A DNA stretch of 57,399 nucleotides. It comes from Elusimicrobiales bacterium. GTDB lineage: Bacteria > Elusimicrobiota > Elusimicrobia > Elusimicrobiales > UBA9959. Numbering within the stretch: position 1 is the stretch's first letter; every line of letters begins with the position of its first letter. The notes under the pieces were generated by a model. That model ran no database searches. It had not been told where the DNA came from and was given only the letters and a program-made list of their open reading frames with translations. Below are positions 1 through 57,399 of this stretch, in pieces. The DNA is taken from assembly GCA_031082205.1 (NCBI GenBank), contig JAVHLJ010000013.1, positions 1-57,399 of the forward strand. The letters run 5' to 3'. The translations under genes and the position numbers were made by a program.

Positions 1-102
1 CGCCCGGTTAAGGCCGACAAGGCCGCAAGCCTGCCGCTGGCTTAGGCCCAAGATCTTTACTATGTGTTCCACCGCGCTGCGTTTAACCTTGGGCCTTACC
101 AG
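1..102 (-). CDS. IS3-family transposase OrfB, N-terminal fragment (continues outside window)
   Basis: Reading the -1 frame after the slippery site gives 34 codons starting LVRPKVKRSAVEHIVKILGL and ending QACGLVGLNRA at the window edge. This matches the usual start of IS3 OrfB, the HTH_21-type region with a Q-R-x-A-C-x-L-V-G-L pattern that precedes the DDE integrase core. No good independent start codon is seen, so it is probably made as the OrfAB fusion. The catalytic DDE residues lie outside the window. Confidence 0.82.
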   Translation of the reverse strand, partial: MVRPKVKRSAVEHIVKILGLSQRQACGLVGLNRA

Positions 103-362
103 TTTTTTGAGAGCAATTCCTTGGCCGCGAGCAGTTCAAGCGTCTGGTCGGCGACTATCTGCTTAAGGCGGCGGTTTTCGTCTTCCAGGGACCGCAGGCG
201 TCGGATGTCAGGGATGGTCATGCCTGCGTACTTTTCGCGCCAGTTGAGCAGGGTGCGTTCGCTGATGCCGTATTTGCGGCACAGGTCCAGCCCTTTGGCA
301 CCGGCCGCCTGTTCTTTGAGGATGTTTACGATCTGATCTTCGGTGTAGTGTTTCCGGGGCAT
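96..362 (-). CDS. IS3-family transposase OrfA (HTH domain)
   Basis: OrfA is the DNA-binding half of an IS3-type transposase and recognises the element's terminal repeats. The product is about 88 residues. It begins PRKHYTEDQIVNILKE, continues with a helix-turn-helix containing LCRKYGISERTLLNW, and ends in a leucine-rich coiled coil that normally mediates multimerisation. I start it at 362 because a strong GGAGGT sits 7 bases upstream; an in-frame ATG five codons earlier is less likely. Its last codons run into an AAAAAAC slippery site, the usual device for making OrfAB by -1 frameshift. OrfA looks intact, so the element may still be active if the hidden part is complete. Confidence 0.9.
   Translation of the reverse strand: MPRKHYTEDQIVNILKEQAAGAKGLDLCRKYGISERTLLNWREKYAGMTIPDIRRLRSLEDENRRLKQIVADQTLELLAAKELLSKNW
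102..108 (-). other. Programmed -1 frameshift site (A AAA AAC)
   Basis: On the minus strand orfA reads TCA AAA AAC TGG TAA. The heptamer A AAA AAC is a textbook tandem-slippage site, and slipping back one base opens the orfB frame. Confidence 0.8.
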
Positions 363-419
363 TATGATGACCTCCATCTGCTATGTTAGCAACCGGAAAC
401 GGAAATTACCAGTGGGCTA

Positions 420-656
420 GTTTATGGGGAGAGGGTCACCGAGACCGACGCCAGGGTGAAAGAAGGCAAGTGCAAGGTCATAACCCGCCTCGAGCAGGAC
501 GGCGGCAGGGGGAAGAAGGCTTACGGCCTTTCGGCTATCCCCGGGCTGGCCGAACTTGTCGCCGGCGGCGCCGCCAAGTCCCTGGTGTCCGCGGGGGATA
601 TTCCCGATATCTCGGCCGACCTCCCGGACCTCTCCCGGTTCGGTTCCCTGGACTGA
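420..656 (+). pseudogene. 3' remnant of a gene abutting the IS end
   Basis: An open frame with no plausible ribosome-binding site runs from the IS edge to a TGA at 654-656. The readable product includes YGERVTETDARVKEGKCKVI and ends DLPDLSRFGSLD. A GTG at 456 could nominally start a 66-residue protein, but the frame stays sensible upstream to about 420, exactly where the IS ends. The simplest reading is the C-terminus of a gene whose front was displaced by the IS. I do not recognise the family. Confidence 0.5.
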
Positions 657-705
657 CGCAAGCTGATCGTTCCCGCGGCGCCCGAAAAGGCCGGATCCGC
701 CGGCC

Positions 706-733
706 TTGACAGCGTCCCTATCTCTGCTATACT
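706..733 (+). promoter_or_regulatory. Sigma-70-type promoter upstream of the C11 peptidase gene
   Basis: A perfect -35 box TTGACA (706-711) is followed after 16 bases by TATACT (728-733). It lies about 110 bases upstream of the ATG at 852, leaving a leader rich in short palindromes such as GGGCCCAAGGGCCC at 770-783. Confidence 0.65.
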
Positions 734-794
734 TTTAATGCCGGCGGGACTTAAGTCCTATTTTAGCGGGGGCCCAAGGGCCCAGCCCGGATTA

Positions 795-822
795 GGCCTA
801 AGGGCCTTTGATTAAAGTCAAA
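795..822 (+). repeat. 28-bp upstream motif, copy 1
   Basis: This stretch begins GGCCTAAGGGC and ends AGTCAAA. It matches 21 of 28 bases, ungapped, with 11658-11685 upstream of the PorV-TPR gene. It lies between the promoter and the start codon of the C11 peptidase gene, so it would be in the leader RNA or act as an operator. The identity count was made by eye. Confidence 0.5.
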
Positions 823-851
823 CCGCGCGCAAAAATATAACAGGTGACATT

Positions 852-2180
852 ATGAAAAGGCCGTTGACCTCTTCCTTCCTTATAACGCTGCTGGCGGCGT
901 CTTTCGCCGCGGCGGGGTCTTTCAACGACCTCTACAGGAGCGCCGCCGGGGCGGACGGCGTCCCGGTCCCCGTAGCCGTTCCCGCGGCGGAAGCCGTGGC
1001 GGCCGTCCCCTCCGAAGAGCCCGCGGCGGCCGGAGAGCGCGAGTGGCTGGTCCTGGTCTTCATCAGCGGCGTCAACGACCTGGGCATACTCAATTTCGCC
1101 AACGACGACGTCAACGAGATGGAGCGGGTCGGTTCCACGGACAAGGTCGCGGTGGTCGTGGAATACAATATCCTCTCCACCGACGGCTCCGCCGCGAACA
1201 CCCTGCAGTTCCAGCGGGGGGCCAAGACCCTGCACATACAGCGCGACGCCGATCCGGCCATCACCTCCCCCGTCATACACGAGAGCAATGACCTGGACAT
1301 GGGCAGCTGGAGGCACCTGGCGAAGTTCGCCCGCAGGAACATCCTCCGCTTCCCCGCCAAAAAAGTGATGCTGGTGGTCTGGAACCACGGCTCCGGCACG
1401 CTGGGCATCGCCAACGACGACGTCGCCGGCAGCAAGATCTCCGTCCGCGACCTGGGCCGCGCCCTGGGCCAGATAAAGGCGGCCAGGGGCGGAAAGCTGG
1501 ACATTCTCGCCACCGACGCCTGCCTGATGCAGATGGCCGGGGTCGCCTATGAGCTCAAGGACCACGCCGACGTCATAGTGGGTTCGGAGGAGATAATCGC
1601 GGGCCCCGGCTATCCCTATCACACGATGCTGGCCGCGATGAACGCCTCCCCGGCCCAGGACGCCGCGGGCATGGGCCGCGCGGTGGTCGCCGCCTACAAC
1701 GGCACCTATTCCTCTTCCCGCGCCACGCTGTCGGCGCTGCGCACCGACCGCCTGGGCGGCTTCGTGCAGCGGCTCGACGCCTGGACCGCCGCCGTCCTGG
1801 CCGACCCGGCCGCGCTGAGGGCCGCCGCCTCCGACGGCGTCATCAACGGTACCTTCTACTTCAGGATGCCCGATTCCAAGGACCTCGTCGACTACATCGA
1901 CGTCGTCTCCGATTCGCTGCCCGCAGGTTCGCCCGCCGTGGCGGCGGGAGAGGCCCTGAAGCGCTACGTCAAGGAAGACCTTATCGTAGCCGCCGCGGCC
2001 GGCGCCGCCGACCACAGGATCGAGGGCGCGGGCTGGTCCTACGCCGCCCGGACCCACGGCCTGGCCGTCTACGTCCCTTTCCGCATCTACGATTCCGCCA
2101 CCTACGAGTCGCTGGCCTTCGCCGCGGACTCCAGGTGGGACGATTTCCTCCGGGCCCTGATGGCCGAGAGGCTGAAGTAG
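852..2180 (+). CDS. Exported clostripain-like cysteine peptidase (family C11)
   Basis: This 442-residue protein has a signal peptide (residues 1-22) and a Pro/Ala-rich linker before the catalytic domain, which starts near residue 64. The dyad of clan CD peptidases is visible: His179 in VVWNHGSG and Cys224 in TDACLMQ, followed by the GSEE strand motif. C11 enzymes cleave after basic residues; in Bacteroidetes-type bacteria they are secreted proteases. The length suits the family. AGGTGA five bases before ATG supports the start. It is followed after 10 bases by another exported protein and shares the promoter at 706-733. Specificity cannot be read from the sequence. Confidence 0.88.
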   Translation: MKRPLTSSFLITLLAASFAAAGSFNDLYRSAAGADGVPVPVAVPAAEAVAAVPSEEPAAAGEREWLVLVFISGVNDLGILNFANDDVNEMERVGSTDKVAVVVEYNILSTDGSAANTLQFQRGAKTLHIQRDADPAITSPVIHESNDLDMGSWRHLAKFARRNILRFPAKKVMLVVWNHGSGTLGIANDDVAGSKISVRDLGRALGQIKAARGGKLDILATDACLMQMAGVAYELKDHADVIVGSEEIIAGPGYPYHTMLAAMNASPAQDAAGMGRAVVAAYNGTYSSSRATLSALRTDRLGGFVQRLDAWTAAVLADPAALRAAASDGVINGTFYFRMPDSKDLVDYIDVVSDSLPAGSPAVAAGEALKRYVKEDLIVAAAAGAADHRIEGAGWSYAARTHGLAVYVPFRIYDSATYESLAFAADSRWDDFLRALMAERLK

Positions 2181-2190
2181 GGTTAAAATC

Positions 2191-3948
2191 ATGAACGCCG
2201 CGAAGACCGTACGGACCTTCCTCTCAGCCGCGCTCCTGGCGCCGGCCCTGGCCGTGTGCGTCCGGGCCCAGGGGCTCACCGAGGCCCAGGCCGAGCGGAT
2301 GAACGCCTACGAGATCGCCATAGCCAGCGCCAACCCGGCCGAGTGCCGCCGCTTCCTGGGCGAGAGGGCCCTGCTGGACAAGATCCGGGCCCTGGACATA
2401 GAGCGCGCCGCCATGCTCATCTCGCGCGCCGAGGCCGTAAAGGACCTGGAGGACCTCTTCCGCCAGCGCTGGACCCCGGCCGACGCCAACAGGCTCAGCG
2501 AGTCGCTGGAGATACGCGTCGACGTAAACAAGCCGCTTTCCGAGGTCGGCGTGGGCCCCGAGCCCGAGAAGGTCTTGACCTGGCTAAAGAACTACAAGAG
2601 CGACCTGACGCCGGAGCTGGAGGGGACGGTCGAGAAAGCCATACGCAAGTGGGAGGTGGTCTTCGGCACCACCTCGGTCTCGCTGCGCATGAACTGGGGC
2701 CAGGCGACCGGCGCCAACAGGGTGGGGATCAACCGCGACGCCTGGAGGACCTGGACCCTCCGCGAGCGCAACGCCGTGGTGGACAGGATCTCCCGCGCCC
2801 CCGGCTTCGAGGGGTTCAGCGACACGGTGCTGCCGGCCCGCCAGGAGATGCAGGAACTGCAGAACGCCGTGGACGCCGCGCGCGGTTCCGGGGTCCTGAC
2901 CCCGGAGCAGCTCTCCGCGCTCGACGGCAAGAGCCTCCAGGAACAGGCCTACCTTCTGGGTAATTTCTTCGACGGCGGAGCCGCCGTGCCGGCGGACATA
3001 CAGGCCAGGATCAATTCCGCCCGCGCCTCGCTGCCTTCGGAGGTCCTGACCAGCGAACAGCGCGCGCTGCTGGGCGGCATGCTGCAGACCTCCGTGCTGC
3101 GCGAGGTGAAGGGCACCGCCGCCGGCGACAGGGTCAACGAGTTCTATTCCAAAAAGGCCCGGCTGAACATCGCCGTCGCCCCCTGCGACGGCTGCGACGC
3201 CCGCTATGACGCCTCCACCGGCTCGATAACCGTCGATTCCGAGGTGGTGCAGCAGTTCCTGCGCCTGCGCGGCTACAGCTCCGAATCGCTGATGCGCGAC
3301 CCGGCCCGGCTGGCCGAGCTGACCCGCTACCTCTCCCCGGTCATCGTCCGCGAGTCCTCGCATCAGATGCAGGCCCATTGGGCCTCCCAGCAGGGGCTCT
3401 ACCTGCCCAACACCCAGGAGGCGGAGATAGAGGCTTCCACGCTGGAAGCGACCTATACCCTGGAGAAACTGCGCGGCGACGAATCCTTCAGGACGATGTT
3501 CACGGACCTGCGCGGCTCCTCGTCCTACGCCCAGAAGAGGCTGGATATCTCCACCACTTTCAGCGAGAACGGCTCGCGCAAGTTCGCCAGCGTCATGCGG
3601 CAGATGTACTACGCCTCGACACCTTCGCTGGTGGCGGCCTCCTCGCAGGTGCTTTCCGCCGTCAACACCGAGCTGACCCGCCGCGCCGGCCTCTCCGCCG
3701 CGGAGCGCGCGGAGCTCGACGAACTGGGGCTGCCGCTGGCCGACGCCCTGCAGATGCAGGCCGACGAGCTGGCCGGCTCCGTGCGCGACATAAAGACCGA
3801 CGCGCTGACAGAGATACGGTCCGACCTGGCCGACCTCGGCCTCTACACGGCGCATTACAGGGCCGAGACCGAATGGGGCCGCTCGGTCAGGACCGCCTCG
3901 AAACCGGGCGGAAAGAGCTCCGCCGTGCCGGTGCCGGGAGGGGGATGA
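2191..3948 (+). CDS. Exported protein with degenerate zincin-like motif
   Basis: The product is 585 residues with a signal peptide (about 1-26, ending VCVRAQ). The middle is helical and Glu/Arg/Ala-rich. Near residues 330-345 there is a CDGCDARYD segment followed by a strand TGSITVDSEV, and at residues 387-391 the sequence RESSH. In zinc peptidases of similar layout this spot carries HExxH, so the first zinc-binding His seems replaced by Arg. A downstream EAEIEAS could hold the third ligand position. I do not recognise a named family. It lies between the C11 peptidase gene and a small secreted protein gene (1-base gap), so all three are probably co-transcribed and exported. Inactive protease-like scaffold or chaperone is one possibility. 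Confidence 0.6.
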   Translation: MNAAKTVRTFLSAALLAPALAVCVRAQGLTEAQAERMNAYEIAIASANPAECRRFLGERALLDKIRALDIERAAMLISRAEAVKDLEDLFRQRWTPADANRLSESLEIRVDVNKPLSEVGVGPEPEKVLTWLKNYKSDLTPELEGTVEKAIRKWEVVFGTTSVSLRMNWGQATGANRVGINRDAWRTWTLRERNAVVDRISRAPGFEGFSDTVLPARQEMQELQNAVDAARGSGVLTPEQLSALDGKSLQEQAYLLGNFFDGGAAVPADIQARINSARASLPSEVLTSEQRALLGGMLQTSVLREVKGTAAGDRVNEFYSKKARLNIAVAPCDGCDARYDASTGSITVDSEVVQQFLRLRGYSSESLMRDPARLAELTRYLSPVIVRESSHQMQAHWASQQGLYLPNTQEAEIEASTLEATYTLEKLRGDESFRTMFTDLRGSSSYAQKRLDISTTFSENGSRKFASVMRQMYYASTPSLVAASSQVLSAVNTELTRRAGLSAAERAELDELGLPLADALQMQADELAGSVRDIKTDALTEIRSDLADLGLYTAHYRAETEWGRSVRTASKPGGKSSAVPVPGGG

Positions 3949-3949
3949 T

Positions 3950-4537
3950 ATGGTCCGCCTGGCAGCCGCCCTGCTTTTCTGTCTGCCTCCCGCCCTGACG
4001 GCGAGGGACGCCGTCAAGCCCCCGGAGTCCAAGGTTTACACCATGGACAACGACTATTTCTCCTGCGTCATACCTGCGGACTGGAAATTCACCCGGGATA
4101 CCTCCTATGAGGAGGAGGACGGCATATTCGGCATAGAGCTGGCCGCCCCCAAGTCCGGCAAGGCCCCGGTCCTCATATTCGTGACATACTACGCCCCGGG
4201 CAACGCGGATTTCAAAGGCCACGACGATTTCCTGGCCCGCAATTCGAAGAATTCGCTGGGCGAGACGAAAAGCCCTACCGAGACCTACGGCCCGGTGAAA
4301 AAAGCCGACGTGGGCAAGTCGAAGGCGAAGGGATTCTCCCTGGCCAGGGAGCGCAAGCGCTTCCTGCACCCGGAAGGCAAGTCCGAGGAGAGCGTCGTCC
4401 TGCGGGAGCTCATGTACGTGGTGCCGGCCGCCAAAAAAGGCGGTTTCCACGTGCTGCATTTTTCGGCCCCCAAGGCCGATTACGGGAAGTATCTGCCGGT
4501 GTTCAGGCGGCTGTCGGATTCGTTCAGCGGCTTGTAG
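3950..4537 (+). CDS. Small exported protein of PsbP/DUF1795-like type
   Basis: This protein is 195 residues with a short signal peptide (LLFCLPPALTA). The body begins with a strand pattern FSCVIPADWKF followed by charged loops, reminiscent of PsbP/DUF1795 proteins, which read YSFxyPxdW near their start. No catalytic residues are evident. It begins one base after the upstream stop and is followed by a strong terminator, so it closes the three-gene exported-protein operon. Assignment to the fold is tentative. Confidence 0.6.
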   Translation: MVRLAAALLFCLPPALTARDAVKPPESKVYTMDNDYFSCVIPADWKFTRDTSYEEEDGIFGIELAAPKSGKAPVLIFVTYYAPGNADFKGHDDFLARNSKNSLGETKSPTETYGPVKKADVGKSKAKGFSLARERKRFLHPEGKSEESVVLRELMYVVPAAKKGGFHVLHFSAPKADYGKYLPVFRRLSDSFSGL

Positions 4538-4556
4538 CGCCTGCGGAGGGGACTAT

Positions 4557-4618
4557 CCCCCGCCTCGCGGCGGGGGCTCGCGGGAAGCTGCGCTGGTTCA
4601 GCGCAGCTTCCTCTTTTT
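4557..4618 (+). terminator. Double hairpin ending the exported-protein operon
   Basis: A first perfect stem CCCCCGCC/GGCGGGGG (4557-4576) is followed by a 13-base perfect stem GGAAGCTGCGCTG/CAGCGCAGCTTCC (4583-4611) and then TCTTTTT. The second is a clear intrinsic terminator for the plus strand. It overlaps the last codons of the convergent glpQ gene. Confidence 0.8.
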
Positions 4619-5482
4619 AAGGTGTTCGATCAGCTTCGCGGGATAGTCGGTGATGATCCCGTCCACGCCGTAGCCCACGGCCCGGTCCCACTCCTCCTCG
4701 GAATTGAGCGTCCAGGGCACCACCGGGATGCCGGCTTTCTGCGCCTTTTGGACCGTGTCGGCGTTTATCCACCGGAAATAAGGGCTCCAGATGTCGGCCC
4801 GCGAGCCGCGGACCACCGAATCGGGGTCGAGAAGGTTCTCGGCCGTCAGCTGCGCCGTCTTTACGGAAGGCGCGAGCCTTTTCATCTCGAGCAGCGTGCG
4901 GTAGTCGAAGGACTGCACCACGGTCCGCCTCTCCATCCCGTGCTTGCGGAGGACGGCGGAGACCAGGCGGGCGAACTCCGACGGCGACGGCGCGAGGTCG
5001 GGCTCGCCGGGGGAAAGCTTGGTCTCGATGTTGAAGCGCACCCTGGCCGCCGCGGGGCGGGTGGAATTCTTCACATGGGTTAAAACCTCGTCGAGCGAGG
5101 GGACGCGGGTCCCCGGAACGGGGCGCTGGTCCGGGAACCTCGGGTTCTTCAGCGTGCCGCAATCGTATCCTTTCAGCTCGGCCAGCGTCAGCGAACGGAT
5201 GGGCACCGGCTTTTCCAGCTTCGACCCGCCGGGGCCCAGGCAGATGACCGGGTTGACATAGGGGTCGTGCGAGACGATCACGATATTGTCCTTGGTCACG
5301 CCCAGGTCGAATTCCAGCACGTCGACGCCGGCGTCCAACGCCTCGTCGAGGGCCGGCAGCGTGTTCTCGGGGTGGGTGCCGCGCGAGCCGCGGTGGCCCT
5401 CCACCCAGACCCGGCGTACCCCCTCCGCGGAGGCCGTTCCCGCCAGCATGAGCGCTATGAGCGCCAGCGCCGTCTTTTTCAT
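4598..5482 (-). CDS. glpQ: Periplasmic glycerophosphodiester phosphodiesterase
   Basis: This enzyme hydrolyses glycerophosphodiesters such as glycerophosphoethanolamine to sn-glycerol-3-phosphate and an alcohol. The 294-residue product has a signal peptide (MKKTALALIALMLAGTASA). Family motifs are visible: His30-Arg31 in GHRGSRG, PENT at 38-41, Glu57 and Asp59 in LEFDLGVT, and His72 in VSHDP. A Ca/Mg-dependent TIM barrel is expected. It follows glpT by 13 bases on the same strand, so its product would be imported by the neighbouring transporter. Confidence 0.9.
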   Translation of the reverse strand: MKKTALALIALMLAGTASAEGVRRVWVEGHRGSRGTHPENTLPALDEALDAGVDVLEFDLGVTKDNIVIVSHDPYVNPVICLGPGGSKLEKPVPIRSLTLAELKGYDCGTLKNPRFPDQRPVPGTRVPSLDEVLTHVKNSTRPAAARVRFNIETKLSPGEPDLAPSPSEFARLVSAVLRKHGMERRTVVQSFDYRTLLEMKRLAPSVKTAQLTAENLLDPDSVVRGSRADIWSPYFRWINADTVQKAQKAGIPVVPWTLNSEEEWDRAVGYGVDGIITDYPAKLIEHLKKRKLR

Positions 5483-5495
5483 GTGAAGTCCCCTT

Positions 5496-6875
5496 TTACC
5501 TGAGTTTGCAGTCCTGGTGATGCGTCCGCCAGGTGAAAGCCAGCAGCGTTACGGCCAGCGCGCAGGAGGCCAGCAGCAGCCAGAAGCCGCCGTCCCAGCC
5601 CCACCTGTCCACCACGCGGCCCATGCCCAGTTCGGCTATGACCGCGCCGCCCATGTAGCCGAAAAGCCCCGTGAAACCGGCCGCGGTGCCGGCCGCCTTC
5701 TTGGGCACCAGGTCCACGGCGCCGACGCCGATGAGCATGACCGGGCCGTATATAAGGAAGCCGATCACGAAGAGCGCGGCCGAGTCCACCATGAAGTTTC
5801 CGGCCGGGTTCTTCCAGTACACCCAGACCGCCGCGGTGACCAGGACCATGTAGATGACCGAGATCGGCCCCCTGCGGCCGCCGAAGAGCCGGTCCGAGGC
5901 CCAGCCGGCCAGCAGCGTGCCCGGTATTCCGGCGTACTCGTAGATGAAGAACTGCCAGCGCGCGATGTCCGGCGGGCAGGCCTTCACCTGCGTCAGGTAG
6001 GTCGGCGCCCAGTCCAGGACGCCGTAGCGTATGACGTAGACGAAGACATTTGCCACGGCCAGCAGCCAGAGCATTTTATTTTTGAAGACGAACCGCGTGA
6101 ATATCTCTTTCGCGCCCAGCTCCCGTTCCGGGTCGTCCACGCAGGTGTCCGGGCGGTCGCCGGTATGGTCCTCTATGGAGGGGAGGCCGCAGCTCTGCGG
6201 CGTATCGCGCAGGAAAACGCCTATCAGCAGGCCCATCGCTATCGACATCAGGGCCGGGACGTAGAATATAAGGTAGAAAGGCAGCTTTTCGCCCATCAGC
6301 GCGCCCAGCGACAGCGCCGCGGCTATGGCCAGCGACCAGTTTATTATCGGCCCGACTATGCCGCCGCCGACATTGTGCGCGAGGTTCCATATCGCGAACT
6401 TGGTGCCGCGCTCGGAGTCGCTGAACCAGTGGGTCAGCGTGCGCGCGCAGGGCGGCCAGCCCATGCCCTGCACCCAGCCGTTGACGAACCACATCGCCGT
6501 CAGCGCCCAGAGCGAGGATGTCAGCGAAGGGAAGACCAGGTTGACCGCGCCCGAGAGTATGAGGCCGGTGGCCATGAAATAGCGGGGGTTGGAGCGGTCC
6601 GAGACATTGCCCATCACGAACTTGCTCACGCCGTAGGCCACCGACAGGGCCGCCGCTATCAGGCCGACGTCGCCCTTGGAGAAGCCGAACTCGCTGATGA
6701 GGTAGGGTTTTGCCAGCGAGAAGTTCTTGCGCACCAGGTAGAAGCCGGCGTAGCCGAAGAAGATGGTCAGCATCACCTGCCAGCGGAGTTTTTTATATTC
6801 CGGGTCTATCTTCTCTTTCGGCAGCGGGGCCGTGAACTTTGCGGGCCTGTATATCGAGAGGAATTTGTCCAGCAT
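5496..6875 (-). CDS. glpT: Glycerol-3-phosphate/organophosphate transporter (OPA family, MFS)
   Basis: The 459-residue protein has about 12 membrane segments. Its N-terminus (FFGYAGFYLVRKNFSLAKPYL) and the segments NGWVQGMGWPPCARTL and AIWNLAHNVGGG are characteristic of GlpT/UhpT antiporters, which exchange organophosphates for phosphate. The Tyr-x-x-Arg-Lys near residue 48 is the conserved substrate-binding region. Being paired with glpQ makes glycerol-3-phosphate the likely substrate; another sugar phosphate cannot be excluded. It starts 9 bases after uraA ends, so it is in the same operon. Confidence 0.88.
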   Translation of the reverse strand: MLDKFLSIYRPAKFTAPLPKEKIDPEYKKLRWQVMLTIFFGYAGFYLVRKNFSLAKPYLISEFGFSKGDVGLIAAALSVAYGVSKFVMGNVSDRSNPRYFMATGLILSGAVNLVFPSLTSSLWALTAMWFVNGWVQGMGWPPCARTLTHWFSDSERGTKFAIWNLAHNVGGGIVGPIINWSLAIAAALSLGALMGEKLPFYLIFYVPALMSIAMGLLIGVFLRDTPQSCGLPSIEDHTGDRPDTCVDDPERELGAKEIFTRFVFKNKMLWLLAVANVFVYVIRYGVLDWAPTYLTQVKACPPDIARWQFFIYEYAGIPGTLLAGWASDRLFGGRRGPISVIYMVLVTAAVWVYWKNPAGNFMVDSAALFVIGFLIYGPVMLIGVGAVDLVPKKAAGTAAGFTGLFGYMGGAVIAELGMGRVVDRWGWDGGFWLLLASCALAVTLLAFTWRTHHQDCKLR

Positions 6876-6884
6876 GATGCTCCT

Positions 6885-8180
6885 TTATGCGCCGGTTTCG
6901 CAGGCCCGCCTGTCCTGGGGGTCTTCCGTGCCGCCGAAGGAAAGCAGCAGGTTCAGGACCACCGCCAGGACGGTGCCGAAGGCGATGCCGGCTATGTTCA
7001 CGCCGGCTACCGTGATGCCTTTCACCCCGAGCCCGGTGGCCGCTATCAGCGAGGCCCCGGCGATGATCAGGTTCTTGTGCGAGCAGAAATCGACCCGGGC
7101 GTCCAGCCAGATCTTCACGCCCATCAGCGCGATGAGGCCGTAGAGTATCAGCGTCACGCCGCCCAGCACCGGCGCCGGTATGGCCTGTATCAGGGCTCCG
7201 AACTTGGGGCAGAGGCCCAGCAGCACGGCCATGCAGGCCGCGGCCACGAAGTTGTAGACGCTGAAGACGCGCGTTATGGCCATGACGCCCATGTTCTCGG
7301 CGTAGGTGGTCTGCGGCGTGCCGCCGCCCATCGCCGAGACGAAAGAAGCGACGGCGTCGCCCATATAGGCCCGGCCGAGATGGGGGTTGAGGTCGCGCTT
7401 CATGTAGCCGCCGATAGCCTCCAGGTGGCCCTTGTTCTCGGCCACCAGCACGATGAACACGGGGGCTATGACCAGCAGGGCCGGCAGCGAGAAGACCGGG
7501 GTCTGGAAAGGCGGCAGGCCCAGCCAGCCGGCGTCCATCACCGCTTTCACCTTCTCCTGCGGCATCAGTCCCAGCCATGCGGAGGCCAGGCAGCCGGCTA
7601 TGACGCCGGTGAGTATGGGCAGCAGGCGCAGGAAGCCGCGCGCGTAGATTGAGACGGCGGCCGAGACCAGGAAGGTGAACGCGGCCGCGCCGAAGACGAC
7701 GTAATCGTGGCGGGTGGCGAGGACGAAGTCGGCGTTCACCGCGTTCTGCACGGCCGAACCGGCCAGGTTCAGGCCGATGAGCGCCACGACCGAGCCGGTG
7801 ACCACCGGCGGCATCAGCCGGTCTATCCAGGCGGAACCTTTTTTCATCGTGTAGGCCCCGGCCAGCGCGTAGAGCAGGGCCGCTCCCGCTATGCCGCAGA
7901 GCGCGGCCGGCACGCCCGCCGGCTGCCCGGCCGTCACGGCCAGCACCGGCCCGATGAAAGCGAAGGAGGAGCCCAGGTAGCTGGGCACCTTGAACTTCGT
8001 TATCGCTATAAAGATCAGCGTGCCGACGCCGGAGAAGAAAACGGCGGTCTGCGGGTCGAAGCCCATGAGCACCGGCGCCAGTACCGTGGCGCCGAACATC
8101 GCCACCACGTGCTGCATGCCCATCGGGATAAGTCTGCGGAGGGGGATCCTGTCTTCGGGGTAATATGTCCTGTCTTCCAT
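6885..8180 (-). CDS. uraA: Uracil/xanthine permease (NCS2 family)
   Basis: This membrane protein (431 residues) belongs to the nucleobase:cation symporter 2 family. Evidence is the N-terminal PMGMQHVVAMFGATVLAPVLMG, the SFAFIGPVLAV segment, and the family motif region AVASFVSAMGGGTPQTTYAENMGVMAITRV, in which the Glu and the TTYAEN stretch bind the base. The N-terminal QH and AMGGGTPQTTYAEN pattern resemble UraA more than purine-specific relatives. It leads an operon with glpT and glpQ. Upstream, 8181-8267 holds the terminator of the next gene and AT-rich sequence that may contain its promoter, but no clear -35 box. Confidence 0.87.
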   Translation of the reverse strand: MEDRTYYPEDRIPLRRLIPMGMQHVVAMFGATVLAPVLMGFDPQTAVFFSGVGTLIFIAITKFKVPSYLGSSFAFIGPVLAVTAGQPAGVPAALCGIAGAALLYALAGAYTMKKGSAWIDRLMPPVVTGSVVALIGLNLAGSAVQNAVNADFVLATRHDYVVFGAAAFTFLVSAAVSIYARGFLRLLPILTGVIAGCLASAWLGLMPQEKVKAVMDAGWLGLPPFQTPVFSLPALLVIAPVFIVLVAENKGHLEAIGGYMKRDLNPHLGRAYMGDAVASFVSAMGGGTPQTTYAENMGVMAITRVFSVYNFVAAACMAVLLGLCPKFGALIQAIPAPVLGGVTLILYGLIALMGVKIWLDARVDFCSHKNLIIAGASLIAATGLGVKGITVAGVNIAGIAFGTVLAVVLNLLLSFGGTEDPQDRRACETGA

Positions 8181-8217
8181 TTATAGTGAAAATAGCAAAT
8201 TGAGGCGGGGGCGGGAA

Positions 8218-8241
8218 ATAAAAAAACCCCGCTGGCGGGGT
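8218..8241 (-). terminator. Intrinsic terminator after the PorV-like gene
   Basis: On the minus strand the stem ACCCCG/CGGGGT with a four-base loop is followed by seven T's. It separates the PorV-like gene from uraA. Confidence 0.75.
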
Positions 8242-8267
8242 CAGAGCGGGGGGGGGCGGGTTTTTTA

Positions 8268-9227
8268 TCAGAAAGCGAACGCCATGGTCAGCCGCTTGGA
8301 AGAGCCGAAGCCGGCGAAGGGGGTGAAAGAGTAGTCCAGGCGCAGGCCGGACATCTTTATTCCGAGCCCGCCGGAGAAGCCGCCCAGCATGTCCGCCCCG
8401 CCCATCTGCGCCGCGTAGCCGCCTCGCATCGTCATCGAGCCGCCGAGCATGTATTCCGTGCCCACGCTGACGGTGGTCTCACGGTCGTAGACCAGGCGCT
8501 TGACGTCGGCCGCCAGGGCCATGCCCGGCAGGACGTTTACCGCCGCTCCCAGGCTGACCGACAGCGGCAGCCGGTTATTTCCGTAGCCGTAATCCAGACC
8601 GCCGCCGATATTGCGCACCGCCAGGCCAACCCTGACCGGCGCCGAGGGCAGCCTGGCCGTCACGCCCGCGTCGGCCGAAAGGGCCGAGGCCGTGCGGCCG
8701 GCGATATGGGAGGAGAAATGCCTGGCGGTCACGCCGAAGCCGACGCCGCCGCCCAGCGGCCCGGCGGCCGAGAGGGCGAAGGACTTGTCGGAAGCCTCGA
8801 AAGAACCGGTAAGGGCCCTGTTATCGTCGCGGCCCTGGAAACCGCCGTAGTCGAGCCGGGCGAAGGAGAACGCCCCCATCCAGCCGCCGCTTATGGGAGC
8901 GGCGAAGGAGGCCGCGCTGTAGGCGCCGTCCTCGGGCCAGTCGGCCTTCATGAAGGCCAGCTCGCGGCCGCGCAGGCCCAGCAGGCCGGCCGGGTTGGAC
9001 CAGGCCGACTCCGCGCCCAGGGCCAGCGCCGACTGCGCGTTGCCCATGGCGGCCGAGCGCGCCGAGGGATCTATGTTGAGGAATTCCGCGCCGGTCTCCA
9101 GCGCGTTGAGCAGGGTGCAGGAGGGGGTGAAAAGGAAGGCCAGCCCCAGGAAGAGGGCGTAGGGCCTCGACAGCCACCAGATCAGGCTGTTGAGGGCGTC
9201 CGTTTTCCTGGCCTCTTCCCTGTTCAT
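8268..9227 (-). CDS. PorV/PorQ-like outer-membrane beta-barrel protein
   Basis: The protein has 319 residues with an N-terminal hydrophobic export segment and a Cys near residue 37. It then carries the family signature GAEFLNIDPSARSAAMGNA...SAWSNPAGL, which marks UPF0164/PorV-type FadL-like barrels, followed by alternating amphipathic strands and a terminal aromatic residue (LTMAFAF), as expected for BamA-assembled barrels. PorV shuttles CTD-bearing cargo to the cell surface in type IX secretion; PorQ-like relatives have less defined roles. It follows the Kelch/CTD gene by 4 bases on the same strand, so a carrier-cargo pair is plausible. Confidence 0.75.
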   Translation of the reverse strand: MNREEARKTDALNSLIWWLSRPYALFLGLAFLFTPSCTLLNALETGAEFLNIDPSARSAAMGNAQSALALGAESAWSNPAGLLGLRGRELAFMKADWPEDGAYSAASFAAPISGGWMGAFSFARLDYGGFQGRDDNRALTGSFEASDKSFALSAAGPLGGGVGFGVTARHFSSHIAGRTASALSADAGVTARLPSAPVRVGLAVRNIGGGLDYGYGNNRLPLSVSLGAAVNVLPGMALAADVKRLVYDRETTVSVGTEYMLGGSMTMRGGYAAQMGGADMLGGFSGGLGIKMSGLRLDYSFTPFAGFGSSKRLTMAFAF

Positions 9228-9231
9228 AAAA

Positions 9232-11421
9232 TTACCTTATCACCGCGAACTTGCCCGTTTTGGTTATCTTCTGCGAACCTTTCGAAACCTCCACCGTGAA
9301 ATAGTAGACGCCGGCCTGAAGCTTCTCCCGCACCTCGTACTCGTAAGCGCTTTCAGGACCGGCGCCGTCGTCCACCTGCCCGGGAGCCCCGGTCACCCTG
9401 CCTTCGTCCGCTATCCTGCCGGACGCGGTATAAACCTTCACCGTCATGCCGTCGCCCGACGGCACCTCGGCGTGTATGACGGGCCGCCTGTTGACGGCCG
9501 GGTTGGGGAAAGCGTAGACCTCGCCGAATACGAGGGCCCCGTCGGCGACGGGCACGTCGGCGGGAGAGGCCGCCATGACCTGGTAGACGGAGAAGTGCGT
9601 GGTCTCGGCCGAGACGAGGCCGTTGGCCTCGTCGACAGCGGAGGCCAGCAGTTCCCACTCTCCCTTCCCGGCGTTCCAGTAGCCGACGGCCAGGGCCCTG
9701 CCGGGGGCCGCGGCGCTCTTGTCGTAAGGCAGCGATATCGTCACGGGCGCGCCGAACTGCATGCCGTGCGGGCCGAACTCGAAGGCCCGGCCGGCGGCGG
9801 CCATGCCGCGCGCCCGCATGCCGTTCTCGCGCTTCTCTTTTTCAGCCTTCGGGACGGCGGCTTCTTCCTCCGGGGCGGCCGTCAGCAGAAGTTCGGGATT
9901 GCCCTTGAACGAGCCTTTGGGTAGACGCACTTTGACGCCGCCGGGGCCGACGCGCTCGCCCGCGCGCTCCTGCAGTTCATAGGCGAACAGGGCCTGCTTG
10001 GTAAGGGCCCGGTTCATGCTCTCGCCGGAGAACTCGCGGCCGTCGGAAAGCTTTCCCTCTATCCTGGCGGAGAACTCGCCCTCGGGGATCACGGCCGCCA
10101 CGGCCTGCCTGTCGAACTTCACCATCGCGTAGGTCACTCCGGTCAGGCCGCCCATCTCCTCCGAATCGCCCGTATGTACCTTGGTGGTGAACTTGGGGTC
10201 GGGGTTTATCGGGGTTATGCTCTCGCCGTTGATGGCGGTTATCCTTATAGTTTCAGGCAGGACCATGTTTATGTCGGCCTCGGGCAGGCCGACCACGGCG
10301 GTTACCCATTTCCCCTTGGCGTCCTTGTTTATGGAGGTCGGGCTGAGCTTGACGAAGGCTTTGGGCTCGGCCTTTATCTTCGAATAGAAGATGTCGGCCT
10401 GCGGCTGTTCGATGTAGGCGAGGCCGCCGCCCAGCGTATAGACATAGTCCTCGGTGGCCAGCGCGGCCAGCGAGAGCAGGTTCTTGGGCAGCGCGTGCAG
10501 CGCCTGCCAGGCGCCGACTGTGCCGTCGGCCTGGAAGGGGGCGAAGTATACCGCGTTGCTGACGCCGCCGTTGAAGCCGCCGAATACGTAGACGCTGTTG
10601 GAGGTGGCGGCCGCCGCGTGCAGCATCATGGGCTCGGGCAGCGGGGCCAGCTCCTGCCAGGCGCCGAGCGTGCCGTCGGGGTTGATGACGGCGGAGAGGA
10701 CCTTGGCGGACGGCGCCGCGGGCTGCCCCTCGGGAGTGTAGAGACTGGAACCGGAGGAACCGCCGAGCAGATATATCCGGCCTTCCCTGACCAGAGCGCG
10801 TTGTCCCATCATGGTCCCGGGAAGCGGGAGTTCGGAGCGCCAAGTTCCCAGCGTGCCGTCGGCGTTTATCGGAGAGGAATATACGGCCGACTGCGCCCCG
10901 AGGCTCCGGGCTATGCCGCCCAGGACATAGATCCTGCCGCCGTGCTCCGCGGCCGCGTGGGCCATGAGCCTGGCGGGCATGGGGGTCGTGGCGGTCCACG
11001 CGGCGAGAGTGCCGTCCTCGTTGGCGCGGGAGTAGTAGACGGTGTCGCGCGCGCCGAAAAGGTTGGCCCCGCCGAGCGCGTAGATGACCCCGTTCTTTTC
11101 CACCGAAGCGTGCATGCCCAGGCCCAGGAGGTCCGGCATGGGGCTGGCAACCTGCCAGGCGCCGAGCGTGCCGTCGGGATTCATCTGCGCGCAGTAATAG
11201 ACATTGTTGAGGTAGCCGCCCTGGCCCCTGAGGCCGCCGGTGTCCGAGATCCCGCCCGCTACGTATATGTGGCCGTTGAGCGTTACGGCGGTATGGGACA
11301 TAAGGGCCTGGGGCAGAGGCGTGGTGGGGATGAACTGGGCCTTGACCGGGGCCGCGCAAAGGAGGAGGGCGGCCGCGTAAAGCGCCGCTCCTTTAATGAC
11401 CCCGGTCAGTTCAAGTTTCAT
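9232..11421 (-). CDS. Exported Kelch-repeat protein with ZU5-like and FlgD/type-IX-like C-terminal domains
   Basis: This protein has 729 residues. I start it at 11421 because GGGGAGAAT directly precedes this ATG and a signal peptide (ending CAAPVKA) follows; an in-frame start 60 codons earlier would lack a signal sequence and run through the riboswitch. Residues ~30-370 hold about six Kelch blades, each with a G-G motif and a repeated DGTLGAWQ-type turn. A ZU5-like domain follows (LPKGSF to TTHFSVYQVM). The last ~95 residues begin VYAFPNPAVNRRP and end AGVYYFTVEV...KFAVIR, the pattern of C-terminal sorting/FlgD-like Ig domains. Expected location: outer surface. It is preceded by a probable riboswitch and terminator. 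Confidence 0.78.
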   Translation of the reverse strand: MKLELTGVIKGAALYAAALLLCAAPVKAQFIPTTPLPQALMSHTAVTLNGHIYVAGGISDTGGLRGQGGYLNNVYYCAQMNPDGTLGAWQVASPMPDLLGLGMHASVEKNGVIYALGGANLFGARDTVYYSRANEDGTLAAWTATTPMPARLMAHAAAEHGGRIYVLGGIARSLGAQSAVYSSPINADGTLGTWRSELPLPGTMMGQRALVREGRIYLLGGSSGSSLYTPEGQPAAPSAKVLSAVINPDGTLGAWQELAPLPEPMMLHAAAATSNSVYVFGGFNGGVSNAVYFAPFQADGTVGAWQALHALPKNLLSLAALATEDYVYTLGGGLAYIEQPQADIFYSKIKAEPKAFVKLSPTSINKDAKGKWVTAVVGLPEADINMVLPETIRITAINGESITPINPDPKFTTKVHTGDSEEMGGLTGVTYAMVKFDRQAVAAVIPEGEFSARIEGKLSDGREFSGESMNRALTKQALFAYELQERAGERVGPGGVKVRLPKGSFKGNPELLLTAAPEEEAAVPKAEKEKRENGMRARGMAAAGRAFEFGPHGMQFGAPVTISLPYDKSAAAPGRALAVGYWNAGKGEWELLASAVDEANGLVSAETTHFSVYQVMAASPADVPVADGALVFGEVYAFPNPAVNRRPVIHAEVPSGDGMTVKVYTASGRIADEGRVTGAPGQVDDGAGPESAYEYEVREKLQAGVYYFTVEVSKGSQKITKTGKFAVIR

Positions 11422-11447
11422 ATTCTCCCCGAAAAACAAAAGCCGCC

Positions 11448-11477
11448 GAAAAAGACCGTTCCTCCGCGGATGACGGT
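11448..11477 (-). terminator. Leader terminator of the Kelch gene (riboswitch expression platform)
   Basis: On the minus strand ACCGT and ACGGT pair around an inner TCCGCGGA palindrome, followed by CTTTTT. It lies inside the leader between the aptamer and the start codon, where an OFF-switch terminator would sit. Confidence 0.55.
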
Positions 11478-11484
11478 TCTCACT

Positions 11485-11512
11485 TTTCGGCAGCTCGACT
11501 GGCGTAAAGACC
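11485..11512 (-). repeat. Duplicated 3' half of the riboswitch aptamer
   Basis: These 28 bases match 23 of 28 with 11529-11556, the 3' strand of the probable aptamer, including an identical 13-base CGAGCTGCCGAAA block on the minus strand. Because it lies between aptamer and terminator it could compete for the same 5' partner strand. The match was counted by eye. Confidence 0.6.
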
Positions 11513-11523
11513 CTGCTTCTCTT

Positions 11524-11613
11524 CCCGGTTTCGGCAGCTCGTCCGGCATCGAGACCTGGTCTCATTAGCCCCGCAGCTTTGCGTTCCCGGCCTTTCGGCA
11601 AGCGGGAGTGCTA
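11524..11613 (-). ncRNA. Probable GEMM-type (cyclic dinucleotide) riboswitch aptamer
   Basis: Reading the minus strand, a hairpin CCCG-CTT-GCC-GAAA-GGC-CGGG is followed by AACGCAAAGCT, close to the GEMM-I core GACGCAAAGCC. A second arm follows with GGGCTAAT opposite GATGCC, resembling the 11-nt tetraloop receptor that docks the GAAA loop, capped by the stem GAGAC/GTCTC. It ends GAGCTGCCGA where the consensus has GGGTTGCCGA. AGCT/AGCT pairing replaces the usual base of this arm, a compensated change. The canonical GGCAAACC on the 5' side is not conserved (AGCACTCCC) and the outer P1 stem is weak, so this may be a divergent or altered-specificity variant. c-di-GMP or 3',3'-cGAMP would be the expected ligand. 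Confidence 0.6.
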
Positions 11614-11628
11614 TTATCGTACACCTAT

Positions 11629-11657
11629 AGCGTAGCAGACACCCCCCCCTTTGGCAA
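11629..11657 (-). promoter_or_regulatory. Putative promoter of the riboswitch/Kelch transcript
   Basis: On the minus strand TTGCCA (11652-11657) is followed after 17 bases by TACGCT (11629-11634), placing transcription start near 11622, just upstream of the aptamer. The -10 box is imperfect. A run of eight G's fills part of the spacer. Confidence 0.4.
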
Positions 11658-11685
11658 GGCCCAAGGGCGTCAAATTTTAGTCAAA
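11658..11685 (+). repeat. 28-bp upstream motif, copy 2
   Basis: This is the second copy of the element at 795-822, starting GGCCCAAGGGC and ending AGTCAAA. It lies in the divergent region between the Kelch gene and the PorV-TPR gene and ends 35 bases before the ATG at 11721. Confidence 0.5.
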
Positions 11686-11720
11686 TTCTGTTGATAATTA
11701 ATGTAATATATTACGACCTT

Positions 11721-13556
11721 ATGTCCGCAACCCGGCCCTTTATAATGGCCGCGGCGCTTTTTGCCGCCCTTATACCGCCAGTCCGCGCCTCCCAGGACGC
11801 CGGCCTGCCTGGTTCTTTCCTGCTTCAGCCGGCGGGCGCCCGCGGGGCCGCCCTGGGAGGGGTGTACCCGGCCCTGGTTTCCGGCGCCGACTCCGCTTTC
11901 TGGAACCCGGCCGGCCTTGGCTCGCTTAAAAAGCCCGAATTGGCACTGTCCCAGTCCTGGCTGCTGGAGGATACCGGCCACTCCTTCATGAGTTTCGCCT
12001 ATCCCGCCTGGCGCGGCATCGGCCTGGCTGGCGCGTACATAAGGCAGGCCGGGAGCGGGTACGAGCGCCGCACCGGCCCTTTCGACGCCCCCAGCTCATT
12101 TTCAGTGGGCAGCGAGGCTTTCATGGCCTCCGCCGGCCGGGGTTTCAGCTTCGCCGGCCTGAACGCCGCCGCCGGCCTTACGCTCAAAACGGCGCGCCAG
12201 TTCGTGGACGACAGCTCCGGCGGGGGATGGGGCGCCGACGCCGGCCTGCTGGCCGGCCCCTGGCGGGGGCTGACCTTCGCGATGACGATAAAGAACCTGG
12301 CCCGGCCGTCGTTCGCCGTGCTTTCGCGGGAAATAACCTACCCTTCCGGCGTTAACTACGCGGCGGCTTATTCCGGCAGGCTTAACGCCGACCTGGACTA
12401 TTCCGCAGGCCTGGGACTTGAAAAATACGAGCGCGGCGGCGCGGATGTCTCGGCCGGCGCCGAGCTGGCCTATAAAGGGGCCGCTTTCCTGCGGGTTTCC
12501 GCCGGCCCCGACGGCCTGGCCAGCGGCGCGGGTCTCCGGTCCGGCAATTATTCGCTCGATTACGCCGTTTTTCTCAACGATTTCGACCCCGTCCACACCG
12601 TAAACCTCGGCGTCCGGTTCGGCATAACGATGGACGAGCTGGAGGACTATATCAAGCGCGGCATAGGCCGTTTCGAGCGCCAGGACGCCGCCAGGCTGGC
12701 CGGCGCCTACCTGCAGCAGGCCGATATGCAGCATAAGGCCGGCGACGTGACCAAGGCCATAAAGACGCTGGAAACGGCCCTGCTCTGGGACCCGTCCAAC
12801 GGCAACATCTCCTCCAGGCTGGAGAAATACCGCGCGGAACTGGACGAGAGGATCAACGGCCAGGTCATAGAGCGGACACGGGCCCTGGCCGAGCAATATT
12901 ATTCCAAGGGCGACCTCGTCGCCAGCCGCGAGTACTGGGCCGGAGTGCTGTCGCTGGACCCGGGCAATACCGAGGCGTCCGGCTACATGGCCGAGATAGA
13001 CCAGCGCCTCGACCGGAGCCAGAAGGAACTGCTGCTGCGCGAGAAGGCGGAGGAGGCGAAGCGCAAAGCCTACGCCCTCATAGAAGAAGCGTCGGCGCTG
13101 CTCAAAGCGGAAAAATACGCGCAGGCCGCGGCGCGGGCCAAAAAAGCCCTGCAGTCCCTGCCGGGCGACGCCCAGGCGAAGAGCGTGGTCTCCATAGCCG
13201 AACGCGGCCTGGCGCTGTCGCTCGAGAAGAGGCTGGGCCGCGCGGCCGAGCTCTGCGACGCCGGCGCCTACGCAAAGGCGCTCGAAGTGATAGATTCGGT
13301 GCTCGGCGACGATCCGGGCAATAAGGAGGCCATGGAGCGCAAGCGGATCTGCCGCGCGGCCCTGGCCCCGTCCATAACGGAGGCCCAGCGCAGGGCCCTG
13401 GAAAAGGTCTACTACATGGCCGTCGATTCCTACCTCAAGGGCGACTACGCCGCCGCGCGCGCCCGCGTCAAGGAGATACTGGACGCGGACCCGCTCAATG
13501 ACAGCGCCCTCAAGCTCAAGGAGAAGATAGACGCGGCCGCGAGGGGGAGGAGATGA
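11721..13556 (+). CDS. PorV-like barrel protein with C-terminal TPR repeats
   Basis: The product has about 611 residues. The likely start is the ATG at 11721 (MSATRPF); no Shine-Dalgarno is obvious and an upstream TTG is in frame. A signal peptide precedes the PorV/UPF0164 signature GARGAALGGVYPALVSGADSAFWNPAGLG. The barrel runs to about residue 310 and ends NLGVRFGITMDELEDY. The rest is helical with at least three TPR-like units (for example AGDVTKAIKTLETALLWDPS, KGDLVASREYWAGVLSLDPG and KGDYAAARARVKEILDADPL). It would be an outer-membrane barrel with a periplasmic protein-docking arm. The next gene overlaps it by 4 bases and encodes a CTD-bearing surface protein. Confidence 0.75.
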   Translation: MSATRPFIMAAALFAALIPPVRASQDAGLPGSFLLQPAGARGAALGGVYPALVSGADSAFWNPAGLGSLKKPELALSQSWLLEDTGHSFMSFAYPAWRGIGLAGAYIRQAGSGYERRTGPFDAPSSFSVGSEAFMASAGRGFSFAGLNAAAGLTLKTARQFVDDSSGGGWGADAGLLAGPWRGLTFAMTIKNLARPSFAVLSREITYPSGVNYAAAYSGRLNADLDYSAGLGLEKYERGGADVSAGAELAYKGAAFLRVSAGPDGLASGAGLRSGNYSLDYAVFLNDFDPVHTVNLGVRFGITMDELEDYIKRGIGRFERQDAARLAGAYLQQADMQHKAGDVTKAIKTLETALLWDPSNGNISSRLEKYRAELDERINGQVIERTRALAEQYYSKGDLVASREYWAGVLSLDPGNTEASGYMAEIDQRLDRSQKELLLREKAEEAKRKAYALIEEASALLKAEKYAQAAARAKKALQSLPGDAQAKSVVSIAERGLALSLEKRLGRAAELCDAGAYAKALEVIDSVLGDDPGNKEAMERKRICRAALAPSITEAQRRALEKVYYMAVDSYLKGDYAAARARVKEILDADPLNDSALKLKEKIDAAARGRR

Positions 13557-16027
13557 TGAAGAACGCCGCGTTCATGGCCGCCCTGCTCTTAGCGCCCCTG
13601 CCGGCCTCCGCCGTAGACATGGGCGGCGCCGACCTCACTCCCGCAAATTACGATACGCTGAGCGGCACCTATACCAGCGTGGGCAACTTCACCATCCCCG
13701 CAGGAGTCACCGTCTTCGTGGGGCAGGGGACCGGACTCTTTATCTACGCTTCCACCGTGACGATAAACGGTCACCTCAACGCCAACGGCCGAGGTTACGC
13801 CGGCGGCGCGGCCGGCGAGCCCGGACTGGCCGGGGGGCAGGGTTTCGGCCCCGGCGGCGGGGGCGGCGCAGCGGCGGGATCCGGCGGCGGAGGCGGCGGC
13901 CACGGCGACGCCGACTTTGACGGGGCTTCCGGCGGAGACGGGGACGGGGCCGGATCCGGGACGGGAGGCCTTCCTTACGGCCCGACCTCTCAGATAAGCG
14001 TTCCTTTTTCCGCGGACGACGTGTCAATGGGATCCGGCGGAGGCGGCGGAGGAGGGGGAGATTCCAACGCCACCAGCGGTTCCGGCGGCGTCGGCGGCGG
14101 CCTCGTATATATCTCCGCCGGCCACATGGTCATAACCGGGACCGTTTCCGCCGACGGGCTGGAGGGCGGTCCGGGGCTTAACACATTCGACTGCACGGGC
14201 AACCCCGGAGGAGGAGGGGGAGGAGGAGGAGGAGGCCTCGCGCTCCGTTCAGAAGGCCTGCTGGACCTTTCCGGAGCCCGGATCTCCGCGGCCGGGGGTA
14301 TCGGCGGCGCCACTCTGTGCAATGGAGGCGCGAGCACCAACCCGGGCGGCGGCGGCGCCGGCGGAAGGATCAAGCTTCTGGCCTCATCTTTCGCGACCGC
14401 TTCGGTGACCGTTTCCACGGCCCCCGGCCGCGGCGGCGAGGATATAAGTTTCGCGAACTATTCCCAGTCGGGTTCTTCGGGGACGGTCTCATGGGCCGTG
14501 CTCCCGTCTTCCCCTACCGGCCTGGCCTTCACCGGCGTTTTCAAGACCTCGGTCTCATATTCCTGGGACGGCATGCTCGACGCCGAGTTCGGCGGGCCGC
14601 TGTCCATGCTGCCCGACCTCACCGTGAGGCAGTTCCGCCTCTTCGCCGGTACGGAGGCCATCCCCTTCACCGGCTCCTTCACCGGCGTCTCGGCCTCCAA
14701 GGATTCGACCGCGGCCGAGGAAACGGGCCTGACGCCCGACACCACTGTATACCGCTTCATCACGGCCTATACCGACCTGGGCGACAGCGCGCCTTCGCTG
14801 ACGCTCTCGACCTGGACCTGGGCCGCGCCGCCGGTGATGGCGCAGGCCTCCGCCTTCGTCGGGCTGTCGAGCTACTCGCTCTCGGTCGCCTGGTCTTCGG
14901 GCGCGGCGGCCACCGGCTTCAACCCGGCCTATACTTCTTACGAGATGAGCTTCTCGAGTTCCGCGGATTTCAGCGCGCCAGTCTCGACCGGTTTCCTGAC
15001 GGGAGTGTCTTCAGCTCCCGCGGGCCTGCTCGTGAATACGACCTATTATCTGCGGGTGCGGGCCCTGGGCCTCAACGGCGCCTACACGGCCTTCGCTCAG
15101 ACGGTTTCGACCCCGACCATGGCGGCCCCGCCTTACGCGCCGGCCTTCTCGAAAGTGCACGTCTCGAGCGCCGTGCTGGTATGGAACGGGGCCGGTAATC
15201 CGGACGGCACGGTCTTCGAGGCGCAGCTCTCCGTCGATAATTTCGTGACGGTCAGCTCCGCCCCGCTGACGACCGACACTACCGCCTATTTCGGGGATCT
15301 GTCTCCCGGCACCGTCTACACCGCGCGGGTGCGCGCGCTCAACCACGCCTCGGTGCCGACCGGATTTTCCGTATCGGTGTCCACCACGCCCGGTTCGCTG
15401 AGCAACCTGGAGGCGCCGGGCCGGCCCGAGCCGCCGCAGCCCTCCTCTCCTTACTCTTACGACGGGACGGCGGTATTCGCCTGGTCCCCTCCTGCGGGCG
15501 CCGTCCCGATATACGAGTACATACTGGAACTGGGCACTTTCCCCGGCGGCAACGACCTGGGGACGGATAATGTCCTCGCGTCGGGGGCGCTCAGTTATTC
15601 GACCAATACCCTGGTTTCCGGCAGGACTTATTACGGGAGGGTGCGTGCCAAGAGCGAGGCGGGCGTCCTGGGAGAGTTCTCCGCGTCCGGCAGCGGCGTT
15701 CAGGTCTGGATAACCGCCAGCGAGGCCGCCATCTCAAAGCCCTACAACTGGCCGAATCCGTTCGATCCGGCCGCCGGCGCCACCAATATCGGGTTCAATC
15801 TCTCCGGCCCGGCGACGGTAACCGTGCGGATATTCACGCTGCAGGGCCGCGAGGTCTGGTCGCGATCGGCCTATGAGCCCTCAGGCGGCAACAAGGTCTG
15901 GTCCTGGAACGGCCGCAACGGCGCCGGCTCCACGGTGGAGCCCGGCGGCTACGCCGTCATGGTCACCAAGGACTACGCCGCCGGCGGCAGCCAGACGCAG
16001 AAATTCAAGCTGGCGGTGCTCTACTGA
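13553..16027 (+). CDS. Exported glycine-rich protein with fibronectin-III repeats and FlgD-like CTD
   Basis: This protein has 824 residues. A signal peptide (MKNAAFMAALLLAPLPASA) is followed by a beta segment, then residues ~80-285 with long Gly runs, some of eight or nine glycines broken by Ala/Ser. Several FN3-like domains follow (about 325-720), each ending in a TxYxxRVRA-type strand: TYYLRVRAL, VYTARVRAL and TYYGRVRAK. The last ~95 residues start KPYNWPNPFDP and contain VTVRIFTLQGREVW and GGYAVMVT, the FlgD-like/sorting-domain pattern. It overlaps the PorV-TPR gene by 4 bases and the adenylate cyclase gene by one base, so translation is probably coupled. A surface adhesin or sheath component is likely. 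Confidence 0.75.
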   Translation: MMKNAAFMAALLLAPLPASAVDMGGADLTPANYDTLSGTYTSVGNFTIPAGVTVFVGQGTGLFIYASTVTINGHLNANGRGYAGGAAGEPGLAGGQGFGPGGGGGAAAGSGGGGGGHGDADFDGASGGDGDGAGSGTGGLPYGPTSQISVPFSADDVSMGSGGGGGGGGDSNATSGSGGVGGGLVYISAGHMVITGTVSADGLEGGPGLNTFDCTGNPGGGGGGGGGGLALRSEGLLDLSGARISAAGGIGGATLCNGGASTNPGGGGAGGRIKLLASSFATASVTVSTAPGRGGEDISFANYSQSGSSGTVSWAVLPSSPTGLAFTGVFKTSVSYSWDGMLDAEFGGPLSMLPDLTVRQFRLFAGTEAIPFTGSFTGVSASKDSTAAEETGLTPDTTVYRFITAYTDLGDSAPSLTLSTWTWAAPPVMAQASAFVGLSSYSLSVAWSSGAAATGFNPAYTSYEMSFSSSADFSAPVSTGFLTGVSSAPAGLLVNTTYYLRVRALGLNGAYTAFAQTVSTPTMAAPPYAPAFSKVHVSSAVLVWNGAGNPDGTVFEAQLSVDNFVTVSSAPLTTDTTAYFGDLSPGTVYTARVRALNHASVPTGFSVSVSTTPGSLSNLEAPGRPEPPQPSSPYSYDGTAVFAWSPPAGAVPIYEYILELGTFPGGNDLGTDNVLASGALSYSTNTLVSGRTYYGRVRAKSEAGVLGEFSASGSGVQVWITASEAAISKPYNWPNPFDPAAGATNIGFNLSGPATVTVRIFTLQGREVWSRSAYEPSGGNKVWSWNGRNGAGSTVEPGGYAVMVTKDYAAGGSQTQKFKLAVLY

Positions 16028-17400
16028 TGAAGAACTTCAGCAGGATGGCCCTCAAGATCTGCGTCTTCTCGTCGGCCCTCATCCTGGCCGTGATGGCCGC
16101 GATGGCGCACATACTGCTCGACGCCTCGCGCGAGGCCCTGCTGGGCGAGATGCGGCTGCGGGCCGAGGCCTTCTCCCGCTCGGCGCGGGAGGCTTTTATC
16201 CCGTCCCTGGACGTTTTCAACCTGCACCTGGCCGTGAACGCCATGACGCGCGAGCGCGCCATAGGCATGGCCCTGGTCACCGACCGGTCCGGCCGCGTGC
16301 TGTCCCACTCGCTGGCCGACATGGTCGGCGAACAGGACGATTCGCCCGAGGGCGCGGCGGCCCGCGCGGCCGAGGGCATGACCGTGATCCCCTCGGGGGG
16401 CGGCTGGTACATCGCCGCCCCCGTATCGACGGGCGCCGGCAGGGCCGCCACCGCGGCCATAGTGCTCACCCCGGAGAGCCTGGCCGGGGCCCTGGCGCCT
16501 ATGCGCCGCAAGGTCCTCTACGTCACGCTGGCTGCGCTGGCCGCCGCGCTGATGGGCACCATCGCAATAGTCAGCTGGCTGATGCGGCCCATCCCCATGC
16601 TGGCCCGCGCCGCGCGGGATGTCGGAGAGGGGAAGCTGGACACCGAGGTGACCTGGCGGAGCTCCGACGAGATAGGCGTGCTGGCCAGGGCCTTCAACGA
16701 CATGGTCAGGGGACTGCGGGAGCGGGACCACATAAGGAACGTCTTCGGCCGCTACGTCTCGGGCGAGATAGCCGACGCGGTGCTGGGCGGCAAGCTGCCG
16801 CTGGGCGGCGAGCGCAGGCATATCGCGGTCATTTTCGCCGATATACGCGACTTCAGCGCCATGGGCCAGCGCGACCAGCCGGAAACGGTGGTTAAGCTGC
16901 TCAACGACTACTTCTCCCTGATGACCCGCGTCATACGCGCGCGCGGCGGCATAGTGGATAAGTTCCTGGGCGACGGCCTGCTGGCCATGTTCGGCGCGCC
17001 ACTGGCCACCGACAATCCCGAGGAGCGGGCCGTGCGCGCGGCCCTGGAGATGCGCTGGACTCTGTCGGCCTTCAACACCCACCGGGTGCAGGAAGGTCTG
17101 CCTCCCATAGCCATGGGGCTCTGCGTTACCAGCGGCGAAGCCCTGGTCGGGAATATAGGCAGCGACGAGAAGATGGAATATACCGCTATAGGCGAGCCGG
17201 TGAACCTGGCCTCCCGTCTCGAGGGCGTAAATAAGCGGCTGGGGACCTCGGCCATAGTTTCTAAGGCCGTAATGGAGGCGACGGGGGCGGCGTTCCAGTA
17301 TAAGGAACTGGGCTCCCACGTCATACGCGGCTGGAAGGACCCCCTGGACCTTTTCGAGCTCCTGGACCCCGGTTCGGCCGCCGGCGGCCCCCGCCGTTGA
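16027..17400 (+). CDS. Membrane-bound class III adenylate cyclase with HAMP linker
   Basis: This 457-residue enzyme is predicted to make cAMP from ATP. It has an N-terminal membrane segment (9-30), an extracytoplasmic sensor region (31-160), a second membrane segment (163-185), a HAMP domain (186-238) and a cyclase catalytic domain (265-450). Metal ligands Asp272 (FADIRDF) and Asp316 (DKFLGDG), adenine-specifying Lys312 and Thr386, and transition-state Asn393/Arg397 (PVNLASRLEG) are all present, so it should be active and ATP-specific. It is the last gene of the PorV-TPR/CTD operon, suggesting that envelope state is sensed there. No cAMP receptor protein is encoded in the window. Confidence 0.88.
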   Translation: MKNFSRMALKICVFSSALILAVMAAMAHILLDASREALLGEMRLRAEAFSRSAREAFIPSLDVFNLHLAVNAMTRERAIGMALVTDRSGRVLSHSLADMVGEQDDSPEGAAARAAEGMTVIPSGGGWYIAAPVSTGAGRAATAAIVLTPESLAGALAPMRRKVLYVTLAALAAALMGTIAIVSWLMRPIPMLARAARDVGEGKLDTEVTWRSSDEIGVLARAFNDMVRGLRERDHIRNVFGRYVSGEIADAVLGGKLPLGGERRHIAVIFADIRDFSAMGQRDQPETVVKLLNDYFSLMTRVIRARGGIVDKFLGDGLLAMFGAPLATDNPEERAVRAALEMRWTLSAFNTHRVQEGLPPIAMGLCVTSGEALVGNIGSDEKMEYTAIGEPVNLASRLEGVNKRLGTSAIVSKAVMEATGAAFQYKELGSHVIRGWKDPLDLFELLDPGSAAGGPRR

Positions 17401-17426
17401 AAAAGAGCCCTCAAATTTGGTATCCT
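17397..17426 (+). promoter_or_regulatory. Promoter of the rpsF operon
   Basis: TTGAAA (17397-17402) overlaps the cyclase stop codon. After 18 bases comes TATCCT (17421-17426), preceded by TG as an extended -10. The same TTGAAA-18-extended -10 layout is seen at the tRNA-Gly promoter. Confidence 0.6.
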
Positions 17427-17435
17427 TGACCTACT

Positions 17436-17747
17436 ATGAACACGTACGAACTCATATTGGTCATTAACCCCCAGGCCTCCGAAGCCGAAGTTAATGAATT
17501 TGTAGACAAGGCCAAGAAGATCCTGACCGACGAAAAGGCCGAGATCCTCAACGAAGACCGCCTCGGCCGCAAGAAGTTCACCCACAACATGGGCAAACAC
17601 CGCGACGGCTTCTATGTCTTCATGAAAGTGAAGGCGGACCCGGCCTCCGTGAAGTCTATAAATCACAGCTTCAAGCTCCAGGAGTCCATACTCCGGTCCG
17701 TGATCTTCAAGGCCTCGGTGGAAAAAACCGTCGTCAAGAAGGCCTGA
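17436..17747 (+). CDS. rpsF: 30S ribosomal protein S6
   Basis: The 103-residue protein begins MNTYELILVINPQASE and contains the RLGRKKFTHNMGKHRDGFYVFMKV strand pair, standard for S6. It binds the 16S central domain with S18. It opens the classic rpsF-ssb-rpsR-rplI cluster; the leader between the promoter and the start is very short. Confidence 0.96.
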   Translation: MNTYELILVINPQASEAEVNEFVDKAKKILTDEKAEILNEDRLGRKKFTHNMGKHRDGFYVFMKVKADPASVKSINHSFKLQESILRSVIFKASVEKTVVKKA

Positions 17748-17769
17748 CCCGGCTCCTTAGCCGTTCTTT

Positions 17770-18207
17770 ATGAACATAAGGATCCCCGAACAGAACTACG
17801 TCCTGCTGGCGGGCCGGCTCACGCGCGACCCGGAACTGCGGACGACCACGAAAGGGACGCCGGTCTGCTCTTTCGACATAGCGGTCAACCGCCGCTATAA
17901 GGATAACAACTCCGGCGAGTGGAAGGACGACACCACCTACGTGCCGATAACCGTGTGGGGCCCCATGGGCGAGCGCTGCAGGGAGAAGCTCAAGAAGGGC
18001 AGCCCGGTGCACGTGGAAGGCCGCCTGCGCGGCGAGGAGTACACCGACAAGACCGGCCAGAAGCGCAAAGTGATGCGCGTAGTGGCCAACCGGGTGCAGT
18101 TCCTCGCCATGGCCGACAAGCCCGGCGAAGGCGACAGTTCCGAAGCCCCCGCCTCCCCCGAGGAGAGCGGTTCAAAGGCGGAAGGTTTGGACGAAGTGCC
18201 GTTCTGA
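17770..18207 (+). CDS. ssb: Single-stranded DNA-binding protein
   Basis: The protein has 145 residues. An OB fold spans about 8-110 (NYVLLAGRLTRDPELR..., ITVWGPMGERCREKL, VHVEGRLR). A disordered acidic tail ends in DEVPF, the tip that recruits DNA-processing partners. It lies between rpsF and rpsR, the usual bacterial position. Confidence 0.96.
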   Translation: MNIRIPEQNYVLLAGRLTRDPELRTTTKGTPVCSFDIAVNRRYKDNNSGEWKDDTTYVPITVWGPMGERCREKLKKGSPVHVEGRLRGEEYTDKTGQKRKVMRVVANRVQFLAMADKPGEGDSSEAPASPEESGSKAEGLDEVPF

Positions 18208-18280
18208 CGGCCCGTCCCGGACGAGCCGCCAGAACGGCTCCTTATAGAAGACAAGTAGCGGCTACCATTGAGAGGCAAAT

Positions 18281-18604
18281 ATGACTAACGAGAATCCCAA
18301 TCCCAGCACCCCCCAGCAGGCGGCCCCGGCGCCGGCCGGCGGTCCCGCCCGCGGCCCCGCGGCCGGTCCCCGCAGGCCCTTCGGCCGGAGGCATTTCGCC
18401 CCCCGCCGCAAGGTCTGCCGCCTCTGCGCGGAAAAGATCCACACGATCGATTACAAGCAGTCCCAGCTGCTCAAGACCTTCTGCACCGACACCGGCAAGA
18501 TACTGTCCCGCCGCATCACCGGCGCCTGCGCCAAGCATCAGCGCCAGATAACCCGGGCCATAAAGATCAACCGCAACCTGGCCATCATGCCCTACAAGGG
18601 CTGA
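18281..18604 (+). CDS. rpsR: 30S ribosomal protein S18, zinc-binding form with long N-terminal tail
   Basis: The 107-residue protein contains the S18 core [10 protein letters not shown]...[35 protein letters not shown]. Four zinc-ligand positions (C-x-x-C, a Cys in LLKTFC, and C-A-K-H) suggest a C+ version. About 40 residues of Pro/Ala/Gly/Arg-rich tail precede the core, longer than in E. coli. GAGAGG upstream of ATG supports this start. Confidence 0.95.
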
Positions 18605-18626
18605 GCCGCCCACACGGAGAAGAGCC

Positions 18627-19076
18627 ATGAAAGTCATACTCAAGAAAGATATCGAGAAACTCGGCCGTATGGGAGAGGTCAAGCAGGTTCGCGACGGCTA
18701 CGCCCGCAACTTCCTGGTCCCCCGCGGACTGGCCGAAGAGGCCACCGAGAAGGTCGTGAAGTCCTGGAAGGCCGGCGAGGCCAAGCGCGCCAAGCGCGTA
18801 GCCCAGGAGAACGAGGCGCTCAAGGCCCTCGCGACCCGCATTTCCGCGGTGACGCTGTCCTTTTCCCGGCCCGTCTCCGAGGACGGGGCCATGTACGGTT
18901 CCGTCGCCAAGAGCGACATCGTTAAGAGCCTCAAGGGCGCCGACATCGAGGTCCACAAGGACCAGGTCCGCCTGCCGGCTTCCATAAAGGCCGTCGGCGA
19001 GACCGAGGTTGAGATAGCTCTCAAGCCCGATATCACCGCCAAGGTCAAGATCACCGTCACGGCTCAGAACAAATAA
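18627..19076 (+). CDS. rplI: 50S ribosomal protein L9
   Basis: The 149-residue protein has the N-terminal [21 protein letters not shown] and [16 protein letters not shown] pattern, the long connecting helix, and a C-terminal domain ending in a VKITVTAQ strand. This is full length for L9. Confidence 0.96.
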
Positions 19077-19078
19077 TA

Positions 19079-19099
19079 CCCGCCCCGCCTCAGGGCGGG
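19079..19099 (+). other. Hairpin between rplI and dnaB
   Basis: A perfect 7-bp stem CCCGCCC/GGGCGGG with a 7-base loop lies in the 43-base gap. There is no T tract, so it is more likely an mRNA-stability or partial-termination element than a full terminator. Confidence 0.35.
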
Positions 19100-19119
19100 C
19101 GGTCCCACTGGGGGCTTCT

Positions 19120-20496
19120 ATGTCCTTTAACAAGGTTTCTCCTCATTCCAATGAGGCGGAGATGGCCGTTTTGGGCGCCATGCTCATCGAGAAGGACTCG
19201 ATCGAGACCGTCGCCGAGATAATCCAGGACAAGCATTTCTACTCCGACGCCAACCGGAAGATATTCCAGGCCGTCACGGAGCTCTACGGCCGCGGCCAGC
19301 CGGCCGACATGGTCACGGTCACCGAGGAGCTCAAGCGGCAGGGCAGGCTCGAGGAGGTGGGCGGGCAGAAATACCTTTCCGACCTGATGGAGAAGGTTTC
19401 CACCCCGGCGCATACCGCCGCCTACGCGCAGATAATCAAGAAGAAGGCCATACTGCGCGACCTGATACGCATCTCCACCTCCGTCATCGAGAAGTCCTAC
19501 GCCAGCGAGGAGGAGGTCTCCGACATCCTCGACTTCGCCCAGGAGCGCGTCATCGACGTCTCGCAGAAGAGCACCGACCACGGCTTCGTCAAGGCCGACG
19601 CGCTGGTGCCCGAGGTGCAGGAGCGCATCGAGCGCTTCTACAGCGAGCACAAGTCCGTTACCGGAGTGCCGACGGGCCTGGCCAAGCTGGACGAGATGAC
19701 CGGCGGCCTGCAGAAGGGCGACCTGGTCATACTGGGCGCCCGCCCCAGCCAGGGCAAGACCGCGCTGGCGCTCAATATCGTCTACAACGCGGCCGTGGAC
19801 AACAAGGTCCCCACCGCCGTCTTCTCGCTCGAAATGGGCCGCCACTCGATAATGGAGCGCATGGTCTGCGCCAGCGCCCGGGCCAATCTCAGCGGCGTGC
19901 GCAAGGGCTTCTTCAAGCGCGAGGTCTGGACCGACCTGACCCGCGCGCTTTCCGCCATCTCCGCCTCGCCCGTCTGGATCGACGACACCCCCGGCATGGA
20001 CATCATGGACCTGCGCACCCGCACGCGCAAGCTTCAGTCGCAGCTGATGTCCCAGGGCAAGGAGCTCGGCCTGGTCGTCATAGACTACCTCCAGCTGCTC
20101 CGCGGCCGCGGCCGGCAGGAGAGCCGCCAGCAGGAGGTCTCGGAGATCTCCCGCATGCTCAAGGACCTGGCCCGCAGCCTCAACGTGCCCGTGCTGGCCC
20201 TGTCGCAGCTCAACCGGCGCAACGAGTCCAGCGGCCGCACCGACAACAGGCCGCAGCTCTCCGACCTGCGCGAATCCGGCTCGCTGGAGCAGGACGCCGA
20301 CGTCGTCGGTCTGATACACCGCGAGTACTATTACACCAAGGACGAGGCCGTCAGGAACAAGGCGGAGCTGATACTCGCCAAGCAGCGCAACGGCCCCGTA
20401 GGGGACATCGAGCTCAACTATTTCCCGGAATACACCCGCTTCGACAACCCCGCACTGCCCGGGACCGAACCCATAGCCGAGGAAGTCGCCCTCTGA
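19120..20496 (+). CDS. dnaB: Replicative DNA helicase
   Basis: This 458-residue protein unwinds DNA at the fork and loads primase. The N-terminal domain begins NEAEMAVLGAMLIEKDSI; the RecA-like domain has Walker A GARPSQGKT near residue 206 and Walker B VVIDYLQLL. The C-terminal RNGPVGDIELNYFPEYTRF is diagnostic. No intein or insertion is present. It sits downstream of rplI as in many bacteria. Confidence 0.96.
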   Translation: MSFNKVSPHSNEAEMAVLGAMLIEKDSIETVAEIIQDKHFYSDANRKIFQAVTELYGRGQPADMVTVTEELKRQGRLEEVGGQKYLSDLMEKVSTPAHTAAYAQIIKKKAILRDLIRISTSVIEKSYASEEEVSDILDFAQERVIDVSQKSTDHGFVKADALVPEVQERIERFYSEHKSVTGVPTGLAKLDEMTGGLQKGDLVILGARPSQGKTALALNIVYNAAVDNKVPTAVFSLEMGRHSIMERMVCASARANLSGVRKGFFKREVWTDLTRALSAISASPVWIDDTPGMDIMDLRTRTRKLQSQLMSQGKELGLVVIDYLQLLRGRGRQESRQQEVSEISRMLKDLARSLNVPVLALSQLNRRNESSGRTDNRPQLSDLRESGSLEQDADVVGLIHREYYYTKDEAVRNKAELILAKQRNGPVGDIELNYFPEYTRFDNPALPGTEPIAEEVAL

Positions 20497-20507
20497 GCCC
20501 CGCGCGT

Positions 20508-21611
20508 ATGCCCGACAGGCTTTTATACAGGCCCACCCGGGCCGAGATAAACCTGGCGGCGGTGAAGCGCAACCTCGAACGCGTCGCGGCCTTCGCCGGC
20601 CCGGCGCGCGTCCTTTTCGTGGTCAAGGCCGACGCCTACGGGCACGGCGCCGTCCCGCTGGCGCTCTACTGCCAGGAGGGTCGGCTCTGCCATTCCTTCG
20701 GCGTGGCCTGCCTGGAGGAGGGGCTGGAGCTGCGCGCCGCGGGCGTCAAGCTGCCGCTGCTGGTCCTGGGCAGCCTCTACCCCTTCAACAGCTTCATGGA
20801 GGCCATCAAGAACGACCTTACGGTCACCATCTCCAGCATGGACGCCGCGCGGCAGGTGCTGGAGGCCGCGCGGCTCGCGGGCAAAAAAGCCCTCTGCCAC
20901 ATCAAGGTGGAGACCGGCATGAACCGCATCGGCGCCCGGCGCCCGTCGGCGGTCAAGATCTTCCAGGAACTCTCCGCCCAGGCCGATGTCTCCGTCGAGG
21001 GCGTCTATACCCATCTTTCCAGCGCCGATACCGACCCGGAGTATACCGCCCAGCAGCTGGCCTATTTCCGCGAGACGCTGGCGGAACTCGGCCGCTCCGG
21101 AGCCCGCGACCTGGCCCGTCACGCGGCCAATTCCTACGCCGCGGTCCACGTGCCGGACAGCCGGTGGGACATGGTGCGCTCCGGCCTGGCCGTCTACGGC
21201 TGCATGGACGGCTTCGAGCCCGCGCTGTCGCTCAAGACGCGCATAGTCTTCATAAAGAACGTGCGCGAGGGCGCCTTCATAAGCTACAACAAATCCTTCC
21301 GCGCGCCGTCGCCGATGAAGGTGGCCACCGTGCCGATAGGCTACGGCGACGGCTACCTGCGCGCCCTCTCCAACAAGGCCGAAATGCTGGTTGGCGGGCG
21401 GCGCTGCCGCGTCCTGGGGAACGTCACCATGGACATGGTCATGCTGGACGTGACCGCCGTGGAGCGGGTCTCCGTCGGAGACGAGGTCGTCGCCATCGGC
21501 CGCCAGGGCGCCGAGACTGTCACGGCGGAGGAACTGGCCGGGCTCGCCGGCACCATCCCCTACGAGATAACGACCCTGCTGACCCGCCGGGTGCCGAGGG
21601 TCCACTCCTGA
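20508..21611 (+). CDS. alr: Alanine racemase
   Basis: This PLP enzyme converts L- to D-alanine for peptidoglycan. The 367-residue protein has the PLP lysine Lys40 in FVVKADAYGHG, a TIM-barrel core with HIKVETGMNRIG, and the C-terminal domain with PIGYGDGYLRAL and NVTMDMVMLDVT. The dnaB-alr order is common in bacteria. It ends one base before mlaE. Confidence 0.95.
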   Translation: MPDRLLYRPTRAEINLAAVKRNLERVAAFAGPARVLFVVKADAYGHGAVPLALYCQEGRLCHSFGVACLEEGLELRAAGVKLPLLVLGSLYPFNSFMEAIKNDLTVTISSMDAARQVLEAARLAGKKALCHIKVETGMNRIGARRPSAVKIFQELSAQADVSVEGVYTHLSSADTDPEYTAQQLAYFRETLAELGRSGARDLARHAANSYAAVHVPDSRWDMVRSGLAVYGCMDGFEPALSLKTRIVFIKNVREGAFISYNKSFRAPSPMKVATVPIGYGDGYLRALSNKAEMLVGGRRCRVLGNVTMDMVMLDVTAVERVSVGDEVVAIGRQGAETVTAEELAGLAGTIPYEITTLLTRRVPRVHS

Positions 21612-21612
21612 C

Positions 21613-22401
21613 ATGAAATACCCGGTCTGCTCGAGGGTCGGAGGACAGGTGCTGGGGCTCGCCGGAGAGCTCGGCGCGGCCGCGCTGATGCTCAAGTCCA
21701 CCGTCTTCTGGTTCTTCAAGTCGCGGCTCGAGGTCCGCGAGACCATGAAGCAGTCGGTCAAGATCGGCGTGGACTCCATCGGCGTGACGGCCCTGACCAG
21801 CTTCTTCACCGGCATGGTGCTGGCGCTGCAGACCGGGGCCACCTCCAAGAACCTTTTCAACGAGCCGCTCTATATCGGCACGCTGGTCGCCTTCTCGATG
21901 GTGAAGGAGCTCGGGCCCGTGCTGACCTCCATAGTCGTGGCCGGCCGCGCCGGCGCCGTGGTCACCGCGGAGATCGGCACCATGCGCGTCACCGAGCAGA
22001 TAGACGCGCTCTACACGCTGGGCACCCACCCCGCCCGCTACCTGCTGGTCCCGCGGTACATCGCCTTCCTGGTCACGCTGCCGCTGCTGGTGGTGCTGGC
22101 CAACTTCATCGGCACCATCGGCGGCTTCATCGTCGCCACCACCCGCCTGCAGGTCCCCAGCACGGTGTACTGGAACGATATCTTCACCTTCATGGACATC
22201 AACGATTTCATGCACGGCTTCATCAAGACCTTCGCCTTCGCCTTCATGATAGCGACCGTTTCCTGCCACAAGGGGATGACGACGCGCGGCGGCGCCGAGG
22301 GAGTGGGCAAGTCCACCACCGAGGCCGTCGTGACCAGCATGGTGCTGGTGATGGTCATCGACTATTTCATAAGCGCGGTGCTCGTGGCGCTCGGCATATG
22401 A
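21613..22401 (+). CDS. mlaE: MlaE-type lipid ABC transporter permease
   Basis: The protein has 262 residues with five or six membrane segments. The MlaE/YrbE hallmarks are visible: GVTALTSFFTGMVLALQ, the KELGPVLTSIVVAGRAGAVVTAEIGTMRVTEQIDAL block, and a GGFIVATT helix. It forms the inner-membrane channel of the Mla/MCE system, which moves phospholipids between inner and outer membranes. It overlaps mlaF by 4 bases. Confidence 0.93.
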   Translation: MKYPVCSRVGGQVLGLAGELGAAALMLKSTVFWFFKSRLEVRETMKQSVKIGVDSIGVTALTSFFTGMVLALQTGATSKNLFNEPLYIGTLVAFSMVKELGPVLTSIVVAGRAGAVVTAEIGTMRVTEQIDALYTLGTHPARYLLVPRYIAFLVTLPLLVVLANFIGTIGGFIVATTRLQVPSTVYWNDIFTFMDINDFMHGFIKTFAFAFMIATVSCHKGMTTRGGAEGVGKSTTEAVVTSMVLVMVIDYFISAVLVALGI

Positions 22402-23210
22402 TAGAGATAAAGAACCTCTCCAAGAATTTCCCGGGCCGCGACGTCCTGCGCGACCTCTCCTGCCGCATAGAGGACGGCGACACTTTCAGCGTCATCGGGC
22501 CCTCGGGCACCGGCAAGAGCACTTTCATAAAGTGCATCATGCGCCTGCTCAAGCCGGACTCCGGGCGTATCCTGGTCGACGGCGAGGACATCGCCGCGCT
22601 CGACGACGAGTTCGAGATAGCGCGCATCAGGCGCAACTTCGGCTACCTGTTCCAGGAGGGGGCGCTGTTCGACTCGCTGACCGTTTTCGAGAACGTCAGC
22701 TTCGGCCTGCGCTACCTGACCGACATTCCCCGCGAGGACTACGGCCGCATAGTCGCCGACAAGCTGGCGCTGGTCGGGCTGGAGAAAGTGGAGCATCTCA
22801 AGCCCGCCGAGCTCTCGGTGGGCATGAAGAAGCGCGTGGCGCTGGCCCGCGCCGTGGCCGCCGGCCCCAAGTGCATACTCTACGACGAGCCGACCACGGG
22901 GCTCGACCCCGTCACCACCGAGATGGTCACCGACCTCATCGTGTCCGCCAGCGAAAAGCTCAAGGTGACCTCGATACTGGTCACGCACGACGTGAACCTG
23001 GCCCTGCGCATCTCCACCCAGGTCGCCATGCTCGACAAGGGCGTTTTCGCGGCGGTGGAGCCGCCGGACCGCTTCGTCAAGTCGGAGAACCCCGCCATAA
23101 AGGAGTTCCTGGAGATCTCCAACGCGGGCCATAACGGCTGCGGCGACCACGGCGGGCGCCCGGGCCACGCGGGCTATAAGGGGCCCGGCGGGCGGAACGG
23201 GCGGCACTGA
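22398..23210 (+). CDS. mlaF: MlaF-type ABC ATPase with an unusual Gly/His-rich tail
   Basis: The ATPase of the MCE lipid transporter has 270 residues. Walker A is GPSGTGKS (34-41), the signature is LSVGMKKRVALARA, and Walker B is CILYDEPTTGLDP. The H-loop sits in SILVTHD. After the normal end (about 246, EFLEISNAG) there is an extra ~24 residues rich in Gly and His with one Cys, which could bind metal or be a disordered tail. mlaE overlaps upstream; mlaD follows after an AT-rich 33-base gap. Confidence 0.92.
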   Translation: MIEIKNLSKNFPGRDVLRDLSCRIEDGDTFSVIGPSGTGKSTFIKCIMRLLKPDSGRILVDGEDIAALDDEFEIARIRRNFGYLFQEGALFDSLTVFENVSFGLRYLTDIPREDYGRIVADKLALVGLEKVEHLKPAELSVGMKKRVALARAVAAGPKCILYDEPTTGLDPVTTEMVTDLIVSASEKLKVTSILVTHDVNLALRISTQVAMLDKGVFAAVEPPDRFVKSENPAIKEFLEISNAGHNGCGDHGGRPGHAGYKGPGGRNGRH

Positions 23211-23243
23211 GGGCCACAAATATATTAAAATAAAAGTTTAATT

Positions 23244-24545
23244 ATGAACGACGAGAGCAAAGTAGGGATGTTCGTCATCGCGGGCCTGGCCCTCCTGGCC
23301 ACGGCCATCTTCCTGCTGGGCGATTATTCGTTCAAGACCTTTTACCCGGTCTACGCCGAGTTCGCCGACGTCTCGGGCCTGCCGGACAAGTCAGTTGTCA
23401 AGCTCTCGGGCGTCGAGATAGGCCGCGTCAAGGAGATACGCATAAAGGGCGACAAGGTGATCGTCCGCCTCTCCGTCAGCGACGGAGTCAAGATCTACAA
23501 GGACGCGAAGTTCAAGGTCGGCTCCACCAGCGTCATCGGCAGCAAGTACATGCAGATAGACCAGGGGACGCCCGCCGCCGGGATCATAAAGTCCGGCGAC
23601 ACGGTGAGGGGGGACGACGCGCTCCCGCTGGACAGGGCGCTGTCGGCCGCCATCTCGGACCTGCAGGGGCTCATAAAGGAACTGCGCGGCGACGGCACCC
23701 TTTCCAGGAACCTCGGCCAGACCGTGGCCAACCTCCGGGACCTGACCGCCAACCTCAATTCTCTGGTCTCCAACGCCAAGCCCGACGCCGAGAAGTTCAT
23801 CGACAACCTCGACAGCGTCAGCGCGAGGCTGGACAGGCTGCTCGCCCAGGGCGAGGAGCTCCTTGGCGGCGTCAACAGGGGCGAGGGCACGGTCGGCGCG
23901 CTGATGAAGGACGAGGGGATGAAGAAGGACGTGAGCGACGCGGTCGTCAACCTGCGCGACGCCACGGCCTCGGTAAAGGACGTTCTCGGCCGCATCACCG
24001 GTTTTAAGATGTACTGGCACTGGAAATGGAAGTACGATCCGGTCTTCGAGGGCTCGCATAACGACGTCGGCCTGAGGATATACCCACGCGACGGCCGTTA
24101 CTACTATGTCGGCGCGGCCAACGTCATAAACACCAAGGACCAGGACAAGGGCGTCGATTACGAGAAGCGCAACACGGTGGACGCGCTCCTGGGCTGGGAG
24201 CTGGGCCGGGCCGAGCTCTACGCCGGCGCGCTGCGCGGCACCGGCGGCGCCGGCGCCCGCTACAAAGTGTTCAGGCTCGGCGAATCCGGCGGGGTCGAGG
24301 CCTACGCCGAGGGGTCCGATTTCGCCCGCAACCGGGCCATCAGCGGCCGATTTTTCAACAAGCCGCGCTTCGACGCGGGCGTTGACCTGCGCTTCAACAA
24401 GAATTTCTCCGCCGGCGTGGCCGTCACCGACATGGCCGAGACCGGCCGCGTGAACTATCACACCCGCATCCTTTTCGAGGACGAGGATATCTCGTATCTC
24501 TTCGGCCTCATCTCCGTGGGCGGTACCGGCGCCAAGGGCCGCTGA
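23244..24545 (+). CDS. mlaD: MlaD/MCE-domain protein with C-terminal beta-rich domain
   Basis: The 433-residue protein has an N-terminal membrane anchor (about 8-27) and one MCE domain (about 35-125) with GLPDKSVVKLSGVEIGRV and ASFKVGSTSVIGSKYMQI-like strands. A helical tube-forming region follows (about 130-250), then ~180 residues of alternating strands (from WHWKWKYDPVFEG) ending in a GAGLRF-like FEDEDISYLFGL segment. E. coli MlaD has no such tail. Similar long forms with a barrel-like end are known to me from other diderm phyla, where the tail may reach the outer membrane. It is the periplasmic substrate-binding part of the mlaEFD transporter. Confidence 0.88.
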   Translation: MNDESKVGMFVIAGLALLATAIFLLGDYSFKTFYPVYAEFADVSGLPDKSVVKLSGVEIGRVKEIRIKGDKVIVRLSVSDGVKIYKDAKFKVGSTSVIGSKYMQIDQGTPAAGIIKSGDTVRGDDALPLDRALSAAISDLQGLIKELRGDGTLSRNLGQTVANLRDLTANLNSLVSNAKPDAEKFIDNLDSVSARLDRLLAQGEELLGGVNRGEGTVGALMKDEGMKKDVSDAVVNLRDATASVKDVLGRITGFKMYWHWKWKYDPVFEGSHNDVGLRIYPRDGRYYYVGAANVINTKDQDKGVDYEKRNTVDALLGWELGRAELYAGALRGTGGAGARYKVFRLGESGGVEAYAEGSDFARNRAISGRFFNKPRFDAGVDLRFNKNFSAGVAVTDMAETGRVNYHTRILFEDEDISYLFGLISVGGTGAKGR

Positions 24546-24546
24546 C

Positions 24547-25953
24547 ATGCCTAAGCTCAAAACGGTATATGTCTGCCAGCAATGCGGGGCCGGGAGCCCC
24601 AAGTGGATGGGACAATGCCCCTCCTGCGAGGCCTGGAACTCGCTGGTGGAGGAAGCCCAGGAGATAGTCTCCAAGGCCGCCGCCAGGAGCCGCGGCCTCA
24701 CCGAATTCTCGTCCGAGCCCGTGAAACTTTCGCAAGCCGCGGCCGCGGCCGACAAGCACACGCCGACCGGCGTCGGCGAGCTGGACCGCGTGCTGGGCGG
24801 CGGCATACTTCCCGGCCAGGTCATACTGCTGGCCGGCCCGCCCGGCATAGGCAAGAGCACGCTGCTGCTGCAGGCCGCCGCCGCGGCCCGCGCCTCGCTC
24901 GGCTCCAAGCCCCTTCTCTACGTCTCCGGCGAGGAATCGCTGGGCCAGGTCAGCGGCCGCGCCGCGCGCCTGGGAGTGAAGTCGGATTCCATCTACCTGC
25001 TCTCCGAGACCAACCTGGCCCGCGTGCTTGAAGCCTTCGCCAAGGTGAAGCCCGCCCTGCTGGTCGTGGATTCCATACAGACGGTGTACCATCCCGATTT
25101 CGCCGGTTCGGCCGGCACCGTGGGCCAGATCCGCGAATGCGCCGGCGAGCTGCTGCGCGCGGCCAAGACGGCCGGCGTGCCGCTGTTCATCCTCGGCCAC
25201 GTGACCAAGGAAGGCTCGCTGGCCGGCCCCAAGGTGCTCGAGCACATAGTCGACACCGTCCTCTATTTCGACTCCGAGCGCGACCACGTCTACCGCATAC
25301 TGCGCGCGCACAAGAACCGCTTCGGCCCCGTCGACGAGATAGGCATCTTCGAGATGACCGAGCGCGGCCTCGACGGCGTGCCGGACGCGGGCCGCGCCCT
25401 GGCGGGCGAGGAGCGCGAGGCCCCGTGCGCAGGCCGCGCCTTCACCATGGTCTTCGAGGGCTCGCGCCCGCTGCTGCTGGAAGTGCAGGCGCTGGCCGCC
25501 CGCAGCTATTACCCCTATCCCCGCCGCGCCGCCACCGGCATGGAGCTCAACCGCGTGCAGATGCTCATCGCGGCGCTCGAGAAGCGCGCCGGCCTGCGCC
25601 TGGACGACCAGGACGTCTTCGCCAGCGTGCAGGGCGGCATCAAGGTCAAGGACCCGGTCATAGACCTGGCCTTCTGCGCCGCGCTGATCAGCTCGGCGCT
25701 GGACATACCGCTGCGCCCCGACGAGGCTTTCCTCGGCGAGGTCGGCATCCTGGCCCAGACCTACCCGGCCCCGCTGCTGGCCCGGCGGCTGACCGAGGCC
25801 GCTCGCCTGGGTTTCAGGCGCGCCTACGTCCCCCCTTTCAAGGGCGAAAAGCCCAAAGTGAAGGACCTCGAGATAATTTCGGTGCCGGACGCCTCCGCCC
25901 TCAGGGCGGCCCTTGAAAAGGCGACGGCCGCATCCAAAGGAGACAAGAAATGA
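24547..25953 (+). CDS. radA: DNA repair protein RadA
   Basis: RadA is a RecA-like, DnaB-type helicase acting in branch migration during recombination. The 468-residue protein has a zinc finger with Cys10, 13, 24 and 27, Walker A GPPGIGKS (97-104), the RadA-specific KNRFG in the middle, and a C-terminal Lon-like domain (DVFASVQGGIKVKDPVIDLA). Full length, all motifs present. Confidence 0.95.
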   Translation: MPKLKTVYVCQQCGAGSPKWMGQCPSCEAWNSLVEEAQEIVSKAAARSRGLTEFSSEPVKLSQAAAAADKHTPTGVGELDRVLGGGILPGQVILLAGPPGIGKSTLLLQAAAAARASLGSKPLLYVSGEESLGQVSGRAARLGVKSDSIYLLSETNLARVLEAFAKVKPALLVVDSIQTVYHPDFAGSAGTVGQIRECAGELLRAAKTAGVPLFILGHVTKEGSLAGPKVLEHIVDTVLYFDSERDHVYRILRAHKNRFGPVDEIGIFEMTERGLDGVPDAGRALAGEEREAPCAGRAFTMVFEGSRPLLLEVQALAARSYYPYPRRAATGMELNRVQMLIAALEKRAGLRLDDQDVFASVQGGIKVKDPVIDLAFCAALISSALDIPLRPDEAFLGEVGILAQTYPAPLLARRLTEAARLGFRRAYVPPFKGEKPKVKDLEIISVPDASALRAALEKATAASKGDKK

Positions 25954-26957
25954 TGATCTGGATATTCCGCGCGGTGGCCCTGCTGGGCACCCCGGTGCTG
26001 ACCTACTTTCAGATATCCCGCGACCTCAAGGGGATACTGTTCGGCGTGGCCGCGGGCCTGGTGATAATCGGCATAGAGTACGTGCTGGAGAACACCAGCC
26101 TGTTCACGCTGATAGTCGGCGTCATCGGCGCCGTCGGCGGCCTGATAATCGCCAAGCTGCTCGATTACGCCGTCTTCCAGATGGACAACGACCAGCTTAC
26201 CAGCGTGTGGGTCCGGGTCGGCCCCGTGGTCCGCTACGCGCTGGCGCTGCTGGGCATGATAATCAGCATAAAGAAGATCCCGGAGCTCGACGAGCTCGAC
26301 AAGAACATCATCACCGCCGGCCGCAAGCAGGGCCGCGGGATGAAACTGCTCGACATCAGCGCCATAGTGGACGGCCGCATAATGGACATCTGCGAGACGA
26401 GGTTCATAACCGGCCCCGTGGTGGCGCCCAGGTTCGTCGTGCAGGAACTGCACGCGCTCAGCGAGTCCAAGGACCCGATAAAACGGGCCAAGGGCCGCCG
26501 CGGCCTGGACATACTGGCCAGGCTGCAGGAATCCAAGGACGTGCCGTTCCGCGTCATAGACCGCGAGGTGCGCGAGGTCAGCGACCTGACGATGAAACTG
26601 GTCAAGGTGGCCTCCGAGCTGGGCGCCAGCGTCATCACCACCGACTTCAACGTCAACAAGCTGGCCGCGCTGGAGAACGTGACCGCGCTGAACATAAACG
26701 ACCTGTCCATGGCGCTCAAGCCCGTCGTCCTGCCCGGCGAGGACATGCAGATCTTCGTCATGAAGGAAGGCAAGGAGAAGGAGCAGGGCGTGGGCTACCT
26801 CGACGACGGGACCATGGTCGTGGTCGAGGACGGCCGCGGTGAGATCGGCAAGAAGGTCGAGGTCATGGTGCAGTCGATACTGCAGACCTCGCAGGGCCGC
26901 ATAATTTTCACCCGGATGAAGCCGTCCAGACCCCAGCAGGAGCCGCGGGAGGCGTAA
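25950..26957 (+). CDS. PIN/TRAM-domain membrane protein (YacL type)
   Basis: The product has 335 residues. Three or four N-terminal membrane helices (1-110) precede a PIN nuclease-like domain (about 135-260: LLDISAIVDGRIMDI, KGRRGLDIL and SVITTDFNVNKLA carry the acidic residues) and a C-terminal TRAM domain (VLPGEDMQIFVMKEGKE to GRIIFTRM). The family sits next to radA and ispD in many bacteria, as here. The role is unclear, probably RNA cleavage or binding at the membrane. It overlaps radA by 4 bases. Confidence 0.9.
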   Translation: MMIWIFRAVALLGTPVLTYFQISRDLKGILFGVAAGLVIIGIEYVLENTSLFTLIVGVIGAVGGLIIAKLLDYAVFQMDNDQLTSVWVRVGPVVRYALALLGMIISIKKIPELDELDKNIITAGRKQGRGMKLLDISAIVDGRIMDICETRFITGPVVAPRFVVQELHALSESKDPIKRAKGRRGLDILARLQESKDVPFRVIDREVREVSDLTMKLVKVASELGASVITTDFNVNKLAALENVTALNINDLSMALKPVVLPGEDMQIFVMKEGKEKEQGVGYLDDGTMVVVEDGRGEIGKKVEVMVQSILQTSQGRIIFTRMKPSRPQQEPREA

Positions 26958-26958
26958 C

Positions 26959-28137
26959 TTGCCCCGCAAGCCAGCCCTCCCTTCGCCCAGGGCCGCGGTC
27001 ATACTGGCCGGCGGCCGCGGCGAGCGCATGGGCGGCGAGAAGCAGTTCCTGGACCTGGCCGGCAAGCCGCTGGTCATGTGGAGCGTCGAGGCCTTCCTCT
27101 CCAGCGGCCTATTCGACGAGACCGTCCTGGTCCTCTCCCCCGAAAGGATAAAGAGCGACGGCGCCCGTTTCAGGGCGATGGGCCTGCGGCTGGCCCCGGC
27201 TGGCGCCACGCGCATGGGATCGCTGCGCGCCGGCCTGGCCGCTGTCTCCCCGTCCGCCGCGCTGGTGGCGGTGCACGACGGGGCCAGGCCGCTGGTGACG
27301 GCGGCGCTGATAAAGGCCTGCCTGGCCGCCGCCGCGGAGCACGGCGCCTCGGTGCCCGCCGTACCGCTCAAGGACACGGTCAAGCGCTCCGGCCCCGGCG
27401 GCGATTTCGTCGCGGCCACGCTGCCGCGGGCCGAGCTCAAGGCGGTGCAGACGCCTCAATGCTACCGGCGCGACGCTCTGGACGCGCTGGTCGGGGCCGC
27501 GGACGGCGGCGATTACACGGACGAGTCGCAGCTCCTGGAGCGCGCCGGCCTGCCGGTGAAGCTGGTTGAGTCGGACTATTCTAATATCAAGGTCACCACC
27601 CCGGAAGACCTGTTTATAGCGGAGGCCCTCATGAAAGGCAAGACGCCGGTGAAGAAGGAAAAAAGCACCAGGTTCGGTTTCGGCTACGACATACACCGCA
27701 TGGCCGAGGGCAGGCCGCTGATACTCTGCGGCATGAAGGTCCCCCACACGAAAGGGCTGCTGGGCCACTCGGACGGCGACGTGGTCCTTCACGCGGTCTG
27801 CGACGCGGCGCTGGGCGCCGTCGCCGCCGGCGAGATAGGCATCTTCTTCCCGCCCACCGACCTCACCATCATGGGCATCTCCAGCGTCGCCATAGCCGAG
27901 AAGACGATGGAGGTGCTCAAGAAGCGCGGGGTCCGGATACAGCAGATAGACGCCACCATAGTGGCCGAAGAGCCCAAGCTGAGCCCCCACTACGACGAGA
28001 TGCGCAAATCGCTGGCGAAGGTCTTCGGCATGGACCTCGGGGACGTAAGCGTGAAGGCCAAGAGCCGCGAGGGCCTGGGCGACATCGGCAAGGGCGAGGC
28101 CATCGCCTGCTACGCCGTGGTCAGCGTCCTGGCCTGA
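26959..28137 (+). CDS. ispDF: Bifunctional IspD-IspF isoprenoid enzyme
   Basis: This fusion catalyses two steps of the MEP pathway: CTP transfer to MEP and cyclisation to MEcPP. Residues ~10-225 form IspD (AAVILAGGRGERMGG binds CTP; HDGARPLV and QTPQCYRRD are typical). Residues ~232-392 form IspF (GYDIHRMAEGRPLILCG, LLGHSDGDVVLHAVCDAALGA, with Asp and His zinc ligands). The start is a TTG with GGGAGG upstream, two bases after the previous stop. The IspE bridging enzyme is not encoded in this window. Confidence 0.94.
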   Translation: MPRKPALPSPRAAVILAGGRGERMGGEKQFLDLAGKPLVMWSVEAFLSSGLFDETVLVLSPERIKSDGARFRAMGLRLAPAGATRMGSLRAGLAAVSPSAALVAVHDGARPLVTAALIKACLAAAAEHGASVPAVPLKDTVKRSGPGGDFVAATLPRAELKAVQTPQCYRRDALDALVGAADGGDYTDESQLLERAGLPVKLVESDYSNIKVTTPEDLFIAEALMKGKTPVKKEKSTRFGFGYDIHRMAEGRPLILCGMKVPHTKGLLGHSDGDVVLHAVCDAALGAVAAGEIGIFFPPTDLTIMGISSVAIAEKTMEVLKKRGVRIQQIDATIVAEEPKLSPHYDEMRKSLAKVFGMDLGDVSVKAKSREGLGDIGKGEAIACYAVVSVLA

Positions 28138-28144
28138 GGCCCCG

Positions 28145-28546
28145 ATGAGAAAGCCGCTCCCTTCCCGCGCCCTTTTCGCCCCGGTCCTGGCCGCCTGCCT
28201 GGCGGCCTGCGCCCAGCCGCGCGAAGCCTCAGGCGACGCCCCGCCGTCCGACCTGGCCGTAACCGTAGAGACGCGCGAATACGCGGTCACGCCCGTTCAC
28301 GACCAGGAGCGCGAGGACGCTTTCATGGCCGTGCTGGCCGCCGCCGGCGACCAGGCCGCGTCGGGCGCCGGCATGGACACCGGTTTCAGCTACACGGTCA
28401 AGCCCGCCGGCGCCATCTACCCGTTCTCGAAGGTCGAGATCGGCTGCCGCGTGCGCGGCCGCCACGCCGCCGGCCGTGGGAAGGCCGCCTGCTCCGAATT
28501 CTTCTCCGTGCTAGACGTCAGACTCAAAAAGAAGGGCCTTAAATGA
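28145..28546 (+). CDS. Small lipoprotein of unknown function
   Basis: The protein has 133 residues with a lipobox LAAC (about residues 19-22). The rest has no recognised domain; two Cys lie near the C-terminus (GCRVRG and KAACSEFF). It overlaps cysS by 4 bases and lies 7 bases after ispDF, so it is part of the housekeeping operon. Confidence 0.7.
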   Translation: MRKPLPSRALFAPVLAACLAACAQPREASGDAPPSDLAVTVETREYAVTPVHDQEREDAFMAVLAAAGDQAASGAGMDTGFSYTVKPAGAIYPFSKVEIGCRVRGRHAAGRGKAACSEFFSVLDVRLKKKGLK

Positions 28547-29940
28547 GGATCTACAACACGCTTACCCGCCGGAAAGAGGAGTTCAAGCCCATAAAAGAAG
28601 GCGAGGCCGGCATCTACACCTGCGGCCCCACCGTCTACAATTACGCCCATATCGGCAACATGCGCACCTTCATCAGCGAGGACCTGCAGGTGCGGGCGCT
28701 TCGCTTCCTGGGCTGGAAGGTCAACCGCGTCATGAACATCACCGACGTGGGCCACCTGGTCTCCGACGCCGACACCGGCGAGGACAAGATGGAGCAGGGC
28801 GCCCGCCGCGAGGGCAAGAGCGCCTGGGACATAGCCAGGTTCTACACCGACGAGTTCTTCAAGGACTTCAAGGCGCTCAACTGCGCGGACCCCGACGTCA
28901 CCTGCCGCGCCACCGACTACATAAAAGAGATGATAGACCTCGGCCTGACGCTGGAGAAAAAGGGCTACACCTATGTCATCCCCGGCGACGGCGTCTATTT
29001 CGACACCGCCAGGTTCCCCGATTACGGCAAGCTGGCGGGAAAGAGCCACATCGAGGGCATACAGGAGGGCGCGCGCATAGAGGCCAACGAGGGCAAGCGC
29101 AATCCAACCGATTTCGCCGTCTGGAAGTTCTCCGCGCCCGGCGAGAAGCGCCAGATGGAATGGGACTCCCCGTGGGGCAAGGGCTTCCCCGGCTGGCACA
29201 TGGAGTGCTCGGCCATGGCGATGAAGCACCTCGGCGAGACCATCGACATGCACTGGGGCGGCGAGGACCATGTCGCCATCCACCATACCAACGAGATAGC
29301 CCAGAGCGAGGCCGCCACCGGCAAGCCCTTCGCCAATTACTGGCTGCACGCGCGGTTCCTGGTCACCGGCGATATGGGCAAGATGTCCAAATCCTCCGGC
29401 GAGTTCCTCACCACCGGCCTGCTCGTAAAGAAGGGCTACGACCCGCTGGCCTACCGCTATTACTGCCTGCAGACCCATTACCGCAAGCAGCTCGAATTCA
29501 CCTGGGAGGGGCTCGACGCGGCGTCCAAGGGCCTCGAGCGCCTGCGCGAGGCGTCCCGCCGGCTGGCCGGCGCGCCCGCCGGCGGCAAACCCGCGGGAAA
29601 ATACCTGTCCGACTTCAAAGCCGCGCTGGAGGACGATCTCAATATCCCGCAGGCCCTGGCCTGCGCCTGGGAGGCCGCCCGCGACGAGGCCTTGCCCGCC
29701 GGCGAGCGGCTGGCTTTTCTCAAAGAGGCCGATAAGGTTCTGGGCCTGGACCTCTTCGCCGCCCCCAAGGCCGAGGCGGACCTGGAGCCCGAGCTGATGG
29801 CGCTGGTCGAAGCCCGCGCCGCCGCCCGCAAGGCGAAGGATTTCAAGCGCTCGGACGAGCTCCGTGCCGAGCTGGCGGCCCGAGGCGTCCTGGTGGAGGA
29901 CGGTCCCGGCGGCCAGAAGTGGCGGCGCAAGCCGAGTTGA
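28543..29940 (+). CDS. cysS: Cysteinyl-tRNA synthetase
   Basis: This enzyme charges tRNA-Cys. The 465-residue class I synthetase has zinc-ligand Cys27 in YTCGPTVYN, the HIGH-like HIGN (36-39), GWHMECSAM in the zinc site, and KMSKS (280-284). The C-terminal anticodon-binding part ends LAARGVLVEDGPGGQKWRRK. IspDF-cysS adjacency is common. Confidence 0.96.
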   Translation: MRIYNTLTRRKEEFKPIKEGEAGIYTCGPTVYNYAHIGNMRTFISEDLQVRALRFLGWKVNRVMNITDVGHLVSDADTGEDKMEQGARREGKSAWDIARFYTDEFFKDFKALNCADPDVTCRATDYIKEMIDLGLTLEKKGYTYVIPGDGVYFDTARFPDYGKLAGKSHIEGIQEGARIEANEGKRNPTDFAVWKFSAPGEKRQMEWDSPWGKGFPGWHMECSAMAMKHLGETIDMHWGGEDHVAIHHTNEIAQSEAATGKPFANYWLHARFLVTGDMGKMSKSSGEFLTTGLLVKKGYDPLAYRYYCLQTHYRKQLEFTWEGLDAASKGLERLREASRRLAGAPAGGKPAGKYLSDFKAALEDDLNIPQALACAWEAARDEALPAGERLAFLKEADKVLGLDLFAAPKAEADLEPELMALVEARAAARKAKDFKRSDELRAELAARGVLVEDGPGGQKWRRKPS

Positions 29941-29966
29941 AAAGGGTTTCCCGGCTTTGCTAGAAT
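29937..29966 (+). promoter_or_regulatory. Promoter of tRNA-Gly
   Basis: TTGAAA (29937-29942) overlaps the cysS stop. An 18-base spacer leads to TAGAAT (29961-29966), preceded by TG as an extended -10. The tRNA starts 18 bases later. Confidence 0.65.
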
Positions 29967-29983
29967 AGCAATGTAGTTCTGAC

Positions 29984-30057
29984 GCGGGCGTGGTTCAATG
30001 GTAGAACGGGACCTTGCCAAGGTTCAGACGAGGGTTCGATTCCCTTCGCCCGCTCCA
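29984..30057 (+). tRNA. tRNA-Gly(GCC)
   Basis: A complete 74-base cloverleaf is present: acceptor GCGGGCG/CGCCCGC with discriminator T, D arm with AATGGTAGA, anticodon loop TTGCCAA giving GCC at 30016-30018, T arm AGGGTTCGATTCCCT, and an encoded CCA. Confidence 0.96.
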
Positions 30058-30064
30058 AAAATTT

Positions 30065-30092
30065 AACGGCTGTCTTAGGACAGCCGTTTTTA
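30065..30092 (+). terminator. Intrinsic terminator after tRNA-Gly
   Basis: A perfect 10-bp stem AACGGCTGTC/GACAGCCGTT with loop TTAG is followed by a T run. It lies 7 bases after the tRNA. Confidence 0.9.
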
Positions 30093-30098
30093 TTTATC

Positions 30099-30113
30099 CG
30101 GGCGAAGGGAATC
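30099..30113 (-). repeat. Inverted copy of the tRNA-Gly T-arm/acceptor sequence
   Basis: These 15 bases are the exact reverse complement of 30038-30052, the 3' part of the tRNA. The terminator lies between the two copies. Confidence 0.7.
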
Positions 30114-30165
30114 ATCTCATGGAAGAGGCTCGCTGACGCTCGCGGTCGCCCTCTCCGAAAATTTA

Positions 30166-30194
30166 AACGGCTGCCTTCCGGCGGCCGTTTTTTT
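30166..30194 (+). terminator. Second terminator, near-copy of the first
   Basis: The stem AACGGCTGCC/GGCGGCCGTT with loop TTCC is followed by seven T's. It and the 20 bases before it (TCGCCCTCTCCGAAAATTTA) resemble the tRNA 3' end plus first terminator, so this looks like a decayed duplication. Confidence 0.85.
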
Positions 30195-30233
30195 ATTATT
30201 ATATGGGGATAGGCCGCGGCACGGAGGGGAGAT

Positions 30234-30821
30234 ATGGAGATAATCGACATAAAGCCGGAGGCGGAGCTGAAGAGCCTCTTCTATATTTACATGACGCCGA
30301 TATTCATACCGGTGGTCGTCCTCGGCGCCGTCCTTGTGTTCGTGCCGCTGGACCCGCCCGGCACGGTGATAATACCGCTGTTCATCGGCCTCCTGCTGCT
30401 GGTCGCCCTGCTGCTGGCCCTCTGGATCCCCGCCTTTTACAGGTCCCTGGAGTATTCGATAGCCGACGACGCCATACGCTGCAACTCGGGGGTTTTCTGG
30501 AAGCGGCGCGTGACGGTGCCTTACTCCAAGGTGACCAACGTGGACGTGACGCAGGGCCCGGTGCAGCGCCTCTACGGCGTGGGCAGCGTGCACGTGCAGA
30601 CGGCCGGCGCCGGCGGCGCGCAGGGCGGCATGGCCGAGCTGGCCTTCATGGGCGTGCGCAACCTCGAAGGCGTGCGCGAGGCCGTAATGAGCCGGGTGAA
30701 AGCCGCGGGCGGCGGCGCGCCGCGGACGGCCGAGCCGGAGAGGGCCGCGCCCGGCGACATCCAGGAGAGGATGCTCGCGGAGCTCAAGGCCATAAGGGCC
30801 GCGCTGGAAAAGAAAGGCTGA
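30234..30821 (+). CDS. Membrane protein with bacterial PH-like (bPH2) domain
   Basis: This 195-residue protein has two N-terminal membrane segments (about 19-65) followed by a bPH2/YdbS-YdbT-like domain (about 70-150), seen in LEYSIADDAIRCNSGVFWKRRVTVPYSKVTNVDVTQGPVQRLYGVGSV. A charged helical tail ends the protein. Members of the family are linked to membrane-stress functions, but no substrate is known. It stands in the same direction as the next two genes. Confidence 0.8.
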   Translation: MEIIDIKPEAELKSLFYIYMTPIFIPVVVLGAVLVFVPLDPPGTVIIPLFIGLLLLVALLLALWIPAFYRSLEYSIADDAIRCNSGVFWKRRVTVPYSKVTNVDVTQGPVQRLYGVGSVHVQTAGAGGAQGGMAELAFMGVRNLEGVREAVMSRVKAAGGGAPRTAEPERAAPGDIQERMLAELKAIRAALEKKG

Positions 30822-30843
30822 GTCCCGCGGCCCCCGGAGCTAT

Positions 30844-31890
30844 ATGAGGAATATCCTGCTCGCTTTCATGATGCTGTCCGCGCCGGCGGCCTGGGCCGCG
30901 TCCGCGCGCGAAGGCATGGGGGCGGCCATGGGCGCCGCCGAGCTGCGCGACGCCTCTTTCCGGCTTGTGGAGATAGAGGCTTTCGCCGACGAGGCGGGGG
31001 ACATCTCCTGCGCCAAGCGCTCTTTCGCCAATACCTGGAAGTACAAGTTCTACTCGCGCGGCGCGGGCTGGGCGGTGGTCAGCGCCTGCGGCGGGACGGT
31101 GCTCAACTACGCCGGCCACCGGCCCTACGATACGGGCAGGGAGCCGGTCATGGAACTGCCGGGTTCTTTCGCCGACAGCCCGGCGGCGGCCGAGAAGGTC
31201 CACGGCTCCGGCGCCGCCTCGAAGAAGCGGGATAGCCTCATGAATTTCGCCTATCACAAGGGCGACGGCGACAGGCCCGACGGGTTCTACTGGAAGGTGA
31301 CGCGGGGCAGGAAAAGCGTTTTCGTGTCGGCCGACGGAGATAAGAAATGGGGAGAGTCGCCGGTGGCCTCCGCCACGGCGGGGGCCTCCGGCCCCAAGGG
31401 GAAGTTCCTGAAAGCGCGCGACCCTGCCGCCAAGTATTACCAGGTCGCGGTGACCGAGGTCCGCAAGAAATACCCGGGCGCCCAGCTGCGGATGGTGGAG
31501 GCGATAACCGACCGGACCGGCAGCGCCAAGTGCCTGGACGAGCAGGACGGCTGGTGGTTCATCTTCTACGCGCCGCAGATGAAGACCTACGCCTCGCTCA
31601 GCGGCTGCAACAACAAGACCATGCACCGGGGCGTGGATTACGAGGGACGCAACGCCCTGGCGGGCATGCTGGAGCTGCCGGCGGATTTCAGGGACAGCGA
31701 CGCCGCGGCGGCCGCCCTGCCCGGGGGGGCCTGCTCCGGCCTGAGCAGCTCCACGATGCGCCTGAAGAACTACAGGCGCGGCAAATCCCCCGTGGGCGGC
31801 GGCGATTTCGTCTGGACCGTGACCTGCGGCTCGACCGAGCATTTCGTGGACGCCCGCACCGGCCGCTACCTCGGCGCGGCGGAGAAATAG
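30844..31890 (+). CDS. Exported protein with two tandem copies of an unknown domain
   Basis: The product has 348 residues with a signal peptide (MRNILLAFMMLSAPAAWA). Residues ~35-175 and ~205-348 align with each other: both have a VE-x-x-(A/T)-D-x-x-G-x-x-x-C start, a W...FYS/FYA strand, a Cys in S(A/G)C, MELPxxFxDS or similar, and a closing strand (YWKVTRGRKSVFVSADG versus VWTVTCGSTEHFVDARTG). The first resembles a PepSY-like fold only vaguely. I do not recognise the family. The conserved Cys may pair within each unit. Confidence 0.6.
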   Translation: MRNILLAFMMLSAPAAWAASAREGMGAAMGAAELRDASFRLVEIEAFADEAGDISCAKRSFANTWKYKFYSRGAGWAVVSACGGTVLNYAGHRPYDTGREPVMELPGSFADSPAAAEKVHGSGAASKKRDSLMNFAYHKGDGDRPDGFYWKVTRGRKSVFVSADGDKKWGESPVASATAGASGPKGKFLKARDPAAKYYQVAVTEVRKKYPGAQLRMVEAITDRTGSAKCLDEQDGWWFIFYAPQMKTYASLSGCNNKTMHRGVDYEGRNALAGMLELPADFRDSDAAAAALPGGACSGLSSSTMRLKNYRRGKSPVGGGDFVWTVTCGSTEHFVDARTGRYLGAAEK

Positions 31891-31893
31891 CCC

Positions 31894-33201
31894 GTGATAT
31901 CCGACGAAAGGCTGATGAATTTCTGCCGCGACCTCTCGGCCGCGGTGAAGAGCGGGCTGCCTCTGAGCGACGCTTTCGAGACCCTGGCCCGTTCGCGCGA
32001 GCACGGCCGGCTGATAGCCGGCGCGGCCCGCCTGACGGCCGCCGGGCGCATGCTGCACGAGGCGCTGGCGGAGCAGGGCGGCTTCCCGCCCGTCTTCCTG
32101 GCGCTGCTGCGGGCCGGCGAGGAGGGGGGCAAGACCGACGAGTTCCTGGACCTCTACGCCGGCTGCCTGGAGGTGAGAGTGGAGTTCCGGCGGCGCATCG
32201 GCCGCGCGCTCATCTACCCGGCTTTTGCCGGCGGCCTGGCTCTGGCGCTGCTGCTGGTCTTCGCGTTCAAGGCCGTTCCGCTGATAATGGAGCCGCTCGA
32301 AAACGCCGGCCTGGCCGTCGCCTCGCGCCCGGCCTGGCTGGACGCCCTGGCCGGAGCATTGGCCGCTCATTGGCCCGCGGCGCTGGCGGCGGCTTTCGTC
32401 CTTTTCCTGGCCGCCCGCGCGGCGCTGAGATCCGGCCCGGGCCGCAAAGCGCTCTCGCTGGCCGGCCATTTGCTGCCCGGGTTCCGCTACCTCTCGGAGC
32501 AGGCCAGGCTATACCACATCTATACCACCACGGGCCTGCTGCTCAAGGCGGGGCTGCCGCTGGGCGCCATGATGGACGTCCTCGACCAGTTCGCCGCCGC
32601 CGACCCGCTTACGCGGCGCCGCTTCGCCAGGGCAGCGGTACTGGTCTCGGCTGGGAGGGGACTGGCGGAGAGCCTGGAGCCGCTGATGCCGCCGGCCGAC
32701 CGCCCGGGCCTGGAGATGGCCGAGAAGACCGGCCGGCTTGACGAGACCCTGCTGCGGCTGGGCAAGGCCGCCTATGACAGGCATCTGCACCGGCTTAAGG
32801 TCGCCATGTCGGTATTCAAGATAGCTGTCATGGCCGCGCTGGCCCCGATCTGCTTCCTGCTCATCTATATGCTGCTGCGGCCCGTACTGGGCGCGCTCAA
32901 GGGAGCGGGAGACGCTGTCGTCGCCCCGCCGGCCATGGACGCCTCCGCGCTGCCCGGCCGGGAGGTCCCGCAGGGCGCCGGCCCCGGACCCTACCCGCCG
33001 GAAGACGCCGCGGAGGACGGGACGGCGAAGTTCAACCGCGAGCAGGGAGGGAAAATAGCCGACTTCATCAAGGCCAATTCTCCCTCTTACGGCGGGGGGG
33101 CTTCGCCCGCGCCCAGGCTCAAGACCTCCATAGGCGGCGGTTTAAACCGGCCCGCCCCCGGCTCCGGTCCGACCGAAATAAAACCCACTGAGATCAGGTA
33201 G
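31894..33201 (+). CDS. Type II secretion/type IV pilus F-domain protein (GspF/PilC-like)
   Basis: This inner-membrane protein has 435 residues and starts at GTG 31894. It carries two T2SSF domains: residues 1-~115 (LSAAVKSGLPLSDAFETLA, LRAGEEGGKTDEFL) and ~205-325 (YTTTGLLLKAGLPLGAMMDVL, EMAEKTGRLDETLLRLG), separated and followed by membrane helices. The last ~100 residues are Pro/Gly-rich and disordered, an addition not found in typical PilC. No pilus ATPase, pilin or secretin gene is nearby, so it is an orphan here. Confidence 0.78.
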   Translation: MISDERLMNFCRDLSAAVKSGLPLSDAFETLARSREHGRLIAGAARLTAAGRMLHEALAEQGGFPPVFLALLRAGEEGGKTDEFLDLYAGCLEVRVEFRRRIGRALIYPAFAGGLALALLLVFAFKAVPLIMEPLENAGLAVASRPAWLDALAGALAAHWPAALAAAFVLFLAARAALRSGPGRKALSLAGHLLPGFRYLSEQARLYHIYTTTGLLLKAGLPLGAMMDVLDQFAAADPLTRRRFARAAVLVSAGRGLAESLEPLMPPADRPGLEMAEKTGRLDETLLRLGKAAYDRHLHRLKVAMSVFKIAVMAALAPICFLLIYMLLRPVLGALKGAGDAVVAPPAMDASALPGREVPQGAGPGPYPPEDAAEDGTAKFNREQGGKIADFIKANSPSYGGGASPAPRLKTSIGGGLNRPAPGSGPTEIKPTEIR

Positions 33202-33333
33202 GCCTTCCGCCCCGGGGGCCGGATGGGCCAGTTCCCGGTGCCTCCGGGCCTATATTCCAATAGGCAGGAATAGCGCGGGGTCATGGGCCCTATGCTTCTA
33301 TTGTAAGCCGCGGGGAAAGGCTAAACTATAGCC
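33202..33333 (+). promoter_or_regulatory. Intergenic region before the 758-residue protein gene
   Basis: The 132-base gap holds short inverted repeats (CCTATATTCCAATAGG near 33250 and a GGGCCC near 33284) and a possible weak promoter, TTGTAA at 33301 and TAAACT at 33322. A start from that promoter would leave almost no leader, so I do not trust it. Confidence 0.3.
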
Positions 33334-35610
33334 ATGATCAAAACCCCGAAATCTATTCTCAAAGCCCTTATCGCCCTCTTCGTAGTCCAGATCCCCGCTT
33401 CGCAGGCGCTGGCCGCCTCCGGCGAGCTGGACATCTTCCGCAACGGCGCGGCCGACATGTCGGACCTGGTGTCCACCATGCGCGCCGGAGTGGAAGTGCC
33501 GGAGCTGAAGGACGCCCAGCCGCGGCCGACGCGGCCCGTCGCCGGCAACAACGAGCTCCTCCACTTCTGGGAGGACCTCAAGGAAGACGTTTTCGACGAT
33601 GTCTGCAAGGAGATAAAGCCCGACCTCAGCGAGGGCGTCAGCATCCCCGACGTGGGCGGCATAGAGGGCAAGTTCAAGCGCTTCCTCAAGCAGTACCCCG
33701 ACAACCGCATAGCCCTGGTGGACGAGGTAGGCCTGAAGCTGGACGCCGGCCACAACTTCACCGACGTCCTCAACGTGGACGGCAACCCCTTTAACGTCAA
33801 TATCGGCGCCCGCCTGGAGGGCAAGTCTATAGTCGTGCGCAAGCTCAAGGAGGTCAAGTACTGCAAAGAGATACTGACCCTCCTGGACCTCCGCACCGTG
33901 AAGACCGTCCTGCCCCCCACCGCCAGGCGCATAGGCGCCATGCAGCCCGGCGAGGTCTGGAAATTCCCCGCCTCGATACGCGTTTCCGTGGGCGGCGGCG
34001 TCAGCGCCCCGGTGCAGCCGTGGATGTCGGTCTCCTTCTCGCTGGGCCACAGCCGCGAGAGGAAGCCCTCCCTGACCCTCTTCAGGATGGACGAGAACAA
34101 GCTCCGCTTCCGCATCCGCCTCGACCGCGCCGAGGTCACCCACGGCGGCGTCTCCGCCGGCACCTCTTTCGACGCCGGCATGATAGGCCTCCCGGAGGCC
34201 GAGAACTTCTTCACCAAGGAGCTCAACCGAGCGCTGGTCAAGGAGTTCAATAAATATATCGCCCTCAGGTTCGGCCTCTCCCACAGCCGCACCAAGGGCA
34301 AGAAGATCCTGCTCGAGTTCATCCTCGACGCCAACAACCGCGAGCAGCTCGAGAAGCTGGAGGATTTCCTCAAGGGCGACCTGACGGTCATCCGCAAGCT
34401 CATACAGCTGGGCGCCCAGTTCAGCGACTATTCGGAGCAGGACGATACCGCCGCCGGCGCCCAGTCGCTGGCCGAGTTCGAGCAGACGGTCGGCCAGGAG
34501 CTGGGGCTCAACGCCACCTTCGCCGGCTCCAACCACTTCAACTCCAGCTCCAACGGCCATAATATCACGCTGCCCATACTCTACCAGCGCGAGGGCAGCG
34601 CCGGCCACCGCTACGACCGCTACCAGGCGCAGGGGTCGGACGAGGTCCTGCACGTCAACAACGCCTTCCGCAACGTCTCCGAGAGCAACATCAACGTGCC
34701 GTTCCTCGGCAAGGTCCACAAGCACACCACCAACCAGAGCATGTACGTCGTCAACTACGAGGGCCGCGACGGCTCCATCTCGGACGCGGCCGTGGTCTAC
34801 CAGCGCTACGAGGGCTACGTCAAGCACGACGAGTCCAGGGCCAAGGGCATGATCGAGCGCATGAACGAGATACTCAAGTACGCCGGCTCGCGCGGCGAGG
34901 GCACCAACAGCGAATACCTCATAGACACCGACGCCCTCTTCCCCCGGCTGGACCCGGATAACGCCACCGAGACCGACGAGTGGGGCCGCCCCGTTCTCAA
35001 TTCCAAGACCTACAGGTCCGCGATCATGTCCTTCTCCCTGGTCTTCACCAAGACCGCCGTGAAGGACATCCTGGGCGCCTCCGGCGACCTGATCCTCAAG
35101 GCGACCCTCAATGTCATGGAAGGCCTCGACCGGGAGATCATGAACAAGGTCCGCCACCTGCTGCGCGTGAAGGACGACGGCAAGGTGGAATACGACTGGA
35201 AGGAGGCCCGCAAGATCCTCCGCTCCTACGAGCGCGACGACTTCGATCCCATCGACATAGTCCGCCAGACCTGCTATCACGCCTCCCGGATCATCGCCGA
35301 CATCTTCTCGGTGCGCGACGAATCCGACTGGCGCGCCCGGTCCGAGAAGCTCTCCAAGGTCATGAGCGGCCGCGGCAAGAGCCGGCTGGGTTACGAGAAC
35401 ATGATGCAGATAGCCATACAGCTGGTGAACCCGAAGAACCTCTACGCCAGCCTCTACTTCCAGACCGACAAGCGCATCAAGAAGGAAGAGAACGTCTCAA
35501 ATACCTACCAGGTGTATAACCCGGAGGTCGGCCAGATCTTCGGGCAGCAGCAGAACGGCGTGACTTCGCTGCGCGACCGCTTCGCCGACCCGTCCACGCT
35601 GAGCGACTGA
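33334..35610 (+). CDS. Large exported protein of unknown function
   Basis: The protein has 758 residues with a signal peptide (MIKTPKSILKALIALFVVQIPASQALA). The region ~170-330 is rich in amphipathic strands (KFPASIRVSVGGGVS, VQPWMSVSFSLGH, LRFRIRLDRAEV), and the second half is mostly helical and highly charged. No catalytic or binding motif is recognised. Few Cys occur. It stands alone, bounded by a terminator downstream and a 132-base gap upstream. An outer-membrane-associated or periplasmic structural role is possible but unproven. Confidence 0.7.
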   Translation: MIKTPKSILKALIALFVVQIPASQALAASGELDIFRNGAADMSDLVSTMRAGVEVPELKDAQPRPTRPVAGNNELLHFWEDLKEDVFDDVCKEIKPDLSEGVSIPDVGGIEGKFKRFLKQYPDNRIALVDEVGLKLDAGHNFTDVLNVDGNPFNVNIGARLEGKSIVVRKLKEVKYCKEILTLLDLRTVKTVLPPTARRIGAMQPGEVWKFPASIRVSVGGGVSAPVQPWMSVSFSLGHSRERKPSLTLFRMDENKLRFRIRLDRAEVTHGGVSAGTSFDAGMIGLPEAENFFTKELNRALVKEFNKYIALRFGLSHSRTKGKKILLEFILDANNREQLEKLEDFLKGDLTVIRKLIQLGAQFSDYSEQDDTAAGAQSLAEFEQTVGQELGLNATFAGSNHFNSSSNGHNITLPILYQREGSAGHRYDRYQAQGSDEVLHVNNAFRNVSESNINVPFLGKVHKHTTNQSMYVVNYEGRDGSISDAAVVYQRYEGYVKHDESRAKGMIERMNEILKYAGSRGEGTNSEYLIDTDALFPRLDPDNATETDEWGRPVLNSKTYRSAIMSFSLVFTKTAVKDILGASGDLILKATLNVMEGLDREIMNKVRHLLRVKDDGKVEYDWKEARKILRSYERDDFDPIDIVRQTCYHASRIIADIFSVRDESDWRARSEKLSKVMSGRGKSRLGYENMMQIAIQLVNPKNLYASLYFQTDKRIKKEENVSNTYQVYNPEVGQIFGQQQNGVTSLRDRFADPSTLSD

Positions 35611-35626
35611 CGCGGGGGCTGAACTT

Positions 35627-35656
35627 AAAAAACCCCCGGCCCTCCGGGGGTTTTTT
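35627..35656 (+). terminator. Strong bidirectional-looking intrinsic terminator
   Basis: A perfect 13-bp stem AAAAAACCCCCGG/CCGGGGGTTTTTT with a 4-base loop and a T run closes the preceding gene. The A-rich left arm could also act on the other strand, but no gene ends there on that strand. Confidence 0.92.
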
Positions 35657-35667
35657 TATATCATAGT

Positions 35668-37221
35668 ATGGCGATGGAAAACGGGAACAAGGACCTGTCC
35701 GATAAAATACGCGCCGCGGCGGAGCTGCTGGAGGCGGTGGCGGCCGACCGCGCCCTGCTGGCCGGCGTCTCCGGCGAGGAGACCAACCGCCTGATCAAGG
35801 CCGCCGGCGAGGTTTCCCGGCCCGACGCCAGGGCCAGGCGGCGGATGCTGAAGGCCGTCCAGCGCAGGCGCCGGGAGGAGCGGCTGGCGCAGGCCGAGGC
35901 TTCGCTGTCCTCCACCGGCATAAGGAAACTGCGCCGGCAGACCGTCTTCACCACGCCCAATTATACCGCCCCGGCGGGTTTCATCGAAGGCGCGGCCGAA
36001 CCGCCGCCCTCCGCCGGCCGCGCCGAGCGCAACTGCTATGTCTGCAAGACCGATTACACGGACATACACCATTTCTACGACCAGCTCTGCCCGTCCTGCG
36101 CCGATTTTAATTTCCGCAAGCGCGCCGAGACGGCCGACCTGCGCGGCCGCGCCGCCCTTCTGACCGGCGGCCGGGTCAAGATAGGCTACCAGGCCGGCAT
36201 CAAACTGCTGCGCGCCGGGGCCTCGCTGATAGTGACCACGCGCTTCCCGCGCGACGCGGCCATGCGCTACGCGGCCGAGCCCGATTTCGGCGAGTGGAAG
36301 GGCAGGCTCGAGATCTTCGGCCTGGACCTGCGCCACACGCCCAGCGTGGAGGCCTTCTGCCGGCACCTGGAGGGGACGCGCTCCCGGCTGGATTTCATAG
36401 TCAACAACGCCTGCCAGACCGTGCGCCGTCCGCCGGATTTCTACCGCCACATGATGGAGCGGGAGAACGGCCCGCTGCGCGATATCCCGGAAGAGGCCAG
36501 GCGGCTGCTGGGCGCCTACGAGGGCCTGCGCGGCTACAGCATGCTGCCCGAGGGCCCGGCCGCCGGTCCCCGCGCGCTGGCCGCCGCTTCCGCCGCTATG
36601 CCCGCGGCCGCCGGCCTCACCCACGCCGCGGCCCTTTCGCAGGTCGCGCTGCTGCCCGAGGAGCTCGCCGCCCGGGGGGACCTCTTCCCCGAGGGCCGGC
36701 TTGACCAGGACCTGCAGCAGGTGGACCTGCGCCAGCGCAATTCCTGGCGGATGCTGATGGCCGAGGTGCCGGCCGTGGAACTGCTGGAGGTGCATCTCGT
36801 CAACGCCGTGGCCCCTTTCATACTTAACGCGCGGCTGAAACCCCTCATGCTGCGCACGCCGGAGCGGGACAAGCACATAGTGAACGTCTCGGCCGTGGAA
36901 GGCCAGTTCTACCGCAAGTTCAAGACCACGCGCCACCCGCACACCAACATGGCCAAGGCCGCTCTCAACATGATGACGCGCACCGCCGCCGCCGATTACC
37001 ACTGCGGCGGCATACACATGAACGCGGTGGACACGGGCTGGGTGACCGACGAGGACCCGGCGCACATCGCCGAGCGCAAGACCCGCGAGCACCGCTTCCA
37101 CCCGCCGCTGGACATAGTGGACGGCGCCGCCCGCATAGTGGACCCCATCATCGCCGGCTTCAATACCGGAGAGCATGTCTGGGGGAAATTCCTCAAGGAC
37201 TACAAGCCCGCCGACTGGTAA
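35668..37221 (+). CDS. SDR-family oxidoreductase with N-terminal extension and zinc ribbon
   Basis: This protein has 517 residues. Residues 1-115 are helical and charged; a zinc ribbon follows (CYVC 123-126, CPSC 141-144). The Rossmann SDR domain starts near 160 with the cofactor loop TGGRVKIG (166-173), then FIVNNAC and [10 protein letters not shown], and Lys430 in [10 protein letters not shown]. The catalytic Tyr of the YxxxK motif is not present: the position four before Lys430 is Thr426, in HPHTNMAK. A ~90-residue insertion separates NNAC from the NVSA strand. The substrate is unknown. An ATG six bases further in is an alternative start. Confidence 0.72.
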
Positions 37222-37240
37222 AGGGCCGGCCGTCCATGAA

Positions 37241-37267
37241 AAAACCCCGGGAGGGCCCGGGGTTTTT
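37241..37267. terminator. Bidirectional terminator between convergent SDR and pyrB genes
   Basis: The stem AAAACCCCGGG/CCCGGGGTTTT with a four-base loop has a T run on the right and an A run on the left, so it can stop transcription from both sides. Confidence 0.88.
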
Positions 37268-37287
37268 CTTTTTCAGGCCGGCGCGCC

Positions 37288-38355
37288 TTATTCGTGCGCG
37301 ATGGCCGAGTCCACGCCGAAGATATGGGCCATCAGCGCGGCGCGCACCCACATGCCGTTGCGCTCCTGCCGCCAGTAGATGGCGCGCCTGTCCTCGTCCA
37401 CCGCCGGGTCTATCTCGAACCGGCGCGGCAGCGGGTGCAGGATGACGCAATCCTTCTTGATCGCGCCGAGGTGCTCTTTCTTGAAGTAGAAGGGGGAATA
37501 GTCCACGGCCTTTGATTCCCCCGCCTTGTCGTGTTCGTCCTGTATGCGCGTCATGTATATCGCGTCGGCTTCGCCCATGACCGACCCGAAGTCCTCGGTC
37601 TCGATGAACGGGATATTGTGCCTGCGGAGGAATTCGAGTATGTCGTTCTCCATGCGGAACTGTTTCGGAGAGACGAAGGCCAGCTTCACGCCCTTGTAAT
37701 TCTTCATCAGGTAGGAAAGCGAGCGCACGGTGCGGCCGCGCTTGAGGTCTCCGACCATCGCTATGGTCTTGCCGTCTATCTCGCCGTCGAAGCTCTTGTA
37801 GAGCGTATAGGCGTCGAGCAGGGCCTGAGTCGGGTGCTGGTCCTTGCCGGAGCCGCCGTTGATTATCGGCACCGGCCGGTCGGTGCGGTTCATCAGCCAG
37901 GCAGTCTTCTCCACGAAGCCCGGCGCGGGATGGCGCATGATTATCATGTCCACGTAGCTGGAGAAGGTCCTCACGGCGTCCTCGGGCGTCTCGCCCTTGA
38001 CCTCGGACGAGGTGGTCGTGTCGCGTATCTCCGAGGTCTTGATGCCAAGTATGTGGCAGGCGTTGAGGAAGGAGAGGAAGGTCCTGGTGGACGGCTGCAC
38101 GAAGTAGAGCATCGCCCTCTTGTGGGAGAGAAGGGAGTTGGCTATGTTCATGCCCTCCCTGGTCTTGGTCATCTTCCTCAGCGCGTCCGCCGTCCTGAAG
38201 AGGTGCTCCAGGCGCCCGCGGTCCAGCTGCTGCGCGAAGAGGCAGTCGTAGATCTTTTCGTTGCGGGTGAAATAGGGCAGCTTTTCCGCTATTTCGAGCT
38301 TGCTGAAAGACTCCCAGTCTGCGCTGATGCTGGTCATTAACTGCGTCCTGTCCAT
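37288..38355 (-). CDS. pyrB: Aspartate carbamoyltransferase
   Basis: This enzyme commits carbamoyl phosphate and aspartate to pyrimidine synthesis. The 355-residue protein has the carbamoyl-phosphate loop STRTF (89-93), a GKDQHPTQALLDAY motif in which HPTQ is characteristic, and HPLPRRFEI near the C-terminus. It is longer than E. coli PyrB (about 310), mainly at the N-terminus and in the late part. No regulatory pyrI is next to it. AAGGAGAG lies just before the ATG. It is not part of a pyr cluster here. Confidence 0.92.
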   Translation of the reverse strand: MDRTQLMTSISADWESFSKLEIAEKLPYFTRNEKIYDCLFAQQLDRGRLEHLFRTADALRKMTKTREGMNIANSLLSHKRAMLYFVQPSTRTFLSFLNACHILGIKTSEIRDTTTSSEVKGETPEDAVRTFSSYVDMIIMRHPAPGFVEKTAWLMNRTDRPVPIINGGSGKDQHPTQALLDAYTLYKSFDGEIDGKTIAMVGDLKRGRTVRSLSYLMKNYKGVKLAFVSPKQFRMENDILEFLRRHNIPFIETEDFGSVMGEADAIYMTRIQDEHDKAGESKAVDYSPFYFKKEHLGAIKKDCVILHPLPRRFEIDPAVDEDRRAIYWRQERNGMWVRAALMAHIFGVDSAIAHE

Positions 38356-38376
38356 GGGCTCTCCTTTTTGCGAATG

Positions 38377-38396
38377 GCGAACCGCGGGCGGTTCGC
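38377..38396 (-). other. Hairpin in the pyrB leader
   Basis: A perfect 8-bp stem GCGAACCG/CGGTTCGC with a four-base loop lies about 20 bases upstream of pyrB. There is no T run, so it is not an intrinsic terminator; it could be an mRNA processing or attenuation element. Confidence 0.4.
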
Positions 38397-38431
38397 GCCA
38401 GCGGGCGACCGGCTGGGCGCCGGCTGGCGGG

Positions 38432-38959
38432 TCAATTCTTCTCTACGAGGTCCAGCAGGACCAGGCTGCGGTTGCGGTCTATCTTGACTTTCGCCAGGAC
38501 CGTGCCGCTCCGGGCGTCCTTGCGCGGGTCGTTCTCGTTGAGATAGAAGCGTTCTATGCCGTAAGTCGCGACCGGGCCGCCGAACCTGTATATCATCTCC
38601 GCCTTGACCCAGCCGGGCTCCTGCGGCGGGTTGGAATGGCAGTCCGTGGCCTCGTAGAGCGCGACTTCCCCGGCCGGGGTGAGCGCCTTCCCGCCCTTGT
38701 CCTCCAGCTTCACGAAAAGGCTGCCCAGGTCCCGGGTGCGGCGGGGGCAGCGGCCGAGCTTGGGCCGCGAGATCTCGTAGTTCAGGGCGACATAGGTGCC
38801 GCTGAAAAGGTCGCGCGGGTCCACCGGCTCGGTGGCCAGGTAGAACTCCGGCGAATCGGTGTTCCTGGAGGCGAACAGCCAGCCGCCCCAGGCCGCGAAG
38901 AATAGCAGCTGGGCCCCCAGGGCCAGGCGCAGGTAAAGGGCGTTTCCTTTCCAGTTCAT
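38432..38959 (-). CDS. GDYXXLXY-family membrane-anchored protein
   Basis: The protein has 175 residues with one N-terminal membrane helix. The family motif appears as FSGTYVALNYEIS (DPRDLFSGTYVALNY). Proteins of this family are nearly always encoded next to DUF2157 membrane proteins, as here, where the genes overlap by 4 bases. The function of the pair is unknown. Confidence 0.8.
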   Translation of the reverse strand: MNWKGNALYLRLALGAQLLFFAAWGGWLFASRNTDSPEFYLATEPVDPRDLFSGTYVALNYEISRPKLGRCPRRTRDLGSLFVKLEDKGGKALTPAGEVALYEATDCHSNPPQEPGWVKAEMIYRFGGPVATYGIERFYLNENDPRKDARSGTVLAKVKIDRNRSLVLLDLVEKN

Positions 38960-40278
38960 TTTTTCACCGACTCTATGAGCGCCTTGCGGCCTTTATTGAC
39001 GAAATAGGCCAGCGCCCCGAAGGCCAGGCCGGTCACTATGAAAGCCATGCCGCTGCGCAGCATGCTGCCGAAAATATCCACGAAGCGGGTTACCGCCAGT
39101 ATGGTGAGCACCGCCACTCCCAGGTTGATCTGTTTCTCGCTGGAATCCCTGGCTCCGCTCAGTATCGAGACCGTCCCGAAAGCGGCCAGCAGGAGGTTGG
39201 CTGCTATGGCCAGGCCCTTGGCGGTGGCCTCGTTGGCGTCGAAAAGCAGGAAAGAGCAGAGGATGGAGGCGGCCAGCAGGACCTTCCCCGCCATCTCGTC
39301 CCTGGCGCCGGCGGGCAGGAGGTTCTGCGGCCTGAACACCACCGAAAGCAGCGCGCCGGCGAAAAGAAGCCACGCCAGGCCGCCTCCGGCGGCGGAGTCC
39401 GCCGCGGAGCGGTTCGCGAACTCGTCGCCCCGGTAATGCCAGAAGAAGGTGGTGAAATACACCGCTCCCAGCCAGACCTTAAGCGGCAGGCCGGGCTTTT
39501 CGTCGTCGCGCCCGGAGCCGTAGGTGAGCCACAGCACGGCCAGCGACATGCCGGAGAGCAGGATGAGCGCGGACGAGCGGACCTTTACGGCGGTATCGGC
39601 CAGCATCATCACGAACAGCCATACCACCGACGCCCCCAGCGGCAGGGAGAGCTTCCTGCCCGGGAAGAGCGCCGCGCCCCCCGCCAGGACGGCCAGCGCC
39701 AGGCCCCAGTGCCAGAGGGGCTGCGGGTCGGCCGCCCGGGCCGCCGTCAGGGCCAGCACGCCGTTCGACGAGAGCGTGCCGTAATACAGGGTGAAGAAAA
39801 GAAGCGCGGAGCAGAGGTAGGCGGCGAAAGGCCGCCTGGAGAGCAGGGCCGCCGGCGAGGCCAGCGCCGCCCAGAGGAGGTAGGGCCTTACCGGGTCGCC
39901 GCTCAGGTTGAATATCTGCGCGTAGAGCCCGATCCCGAGTATCGGCATGAAGAACCAGATCATTTCCAGCGGTACGGCGGCCGTCGGCTTGTCGTCCAGG
40001 CGGATAGCGGCCTCGCCCACGCCCGCGAAGAGCAGCAGGAAGGCGAACATCTTGGTGGCGGCGTCTATCCTGTCCCAGTTGCTGGCGACTATCAGTATCA
40101 CGCCCAGCGCGACGAAGAGCCCCGCGGCCGCGCCTATCCAGTGCGCCGCCTTGAAAGATGCGAAGGGGCTGAGGGAGAGGGCGCGCTCGTAGACCGCGGC
40201 GGCCTGCTCGGGCGTGATGATGCCGGCCCCGGCGCTAGCCTCCAGGTCCGCTTTGAGTTTTTTATAGTAAGAAGCCAT
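38956..40278 (-). CDS. DUF2157 multi-span membrane protein
   Basis: About 440 residues with a short cytoplasmic helical N-terminus (IITPEQAAAVYERA) and 11-12 membrane segments. The first membrane span, IGAAAGLFVALGVILIVASNWDRI, is typical of DUF2157. I prefer the ATG at 40278 (MASYYKK), because a TATAAT box on this strand at 40294-40299 would start transcription downstream of the earlier in-frame ATG at 40290. Confidence 0.8.
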   Translation of the reverse strand: MASYYKKLKADLEASAGAGIITPEQAAAVYERALSLSPFASFKAAHWIGAAAGLFVALGVILIVASNWDRIDAATKMFAFLLLFAGVGEAAIRLDDKPTAAVPLEMIWFFMPILGIGLYAQIFNLSGDPVRPYLLWAALASPAALLSRRPFAAYLCSALLFFTLYYGTLSSNGVLALTAARAADPQPLWHWGLALAVLAGGAALFPGRKLSLPLGASVVWLFVMMLADTAVKVRSSALILLSGMSLAVLWLTYGSGRDDEKPGLPLKVWLGAVYFTTFFWHYRGDEFANRSAADSAAGGGLAWLLFAGALLSVVFRPQNLLPAGARDEMAGKVLLAASILCSFLLFDANEATAKGLAIAANLLLAAFGTVSILSGARDSSEKQINLGVAVLTILAVTRFVDIFGSMLRSGMAFIVTGLAFGALAYFVNKGRKALIESVKK

Positions 40279-40284
40279 CCCCGT

Positions 40285-40312
40285 TCCCATTATATTATAA
40301 AATCCTTAAGTG
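40285..40312. promoter_or_regulatory. Overlapping divergent promoters between DUF2157 and MFS genes
   Basis: The short AT-rich gap has TATAAT on the minus strand (40294-40299) and TATATT/TATAAA on the plus strand. The two transcripts would compete for the same -10 region. The -35 boxes lie within the coding regions and are weak. Confidence 0.4.
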
Positions 40313-41539
40313 ATGAGAAAGGCCCTTAAGCAGCATCCCCTCGGAGTCTATCCCGATTTCCGCCGCCTCTTCGCCGGCCGGATAATATCCGCCGTAGGCG
40401 ACAAGTTCTTCGCCATAACCATAGCCTGGTGGGTGCTCAGCGGGGCCGGCGATCACGGCAAGTTCCACCTGGGCATGATCATGGCCATGACCTTCCTGCC
40501 GGTGGTCCTCTTCGGGCCGTTCTTCGGCGCGCTGGTGGACCGCAGCGACAAGCGCCTGTCCATGCTCTGGGCCGACGCCGCCCGCCTGGCCCTCGTCTTC
40601 ACGCTGGGGCTGCTGACCTGGTCCGACCGGCTGGAGTTATGGATGCTCTACGGGCTCTGCTTCATGATAGCCGGCTTCGGGCCCATGTTCGAGGCCTCCG
40701 TGGCCAGCTCGCTGCTTCGCCTGACCTCGGAGGAGCACCTGGGCGCGGCCACCGCCGCCGACTCCTCGGTCATGCAGCTCTCCAACGTTTTCGGCAGCGC
40801 GCTGGGCAGCGTCTTCCTGGCCGCTCTCGGCGCCGCCGGGGCTTTCTTCTTCAATTCCGTCACCTACGCCGTTTCTTTCATCGCGGTATGGCTGATCGCC
40901 TCCGACCTGCGGGCGCGCGGCGGGGAGCAGGCTCCGTATTTCGACGAGCTCAAGGCCGGCCTGCGCTACATAGCCGGCAACAGGCCCCTGCTGGCGCTGC
41001 TGCTCTCTTTCGCGGCCCTCAACTTCTTCGTCGGCCCCATACTCATCCTCATCCCCATGATCGTGAAGTTCGTGGTCGGCGGCTCGGTGAAGTGGCTGGC
41101 CGTTTTCGAGACCTTCTTCGCGGCCGGCGCGGCGCTCGCGGCCATCACGATGAGCTTCAGGTCCGGCTACCGCAATATCTACGCCTGGTTCTTCGTCTCG
41201 GTCCTGGCCGTCGGCCTGCCTTTCCTCGGCCTCTATTTCACGGCCGACCGCTGGCTGATCTGCGGCCTGCTTTTCGTCATAGGCGCCGCGCTGGGGCTGG
41301 GAAACGCCGTCGTGCTGACCCTGTTCCAGCGCACCGTGCCCGAGGAGATGAAGGGCCGCTTCTTCTCGGTGCTGACCACCGTCAGCTACGCAGTGCTCCC
41401 CCTCACTTTCATGCTCAACGGCCTGCTGGCCGAGAGCCGCTCCGTGGGCTTCAGCGTGCTGTTCAACGCCTGCGCGGTGCTGGCTCTCTCCTCGCTGGTC
41501 CTGCTGATACCGCGCCTGGAATACGGAGACAAAGGATGA
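40313..41539 (+). CDS. MFS transporter (12 membrane segments)
   Basis: The product has about 408 residues. It begins [41 protein letters not shown], and the loop [13 protein letters not shown] matches the DRxxRR-type loop between helices 2 and 3. The family resembles MFS_3/enterobactin-exporter-like permeases. I use the ATG at 40313; a GTG at 40310 is one codon earlier. It overlaps treS by 4 bases, so it belongs to the trehalose operon and could move trehalose, maltose or an oligosaccharide; the direction cannot be read. Confidence 0.8.
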
Positions 41540-44500
41540 CGCCCGTAAAGCACCCGTCCGCCGACCCTCTCTGGTACAAGGACGCCGTCATTTACGAGCT
41601 CCACGTGAAGTCATTCTGCGACAGCAACGGCGACGGGGTCGGCGATTTCAGGGGCCTCATAGGCAGGCTGCCTTACCTCAGGAGCCTGGGCGTCACGGCC
41701 CTGTGGCTGCTGCCTTTCTATCCCTCGCCGCTCAGGGACGACGGTTACGACATCTCGGATTATTACGGCATAAACCCCGATTACGGCGACATGGGGGACT
41801 TCAGGGATTTCCTGCGCGAGGCGCACTCGCTCGGCCTGCGCGTGATAACCGAGCTGGTGGTCAACCACACCTCCGACCAGCACCCCTGGTTCCAGCGCGC
41901 CCGCAAAGCGAAGCCCGGCTCCGCCGCGCGCGGGTATTACGTGTGGAGCGATACCGAGGAGAAGTACCGGGACGCCAGGATAATATTCAAGGACTTCGAG
42001 ACCTCCAACTGGACCTGGGACGACGAGGCCGGGGCCTACTACTGGCACCGGTTCTACCGTCACCAGCCCGACCTCAACTTCGAGAACCCCGCCGTCCAGC
42101 GCGAACTGCTCAAGGTAGTGGATTTCTGGCTGGGGATGGGGGTGGACGGGCTGAGGCTCGACGCCGTGCCGTACCTCTACGAGGCCGAGGGCACCAACTG
42201 CGAGAACCTGCCCCAGACCCACGCCTTCCTCAAGAAGCTGCGCGCGCACGTGGATTCCCGGCACAGGAACAAGATGCTGCTCTGCGAGGCCAACCAGTGG
42301 CCGGAGGACGCGGCCGCCTATTTCGGCTCCGGGGACGAGTGCAACATGTCGTTCCATTTCCCCGTCATGCCCCGGCTTTTCATGTCCCTCTGGATGGAGG
42401 ACAGCTTCCCCATAACCGACATCCTCGAGCAGACGCCGGCCATTCCCGCGAACTGCCAGTGGGCCGTCTTCCTGCGCAACCACGACGAGCTGACTCTGGA
42501 GATGGTGACCGACGAGGAGCGGGATTACATGTACAAGGTCTACGCCCGCGACGCCAAGGCCAGGATAAACCTGGGCATACGCCGCCGGCTGGCCCCGCTG
42601 CTGGGCAACAACCGGCGCAAGATAGAGCTGATGAACATGCTGCTGCTCTCGCTGCCGGGGACGCCGGTGCTCTATTACGGCGACGAGATAGGCATGGGCG
42701 ACAATTTCTACCTCGGCGACCGCAACGGGGTGCGCACCCCGATGCAGTGGAGCCCCGACCGCAACGCGGGCTTCTCGCGCGCCAACCCGCAGAAGCTTTT
42801 CCTGCCGGCGGTGACCGACCCGGAGTACCACTACGAGGCCGTCAACGTCGAGAGCCAGGAGGGGAACCTTTCGTCCCTGCTCTGGTGGATGAGGCGCGTC
42901 ATAGCGATGCGCGAGAACTACAAGGCTTTCGGCCGCGGCTCGCTGGAACCGGTGCAGTCCGACAACCCCAAGGTGCTGGCCTTCGTGCGGCGCCACGGCG
43001 ACGAGATAATACTGTTCGCCGCCAATCTGTCCCGCTTTTCGCAGGCCGCCTCGCTGGACCTCTCCCGCTACGCGGGATATGTCCCGACCGAGGTCTTCAG
43101 CGGCAGCGACTTCCCCGCCATAACCGACAAGCCCTACCTTTTCACCCCCGGGGTGCACAACTGCTACTGGTTCCTGCTCCGCAGGCCTGACCAGGCCGGC
43201 GAGGCCTCCGGCGAGAAGCCGCTGCCGGCGCTGGAGCTGCCGGACCTGGAATGGAAGGACTTCTTCGAAGCGGTAGGCCCCCGCGGCCTGGAGCAGGCCC
43301 TGGCGGCCTACGTGAAGCGCTGCCGCTGTTTCGGCTCGCGCGGCTCCTCGCCCCGCAGGCTCAGGGTAACGGAGGCCTTCCCTCTGCCTTCCGGCTCCAG
43401 GCTCGTCCTTGTCGAGGCCGTTCACGCCCAGGGCTGGACTGAGACCTACGCGCTACCGCTGGCTTTCGCCGCCGGAGAGAAGGGGGAGGAGGCCGCCAAA
43501 AAATATCCGCAGGCCCTCGTGGCGTCCCTGGAACTGGCCGGCGGCAAGGGATACCTCTACGACGCGGGCCACGACCCCGCCTTCCACTCCGACCTGCTCT
43601 CGCTGTTCTCCTCCGGCCGCCGGGCGCGCTCGGGCGGCTCGGTGCTGCGGGCGGCGCCCTCGCCCGCCTTCCGGGCCTCGCCCCTGGCGGAGGGACAGCC
43701 CCCCGAGTCCCGGGTCCTGCGCTCGGGCCCCAACGGTACGACCGTCGCTTACGGTTCCTCCTGCGTGCTGAGGCTCTGCCGCCGCGCCGAGGAGGGCCTC
43801 AGCCCGGACGTGGAGGCGGGCAGGCTCTTCGCCGGCGGCGGGTTCTCCGGCGCGCCCGACTATTACGGTTCTCTCAGCCTGGAGCGCGGAGGGAAGTTCT
43901 ACGGCACGCTGGGCTTCCTGCGCTCTTTCGTGCCCAACCAGGGCGACGCGTTCGCGCTGATGGCCGAAGAGGCCGCCCGCTACTACGAGGCCGTGCAGTC
44001 GAGGCCGGCCGGCGCCGGCGCCCCGCCGCCCCCGGCGGAGTCTTTCTGCCCCGGACCGGCCGAGCCCCCGCCGGATTTCGTCAACCTTTCCGGAGGCTTC
44101 TGTCTGGAGATGGCGGAACTGATCGGGCGCCGCACGGGGGAGATGCACGCCGCGCTGGCCGCGGCGCAGGAGCCGGATTTCGCCCCTGAGCCTTTCTCCC
44201 GGCTCTATCAGCGCTCGGTGTTCCAGTCGATGGCCGGACAGTCCAAGAAGGCCTTCCTCTCCCTTTCGCGCCGCCTGCGGGAAATGCCCGCCGAGTCGAG
44301 GGAGGAGGTTTCCTTCGTCCTCGAGAACCAGCAGAAGCTGCTGAAAGCCATGCAGAGGCTCAACGAGAAGAAGTTCGCCTGCCGCAAGATACGCATACAC
44401 GGCAATTACCAGCTCTCGCAGCTGCTCTACACGGGCAAGGACTTCGTCATAAAGGATTTCGAAGGGCATCCCGACAAGACTCCCGGCGAGCGCCGGATAA

Positions 44501-44880
44501 AGCGCTCGCCCCTGCGCGACGCGGCGGGGGCCCTGCTCTCCCTGTACTACGCGGCGCACGCGCCTTTCCTGCAGACCGGCGGGGTCCCGCTCAGGGACCT
44601 GGCCGCGCTGGCGCCGTGGCTGGACCTGTGGTATTCGCATATGTCCGCCGCCTTCCTGGAAGGGTACCTGGCGGCGGCGGGCCCCGCGCAGGTGCTGCCG
44701 CAGAACCCCGACGACTTCCGGCTGCTGCTGAAGCTCTTCCTGATGAAAAGGGCCGTCACCGAACTGGACGGCGACGCGGCGGCCAGGCCCGACTGGGCCC
44801 GCGTGCCGGCCAGGCTGCTGCGCCTGCTCATGCGGCCCGAGCAGCAGGAATGCTCCCCGATAACGGAGGCGCGGCCGTGA
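41536..44880 (+). CDS. treS: Trehalose synthase (TreS, GH13) fused to a maltokinase-like domain
   Basis: This 1114-residue protein interconverts maltose and trehalose through its N-terminal GH13 domain (1-~550); the fused domain (~590-1105) is related to maltokinase (Pep2/Mak), which makes maltose-1-phosphate for GlgE. GH13 catalytic residues are Asp209 (LRLDAV), Glu251 (LLCEAN) and Asp317 (RNHDE). In the kinase part, [15 protein letters not shown] aligns with the usual HGDYHLGQ, so the catalytic Asp is Asn957 and the second His is Gln. The downstream KDFEGHP and RSPLRDAAG motifs are retained. An earlier in-frame start is excluded by the MFS overlap. The kinase activity is therefore doubtful. 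Confidence 0.9.
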
Positions 44881-46661
44881 GGGAAGGGCTCGTGACCGCC
44901 GCCCAGGGCGCGCTGCCGCTCAGGGGCGGACTCTCGTTCACGGTATGGGCCCCTTCCGCGGGGAGCATGGAGGTCCGTGTGTATTCGCCGGTACGGCGGG
45001 TCCTGCGGATGAAGAAGGCCGGCGGCGGCTACTGGACGGCTTTCGCCCGCGGCCTGGGCGCGGGAGCCAGGTACAAGTACGCCGTCAACGGGCGCGACGA
45101 GCGCCCCGACCCGGCCTCGGTCTTCCAGCCCGAAGGAGTGCACGGCCCTTCGGAGGCCGTGGACCATTCCGCCTTCTCCTGGTCCGACGCCGCCTGGCGC
45201 GGACTGCCGCCGGAGAAGATGATAATTTACGAGCTGCACCCCGGGACCTTCACCGCGACCGGCGATTTCGCGGGCGTGGGATCGCGCATCCCTTACCTGA
45301 AAGGCCTCGGCGTCAACGCCGTCGAGCTCATGCCCGTGGCGCAGTTCCCCGGCTCCCGCAACTGGGGCTATGACGGGGTCTATCCTTACGCTCCGCAGAA
45401 CACCTACGGCGGGCCGGAAGGCCTGAAGCGGCTCGTCGACGCCTGCCACCGCGCCGGGCTGGCCGTGATAATGGACGTCGTTTACAATCACCTCGGTCCC
45501 GAGGGGAATTACCTCGGCGCCTACGGGCCTTATTTCACGGACCGCTACCGCACGCCCTGGGGGGACGCGGTCAATTACGACGGACAGGGCAGCCCCGCCG
45601 TCAGGGAATATTTTATCGGGGCCGCGCTGGCCTGGTTCCGCGACTACCATATCGACGCGCTCAGGCTCGACGCCGTGCACGGCATCTTCGATTCCGGGGC
45701 GAAGCATTTCCTGGCCGAGCTCTCGGAGCGGACGCGGGACCTCTCGCGCCTGCTCGGCCGCCGGCTGTCGCTCATAGCGGAGAGCGACCTTAACGACGTC
45801 CGGGCGCTGGCGGCGGTCCCCGGCGGCTGGGGGATGGACGCGCAGTGGTCGGACGACTTCCATCACGCGCTTCACGCGCTTCTCACCGGAGAGCGCGGCG
45901 GCTACTACGAGGATTTCGGCGGTTTCGGCCAGCTGGCCAAGGCCTTCTCCGAAGGTTTCGTCTACGACTGGGCCTGGTCGCCGCACCGCGGCCGCCGGCA
46001 CGGCTCGAGCTCCGCCGGGCTGCACACGGGCAAGTTCGTGGTCTGCTCGCAGAACCACGACCAGGTCGGCAACCGGCTGCTGGGGGAGAGGCTGTCCGTC
46101 CTCGCCGGCGAGCGGCGGCTGCGGCTGGCCGCCGGGGCCGTCGTACTTTCCCCGTACATACCGATGCTTTTCATGGGCGAGGAATACGCCGAGAAGAACC
46201 CTTTCCTGTATTTCGTAAGCCACGGCGACCCCGCCCTGGTCAAGGCCGTACGCGAAGGGCGCAAGCGCGAGTTCGCGGCCTTCGGCTGGAAGAAGGAGCC
46301 GCCCGACCCGCAGGGGGAGGGGACCTTCGCGGCCAGCCGGCTCGACTGGGAGAGGGCCGGACGCGGCCGCCACGCCGCGACGCTGGACCTTTACAAGCGG
46401 CTGATCGCCCTGAGGCGGAGCGAGCCTTCGCTCGGCTGCGCGCGGAGGAAGGACGTGTCCGTGAAGACGGAGGGGAAGACCATATCGGTATTCCGCCGCC
46501 GCGGTCGGTCCTCCAGCGCCGTCGTATACAATTTCGGCCGCTCCGCCGTCCGGCCGGTCCTGCCCCCGGGCCGGTGGAAGCCGGTCCTCGATTCGGAAGG
46601 CAGGCCCGCCGCCGCCCCGCTGTCCCCCGAAAGTTTCAGGGTCTATCTCGCCGCAAAGTGA
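44877..46661 (+). CDS. treZ: Maltooligosyltrehalose trehalohydrolase
   Basis: TreZ cuts trehalose from the end of maltooligosyltrehalose made by TreY. The 594-residue protein starts at GTG 44877, with GGAGG 7 bases upstream and a 4-base overlap with treS. A CBM48-like N-terminus ([17 protein letters not shown]) is followed by the GH13 barrel with [15 protein letters not shown], Asp265 (LRLDAVHGI), Glu302 (LIAESDLN) and QNHDQVGNR. The [13 protein letters not shown] segment is typical. Long antisense and upstream in-frame extensions are artefacts of GC-rich DNA. Confidence 0.94.
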
Positions 46662-46671
46662 GGGAAACGTC

Positions 46672-49095
46672 ATGAAGTACGCCTGCGTGCACGGTCATTT
46701 TTACCAGCCTCCCAGGGAGAACCCGTGGCTGGAGGAAGTGGAGCTGCAGGATTCGGCCCACCCGCATCACGACTGGAACGAGCGCATAACCGAGGAATGC
46801 TACGCTCCCAACACGGCTTCCCGCCTGCTCGACGGCGAGGGCCGCGTGGCCGACATAGTCAGCAACTACTCGCGCATGAGCTTTAATTTCGGGCCGACGC
46901 TGCTCAGCTGGATGGAGCGCCGCCGCCCGGGGGCCTACAAGGCCATACTGGAGGCCGACCGGCTGGGCGGGGAGCGCTTCTCCGGCCACGGCCCGGCCAT
47001 CGCGCAGTGCTATAACCACATGATAATGCCTCTCGCGAACGCCCGCGACAGGCGCACGCAGGTGCTCTGGGGCCTGCGCGATTTCGAGCGCCGCTTCGGC
47101 CGCAAGTCGGAGGGGATCTGGCTGCCGGAGACCGCGGCCGACCTGGCCACGCTGGAGGCGCTCGCGGCCGAAGGCGTGAAGTTCACCATACTGGCGCCGG
47201 GCCAGGCCAAACGCGTCCGCAGAACGGGAGATAAGGACTGGCACGACGTGTCCGGCGGCAAGGTCGACCCGCGCCGGCCTTACCTCTGCCGGCTTCCCGG
47301 CGGCGGCTCGATCGCTCTTTTCTTCTACGACGGCCCGCTCTCCCGGGAGATAGCCTTCAACGGCATGCTCAACGACGGCAGCGTCTTCATGGCCCGGCTC
47401 GGCGGCGCGCTGGACGCCGAACCCGCGGAACCGCAGCTCTCGCATATAGCCACCGACGGCGAGACCTACGGTCATCACCACAGGCACGGCGACATGGCGC
47501 TGGCCTACTGCCTCTCCAACATAGAGAAGTCGGCGGGCCTGAAGCTGACGGTCTACGGCGAGTTCCTGGAGAAGCATCCGCCGCGATGGGAGGCGGAGAT
47601 CTGGGATAATTCATCCTGGAGCTGCGCGCACGGCGTCGAGCGCTGGCGCTCGGACTGCGGCTGCAATTCCGGCCGCCAGGGCTGGCATCAGAAATGGCGG
47701 GCGCCGCTGCGCTCGGCGCTGGACTGGCTGCGCGACAACCTCGCGAGCATATACGAGGAGCGGGCCGCCGGCCTGCTCAAAGACCCCTGGGCCGCGCGCG
47801 ACGCCTACATTGACGCGGTGCTCGACAGGTCGGAAGAGTCGCTCTCCGCTTTCTTCTCGGCTCACGCGGCGAAGGAGCTGTCGCCCGAAGAGCGGCTCGC
47901 GGCCATACGCCTGCTGGAGATGCAGCGCAACGCCATGCTGATGTACACCAGCTGCGGCTGGTTCTTCGACGAAGTCTCGGGTATCGAGACCGTGCAGGTC
48001 ATGGGCTACGCCGCCCGCGCGGCCCAGCTGGGCCGGCAGGCCGCCGGCGTGGACCTGGAACCGGGCTTCCTGGACCTGCTCGCCCGCGCCCCCAGCAATG
48101 TCCCGGATTTTTCGGACGGGCGCAAAGTCTACGGGATGTTCGTAAAACCCGCCGAGCTGGACCTGCTCCGGGTGGGCGTGCATTACGGCGCCTCCTCGGT
48201 GTTCGAGCGCGACCCGGGCGACGCGGATATCTACTGCTACGGCGTGAAGGAGCGGGACGTGGAGGTCCTGGAGTCCGGCCAGCAGCGGCTGGCCGTGGGC
48301 AGGGTCGGGATCACTTCCAGGATAACCACGGAATCCGACGAGGTCAGCTTCGTCATGCTCTACCTGGGGGGATACAACCTGCTGGGCGCGGCCCGCGAGT
48401 TCATGGGCGCGGAGGCCTTCTCCTCCATGAAGGACGCCATGAAAAACGCCTTCGCCGCCGGCAGCCTGGCCGACATGACGCGACTCATCGACCAGAATTT
48501 CCCCAAGGGGAGCTACTCCCTCTGGCACCTCTTCCGCGACGAGCAGCGCAAGGTGATAGACCAGATCTTCTCCGGAGCGCGGACGGAAATATCGGCCGCC
48601 TTCCGCCAGATCTATACCCATCACGCGGCGATACTGGACGTGACCAGCCGGCTGCGCGTGCCGCTGCCGCGAGGCTTCTCGGCGGCGGCCGAGGCGGTCC
48701 TGAACGAGGACATAAGCGCCGCGCTGGCCGCGGACCCGCCCGACGCCGCCGCCATAGGGAAGGCGGCGGAGGTGATAAGCCGCTTCTCTCTCGGGATCGA
48801 CCGGGGCGCGCTCGGGCTTACGGTTGCCGGCTCGCTGAATTCTTTGGCGGACGCTTTCGCCGCGGAGCCCGGTTCGTCCGAGGCGCTGGAGAAGATGGCC
48901 GCCCTGCTGGACGCCGTCGCCCCGCTGGGGCTGGAGATGAACCTCTGGCGCGTGCAGAACATAATGTTCAAGTCGGGCCTGCCGGCCGCCGCGGAGAAAC
49001 GAAGGGCCGCGGACGGCGGCGACGGGAGCGCCCGGCGCTGGCTGGACCTCTTCGGCAGGAACAGCGGCCGCCTGAAGGTGAAATTCAGCTACTGA
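46672..49095 (+). CDS. GH57-family alpha-glucan enzyme with DUF3536 domain
   Basis: This protein has 807 residues. GH57 motifs are visible: HGHFYQPPRENPW at the N-terminus, nucleophile Glu153 in GIWLPETAAD, and the acid/base region TDGETYGHHH (Asp262-Gly-Glu264). The second half corresponds to DUF3536. GH57 enzymes include amylopullulanases, 4-alpha-glucanotransferases and branching enzymes; the DUF3536 group lacks a well-defined activity that I know of. Lying between treZ and treY, it probably prepares or trims the maltooligosaccharide substrate. Confidence 0.87.
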   Translation: MKYACVHGHFYQPPRENPWLEEVELQDSAHPHHDWNERITEECYAPNTASRLLDGEGRVADIVSNYSRMSFNFGPTLLSWMERRRPGAYKAILEADRLGGERFSGHGPAIAQCYNHMIMPLANARDRRTQVLWGLRDFERRFGRKSEGIWLPETAADLATLEALAAEGVKFTILAPGQAKRVRRTGDKDWHDVSGGKVDPRRPYLCRLPGGGSIALFFYDGPLSREIAFNGMLNDGSVFMARLGGALDAEPAEPQLSHIATDGETYGHHHRHGDMALAYCLSNIEKSAGLKLTVYGEFLEKHPPRWEAEIWDNSSWSCAHGVERWRSDCGCNSGRQGWHQKWRAPLRSALDWLRDNLASIYEERAAGLLKDPWAARDAYIDAVLDRSEESLSAFFSAHAAKELSPEERLAAIRLLEMQRNAMLMYTSCGWFFDEVSGIETVQVMGYAARAAQLGRQAAGVDLEPGFLDLLARAPSNVPDFSDGRKVYGMFVKPAELDLLRVGVHYGASSVFERDPGDADIYCYGVKERDVEVLESGQQRLAVGRVGITSRITTESDEVSFVMLYLGGYNLLGAAREFMGAEAFSSMKDAMKNAFAAGSLADMTRLIDQNFPKGSYSLWHLFRDEQRKVIDQIFSGARTEISAAFRQIYTHHAAILDVTSRLRVPLPRGFSAAAEAVLNEDISAALAADPPDAAAIGKAAEVISRFSLGIDRGALGLTVAGSLNSLADAFAAEPGSSEALEKMAALLDAVAPLGLEMNLWRVQNIMFKSGLPAAAEKRRAADGGDGSARRWLDLFGRNSGRLKVKFSY

Positions 49096-49096
49096 T

Positions 49097-51889
49097 ATGA
49101 AAGCGCCTCTCGCGACTTACCGCCTGCAGCTGCACAAGGACTTCCCGTTCTCAGGCGCGGCCGGGCTGGCTCCCTACCTCAAAGAGCTGGGCGTGAGCCA
49201 TCTCTACTCTTCGCCGGTATTCAAGGCCAGGGCGGGCAGCCTGCACGGCTACGACGTGACGGACCCGGCGGTCATAAATCCGGAGCTCGGAGGGGAGGCG
49301 GGTCTCGCGGCCCTCGCGGACGCGCTGAAGCGCTCGGGCCTGTCGATAATGCAGGACATCGTCCCCAACCACATGTCCTACGACAGCCAGAACGAGATGC
49401 TGATGGACGTGATGGAGCGGGGGCCCTATTCGCGGTACAGGGACTTCTTCGACATAGACTGGGACCATATTTATGAGAACCTGCGCGGCCGCGTGCTTAC
49501 GCCTTTTCTCGGCTCGTTCTACGGCGAGGCGCTGGAGAACGGGGAACTTAAACTGATCTACGACGAGCGGGGCCTGGCGCTCTCCTATTACTCGCTGCGG
49601 CTGCCGCTGCGGGCGGAGAGCTACGCCGAGGTGTTCGGCGGCGATATCTCCGCCCTCGAGGCGGCGCTGGGGGCCGACAGCCCCGAACTGGCCAGGTATA
49701 TCGGCACCGTCGGGCTTTTCCGGGGGCTGAAGTCGGAGGACCCGGCCTCGGGCGGGCAATGCTCGCACGCCCGCCGCATGCTGCGCGAGCTTTATTCCTC
49801 GTCGGAGGCCGTGCGCGGGCACATCGAGTCGGCCGTGGCGCGCTTCAACGGGAGCAGGGGCGACTCCGCCTCCTTCGACGCGCTGGACGCCCTGGTGTCG
49901 TCGCAGTTCTTCAGGCCTTCCTACTGGAAGGTGGCGGCGGAGGAGATAAATTACCGCCGGTTTTTCACGATAAACGAGCTGATCTCGGTGCGCGTCGAGG
50001 ACCCGGCGGTCTTCGAGAGGGCGCATTCGGCCGCGCTGAAGCTGGTCGCCGGCGGCGCGGTCACGGCGCTGCGCGTGGACCACGTGGACGGACTGCTGGA
50101 CCCGCGGGGCTACCTGGAGCGGCTGAGGGCGGCGGCCGGCCCGGAGGTCTACGTCGCCGTTGAGAAGATACTGGCCCCGGGCGAGGAACTGCCCGCCGAC
50201 TGGCCCATAGAGGGGACCACCGGCTACGATTTCACCAATTACGCCAACGGCCTTTTCTGCCGCAGGGAGAGCGACAAGGAGTTCAGCCGCCTCTATTACC
50301 GTTTCACCGGCCTGGAGACCCGCTACGACGAGATGGTGACGGCCAAGAAGCGGATGATGATCAGCCGGCACCTGGCCGGCAACATCGACAATCTCGCGCA
50401 CATGATGAAGAAGTCGGCCGCCGACGACCGCTACGGGCGCGATATCACCCTCTACGGCCTGCGCCGCGCGCTGGTGGAGGTCATGGCTAATTTTCCCGTC
50501 TACCGCACTTACGTGAACGGGCCCAAGGGGCCCACGGAAGCGGAGCGCGCCGTTATAAAGACCGCCGTGAACGCCGCGCGCCGGCGGCTGAGCGATTTCG
50601 GCTACGAACTGAATTTCATCGAGGCTTTCCTGCTCATGGGCGGCCATAAGTCGCTGGAAGGGGAGAGCGCGGACAACATCCTGCCCTGCGTGATGGCCTT
50701 CCAGCAGTACACCGCGCCGCTGATGGCCAAGGGCTTCGAGGACACCATACTCTACATCTACAACCGCCTCAGTTCGCTCAACGAGGTGGGCGGATCGCCG
50801 GACCGCTTCGGCTTCGCGCCGGAAGAGGTGCACGCCTTCCTCGCCGGCCGCGCGGAGCGCGCCCCGCTGACGATGAACTGCACTTCCACGCACGACACCA
50901 AGCGCAGCGAGGACGTGCGGGCCAGGATAAACGTGCTGTCGGAGACGCCGGGGGAATGGTACGCCGCCCTGCGGCGCTGGTCCAGGCTTAACCAGGCGGG
51001 CCGGCGCAGGGATTCCTCGGGCCGGGAGATGCCCTCACGCAACGACGAGTACCTGCTCTACCAGACCCTGCTGGGCGCCTGGCCGGCGGAGGGGGAGCCG
51101 GGCGCGGGCTTCGCGGAGAGGATAAAGGAGTATTCGGTGAAAGCCGCCCGCGAGGCGCAGACCGACACCAACTGGATAAAGCCAGACGAGGAATACGAGT
51201 CCGCCCTGCGCGCCTTCATAGACCGCGCCCTGCAGCCCGGGCCGGAGAACAGGTTCCTGGAGGACTTCCTCCCCTCGCAGCGGCTCATCTCCTTCTACGG
51301 CGCTTTCAATTCTCTCTCGCAGACGCTGCTCAAGATAGCGGCCCCGGGCCTGCCCGATATATACCAGGGCTGCGAGCTCTGGGACCTGAGCCTGGTGGAC
51401 CCCGACAACCGCCGCCCCGTGGATTTCGCGCTCCGGTCCCGCCTGCTCGCTGAACTGAAGCGGGATTTCGCGGCGGATCCGTCCAGGCTGGCCGAGGGCC
51501 TGGTGGCCGACCTGCCGTCGGGCAGGATAAAGCTTTTCCTGACCTGGCGCGCGCTGGCCGCGCGCGCGGCGATGAAAGATGTTTTCGAGGGCGGTTCTTA
51601 CCTGCCGCTGGCCGCCGGGGGCGCGCGGGCGGGGAGCGTCTTCGCTTTCGCCAGGGTGAAGGGCGGACGGGCCGTCATAGCCGCGGTGCCGCGCCTCGTA
51701 TCAGGTTTCGCGCCGCCCGGGCAGCCGCCGCTGGGCGAGCTCTGGCAGGACACGAGTCTCATCCTGCCGCCGGAACTCAGGGGGACTTTCACCGACGCCT
51801 TCTCCGGCCGGGACTTCGAGGCCGGGGAGACCGCCGCGCTGAAGGACCTTTTCGCCGTTTTTCCCTGCGCGCTGCTGACGCGCGCCTGA
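49097..51889 (+). CDS. treY: Maltooligosyltrehalose synthase
   Basis: TreY isomerises the reducing-end alpha-1,4 bond of maltooligosaccharides to an alpha-1,1 bond. The 930-residue protein begins TYRLQLHKDFPFSGA, contains YSSPVFKARAGSLHGYDVTDP, and has catalytic Asp328 (LRVDHVDG), Glu356 (VAVEKIL) and Asp600 (CTSTHDTKRSED). The C-terminal LPDIYQGCELWDLSLVDPDNRRPVDF is diagnostic. It is at the end of the trehalose operon, 1 base after the GH57 gene. It is only 3 bases from the convergent lipoprotein gene and no terminator is visible there. Confidence 0.95.
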   Translation: MKAPLATYRLQLHKDFPFSGAAGLAPYLKELGVSHLYSSPVFKARAGSLHGYDVTDPAVINPELGGEAGLAALADALKRSGLSIMQDIVPNHMSYDSQNEMLMDVMERGPYSRYRDFFDIDWDHIYENLRGRVLTPFLGSFYGEALENGELKLIYDERGLALSYYSLRLPLRAESYAEVFGGDISALEAALGADSPELARYIGTVGLFRGLKSEDPASGGQCSHARRMLRELYSSSEAVRGHIESAVARFNGSRGDSASFDALDALVSSQFFRPSYWKVAAEEINYRRFFTINELISVRVEDPAVFERAHSAALKLVAGGAVTALRVDHVDGLLDPRGYLERLRAAAGPEVYVAVEKILAPGEELPADWPIEGTTGYDFTNYANGLFCRRESDKEFSRLYYRFTGLETRYDEMVTAKKRMMISRHLAGNIDNLAHMMKKSAADDRYGRDITLYGLRRALVEVMANFPVYRTYVNGPKGPTEAERAVIKTAVNAARRRLSDFGYELNFIEAFLLMGGHKSLEGESADNILPCVMAFQQYTAPLMAKGFEDTILYIYNRLSSLNEVGGSPDRFGFAPEEVHAFLAGRAERAPLTMNCTSTHDTKRSEDVRARINVLSETPGEWYAALRRWSRLNQAGRRRDSSGREMPSRNDEYLLYQTLLGAWPAEGEPGAGFAERIKEYSVKAAREAQTDTNWIKPDEEYESALRAFIDRALQPGPENRFLEDFLPSQRLISFYGAFNSLSQTLLKIAAPGLPDIYQGCELWDLSLVDPDNRRPVDFALRSRLLAELKRDFAADPSRLAEGLVADLPSGRIKLFLTWRALAARAAMKDVFEGGSYLPLAAGGARAGSVFAFARVKGGRAVIAAVPRLVSGFAPPGQPPLGELWQDTSLILPPELRGTFTDAFSGRDFEAGETAALKDLFAVFPCALLTRA

Positions 51890-51892
51890 GGC

Positions 51893-53044
51893 TCAGAACA
51901 GCGGCCTGCCGTTCAGTTTTATCTGTCCGTAATGAGCGCAGGAGGCCGCGGCGCCGAAGGCCTGGCCTCCCAGCACTATCCGCTGGGAAGGGGCCGCCGC
52001 CCCGCCGGGGGAGAAAACCGATACCGCCTTGGCGTAGTCTTTCCCGTCGGCGCTCCAGTAAAGGCTGAACATCTTCCCGTCCCTGCGTATGCGCACGTTC
52101 CTTACCGCGGTCCCCAGTATTGCCAGCTCTCCCCCGGGCTCGTAATGCATCGTGAAATCGTCGCTGCCGTACCCGCTGTCCTGGTTCCTCCTGGCTATCA
52201 GAGACAGCGTGCCGTCGTTGATGGCGGGCCGCGCGTCCTTCTCTCCCAGCCAGACGAAGACCGAAAGCCATTGGCCGCCCGACCCCGACATGGCGTAATC
52301 GGCCGAAACCTCAACTTCCCATTTCTCTCCCGCTATCTCCCTTTCCAGCAGGACGCCGGGATAATAGCCTTCCTTCGGGGCGGACAGATAGTCGTGCTGC
52401 CTGGCCTCCAGGCAGTAGCGTATCGTTCCGCCGGAGAATTCGAACCTGCCGCGGCCGGGCCAGGCTTTCCAGCCGGGCGGCGGCGGCCCGGCGGCGGGCG
52501 GCGCCGGACGGGGTTCCTGCATGCGCCTTACCGTGCCTCCGCCAGCCGCCATGTCTATCTGCAGCAGCGCCGAGGCCGCGGCGATGACGTCGCCGGTGAC
52601 CACGTTAACGGCCCTGGCGTTCAGTTCATGGCCCGAGTTAAGCCGGGCCAGCGTGCCGGTGACCACCGCGCCGGCGCCCGACAGGAAACCGGCCCTGGCG
52701 AGCCCCGCCTCGTCCACGGCGCCTGAGGCGGAGAGGCTCAGTTCCTTGAGCGCCGCCTCCAGCCGCCGCCGCTCTATAACCCTCACTTCCCCGGAGGCGG
52801 CCAGCCTCGAAGTGAGGCGTTCGGCCACCAGCCGGCCCTCCGGCGAGGTCTCTCCGGAGACGCCGGTTATGTCGTATACCGCCAGGGTGCGCTCCGGGAT
52901 ATCGGAGGCTTTCTTCAATATGGCGGAGACCACCGCCTCCAGCGGGTCGGCCGGCGGCGGGGGAGCGGCGGGCCTGGGCCTGGCCGAGCAGGCGCAGACG
53001 AAGAGCGCGGCGGCGGCCGCCGGCAGGAAAGCCATTTTTCTCAC
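51893..53044 (-). CDS. Lipoprotein with FlgO-like domain and C-terminal LamG/DUF1349-like domain
   Basis: The protein has 383 residues. The lipobox is FVCAC (near residue 19) followed by a Pro-rich stretch. Residues ~35-170 resemble FlgO/CsgG-type curli or flagellar outer-membrane accessory domains (LAVYDITGVSGETSPEGRLVAERLTSRLAASG, AVVTGTLARLN). Residues ~190-383 form a jelly-roll-like beta domain (WEVEVSADYAMSG, GQWLSVFVWLGE, VRIRRDGKMFSLYWSADGKDYAK), similar to DUF1349/concanavalin-like lectins. No flagellar genes are in the window. It would face the periplasm or the surface. Confidence 0.65.
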   Translation of the reverse strand: MRKMAFLPAAAAALFVCACSARPRPAAPPPPADPLEAVVSAILKKASDIPERTLAVYDITGVSGETSPEGRLVAERLTSRLAASGEVRVIERRRLEAALKELSLSASGAVDEAGLARAGFLSGAGAVVTGTLARLNSGHELNARAVNVVTGDVIAAASALLQIDMAAGGGTVRRMQEPRPAPPAAGPPPPGWKAWPGRGRFEFSGGTIRYCLEARQHDYLSAPKEGYYPGVLLEREIAGEKWEVEVSADYAMSGSGGQWLSVFVWLGEKDARPAINDGTLSLIARRNQDSGYGSDDFTMHYEPGGELAILGTAVRNVRIRRDGKMFSLYWSADGKDYAKAVSVFSPGGAAAPSQRIVLGGQAFGAAASCAHYGQIKLNGRPLF

Positions 53045-53056
53045 TGTACCCCCTTC

Positions 53057-53815
53057 TCAGACCGGGTTGGGAACGTCTACGAAGAAGGTCTTCAGGCGGA
53101 ACCGGCGCGCGAGCAGGCGCCCCAGGTTCTTCACTCCTTCCTTCTCCGTGTTGTAATGTCCGGCCGATATGAAATTCACTCCCAGCTCCCGGGCGGTCTC
53201 CTGGCTGGGCTCGCCGGCCTCGCCGGTGACGAAGAGGTCCAGCCCGGCCTCGGCGGCCTGTGCGAACAGGCGGGCGGCCCCGCCGGAAACGGCGCCGACG
53301 CGGCGTATCTTTTTAGGGCCGTAAGGGAAGAGTAGCGGTTCGGCGCCGAGCGCCGAACCCAGCAGGGACGCGGCTTTGGCCGGCGTCAGGGGCGCGGCGA
53401 GCGTGCCGGCCATGCCGATGCTCTGGCCGTCGTAAGCCCCGAAGGGGCGCGTTTTCCCGGCTCCGAGCAGCCGCAGCAGGGCGGCGTTGTTCCCGAGGGA
53501 GGGATGCGCGTCCAGCGGCAGGTGCCAGGCCGCCAGGCTCATGCCGCTCTCCATCAGCAGGGAAAGCTTCTTTTTCAGGGGGCCTTTGACCGCCTCCGCG
53601 TGCCCTTTCCAGAAAAGGCCGTGGTGGACTATCGCCAGGTCGGCCCCGGCCGCGGCGGCCCTCCGCAGGAACTCGAGCGAGGCGGATACCCCGAGGGCTA
53701 TACTGCGGACCTCCGGCCTGCCCTCCACCTGGAGGCCGTTGAGCGAAGCGTCCCTGAAATCGCCGGAACGCAGCGCGTCGTCCGCGAAGGCTATGATCCT
53801 GCCGAGTCCGGCCAT
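53057..53815 (-). CDS. NIF3/DUF34 dinuclear-metal protein
   Basis: The 252-residue protein has the NIF3 pattern NGLQVEGRPEVRSIALGVSASLEFLRRAA, the metal-binding IVHHGLFW, WHLPLDAHPSLGNN, and near the C-terminus DLFVTGE and FISAGHYNTEKEGV. Members often carry annotation as GTP cyclohydrolase I type 2, which is doubtful; a role in cofactor or metabolite repair has been suggested. It is a full-length short form without the middle insert. Confidence 0.88.
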   Translation of the reverse strand: MAGLGRIIAFADDALRSGDFRDASLNGLQVEGRPEVRSIALGVSASLEFLRRAAAAGADLAIVHHGLFWKGHAEAVKGPLKKKLSLLMESGMSLAAWHLPLDAHPSLGNNAALLRLLGAGKTRPFGAYDGQSIGMAGTLAAPLTPAKAASLLGSALGAEPLLFPYGPKKIRRVGAVSGGAARLFAQAAEAGLDLFVTGEAGEPSQETARELGVNFISAGHYNTEKEGVKNLGRLLARRFRLKTFFVDVPNPV

Positions 53816-53825
53816 GGTATCCCCC

Positions 53826-55505
53826 TTATTTCCCGTGCCTGGCCGCGTGCACGTACCCGCCGCTGTTCTCTGCGCAGAGCGCGTCGGACGGCGGGGCGGC
53901 GGCGTCGTCCCCGAAGAAAAGGAAAGCCGCGTAGCCCCACCTCTCCGGGTTGCCGGCCAGCAGGCGGCGCGGGACTTTCACTGTCAGCGTCCCGGACGGC
54001 CCCGGTTCGGTTTTCAGGGCGGCCGCCGGGCGGCCTGAGCCCGCGGTGAAAAGTTCGGAACCGTCCCCGCGTACCGCGAGCGCGTATTCCCAGGCGTCCT
54101 CGGGGTATAGCCGCGGCGACGCGGCGCCGAGCAGCGAGGTCCTGCCGGCGCGCTGCCGCTTGTTGACGTCTATGTAAAGTTCCAGCCGCGCGCCTTCTGC
54201 CAGGCCCGTCCCGGGGCCGTCGCCCGCCGCGAAAGCGAAGGTCACTTCCTCGTCGTTCCAGGAGATGTGCAGCGAGCGCAGCTTGAGCGCTTTCAGGGGG
54301 TCCAGGCCTCCCGGCAGCTGCGGCGATTTCCCGGGCAGGGAGGGCCGCGCCTGCCCGTTCTCCAGCTCCAGGCGCCGGCCTTCCAGGCGCGAAGAGAAGG
54401 CCCGCGGCGATTCCTTCTCGGGAGAAAGTTTTTCCAGCGGCGCGAATATCCAGCGCGGCAGGCTCCTGCCCATCAGTCGGTAGACGTCGGCGGCCCGGGT
54501 CTGGAAGGATAGCTCCGCCTCGCGGCGGACCTCTTCGTCGGGGGAATCCAGTCCGGACAGCTCGCGCCCCGCGCCCGTGGCGAAATAAGCCTGCATGACG
54601 GAGCCCAGGGCCTTGTCCCCCGGACGTTCGTTCATGTGGACGGACATGGCGTCGCGGAGGCCGGCGAGCGCCGAGAGGGCGCCGGACTGGCGCGGCGAGC
54701 CGGCCCAGAGCGTATAATCGCCGCTCCACGGGGGCAGGGAGAGGGAGTCGGCCTGGACCGGACCGGTGGAAGCCAGCAGTTCCGATACGGTCATGCCCGG
54801 GGCCGCCGCGGAGAGCCAGTAATCGAGCAGGGCCGCGTGGTCCCTGCCGGCTTCGGCGTCCAGCTCGCCGTCGAGAACGAAAAGGCAGGGGGAGACGGCG
54901 CAGCCGGCCGTCGGCCGGTGCCCTGGGGAGCCGGCCTCGGTGGAATGGAGGAGGTCGAAGGCGGCGGCGGTGACGCCGTCCCTGGAGAGCAGGCGGGGCG
55001 TATCGGTCGACGCGGGCGCGCCCGCCGCCGCCCAGGACAGACCGACGGACCGCAGCGCCGGCTGGGCGCCCTCGGCCATGCCGCCCGGCGACGAGGCCAG
55101 TCCCCGGGGAGGATGGTCCTTGTAAAGCGGGAGCCTGTCCCTGGCGTCCAGCAGGCGAAGGGCGAAGAAATAGGGATTGTTGCGGAGCTCTCCCCGCTTG
55201 CCCGCCCAGGCCGCGGCGGGGTCGTTGGGGTAATACAGCAGGAAAAGCGGCGGGGCTTCGGGAACGCGCAGGGCCAGCTCGGCCCTGCCTTCCGACAGCA
55301 GAGCCTTGAGCCTGGAGAGTTCCGGCTCGGCCGGCTGGGATTCCAGCGCCAGCGTCAGTTTCAGGGCCGGGTCCTTTTCCAGCGCCTCCAGGGCCCCGCC
55401 TATGCCTTGGCCGGCGGGCGGCAGCCAGAGCAGGGCGGTGCCGGCGGCGGCGCGCGCGTGGAGCGGCAGCAGGAGCAGAAGGAGAGCCGCCGCCAGGCCG
55501 TTCAC
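53826..55505 (-). CDS. Exported protein, possible glycoside-hydrolase-like N-terminus and beta C-terminal domain
   Basis: About 559 residues. I start it at GTG 55505, which overlaps the upstream stop by 4 bases and leads directly into a signal peptide (NGLAAALLLLLLPLHARA); a longer in-frame version has an implausible Arg-rich N-terminus. The N-terminal half alternates strands and helices (ALLWLPPAGQGIGGALEALEK, VFVLDGELDAE) in a way that could be a degenerate GH57/deacetylase-like barrel. The last ~170 residues (SWNDEEVTFAFAAGD, LELYIDVNKRQRAGRTSLL) match glucodextranase-C/CBM9-type beta domains in style. Catalytic residues were not identified. Carbohydrate binding is likely, activity uncertain. 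Confidence 0.5.
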   Translation of the reverse strand: MNGLAAALLLLLLPLHARAAAGTALLWLPPAGQGIGGALEALEKDPALKLTLALESQPAEPELSRLKALLSEGRAELALRVPEAPPLFLLYYPNDPAAAWAGKRGELRNNPYFFALRLLDARDRLPLYKDHPPRGLASSPGGMAEGAQPALRSVGLSWAAAGAPASTDTPRLLSRDGVTAAAFDLLHSTEAGSPGHRPTAGCAVSPCLFVLDGELDAEAGRDHAALLDYWLSAAAPGMTVSELLASTGPVQADSLSLPPWSGDYTLWAGSPRQSGALSALAGLRDAMSVHMNERPGDKALGSVMQAYFATGAGRELSGLDSPDEEVRREAELSFQTRAADVYRLMGRSLPRWIFAPLEKLSPEKESPRAFSSRLEGRRLELENGQARPSLPGKSPQLPGGLDPLKALKLRSLHISWNDEEVTFAFAAGDGPGTGLAEGARLELYIDVNKRQRAGRTSLLGAASPRLYPEDAWEYALAVRGDGSELFTAGSGRPAAALKTEPGPSGTLTVKVPRRLLAGNPERWGYAAFLFFGDDAAAPPSDALCAENSGGYVHAARHGK

Positions 55506-55963
55506 TTGACGCTCCTGACGGAGACGCGCCTGCCGTCGCGTTCGGCGGTCTCGGGATTGGAAGGGTCGGCGGACTGGTCGCCGTCGACGATGAAGGCGTA
55601 GCGGTACTCGCCGGGCGGCAGCGGTACTATGGTCTCCCAGTTGCCGTCCTTTTTCACCAGCTTGAGCGCCGCCGGGTCCCATTTGTTGAAATCCCCGACC
55701 AGCCGGACTTCCGAGGCGTCCTTGGCCTTAAGCGAGAATTTGGCGAAGCGCAGTTCCGGCTGGGGGTTCAGGGCCTTGGCGGCGCTCTTGCGCATGGGGG
55801 GCATGGCCGAGGGCTTGGAGGGCTTGATCAGCCCGGTCTCCCACCCGCCCAGAAACCCGAAATACCTGCTCGCCGCCTTATGAAAAAAAACGCTGGGCAC
55901 GCTGACTATGGCGAAAGCCGCTATGGCCACCCAGATGAGAACTATCCTGCGTTCAACCGCCAT
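55502..55963 (-). CDS. Membrane-anchored protein with CBM48/AMPK-type glycogen-binding domain
   Basis: The 153-residue protein has one N-terminal membrane helix (IVLIWVAIAAFAIVSVPSVFF), a short linker, and a C-terminal domain (about 70-150) FAKFSLKAKDASEVRLVGDFNKWDP...PLPPGEYRYAFIVDGDQSADP, typical of CBM48/AMPK glycogen-binding domains that recognise alpha-glucans. It overlaps the radical SAM gene and the following exported-protein gene, suggesting a small operon. Its glucan theme matches the trehalose operon on the other strand. Confidence 0.8.
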   Translation of the reverse strand: MAVERRIVLIWVAIAAFAIVSVPSVFFHKAASRYFGFLGGWETGLIKPSKPSAMPPMRKSAAKALNPQPELRFAKFSLKAKDASEVRLVGDFNKWDPAALKLVKKDGNWETIVPLPPGEYRYAFIVDGDQSADPSNPETAERDGRRVSVRSVK

Positions 55964-56609
55964 TTTCTTCCTCCAGCATCGGCCTGAACCTGGGCTCCGC
56001 CCCCAGCTCCCTGGCGAGCGCGGAGAAGCGTTCCCTGTCCAGGCCAGGTTTTTCCACCGCCGTGGCCACCGTCTCTTTCATGACGGCGGAGGCGGAGCGG
56101 ATGAAGGCCTGGACGCTCTCGAAACCATTTTCCGCGTATCGGGGGGCCGGCCGCATCATCTCCAGCCAGGCCGCGGGATCGTGCGTGTTCAGGCTGACGT
56201 GCACGGAGTCGACCAGGCCCGCCAGTTCGGCGGCGGCGTCGCGGCCGGTGACAAGGTTCGCCAGCCCGTTGGTGTTGAGCCGGACCCGCAGGTCGCGCGG
56301 GACGCCGGCGACGGCGCCGGCGCGGAGCGCGCGGCAGACCTCTTTGAGCTCCTCGAAGCGCATGGTAGGCTCGCCGTAGCCGCAGAATACCATCTCGCGG
56401 AAGGGGGCGGCCGCGTATTCGCGCGACAAGGCCGCGGTTATGTCCGCCGGCGAGGGCTCCGCCCCGCCGAGGTCCAGGCAGTTGCCCCTGTAATCCATCT
56501 TCCAGCGGTTCTTTATGCAGAAAGAACAGGCGGTCGGGCAGCGGTTGGTCAGGTTGACGTAAGCGCCCTGGCCGTAGCGGTACACTATCGCGGGCTTGGT
56601 CTTCTCCAT
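55953..56609 (-). CDS. Radical SAM protein (TatD-associated type)
   Basis: The 218-residue protein has the radical SAM cluster motif CPTACSFC in NLTNRCPTACSFC, preceded by AIVYRYGQGAYV. The GYGEPTMRFEEL loop binds SAM, and a VHVSLNTHDPAAWLEMMRP segment follows. The arrangement matches the short TatD-associated radical SAM group (QueE-like size). Reaction unknown. It overlaps the CBM48 gene by 11 bases and is divergent from the glycerate kinase gene. Confidence 0.85.
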   Translation of the reverse strand: MEKTKPAIVYRYGQGAYVNLTNRCPTACSFCIKNRWKMDYRGNCLDLGGAEPSPADITAALSREYAAAPFREMVFCGYGEPTMRFEELKEVCRALRAGAVAGVPRDLRVRLNTNGLANLVTGRDAAAELAGLVDSVHVSLNTHDPAAWLEMMRPAPRYAENGFESVQAFIRSASAVMKETVATAVEKPGLDRERFSALARELGAEPRFRPMLEEENGG

Positions 56610-56641
56610 TGAATTTATTCTATCATTAATCCAACTTTCTC

Positions 56642-57399
56642 ATGAAAATACTCTGCGCCTGCAACGCTTTCAAGGGCGTCCTCTCGGGGGCGGCGGCTTC
56701 GCTGGCCCTCAGCAAGGGTTTCGAAGCGGTGCGCCCCGGGGCGGCCCTGGCTTTCCCGGGGATAGCCGACGGGGGGGACGGACTTGTCGATGTGCTGGAG
56801 GCTTCCGTCGGGGGAAAGATCCGTTCCCGCTCCGTTAGCGGCCCGCTCGGCGGGCCTTTGAGGGCCCGTTTCCTTATGCTGCCAGGCCGCCGCGCGGTCA
56901 TAGAAATGTCCGAGGCGGCCGGTCTGCGCCGCCTGCGCGGCGGGCGGAACGATCCCATGGCGGCCTCGACGCGCGGGGTGGGGGAGCTGATGGCGGCGGC
57001 GGTCCGCGCCGGGGCCCGGGAGCTCTTCGTCGGGCTGGGGGGCAGCGCGTCCAACGACGCGGGCGCCGGCTGCGCGGCGGCCTGCGGCTGGCGGCTGCTG
57101 GACTCAGCGGGCCGGCCAGTGCCCGACGGGGCGGCGGGCCTGCTTGGACTGGCGCGGATGGAGCCGGGCCCGGGTTTCTCCCTTTTCAGGGGGGTGAAGG
57201 TGACGGGCCTGGCCGACGTTACCAACCCGCTCTGCGGCCCCAGGGGGTCGGCCCGGGTCTACGGGCCGCAGAAAGGCGCCTCGCCGGCCCAGGTGAAGCT
57301 CCTGGAGGAGGCCATGCGGCGCTTCGCGCTGGCCGCCCGCCGCGCCTGCGGCGCGGACATCGCGCGGCTTCCCCGCGGCGCCGCCGCCGGGGGACTGGG
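56642..57399 (+). CDS. Glycerate kinase, N-terminal 252 residues (runs off the window)
   Basis: This enzyme phosphorylates D-glycerate. The visible part begins MKILCACNAFKGVLS, with IADGGDGLVDVLEASVGG, EMSEAAGLRRL, and GGSASNDAGAG, which matches the substrate/ATP loop of the GlxK/GckA family. It ends after NPLCGPRGSARVYGPQKGAS and a helix. The full family length is ~370-380 residues, so about a third is missing. The 32-base gap to the divergent radical SAM gene must hold both promoters. Confidence 0.92.
   Translation, partial: MKILCACNAFKGVLSGAAASLALSKGFEAVRPGAALAFPGIADGGDGLVDVLEASVGGKIRSRSVSGPLGGPLRARFLMLPGRRAVIEMSEAAGLRRLRGGRNDPMAASTRGVGELMAAAVRAGARELFVGLGGSASNDAGAGCAAACGWRLLDSAGRPVPDGAAGLLGLARMEPGPGFSLFRGVKVTGLADVTNPLCGPRGSARVYGPQKGASPAQVKLLEEAMRRFALAARRACGADIARLPRGAAAGGL

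Follow-up and report, generated by a model that had tools for sequence, protein, structure and literature searches.

In the genome of an Elusimicrobiales bacterium, a GEMM-I riboswitch with one aptamer 5′ half and two 3′ halves lies ahead of a gene encoding a Kelch-repeat protein. The first 3′ half (copy 1) completes the aptamer; the second (copy 2) follows downstream, and the terminator and the ligand pocket share nucleotides only via this second copy. The RNA, with an A20 pocket of the cGAMP type, could serve as an ON switch for transcription of the secreted Kelch gene, a reading that as a whole is given an even chance. The second copy probably decides whether the Kelch gene is read. The features of the locus within the analysed stretch of 57,399 nucleotides (the window) are listed in Table 1.

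Table 1. Features of the riboswitch leader and the adjoining genes (positions in the window).
Feature	Position	Strand	Basis
Putative promoter (-35 TTGCCA 11657-11652, 17-nt spacer, -10 TACGCT 11634-11629)	11629..11657	-	by eye
c-di-GMP-I/GEMM-I aptamer closed by the first 3′ half	11530..11622	-	RF01051, 49.3 bits
Pocket position 20, A (G in c-di-GMP-type aptamers)	11612	-	RF01051 alignment
P2 hairpin with GAAA tetraloop	11586..11606	-	sequence and RF01051 alignment
Core AACGCAAAGC	11585-11576	-	sequence
P3 5′ strand and apical P3b hairpin, partner to copy 1 and copy 2 alike	11548..11578	-	
Copy 1 of the aptamer 3′ half (P3b, P3 and P1 3′ strands; pocket C92 at 11534)	11529..11556	-	
GAGCTGCCGA end	11540-11531	-	sequence
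Copy 2 of the aptamer 3′ half (second copy of GAGCTGCCGAAA plus flanks, 23/28 identical to copy 1; C92 equivalent at 11490)	11485..11512	-	
Intrinsic terminator (end of copy 2 as 5′ arm; CTTTTTCGGCGGC 11454-11442 as 3′ arm; T tract 11441-11432)	11432..11496	-	folding
RBS GGGGAG	11425..11430	-	by eye
Kelch beta-propeller protein, 729 aa, probably secreted, weak T9SS-type C-terminal domain	9232..11421	-	Pfam, TIGR04183
Next gene, 4 nt downstream	8268..9227	-	no Pfam match

A cmscan search of the whole window against Rfam gives one RF01051 (c-di-GMP-I) match (11622-11530, minus strand, E 1.2e-6), with a score well above the gathering cut-off of 35 bits. After clan competition no family other than RF01051 remains here at E ≤ 1; c-di-GMP-I-GGC (RF03167) was considered as the class, and the RNA goes to RF01051 instead. 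An earlier note had proposed a GEMM-like cyclic-dinucleotide riboswitch ahead of a surface Kelch gene and suggested the covariance-model search, and both the match and the Pfam Kelch families bear it out. The GAAA-capped hairpin, the core, the GCTAAT/GATGCC receptor-like arm on the minus strand and the 3′ end that it described are all present, as are the terminator behind the aptamer and the ribosome-binding site (RBS) ahead of the ATG at 11421. Core, P2 tetraloop and receptor are all found in the RF01051 alignment, the core is kept across orthologs, and the terminator and RBS ahead of the gene are conserved there too. Judged by its sequence, the RNA is a genuine GEMM-I cyclic-dinucleotide riboswitch. 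The putative promoter was missed by a simple consensus promoter scan; its spacing is identical in the orthologous leaders L061-L063, where TGN precedes the -10 element. P1 of the aptamer is short because this likely promoter sits directly at the aptamer.

The regulated gene encodes a protein with Kelch repeats (Pfam) and a signal-like N terminus in the translation from the ATG, which is probably secreted. The C-terminal domain claimed in the earlier note is matched by a resemblance to T9SS sorting domains, at a TIGR04183 score below the threshold (18.8 bits vs a cut-off of 23). The gene that follows is possibly co-transcribed. The source genome (a 2.75-Mb assembly) has two further GEMM RNAs, one ahead of a PorV/PorQ-family gene and the other near a HEAT-repeat gene, and their pattern matches many Elusimicrobia assemblies in a pattern scan. 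Both score just above the cut-off of RF03167; the consensus of that family has G at positions 20 and 47, whereas these RNAs have A20 and A47. The leader of the PorV/PorQ-family gene (L001 1502-1700; G000:C22 about 129,613-129,811) has a perfect TTGACA/TATAAT promoter and an A20 aptamer, and a FliG_C/TPR gene comes next. If translation starts at the in-frame ATG found a few nucleotides past the aptamer, the terminator-like hairpin of this leader would fall within the opening codons; this arrangement is repeated in L056-L058. Elsewhere in the window (16027-17400, plus strand), a gene with HAMP and adenylate/guanylate cyclase domains stands downstream of TPR and fn3/FlgD_ig genes.

The most unusual part of the leader, absent from the first reading, is the duplicated 3′ half. 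In 2000 shuffles of the sequence downstream, the identity between the copies over 28 nt was never reached. Within copy 2 lie the P3 3′ strand, the junction and the pocket strand RCCGAA; the terminator takes its 5′ arm from the end of the copy. No second 5′ half is present between the copies, and the leader is not a tandem riboswitch of two complete aptamers.

The same leader-gene pair is present in three other genomes of the genus (RF01051, 47-49 bits), and RF01051 matches occur in 48 of the 59 genomes of the family. Twenty leaders of the long-aptamer type were collected from 20 genomes of one family, many relatives being draft assemblies. A Kelch-gene homologue stands behind 19 of them; tblastn gave no Kelch match for the twentieth (L123). 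Copy 2 is likewise present in 19/20, with CCGAA invariant in copy 2 and not in copy 1. The exception, L063 (G002:C49), keeps the aptamer and has lost both copy 2 and the terminator, with the RBS close behind; this natural deletion may have left the leader constitutive or under translational control. With a sequence-only model of the leader and copy 2, full-length matches scoring over 60 bits are confined to those 19 of the 341 genomes searched, and in the L063 genome the match stops short of copy 2. The remaining GEMM leaders, mostly of 79 nt, showed no copy 2 above 12/18. The duplicated-half arrangement, as judged from sequence, does recur in other families of the phylum. Outside the family, L224 has it ahead of a Kelch homologue and L226 combines it with very strong cognate pairing (apical -16.9 vs a mean of -5.2 for others); no Kelch similarity was detected in the short stretch read at L226. 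The architecture is seen with weaker support in L228, L229 and L235. In two further leaders, L233 and L236 (G336, G338), the aptamer 3′ strand apparently occurs in three partial copies.

Copy 2 could pair with the P3 5′ strand in a longer helix, P3*. Since the apical region is too variable for a column-wise alignment, P3* was tested by comparing cognate and non-cognate duplexes. Immediately ahead of copy 2 lies a segment whose pairing is stronger with the P3b strand and loop of the same leader than with those from other leaders: apical x copy 2 duplexes average -9.72 kcal/mol when cognate and -6.89 when not, and none of 5000 permutations is as good. For 16 less redundant leaders the cognate value is -9.96 against a permutation mean of -7.14, again with 0/5000 as good. 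Composition-matched shuffles agree with cognate pairing for most leaders; the apical pairing of L069, L119 and L124 is no better than that of their own shuffles. At P3a* position 52 the 13 distinct rows have C-G six times, U-A six times and U-G once, a U/C52 covariation that alone is weak (3-4 changes on the tree), and RNAalifold on the whole leader alignment chooses the copy-1 structure. Taken at the level of sequence, the upstream part of copy 2 covaries with the P3 strand and loop of the aptamer, in support of P3*.

Folding was assessed with ViennaRNA energies, which ignore tertiary contacts, ligand and kinetics. In the window leader the terminator stem spans about 11496-11442 (minus strand), its 5′ arm starts at copy 2 nt 8, and its pairing probability (pTerm) in the free ensemble is about 1.0. 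A simple terminator scan found none at the leader, the large loop being the probable reason. In the full-length RNA, pTerm is 0.86-1.00 for both the free state and the copy-1-closed form, and the unliganded value is about 1 in 19/19 leaders. The terminator never forms when copy 2 closes the aptamer, because the shared nucleotides are forced to pair; this is logic, not measurement. When P3* alone is forced, the terminator stays intact (pTerm 0.97-1.00; 0.75 in L069). For transcripts ending at copy 2, closure of the aptamer by copy 2 is favoured over closure by copy 1 in all 19 leaders, by 2.3-9.6 kcal/mol. In 10 of the 19 leaders the start of the terminator 5′ arm coincides exactly with that of the pocket strand (copy 2 nt 13); the terminator overlaps P3* in the window's genus, in g8 and g11 and in families outside f1.

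These properties suggest a mechanism in which the single 5′ half could pair with either 3′ half. Copy 1, transcribed first, would fold the nascent aptamer and probably give it an early, uncontested chance at ligand binding. The emerging copy 2 could then displace copy 1 with formation of P3*, bringing both the pocket strand with its ligand-contacting C and the terminator arm. Without ligand, copy 2 would drop into the terminator and transcription would stop; ligand held by the 5′ half and copy 2 would block the terminator, and the gene would be read.

The pocket residues A20, A47 and C92 are the GEMM-Ib (3′,3′-cGAMP) signature. A20 is tied to 3′,3′-cGAMP specificity: it confers selection of cGAMP in Geobacter riboswitches, and the A20G exchange makes Gmet_0970 selective for c-di-GMP (PMC6456294). 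The altered ligand specificity supposed in the earlier note is retained in that A at position 20 makes the RNA a cGAMP candidate; the unusual outer P1, from which it was deduced, is not an informative reason. A20 is found in 3/3 GEMM RNAs of the source genome and in 87 of 98 aptamers sampled in the family (G20 in 11, A47 in all); the best-scoring loci sampled from other families of the class have A in 2 cases and G in 26. Position 20 changes between A and G at least three times across the orthologous leaders on the tree of Kelch proteins. The six GGDEF domains of the source genome all have Asp at the Hypr Ser348 position, with no Ser-type Hypr GGDEF among them, and those read in five relatives are Asp as well (two domains off the motif pattern were excluded). 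SMODS-type CD-NTase has no match in the source genome and occurs in only 6 of the 59 family genomes. A recognised cGAMP synthase, a supporting and non-defining trait of GEMM-Ib, was not found in the genomes checked, which speaks against the cGAMP reading. A non-Arg residue at a possible cross-dimer position of the L007-type GGDEF explains nothing, because it is also present in G007, whose sampled riboswitches are all G20; HD-domain counts were set aside as unspecific. Three REC-GGDDF proteins of the source genome (L009, L010 and L011; G000), conserved in relatives, have YGY/YGF replacing YGH.

The ligand could instead be c-di-GMP, with A20 tolerated and the A/G differences among orthologs due to drift or affinity tuning. 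This is held somewhat less probable than an even chance, an estimate that does not exclude the other readings, as it fits either polarity. The Asp residues in all GGDEF domains read in the six genomes and the rarity of SMODS speak for it, as do a GGDEF complement that is alike whether the sampled riboswitches are A20 or G20 and the sister leaders L130 (A) and L131 (G), which differ at position 20. It is at odds with the selectivity of the Geobacter pockets and with the coordinated look of the pocket, U19 accompanying A20 in 88 of the 89 A20 aptamers scored. The pocket thus suggests cGAMP while the known enzymes do not.

An ON switch is moderately favoured over an OFF switch, since the terminator and the pocket share nucleotides only through copy 2. 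Under OFF control, ligand would lock the aptamer closed by copy 1 and leave copy 2 to form the terminator, and in the unliganded RNA copy 2 would invade P3 as a kinetic antiterminator. Such a design, considered rather unlikely, draws on the compatibility of the copy-1-closed aptamer with the terminator, on the advantage of copy 2 over copy 1 in partial transcripts and on C. difficile Cd1, a GEMM-I riboswitch of OFF type whose aptamer and terminator are present together (PMC9262584). It is possible in the window's genus and the other groups where the terminator arm overlaps P3*. Where the terminator begins at copy 2 nt 13, P3* is left clear and the unliganded state would also terminate, in line with an equilibrium pTerm of about 1 without ligand in every leader. 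In those 10 leaders the gene would open only through a P1 that ligand stabilises via copy 2, and this speaks for ON control as in Geobacter pilM. Copy 2 might also be a mere decaying remnant of a tandem aptamer, with a handy terminator arm and no competition with copy 1. Its identity to copy 1, the frequency of tandem GEMM-I riboswitches (PMC9481103) and the loss of copy 2 and terminator in L063, a genus member, are compatible with this; it is made very unlikely by the conservation of copy 2 in the other orthologous leaders, by an upstream part that follows each leader's own variable P3b strand and loop and by recurrence in other families with strong pairing, as in L226. A broader scheme appears quite unlikely: rival 3′ halves by which ligand terminates through the first and reads through via the second, in a timed or band-pass response, with the GEMM regulon of the family running on cGAMP from a synthase beyond the known ones.

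Among known systems, the RNA shares with RF01051 GEMM-I the core, the P2 GAAA loop, the receptor, the three-helix junction and an above-gathering score; it differs by A20, a very short P1 and the duplicated 3′ half. A20, A47 and C92 are common to it and the Geobacter GEMM-Ib RNAs (pgcA GSUR3008, pilM; PMC9262584, PMC6456294), as is a terminator using the ligand-contacting C (PMC9262584); those RNAs differ in that a recognised cGAMP synthase was not found in the source genome. In the pilM cGAMP ON switch the terminator sequesters this C (PMC9262584), its arm being the sole aptamer 3′ strand, whereas the arm in the window is a second copy of that strand. With Cd1 the RNA shares the ability of the copy-1-closed aptamer to coexist with the terminator. 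The Cd1 antiterminator joins aptamer-stabilising and switching strands (PMC9262584); in the window a strand mimic competes for the 5′ partner. Like tandem c-di-GMP-I riboswitches (PMC9481103), the leader repeats aptamer sequence ahead of one gene, with the difference that only the 3′ half is repeated and one 5′ half serves both.

A second copy of a sensor half is apparently unreported so far; in CC-licensed full texts no description of a sensor copy as a switching element was found. This expression platform would be switched by a copy of part of the sensor and not by a complementary strand. The A20/G20 flips at one orthologous leader constitute a natural experiment on change in second-messenger specificity, and with A20 riboswitches in genomes that have no recognised cGAMP synthase, the source of the signal becomes a testable question.
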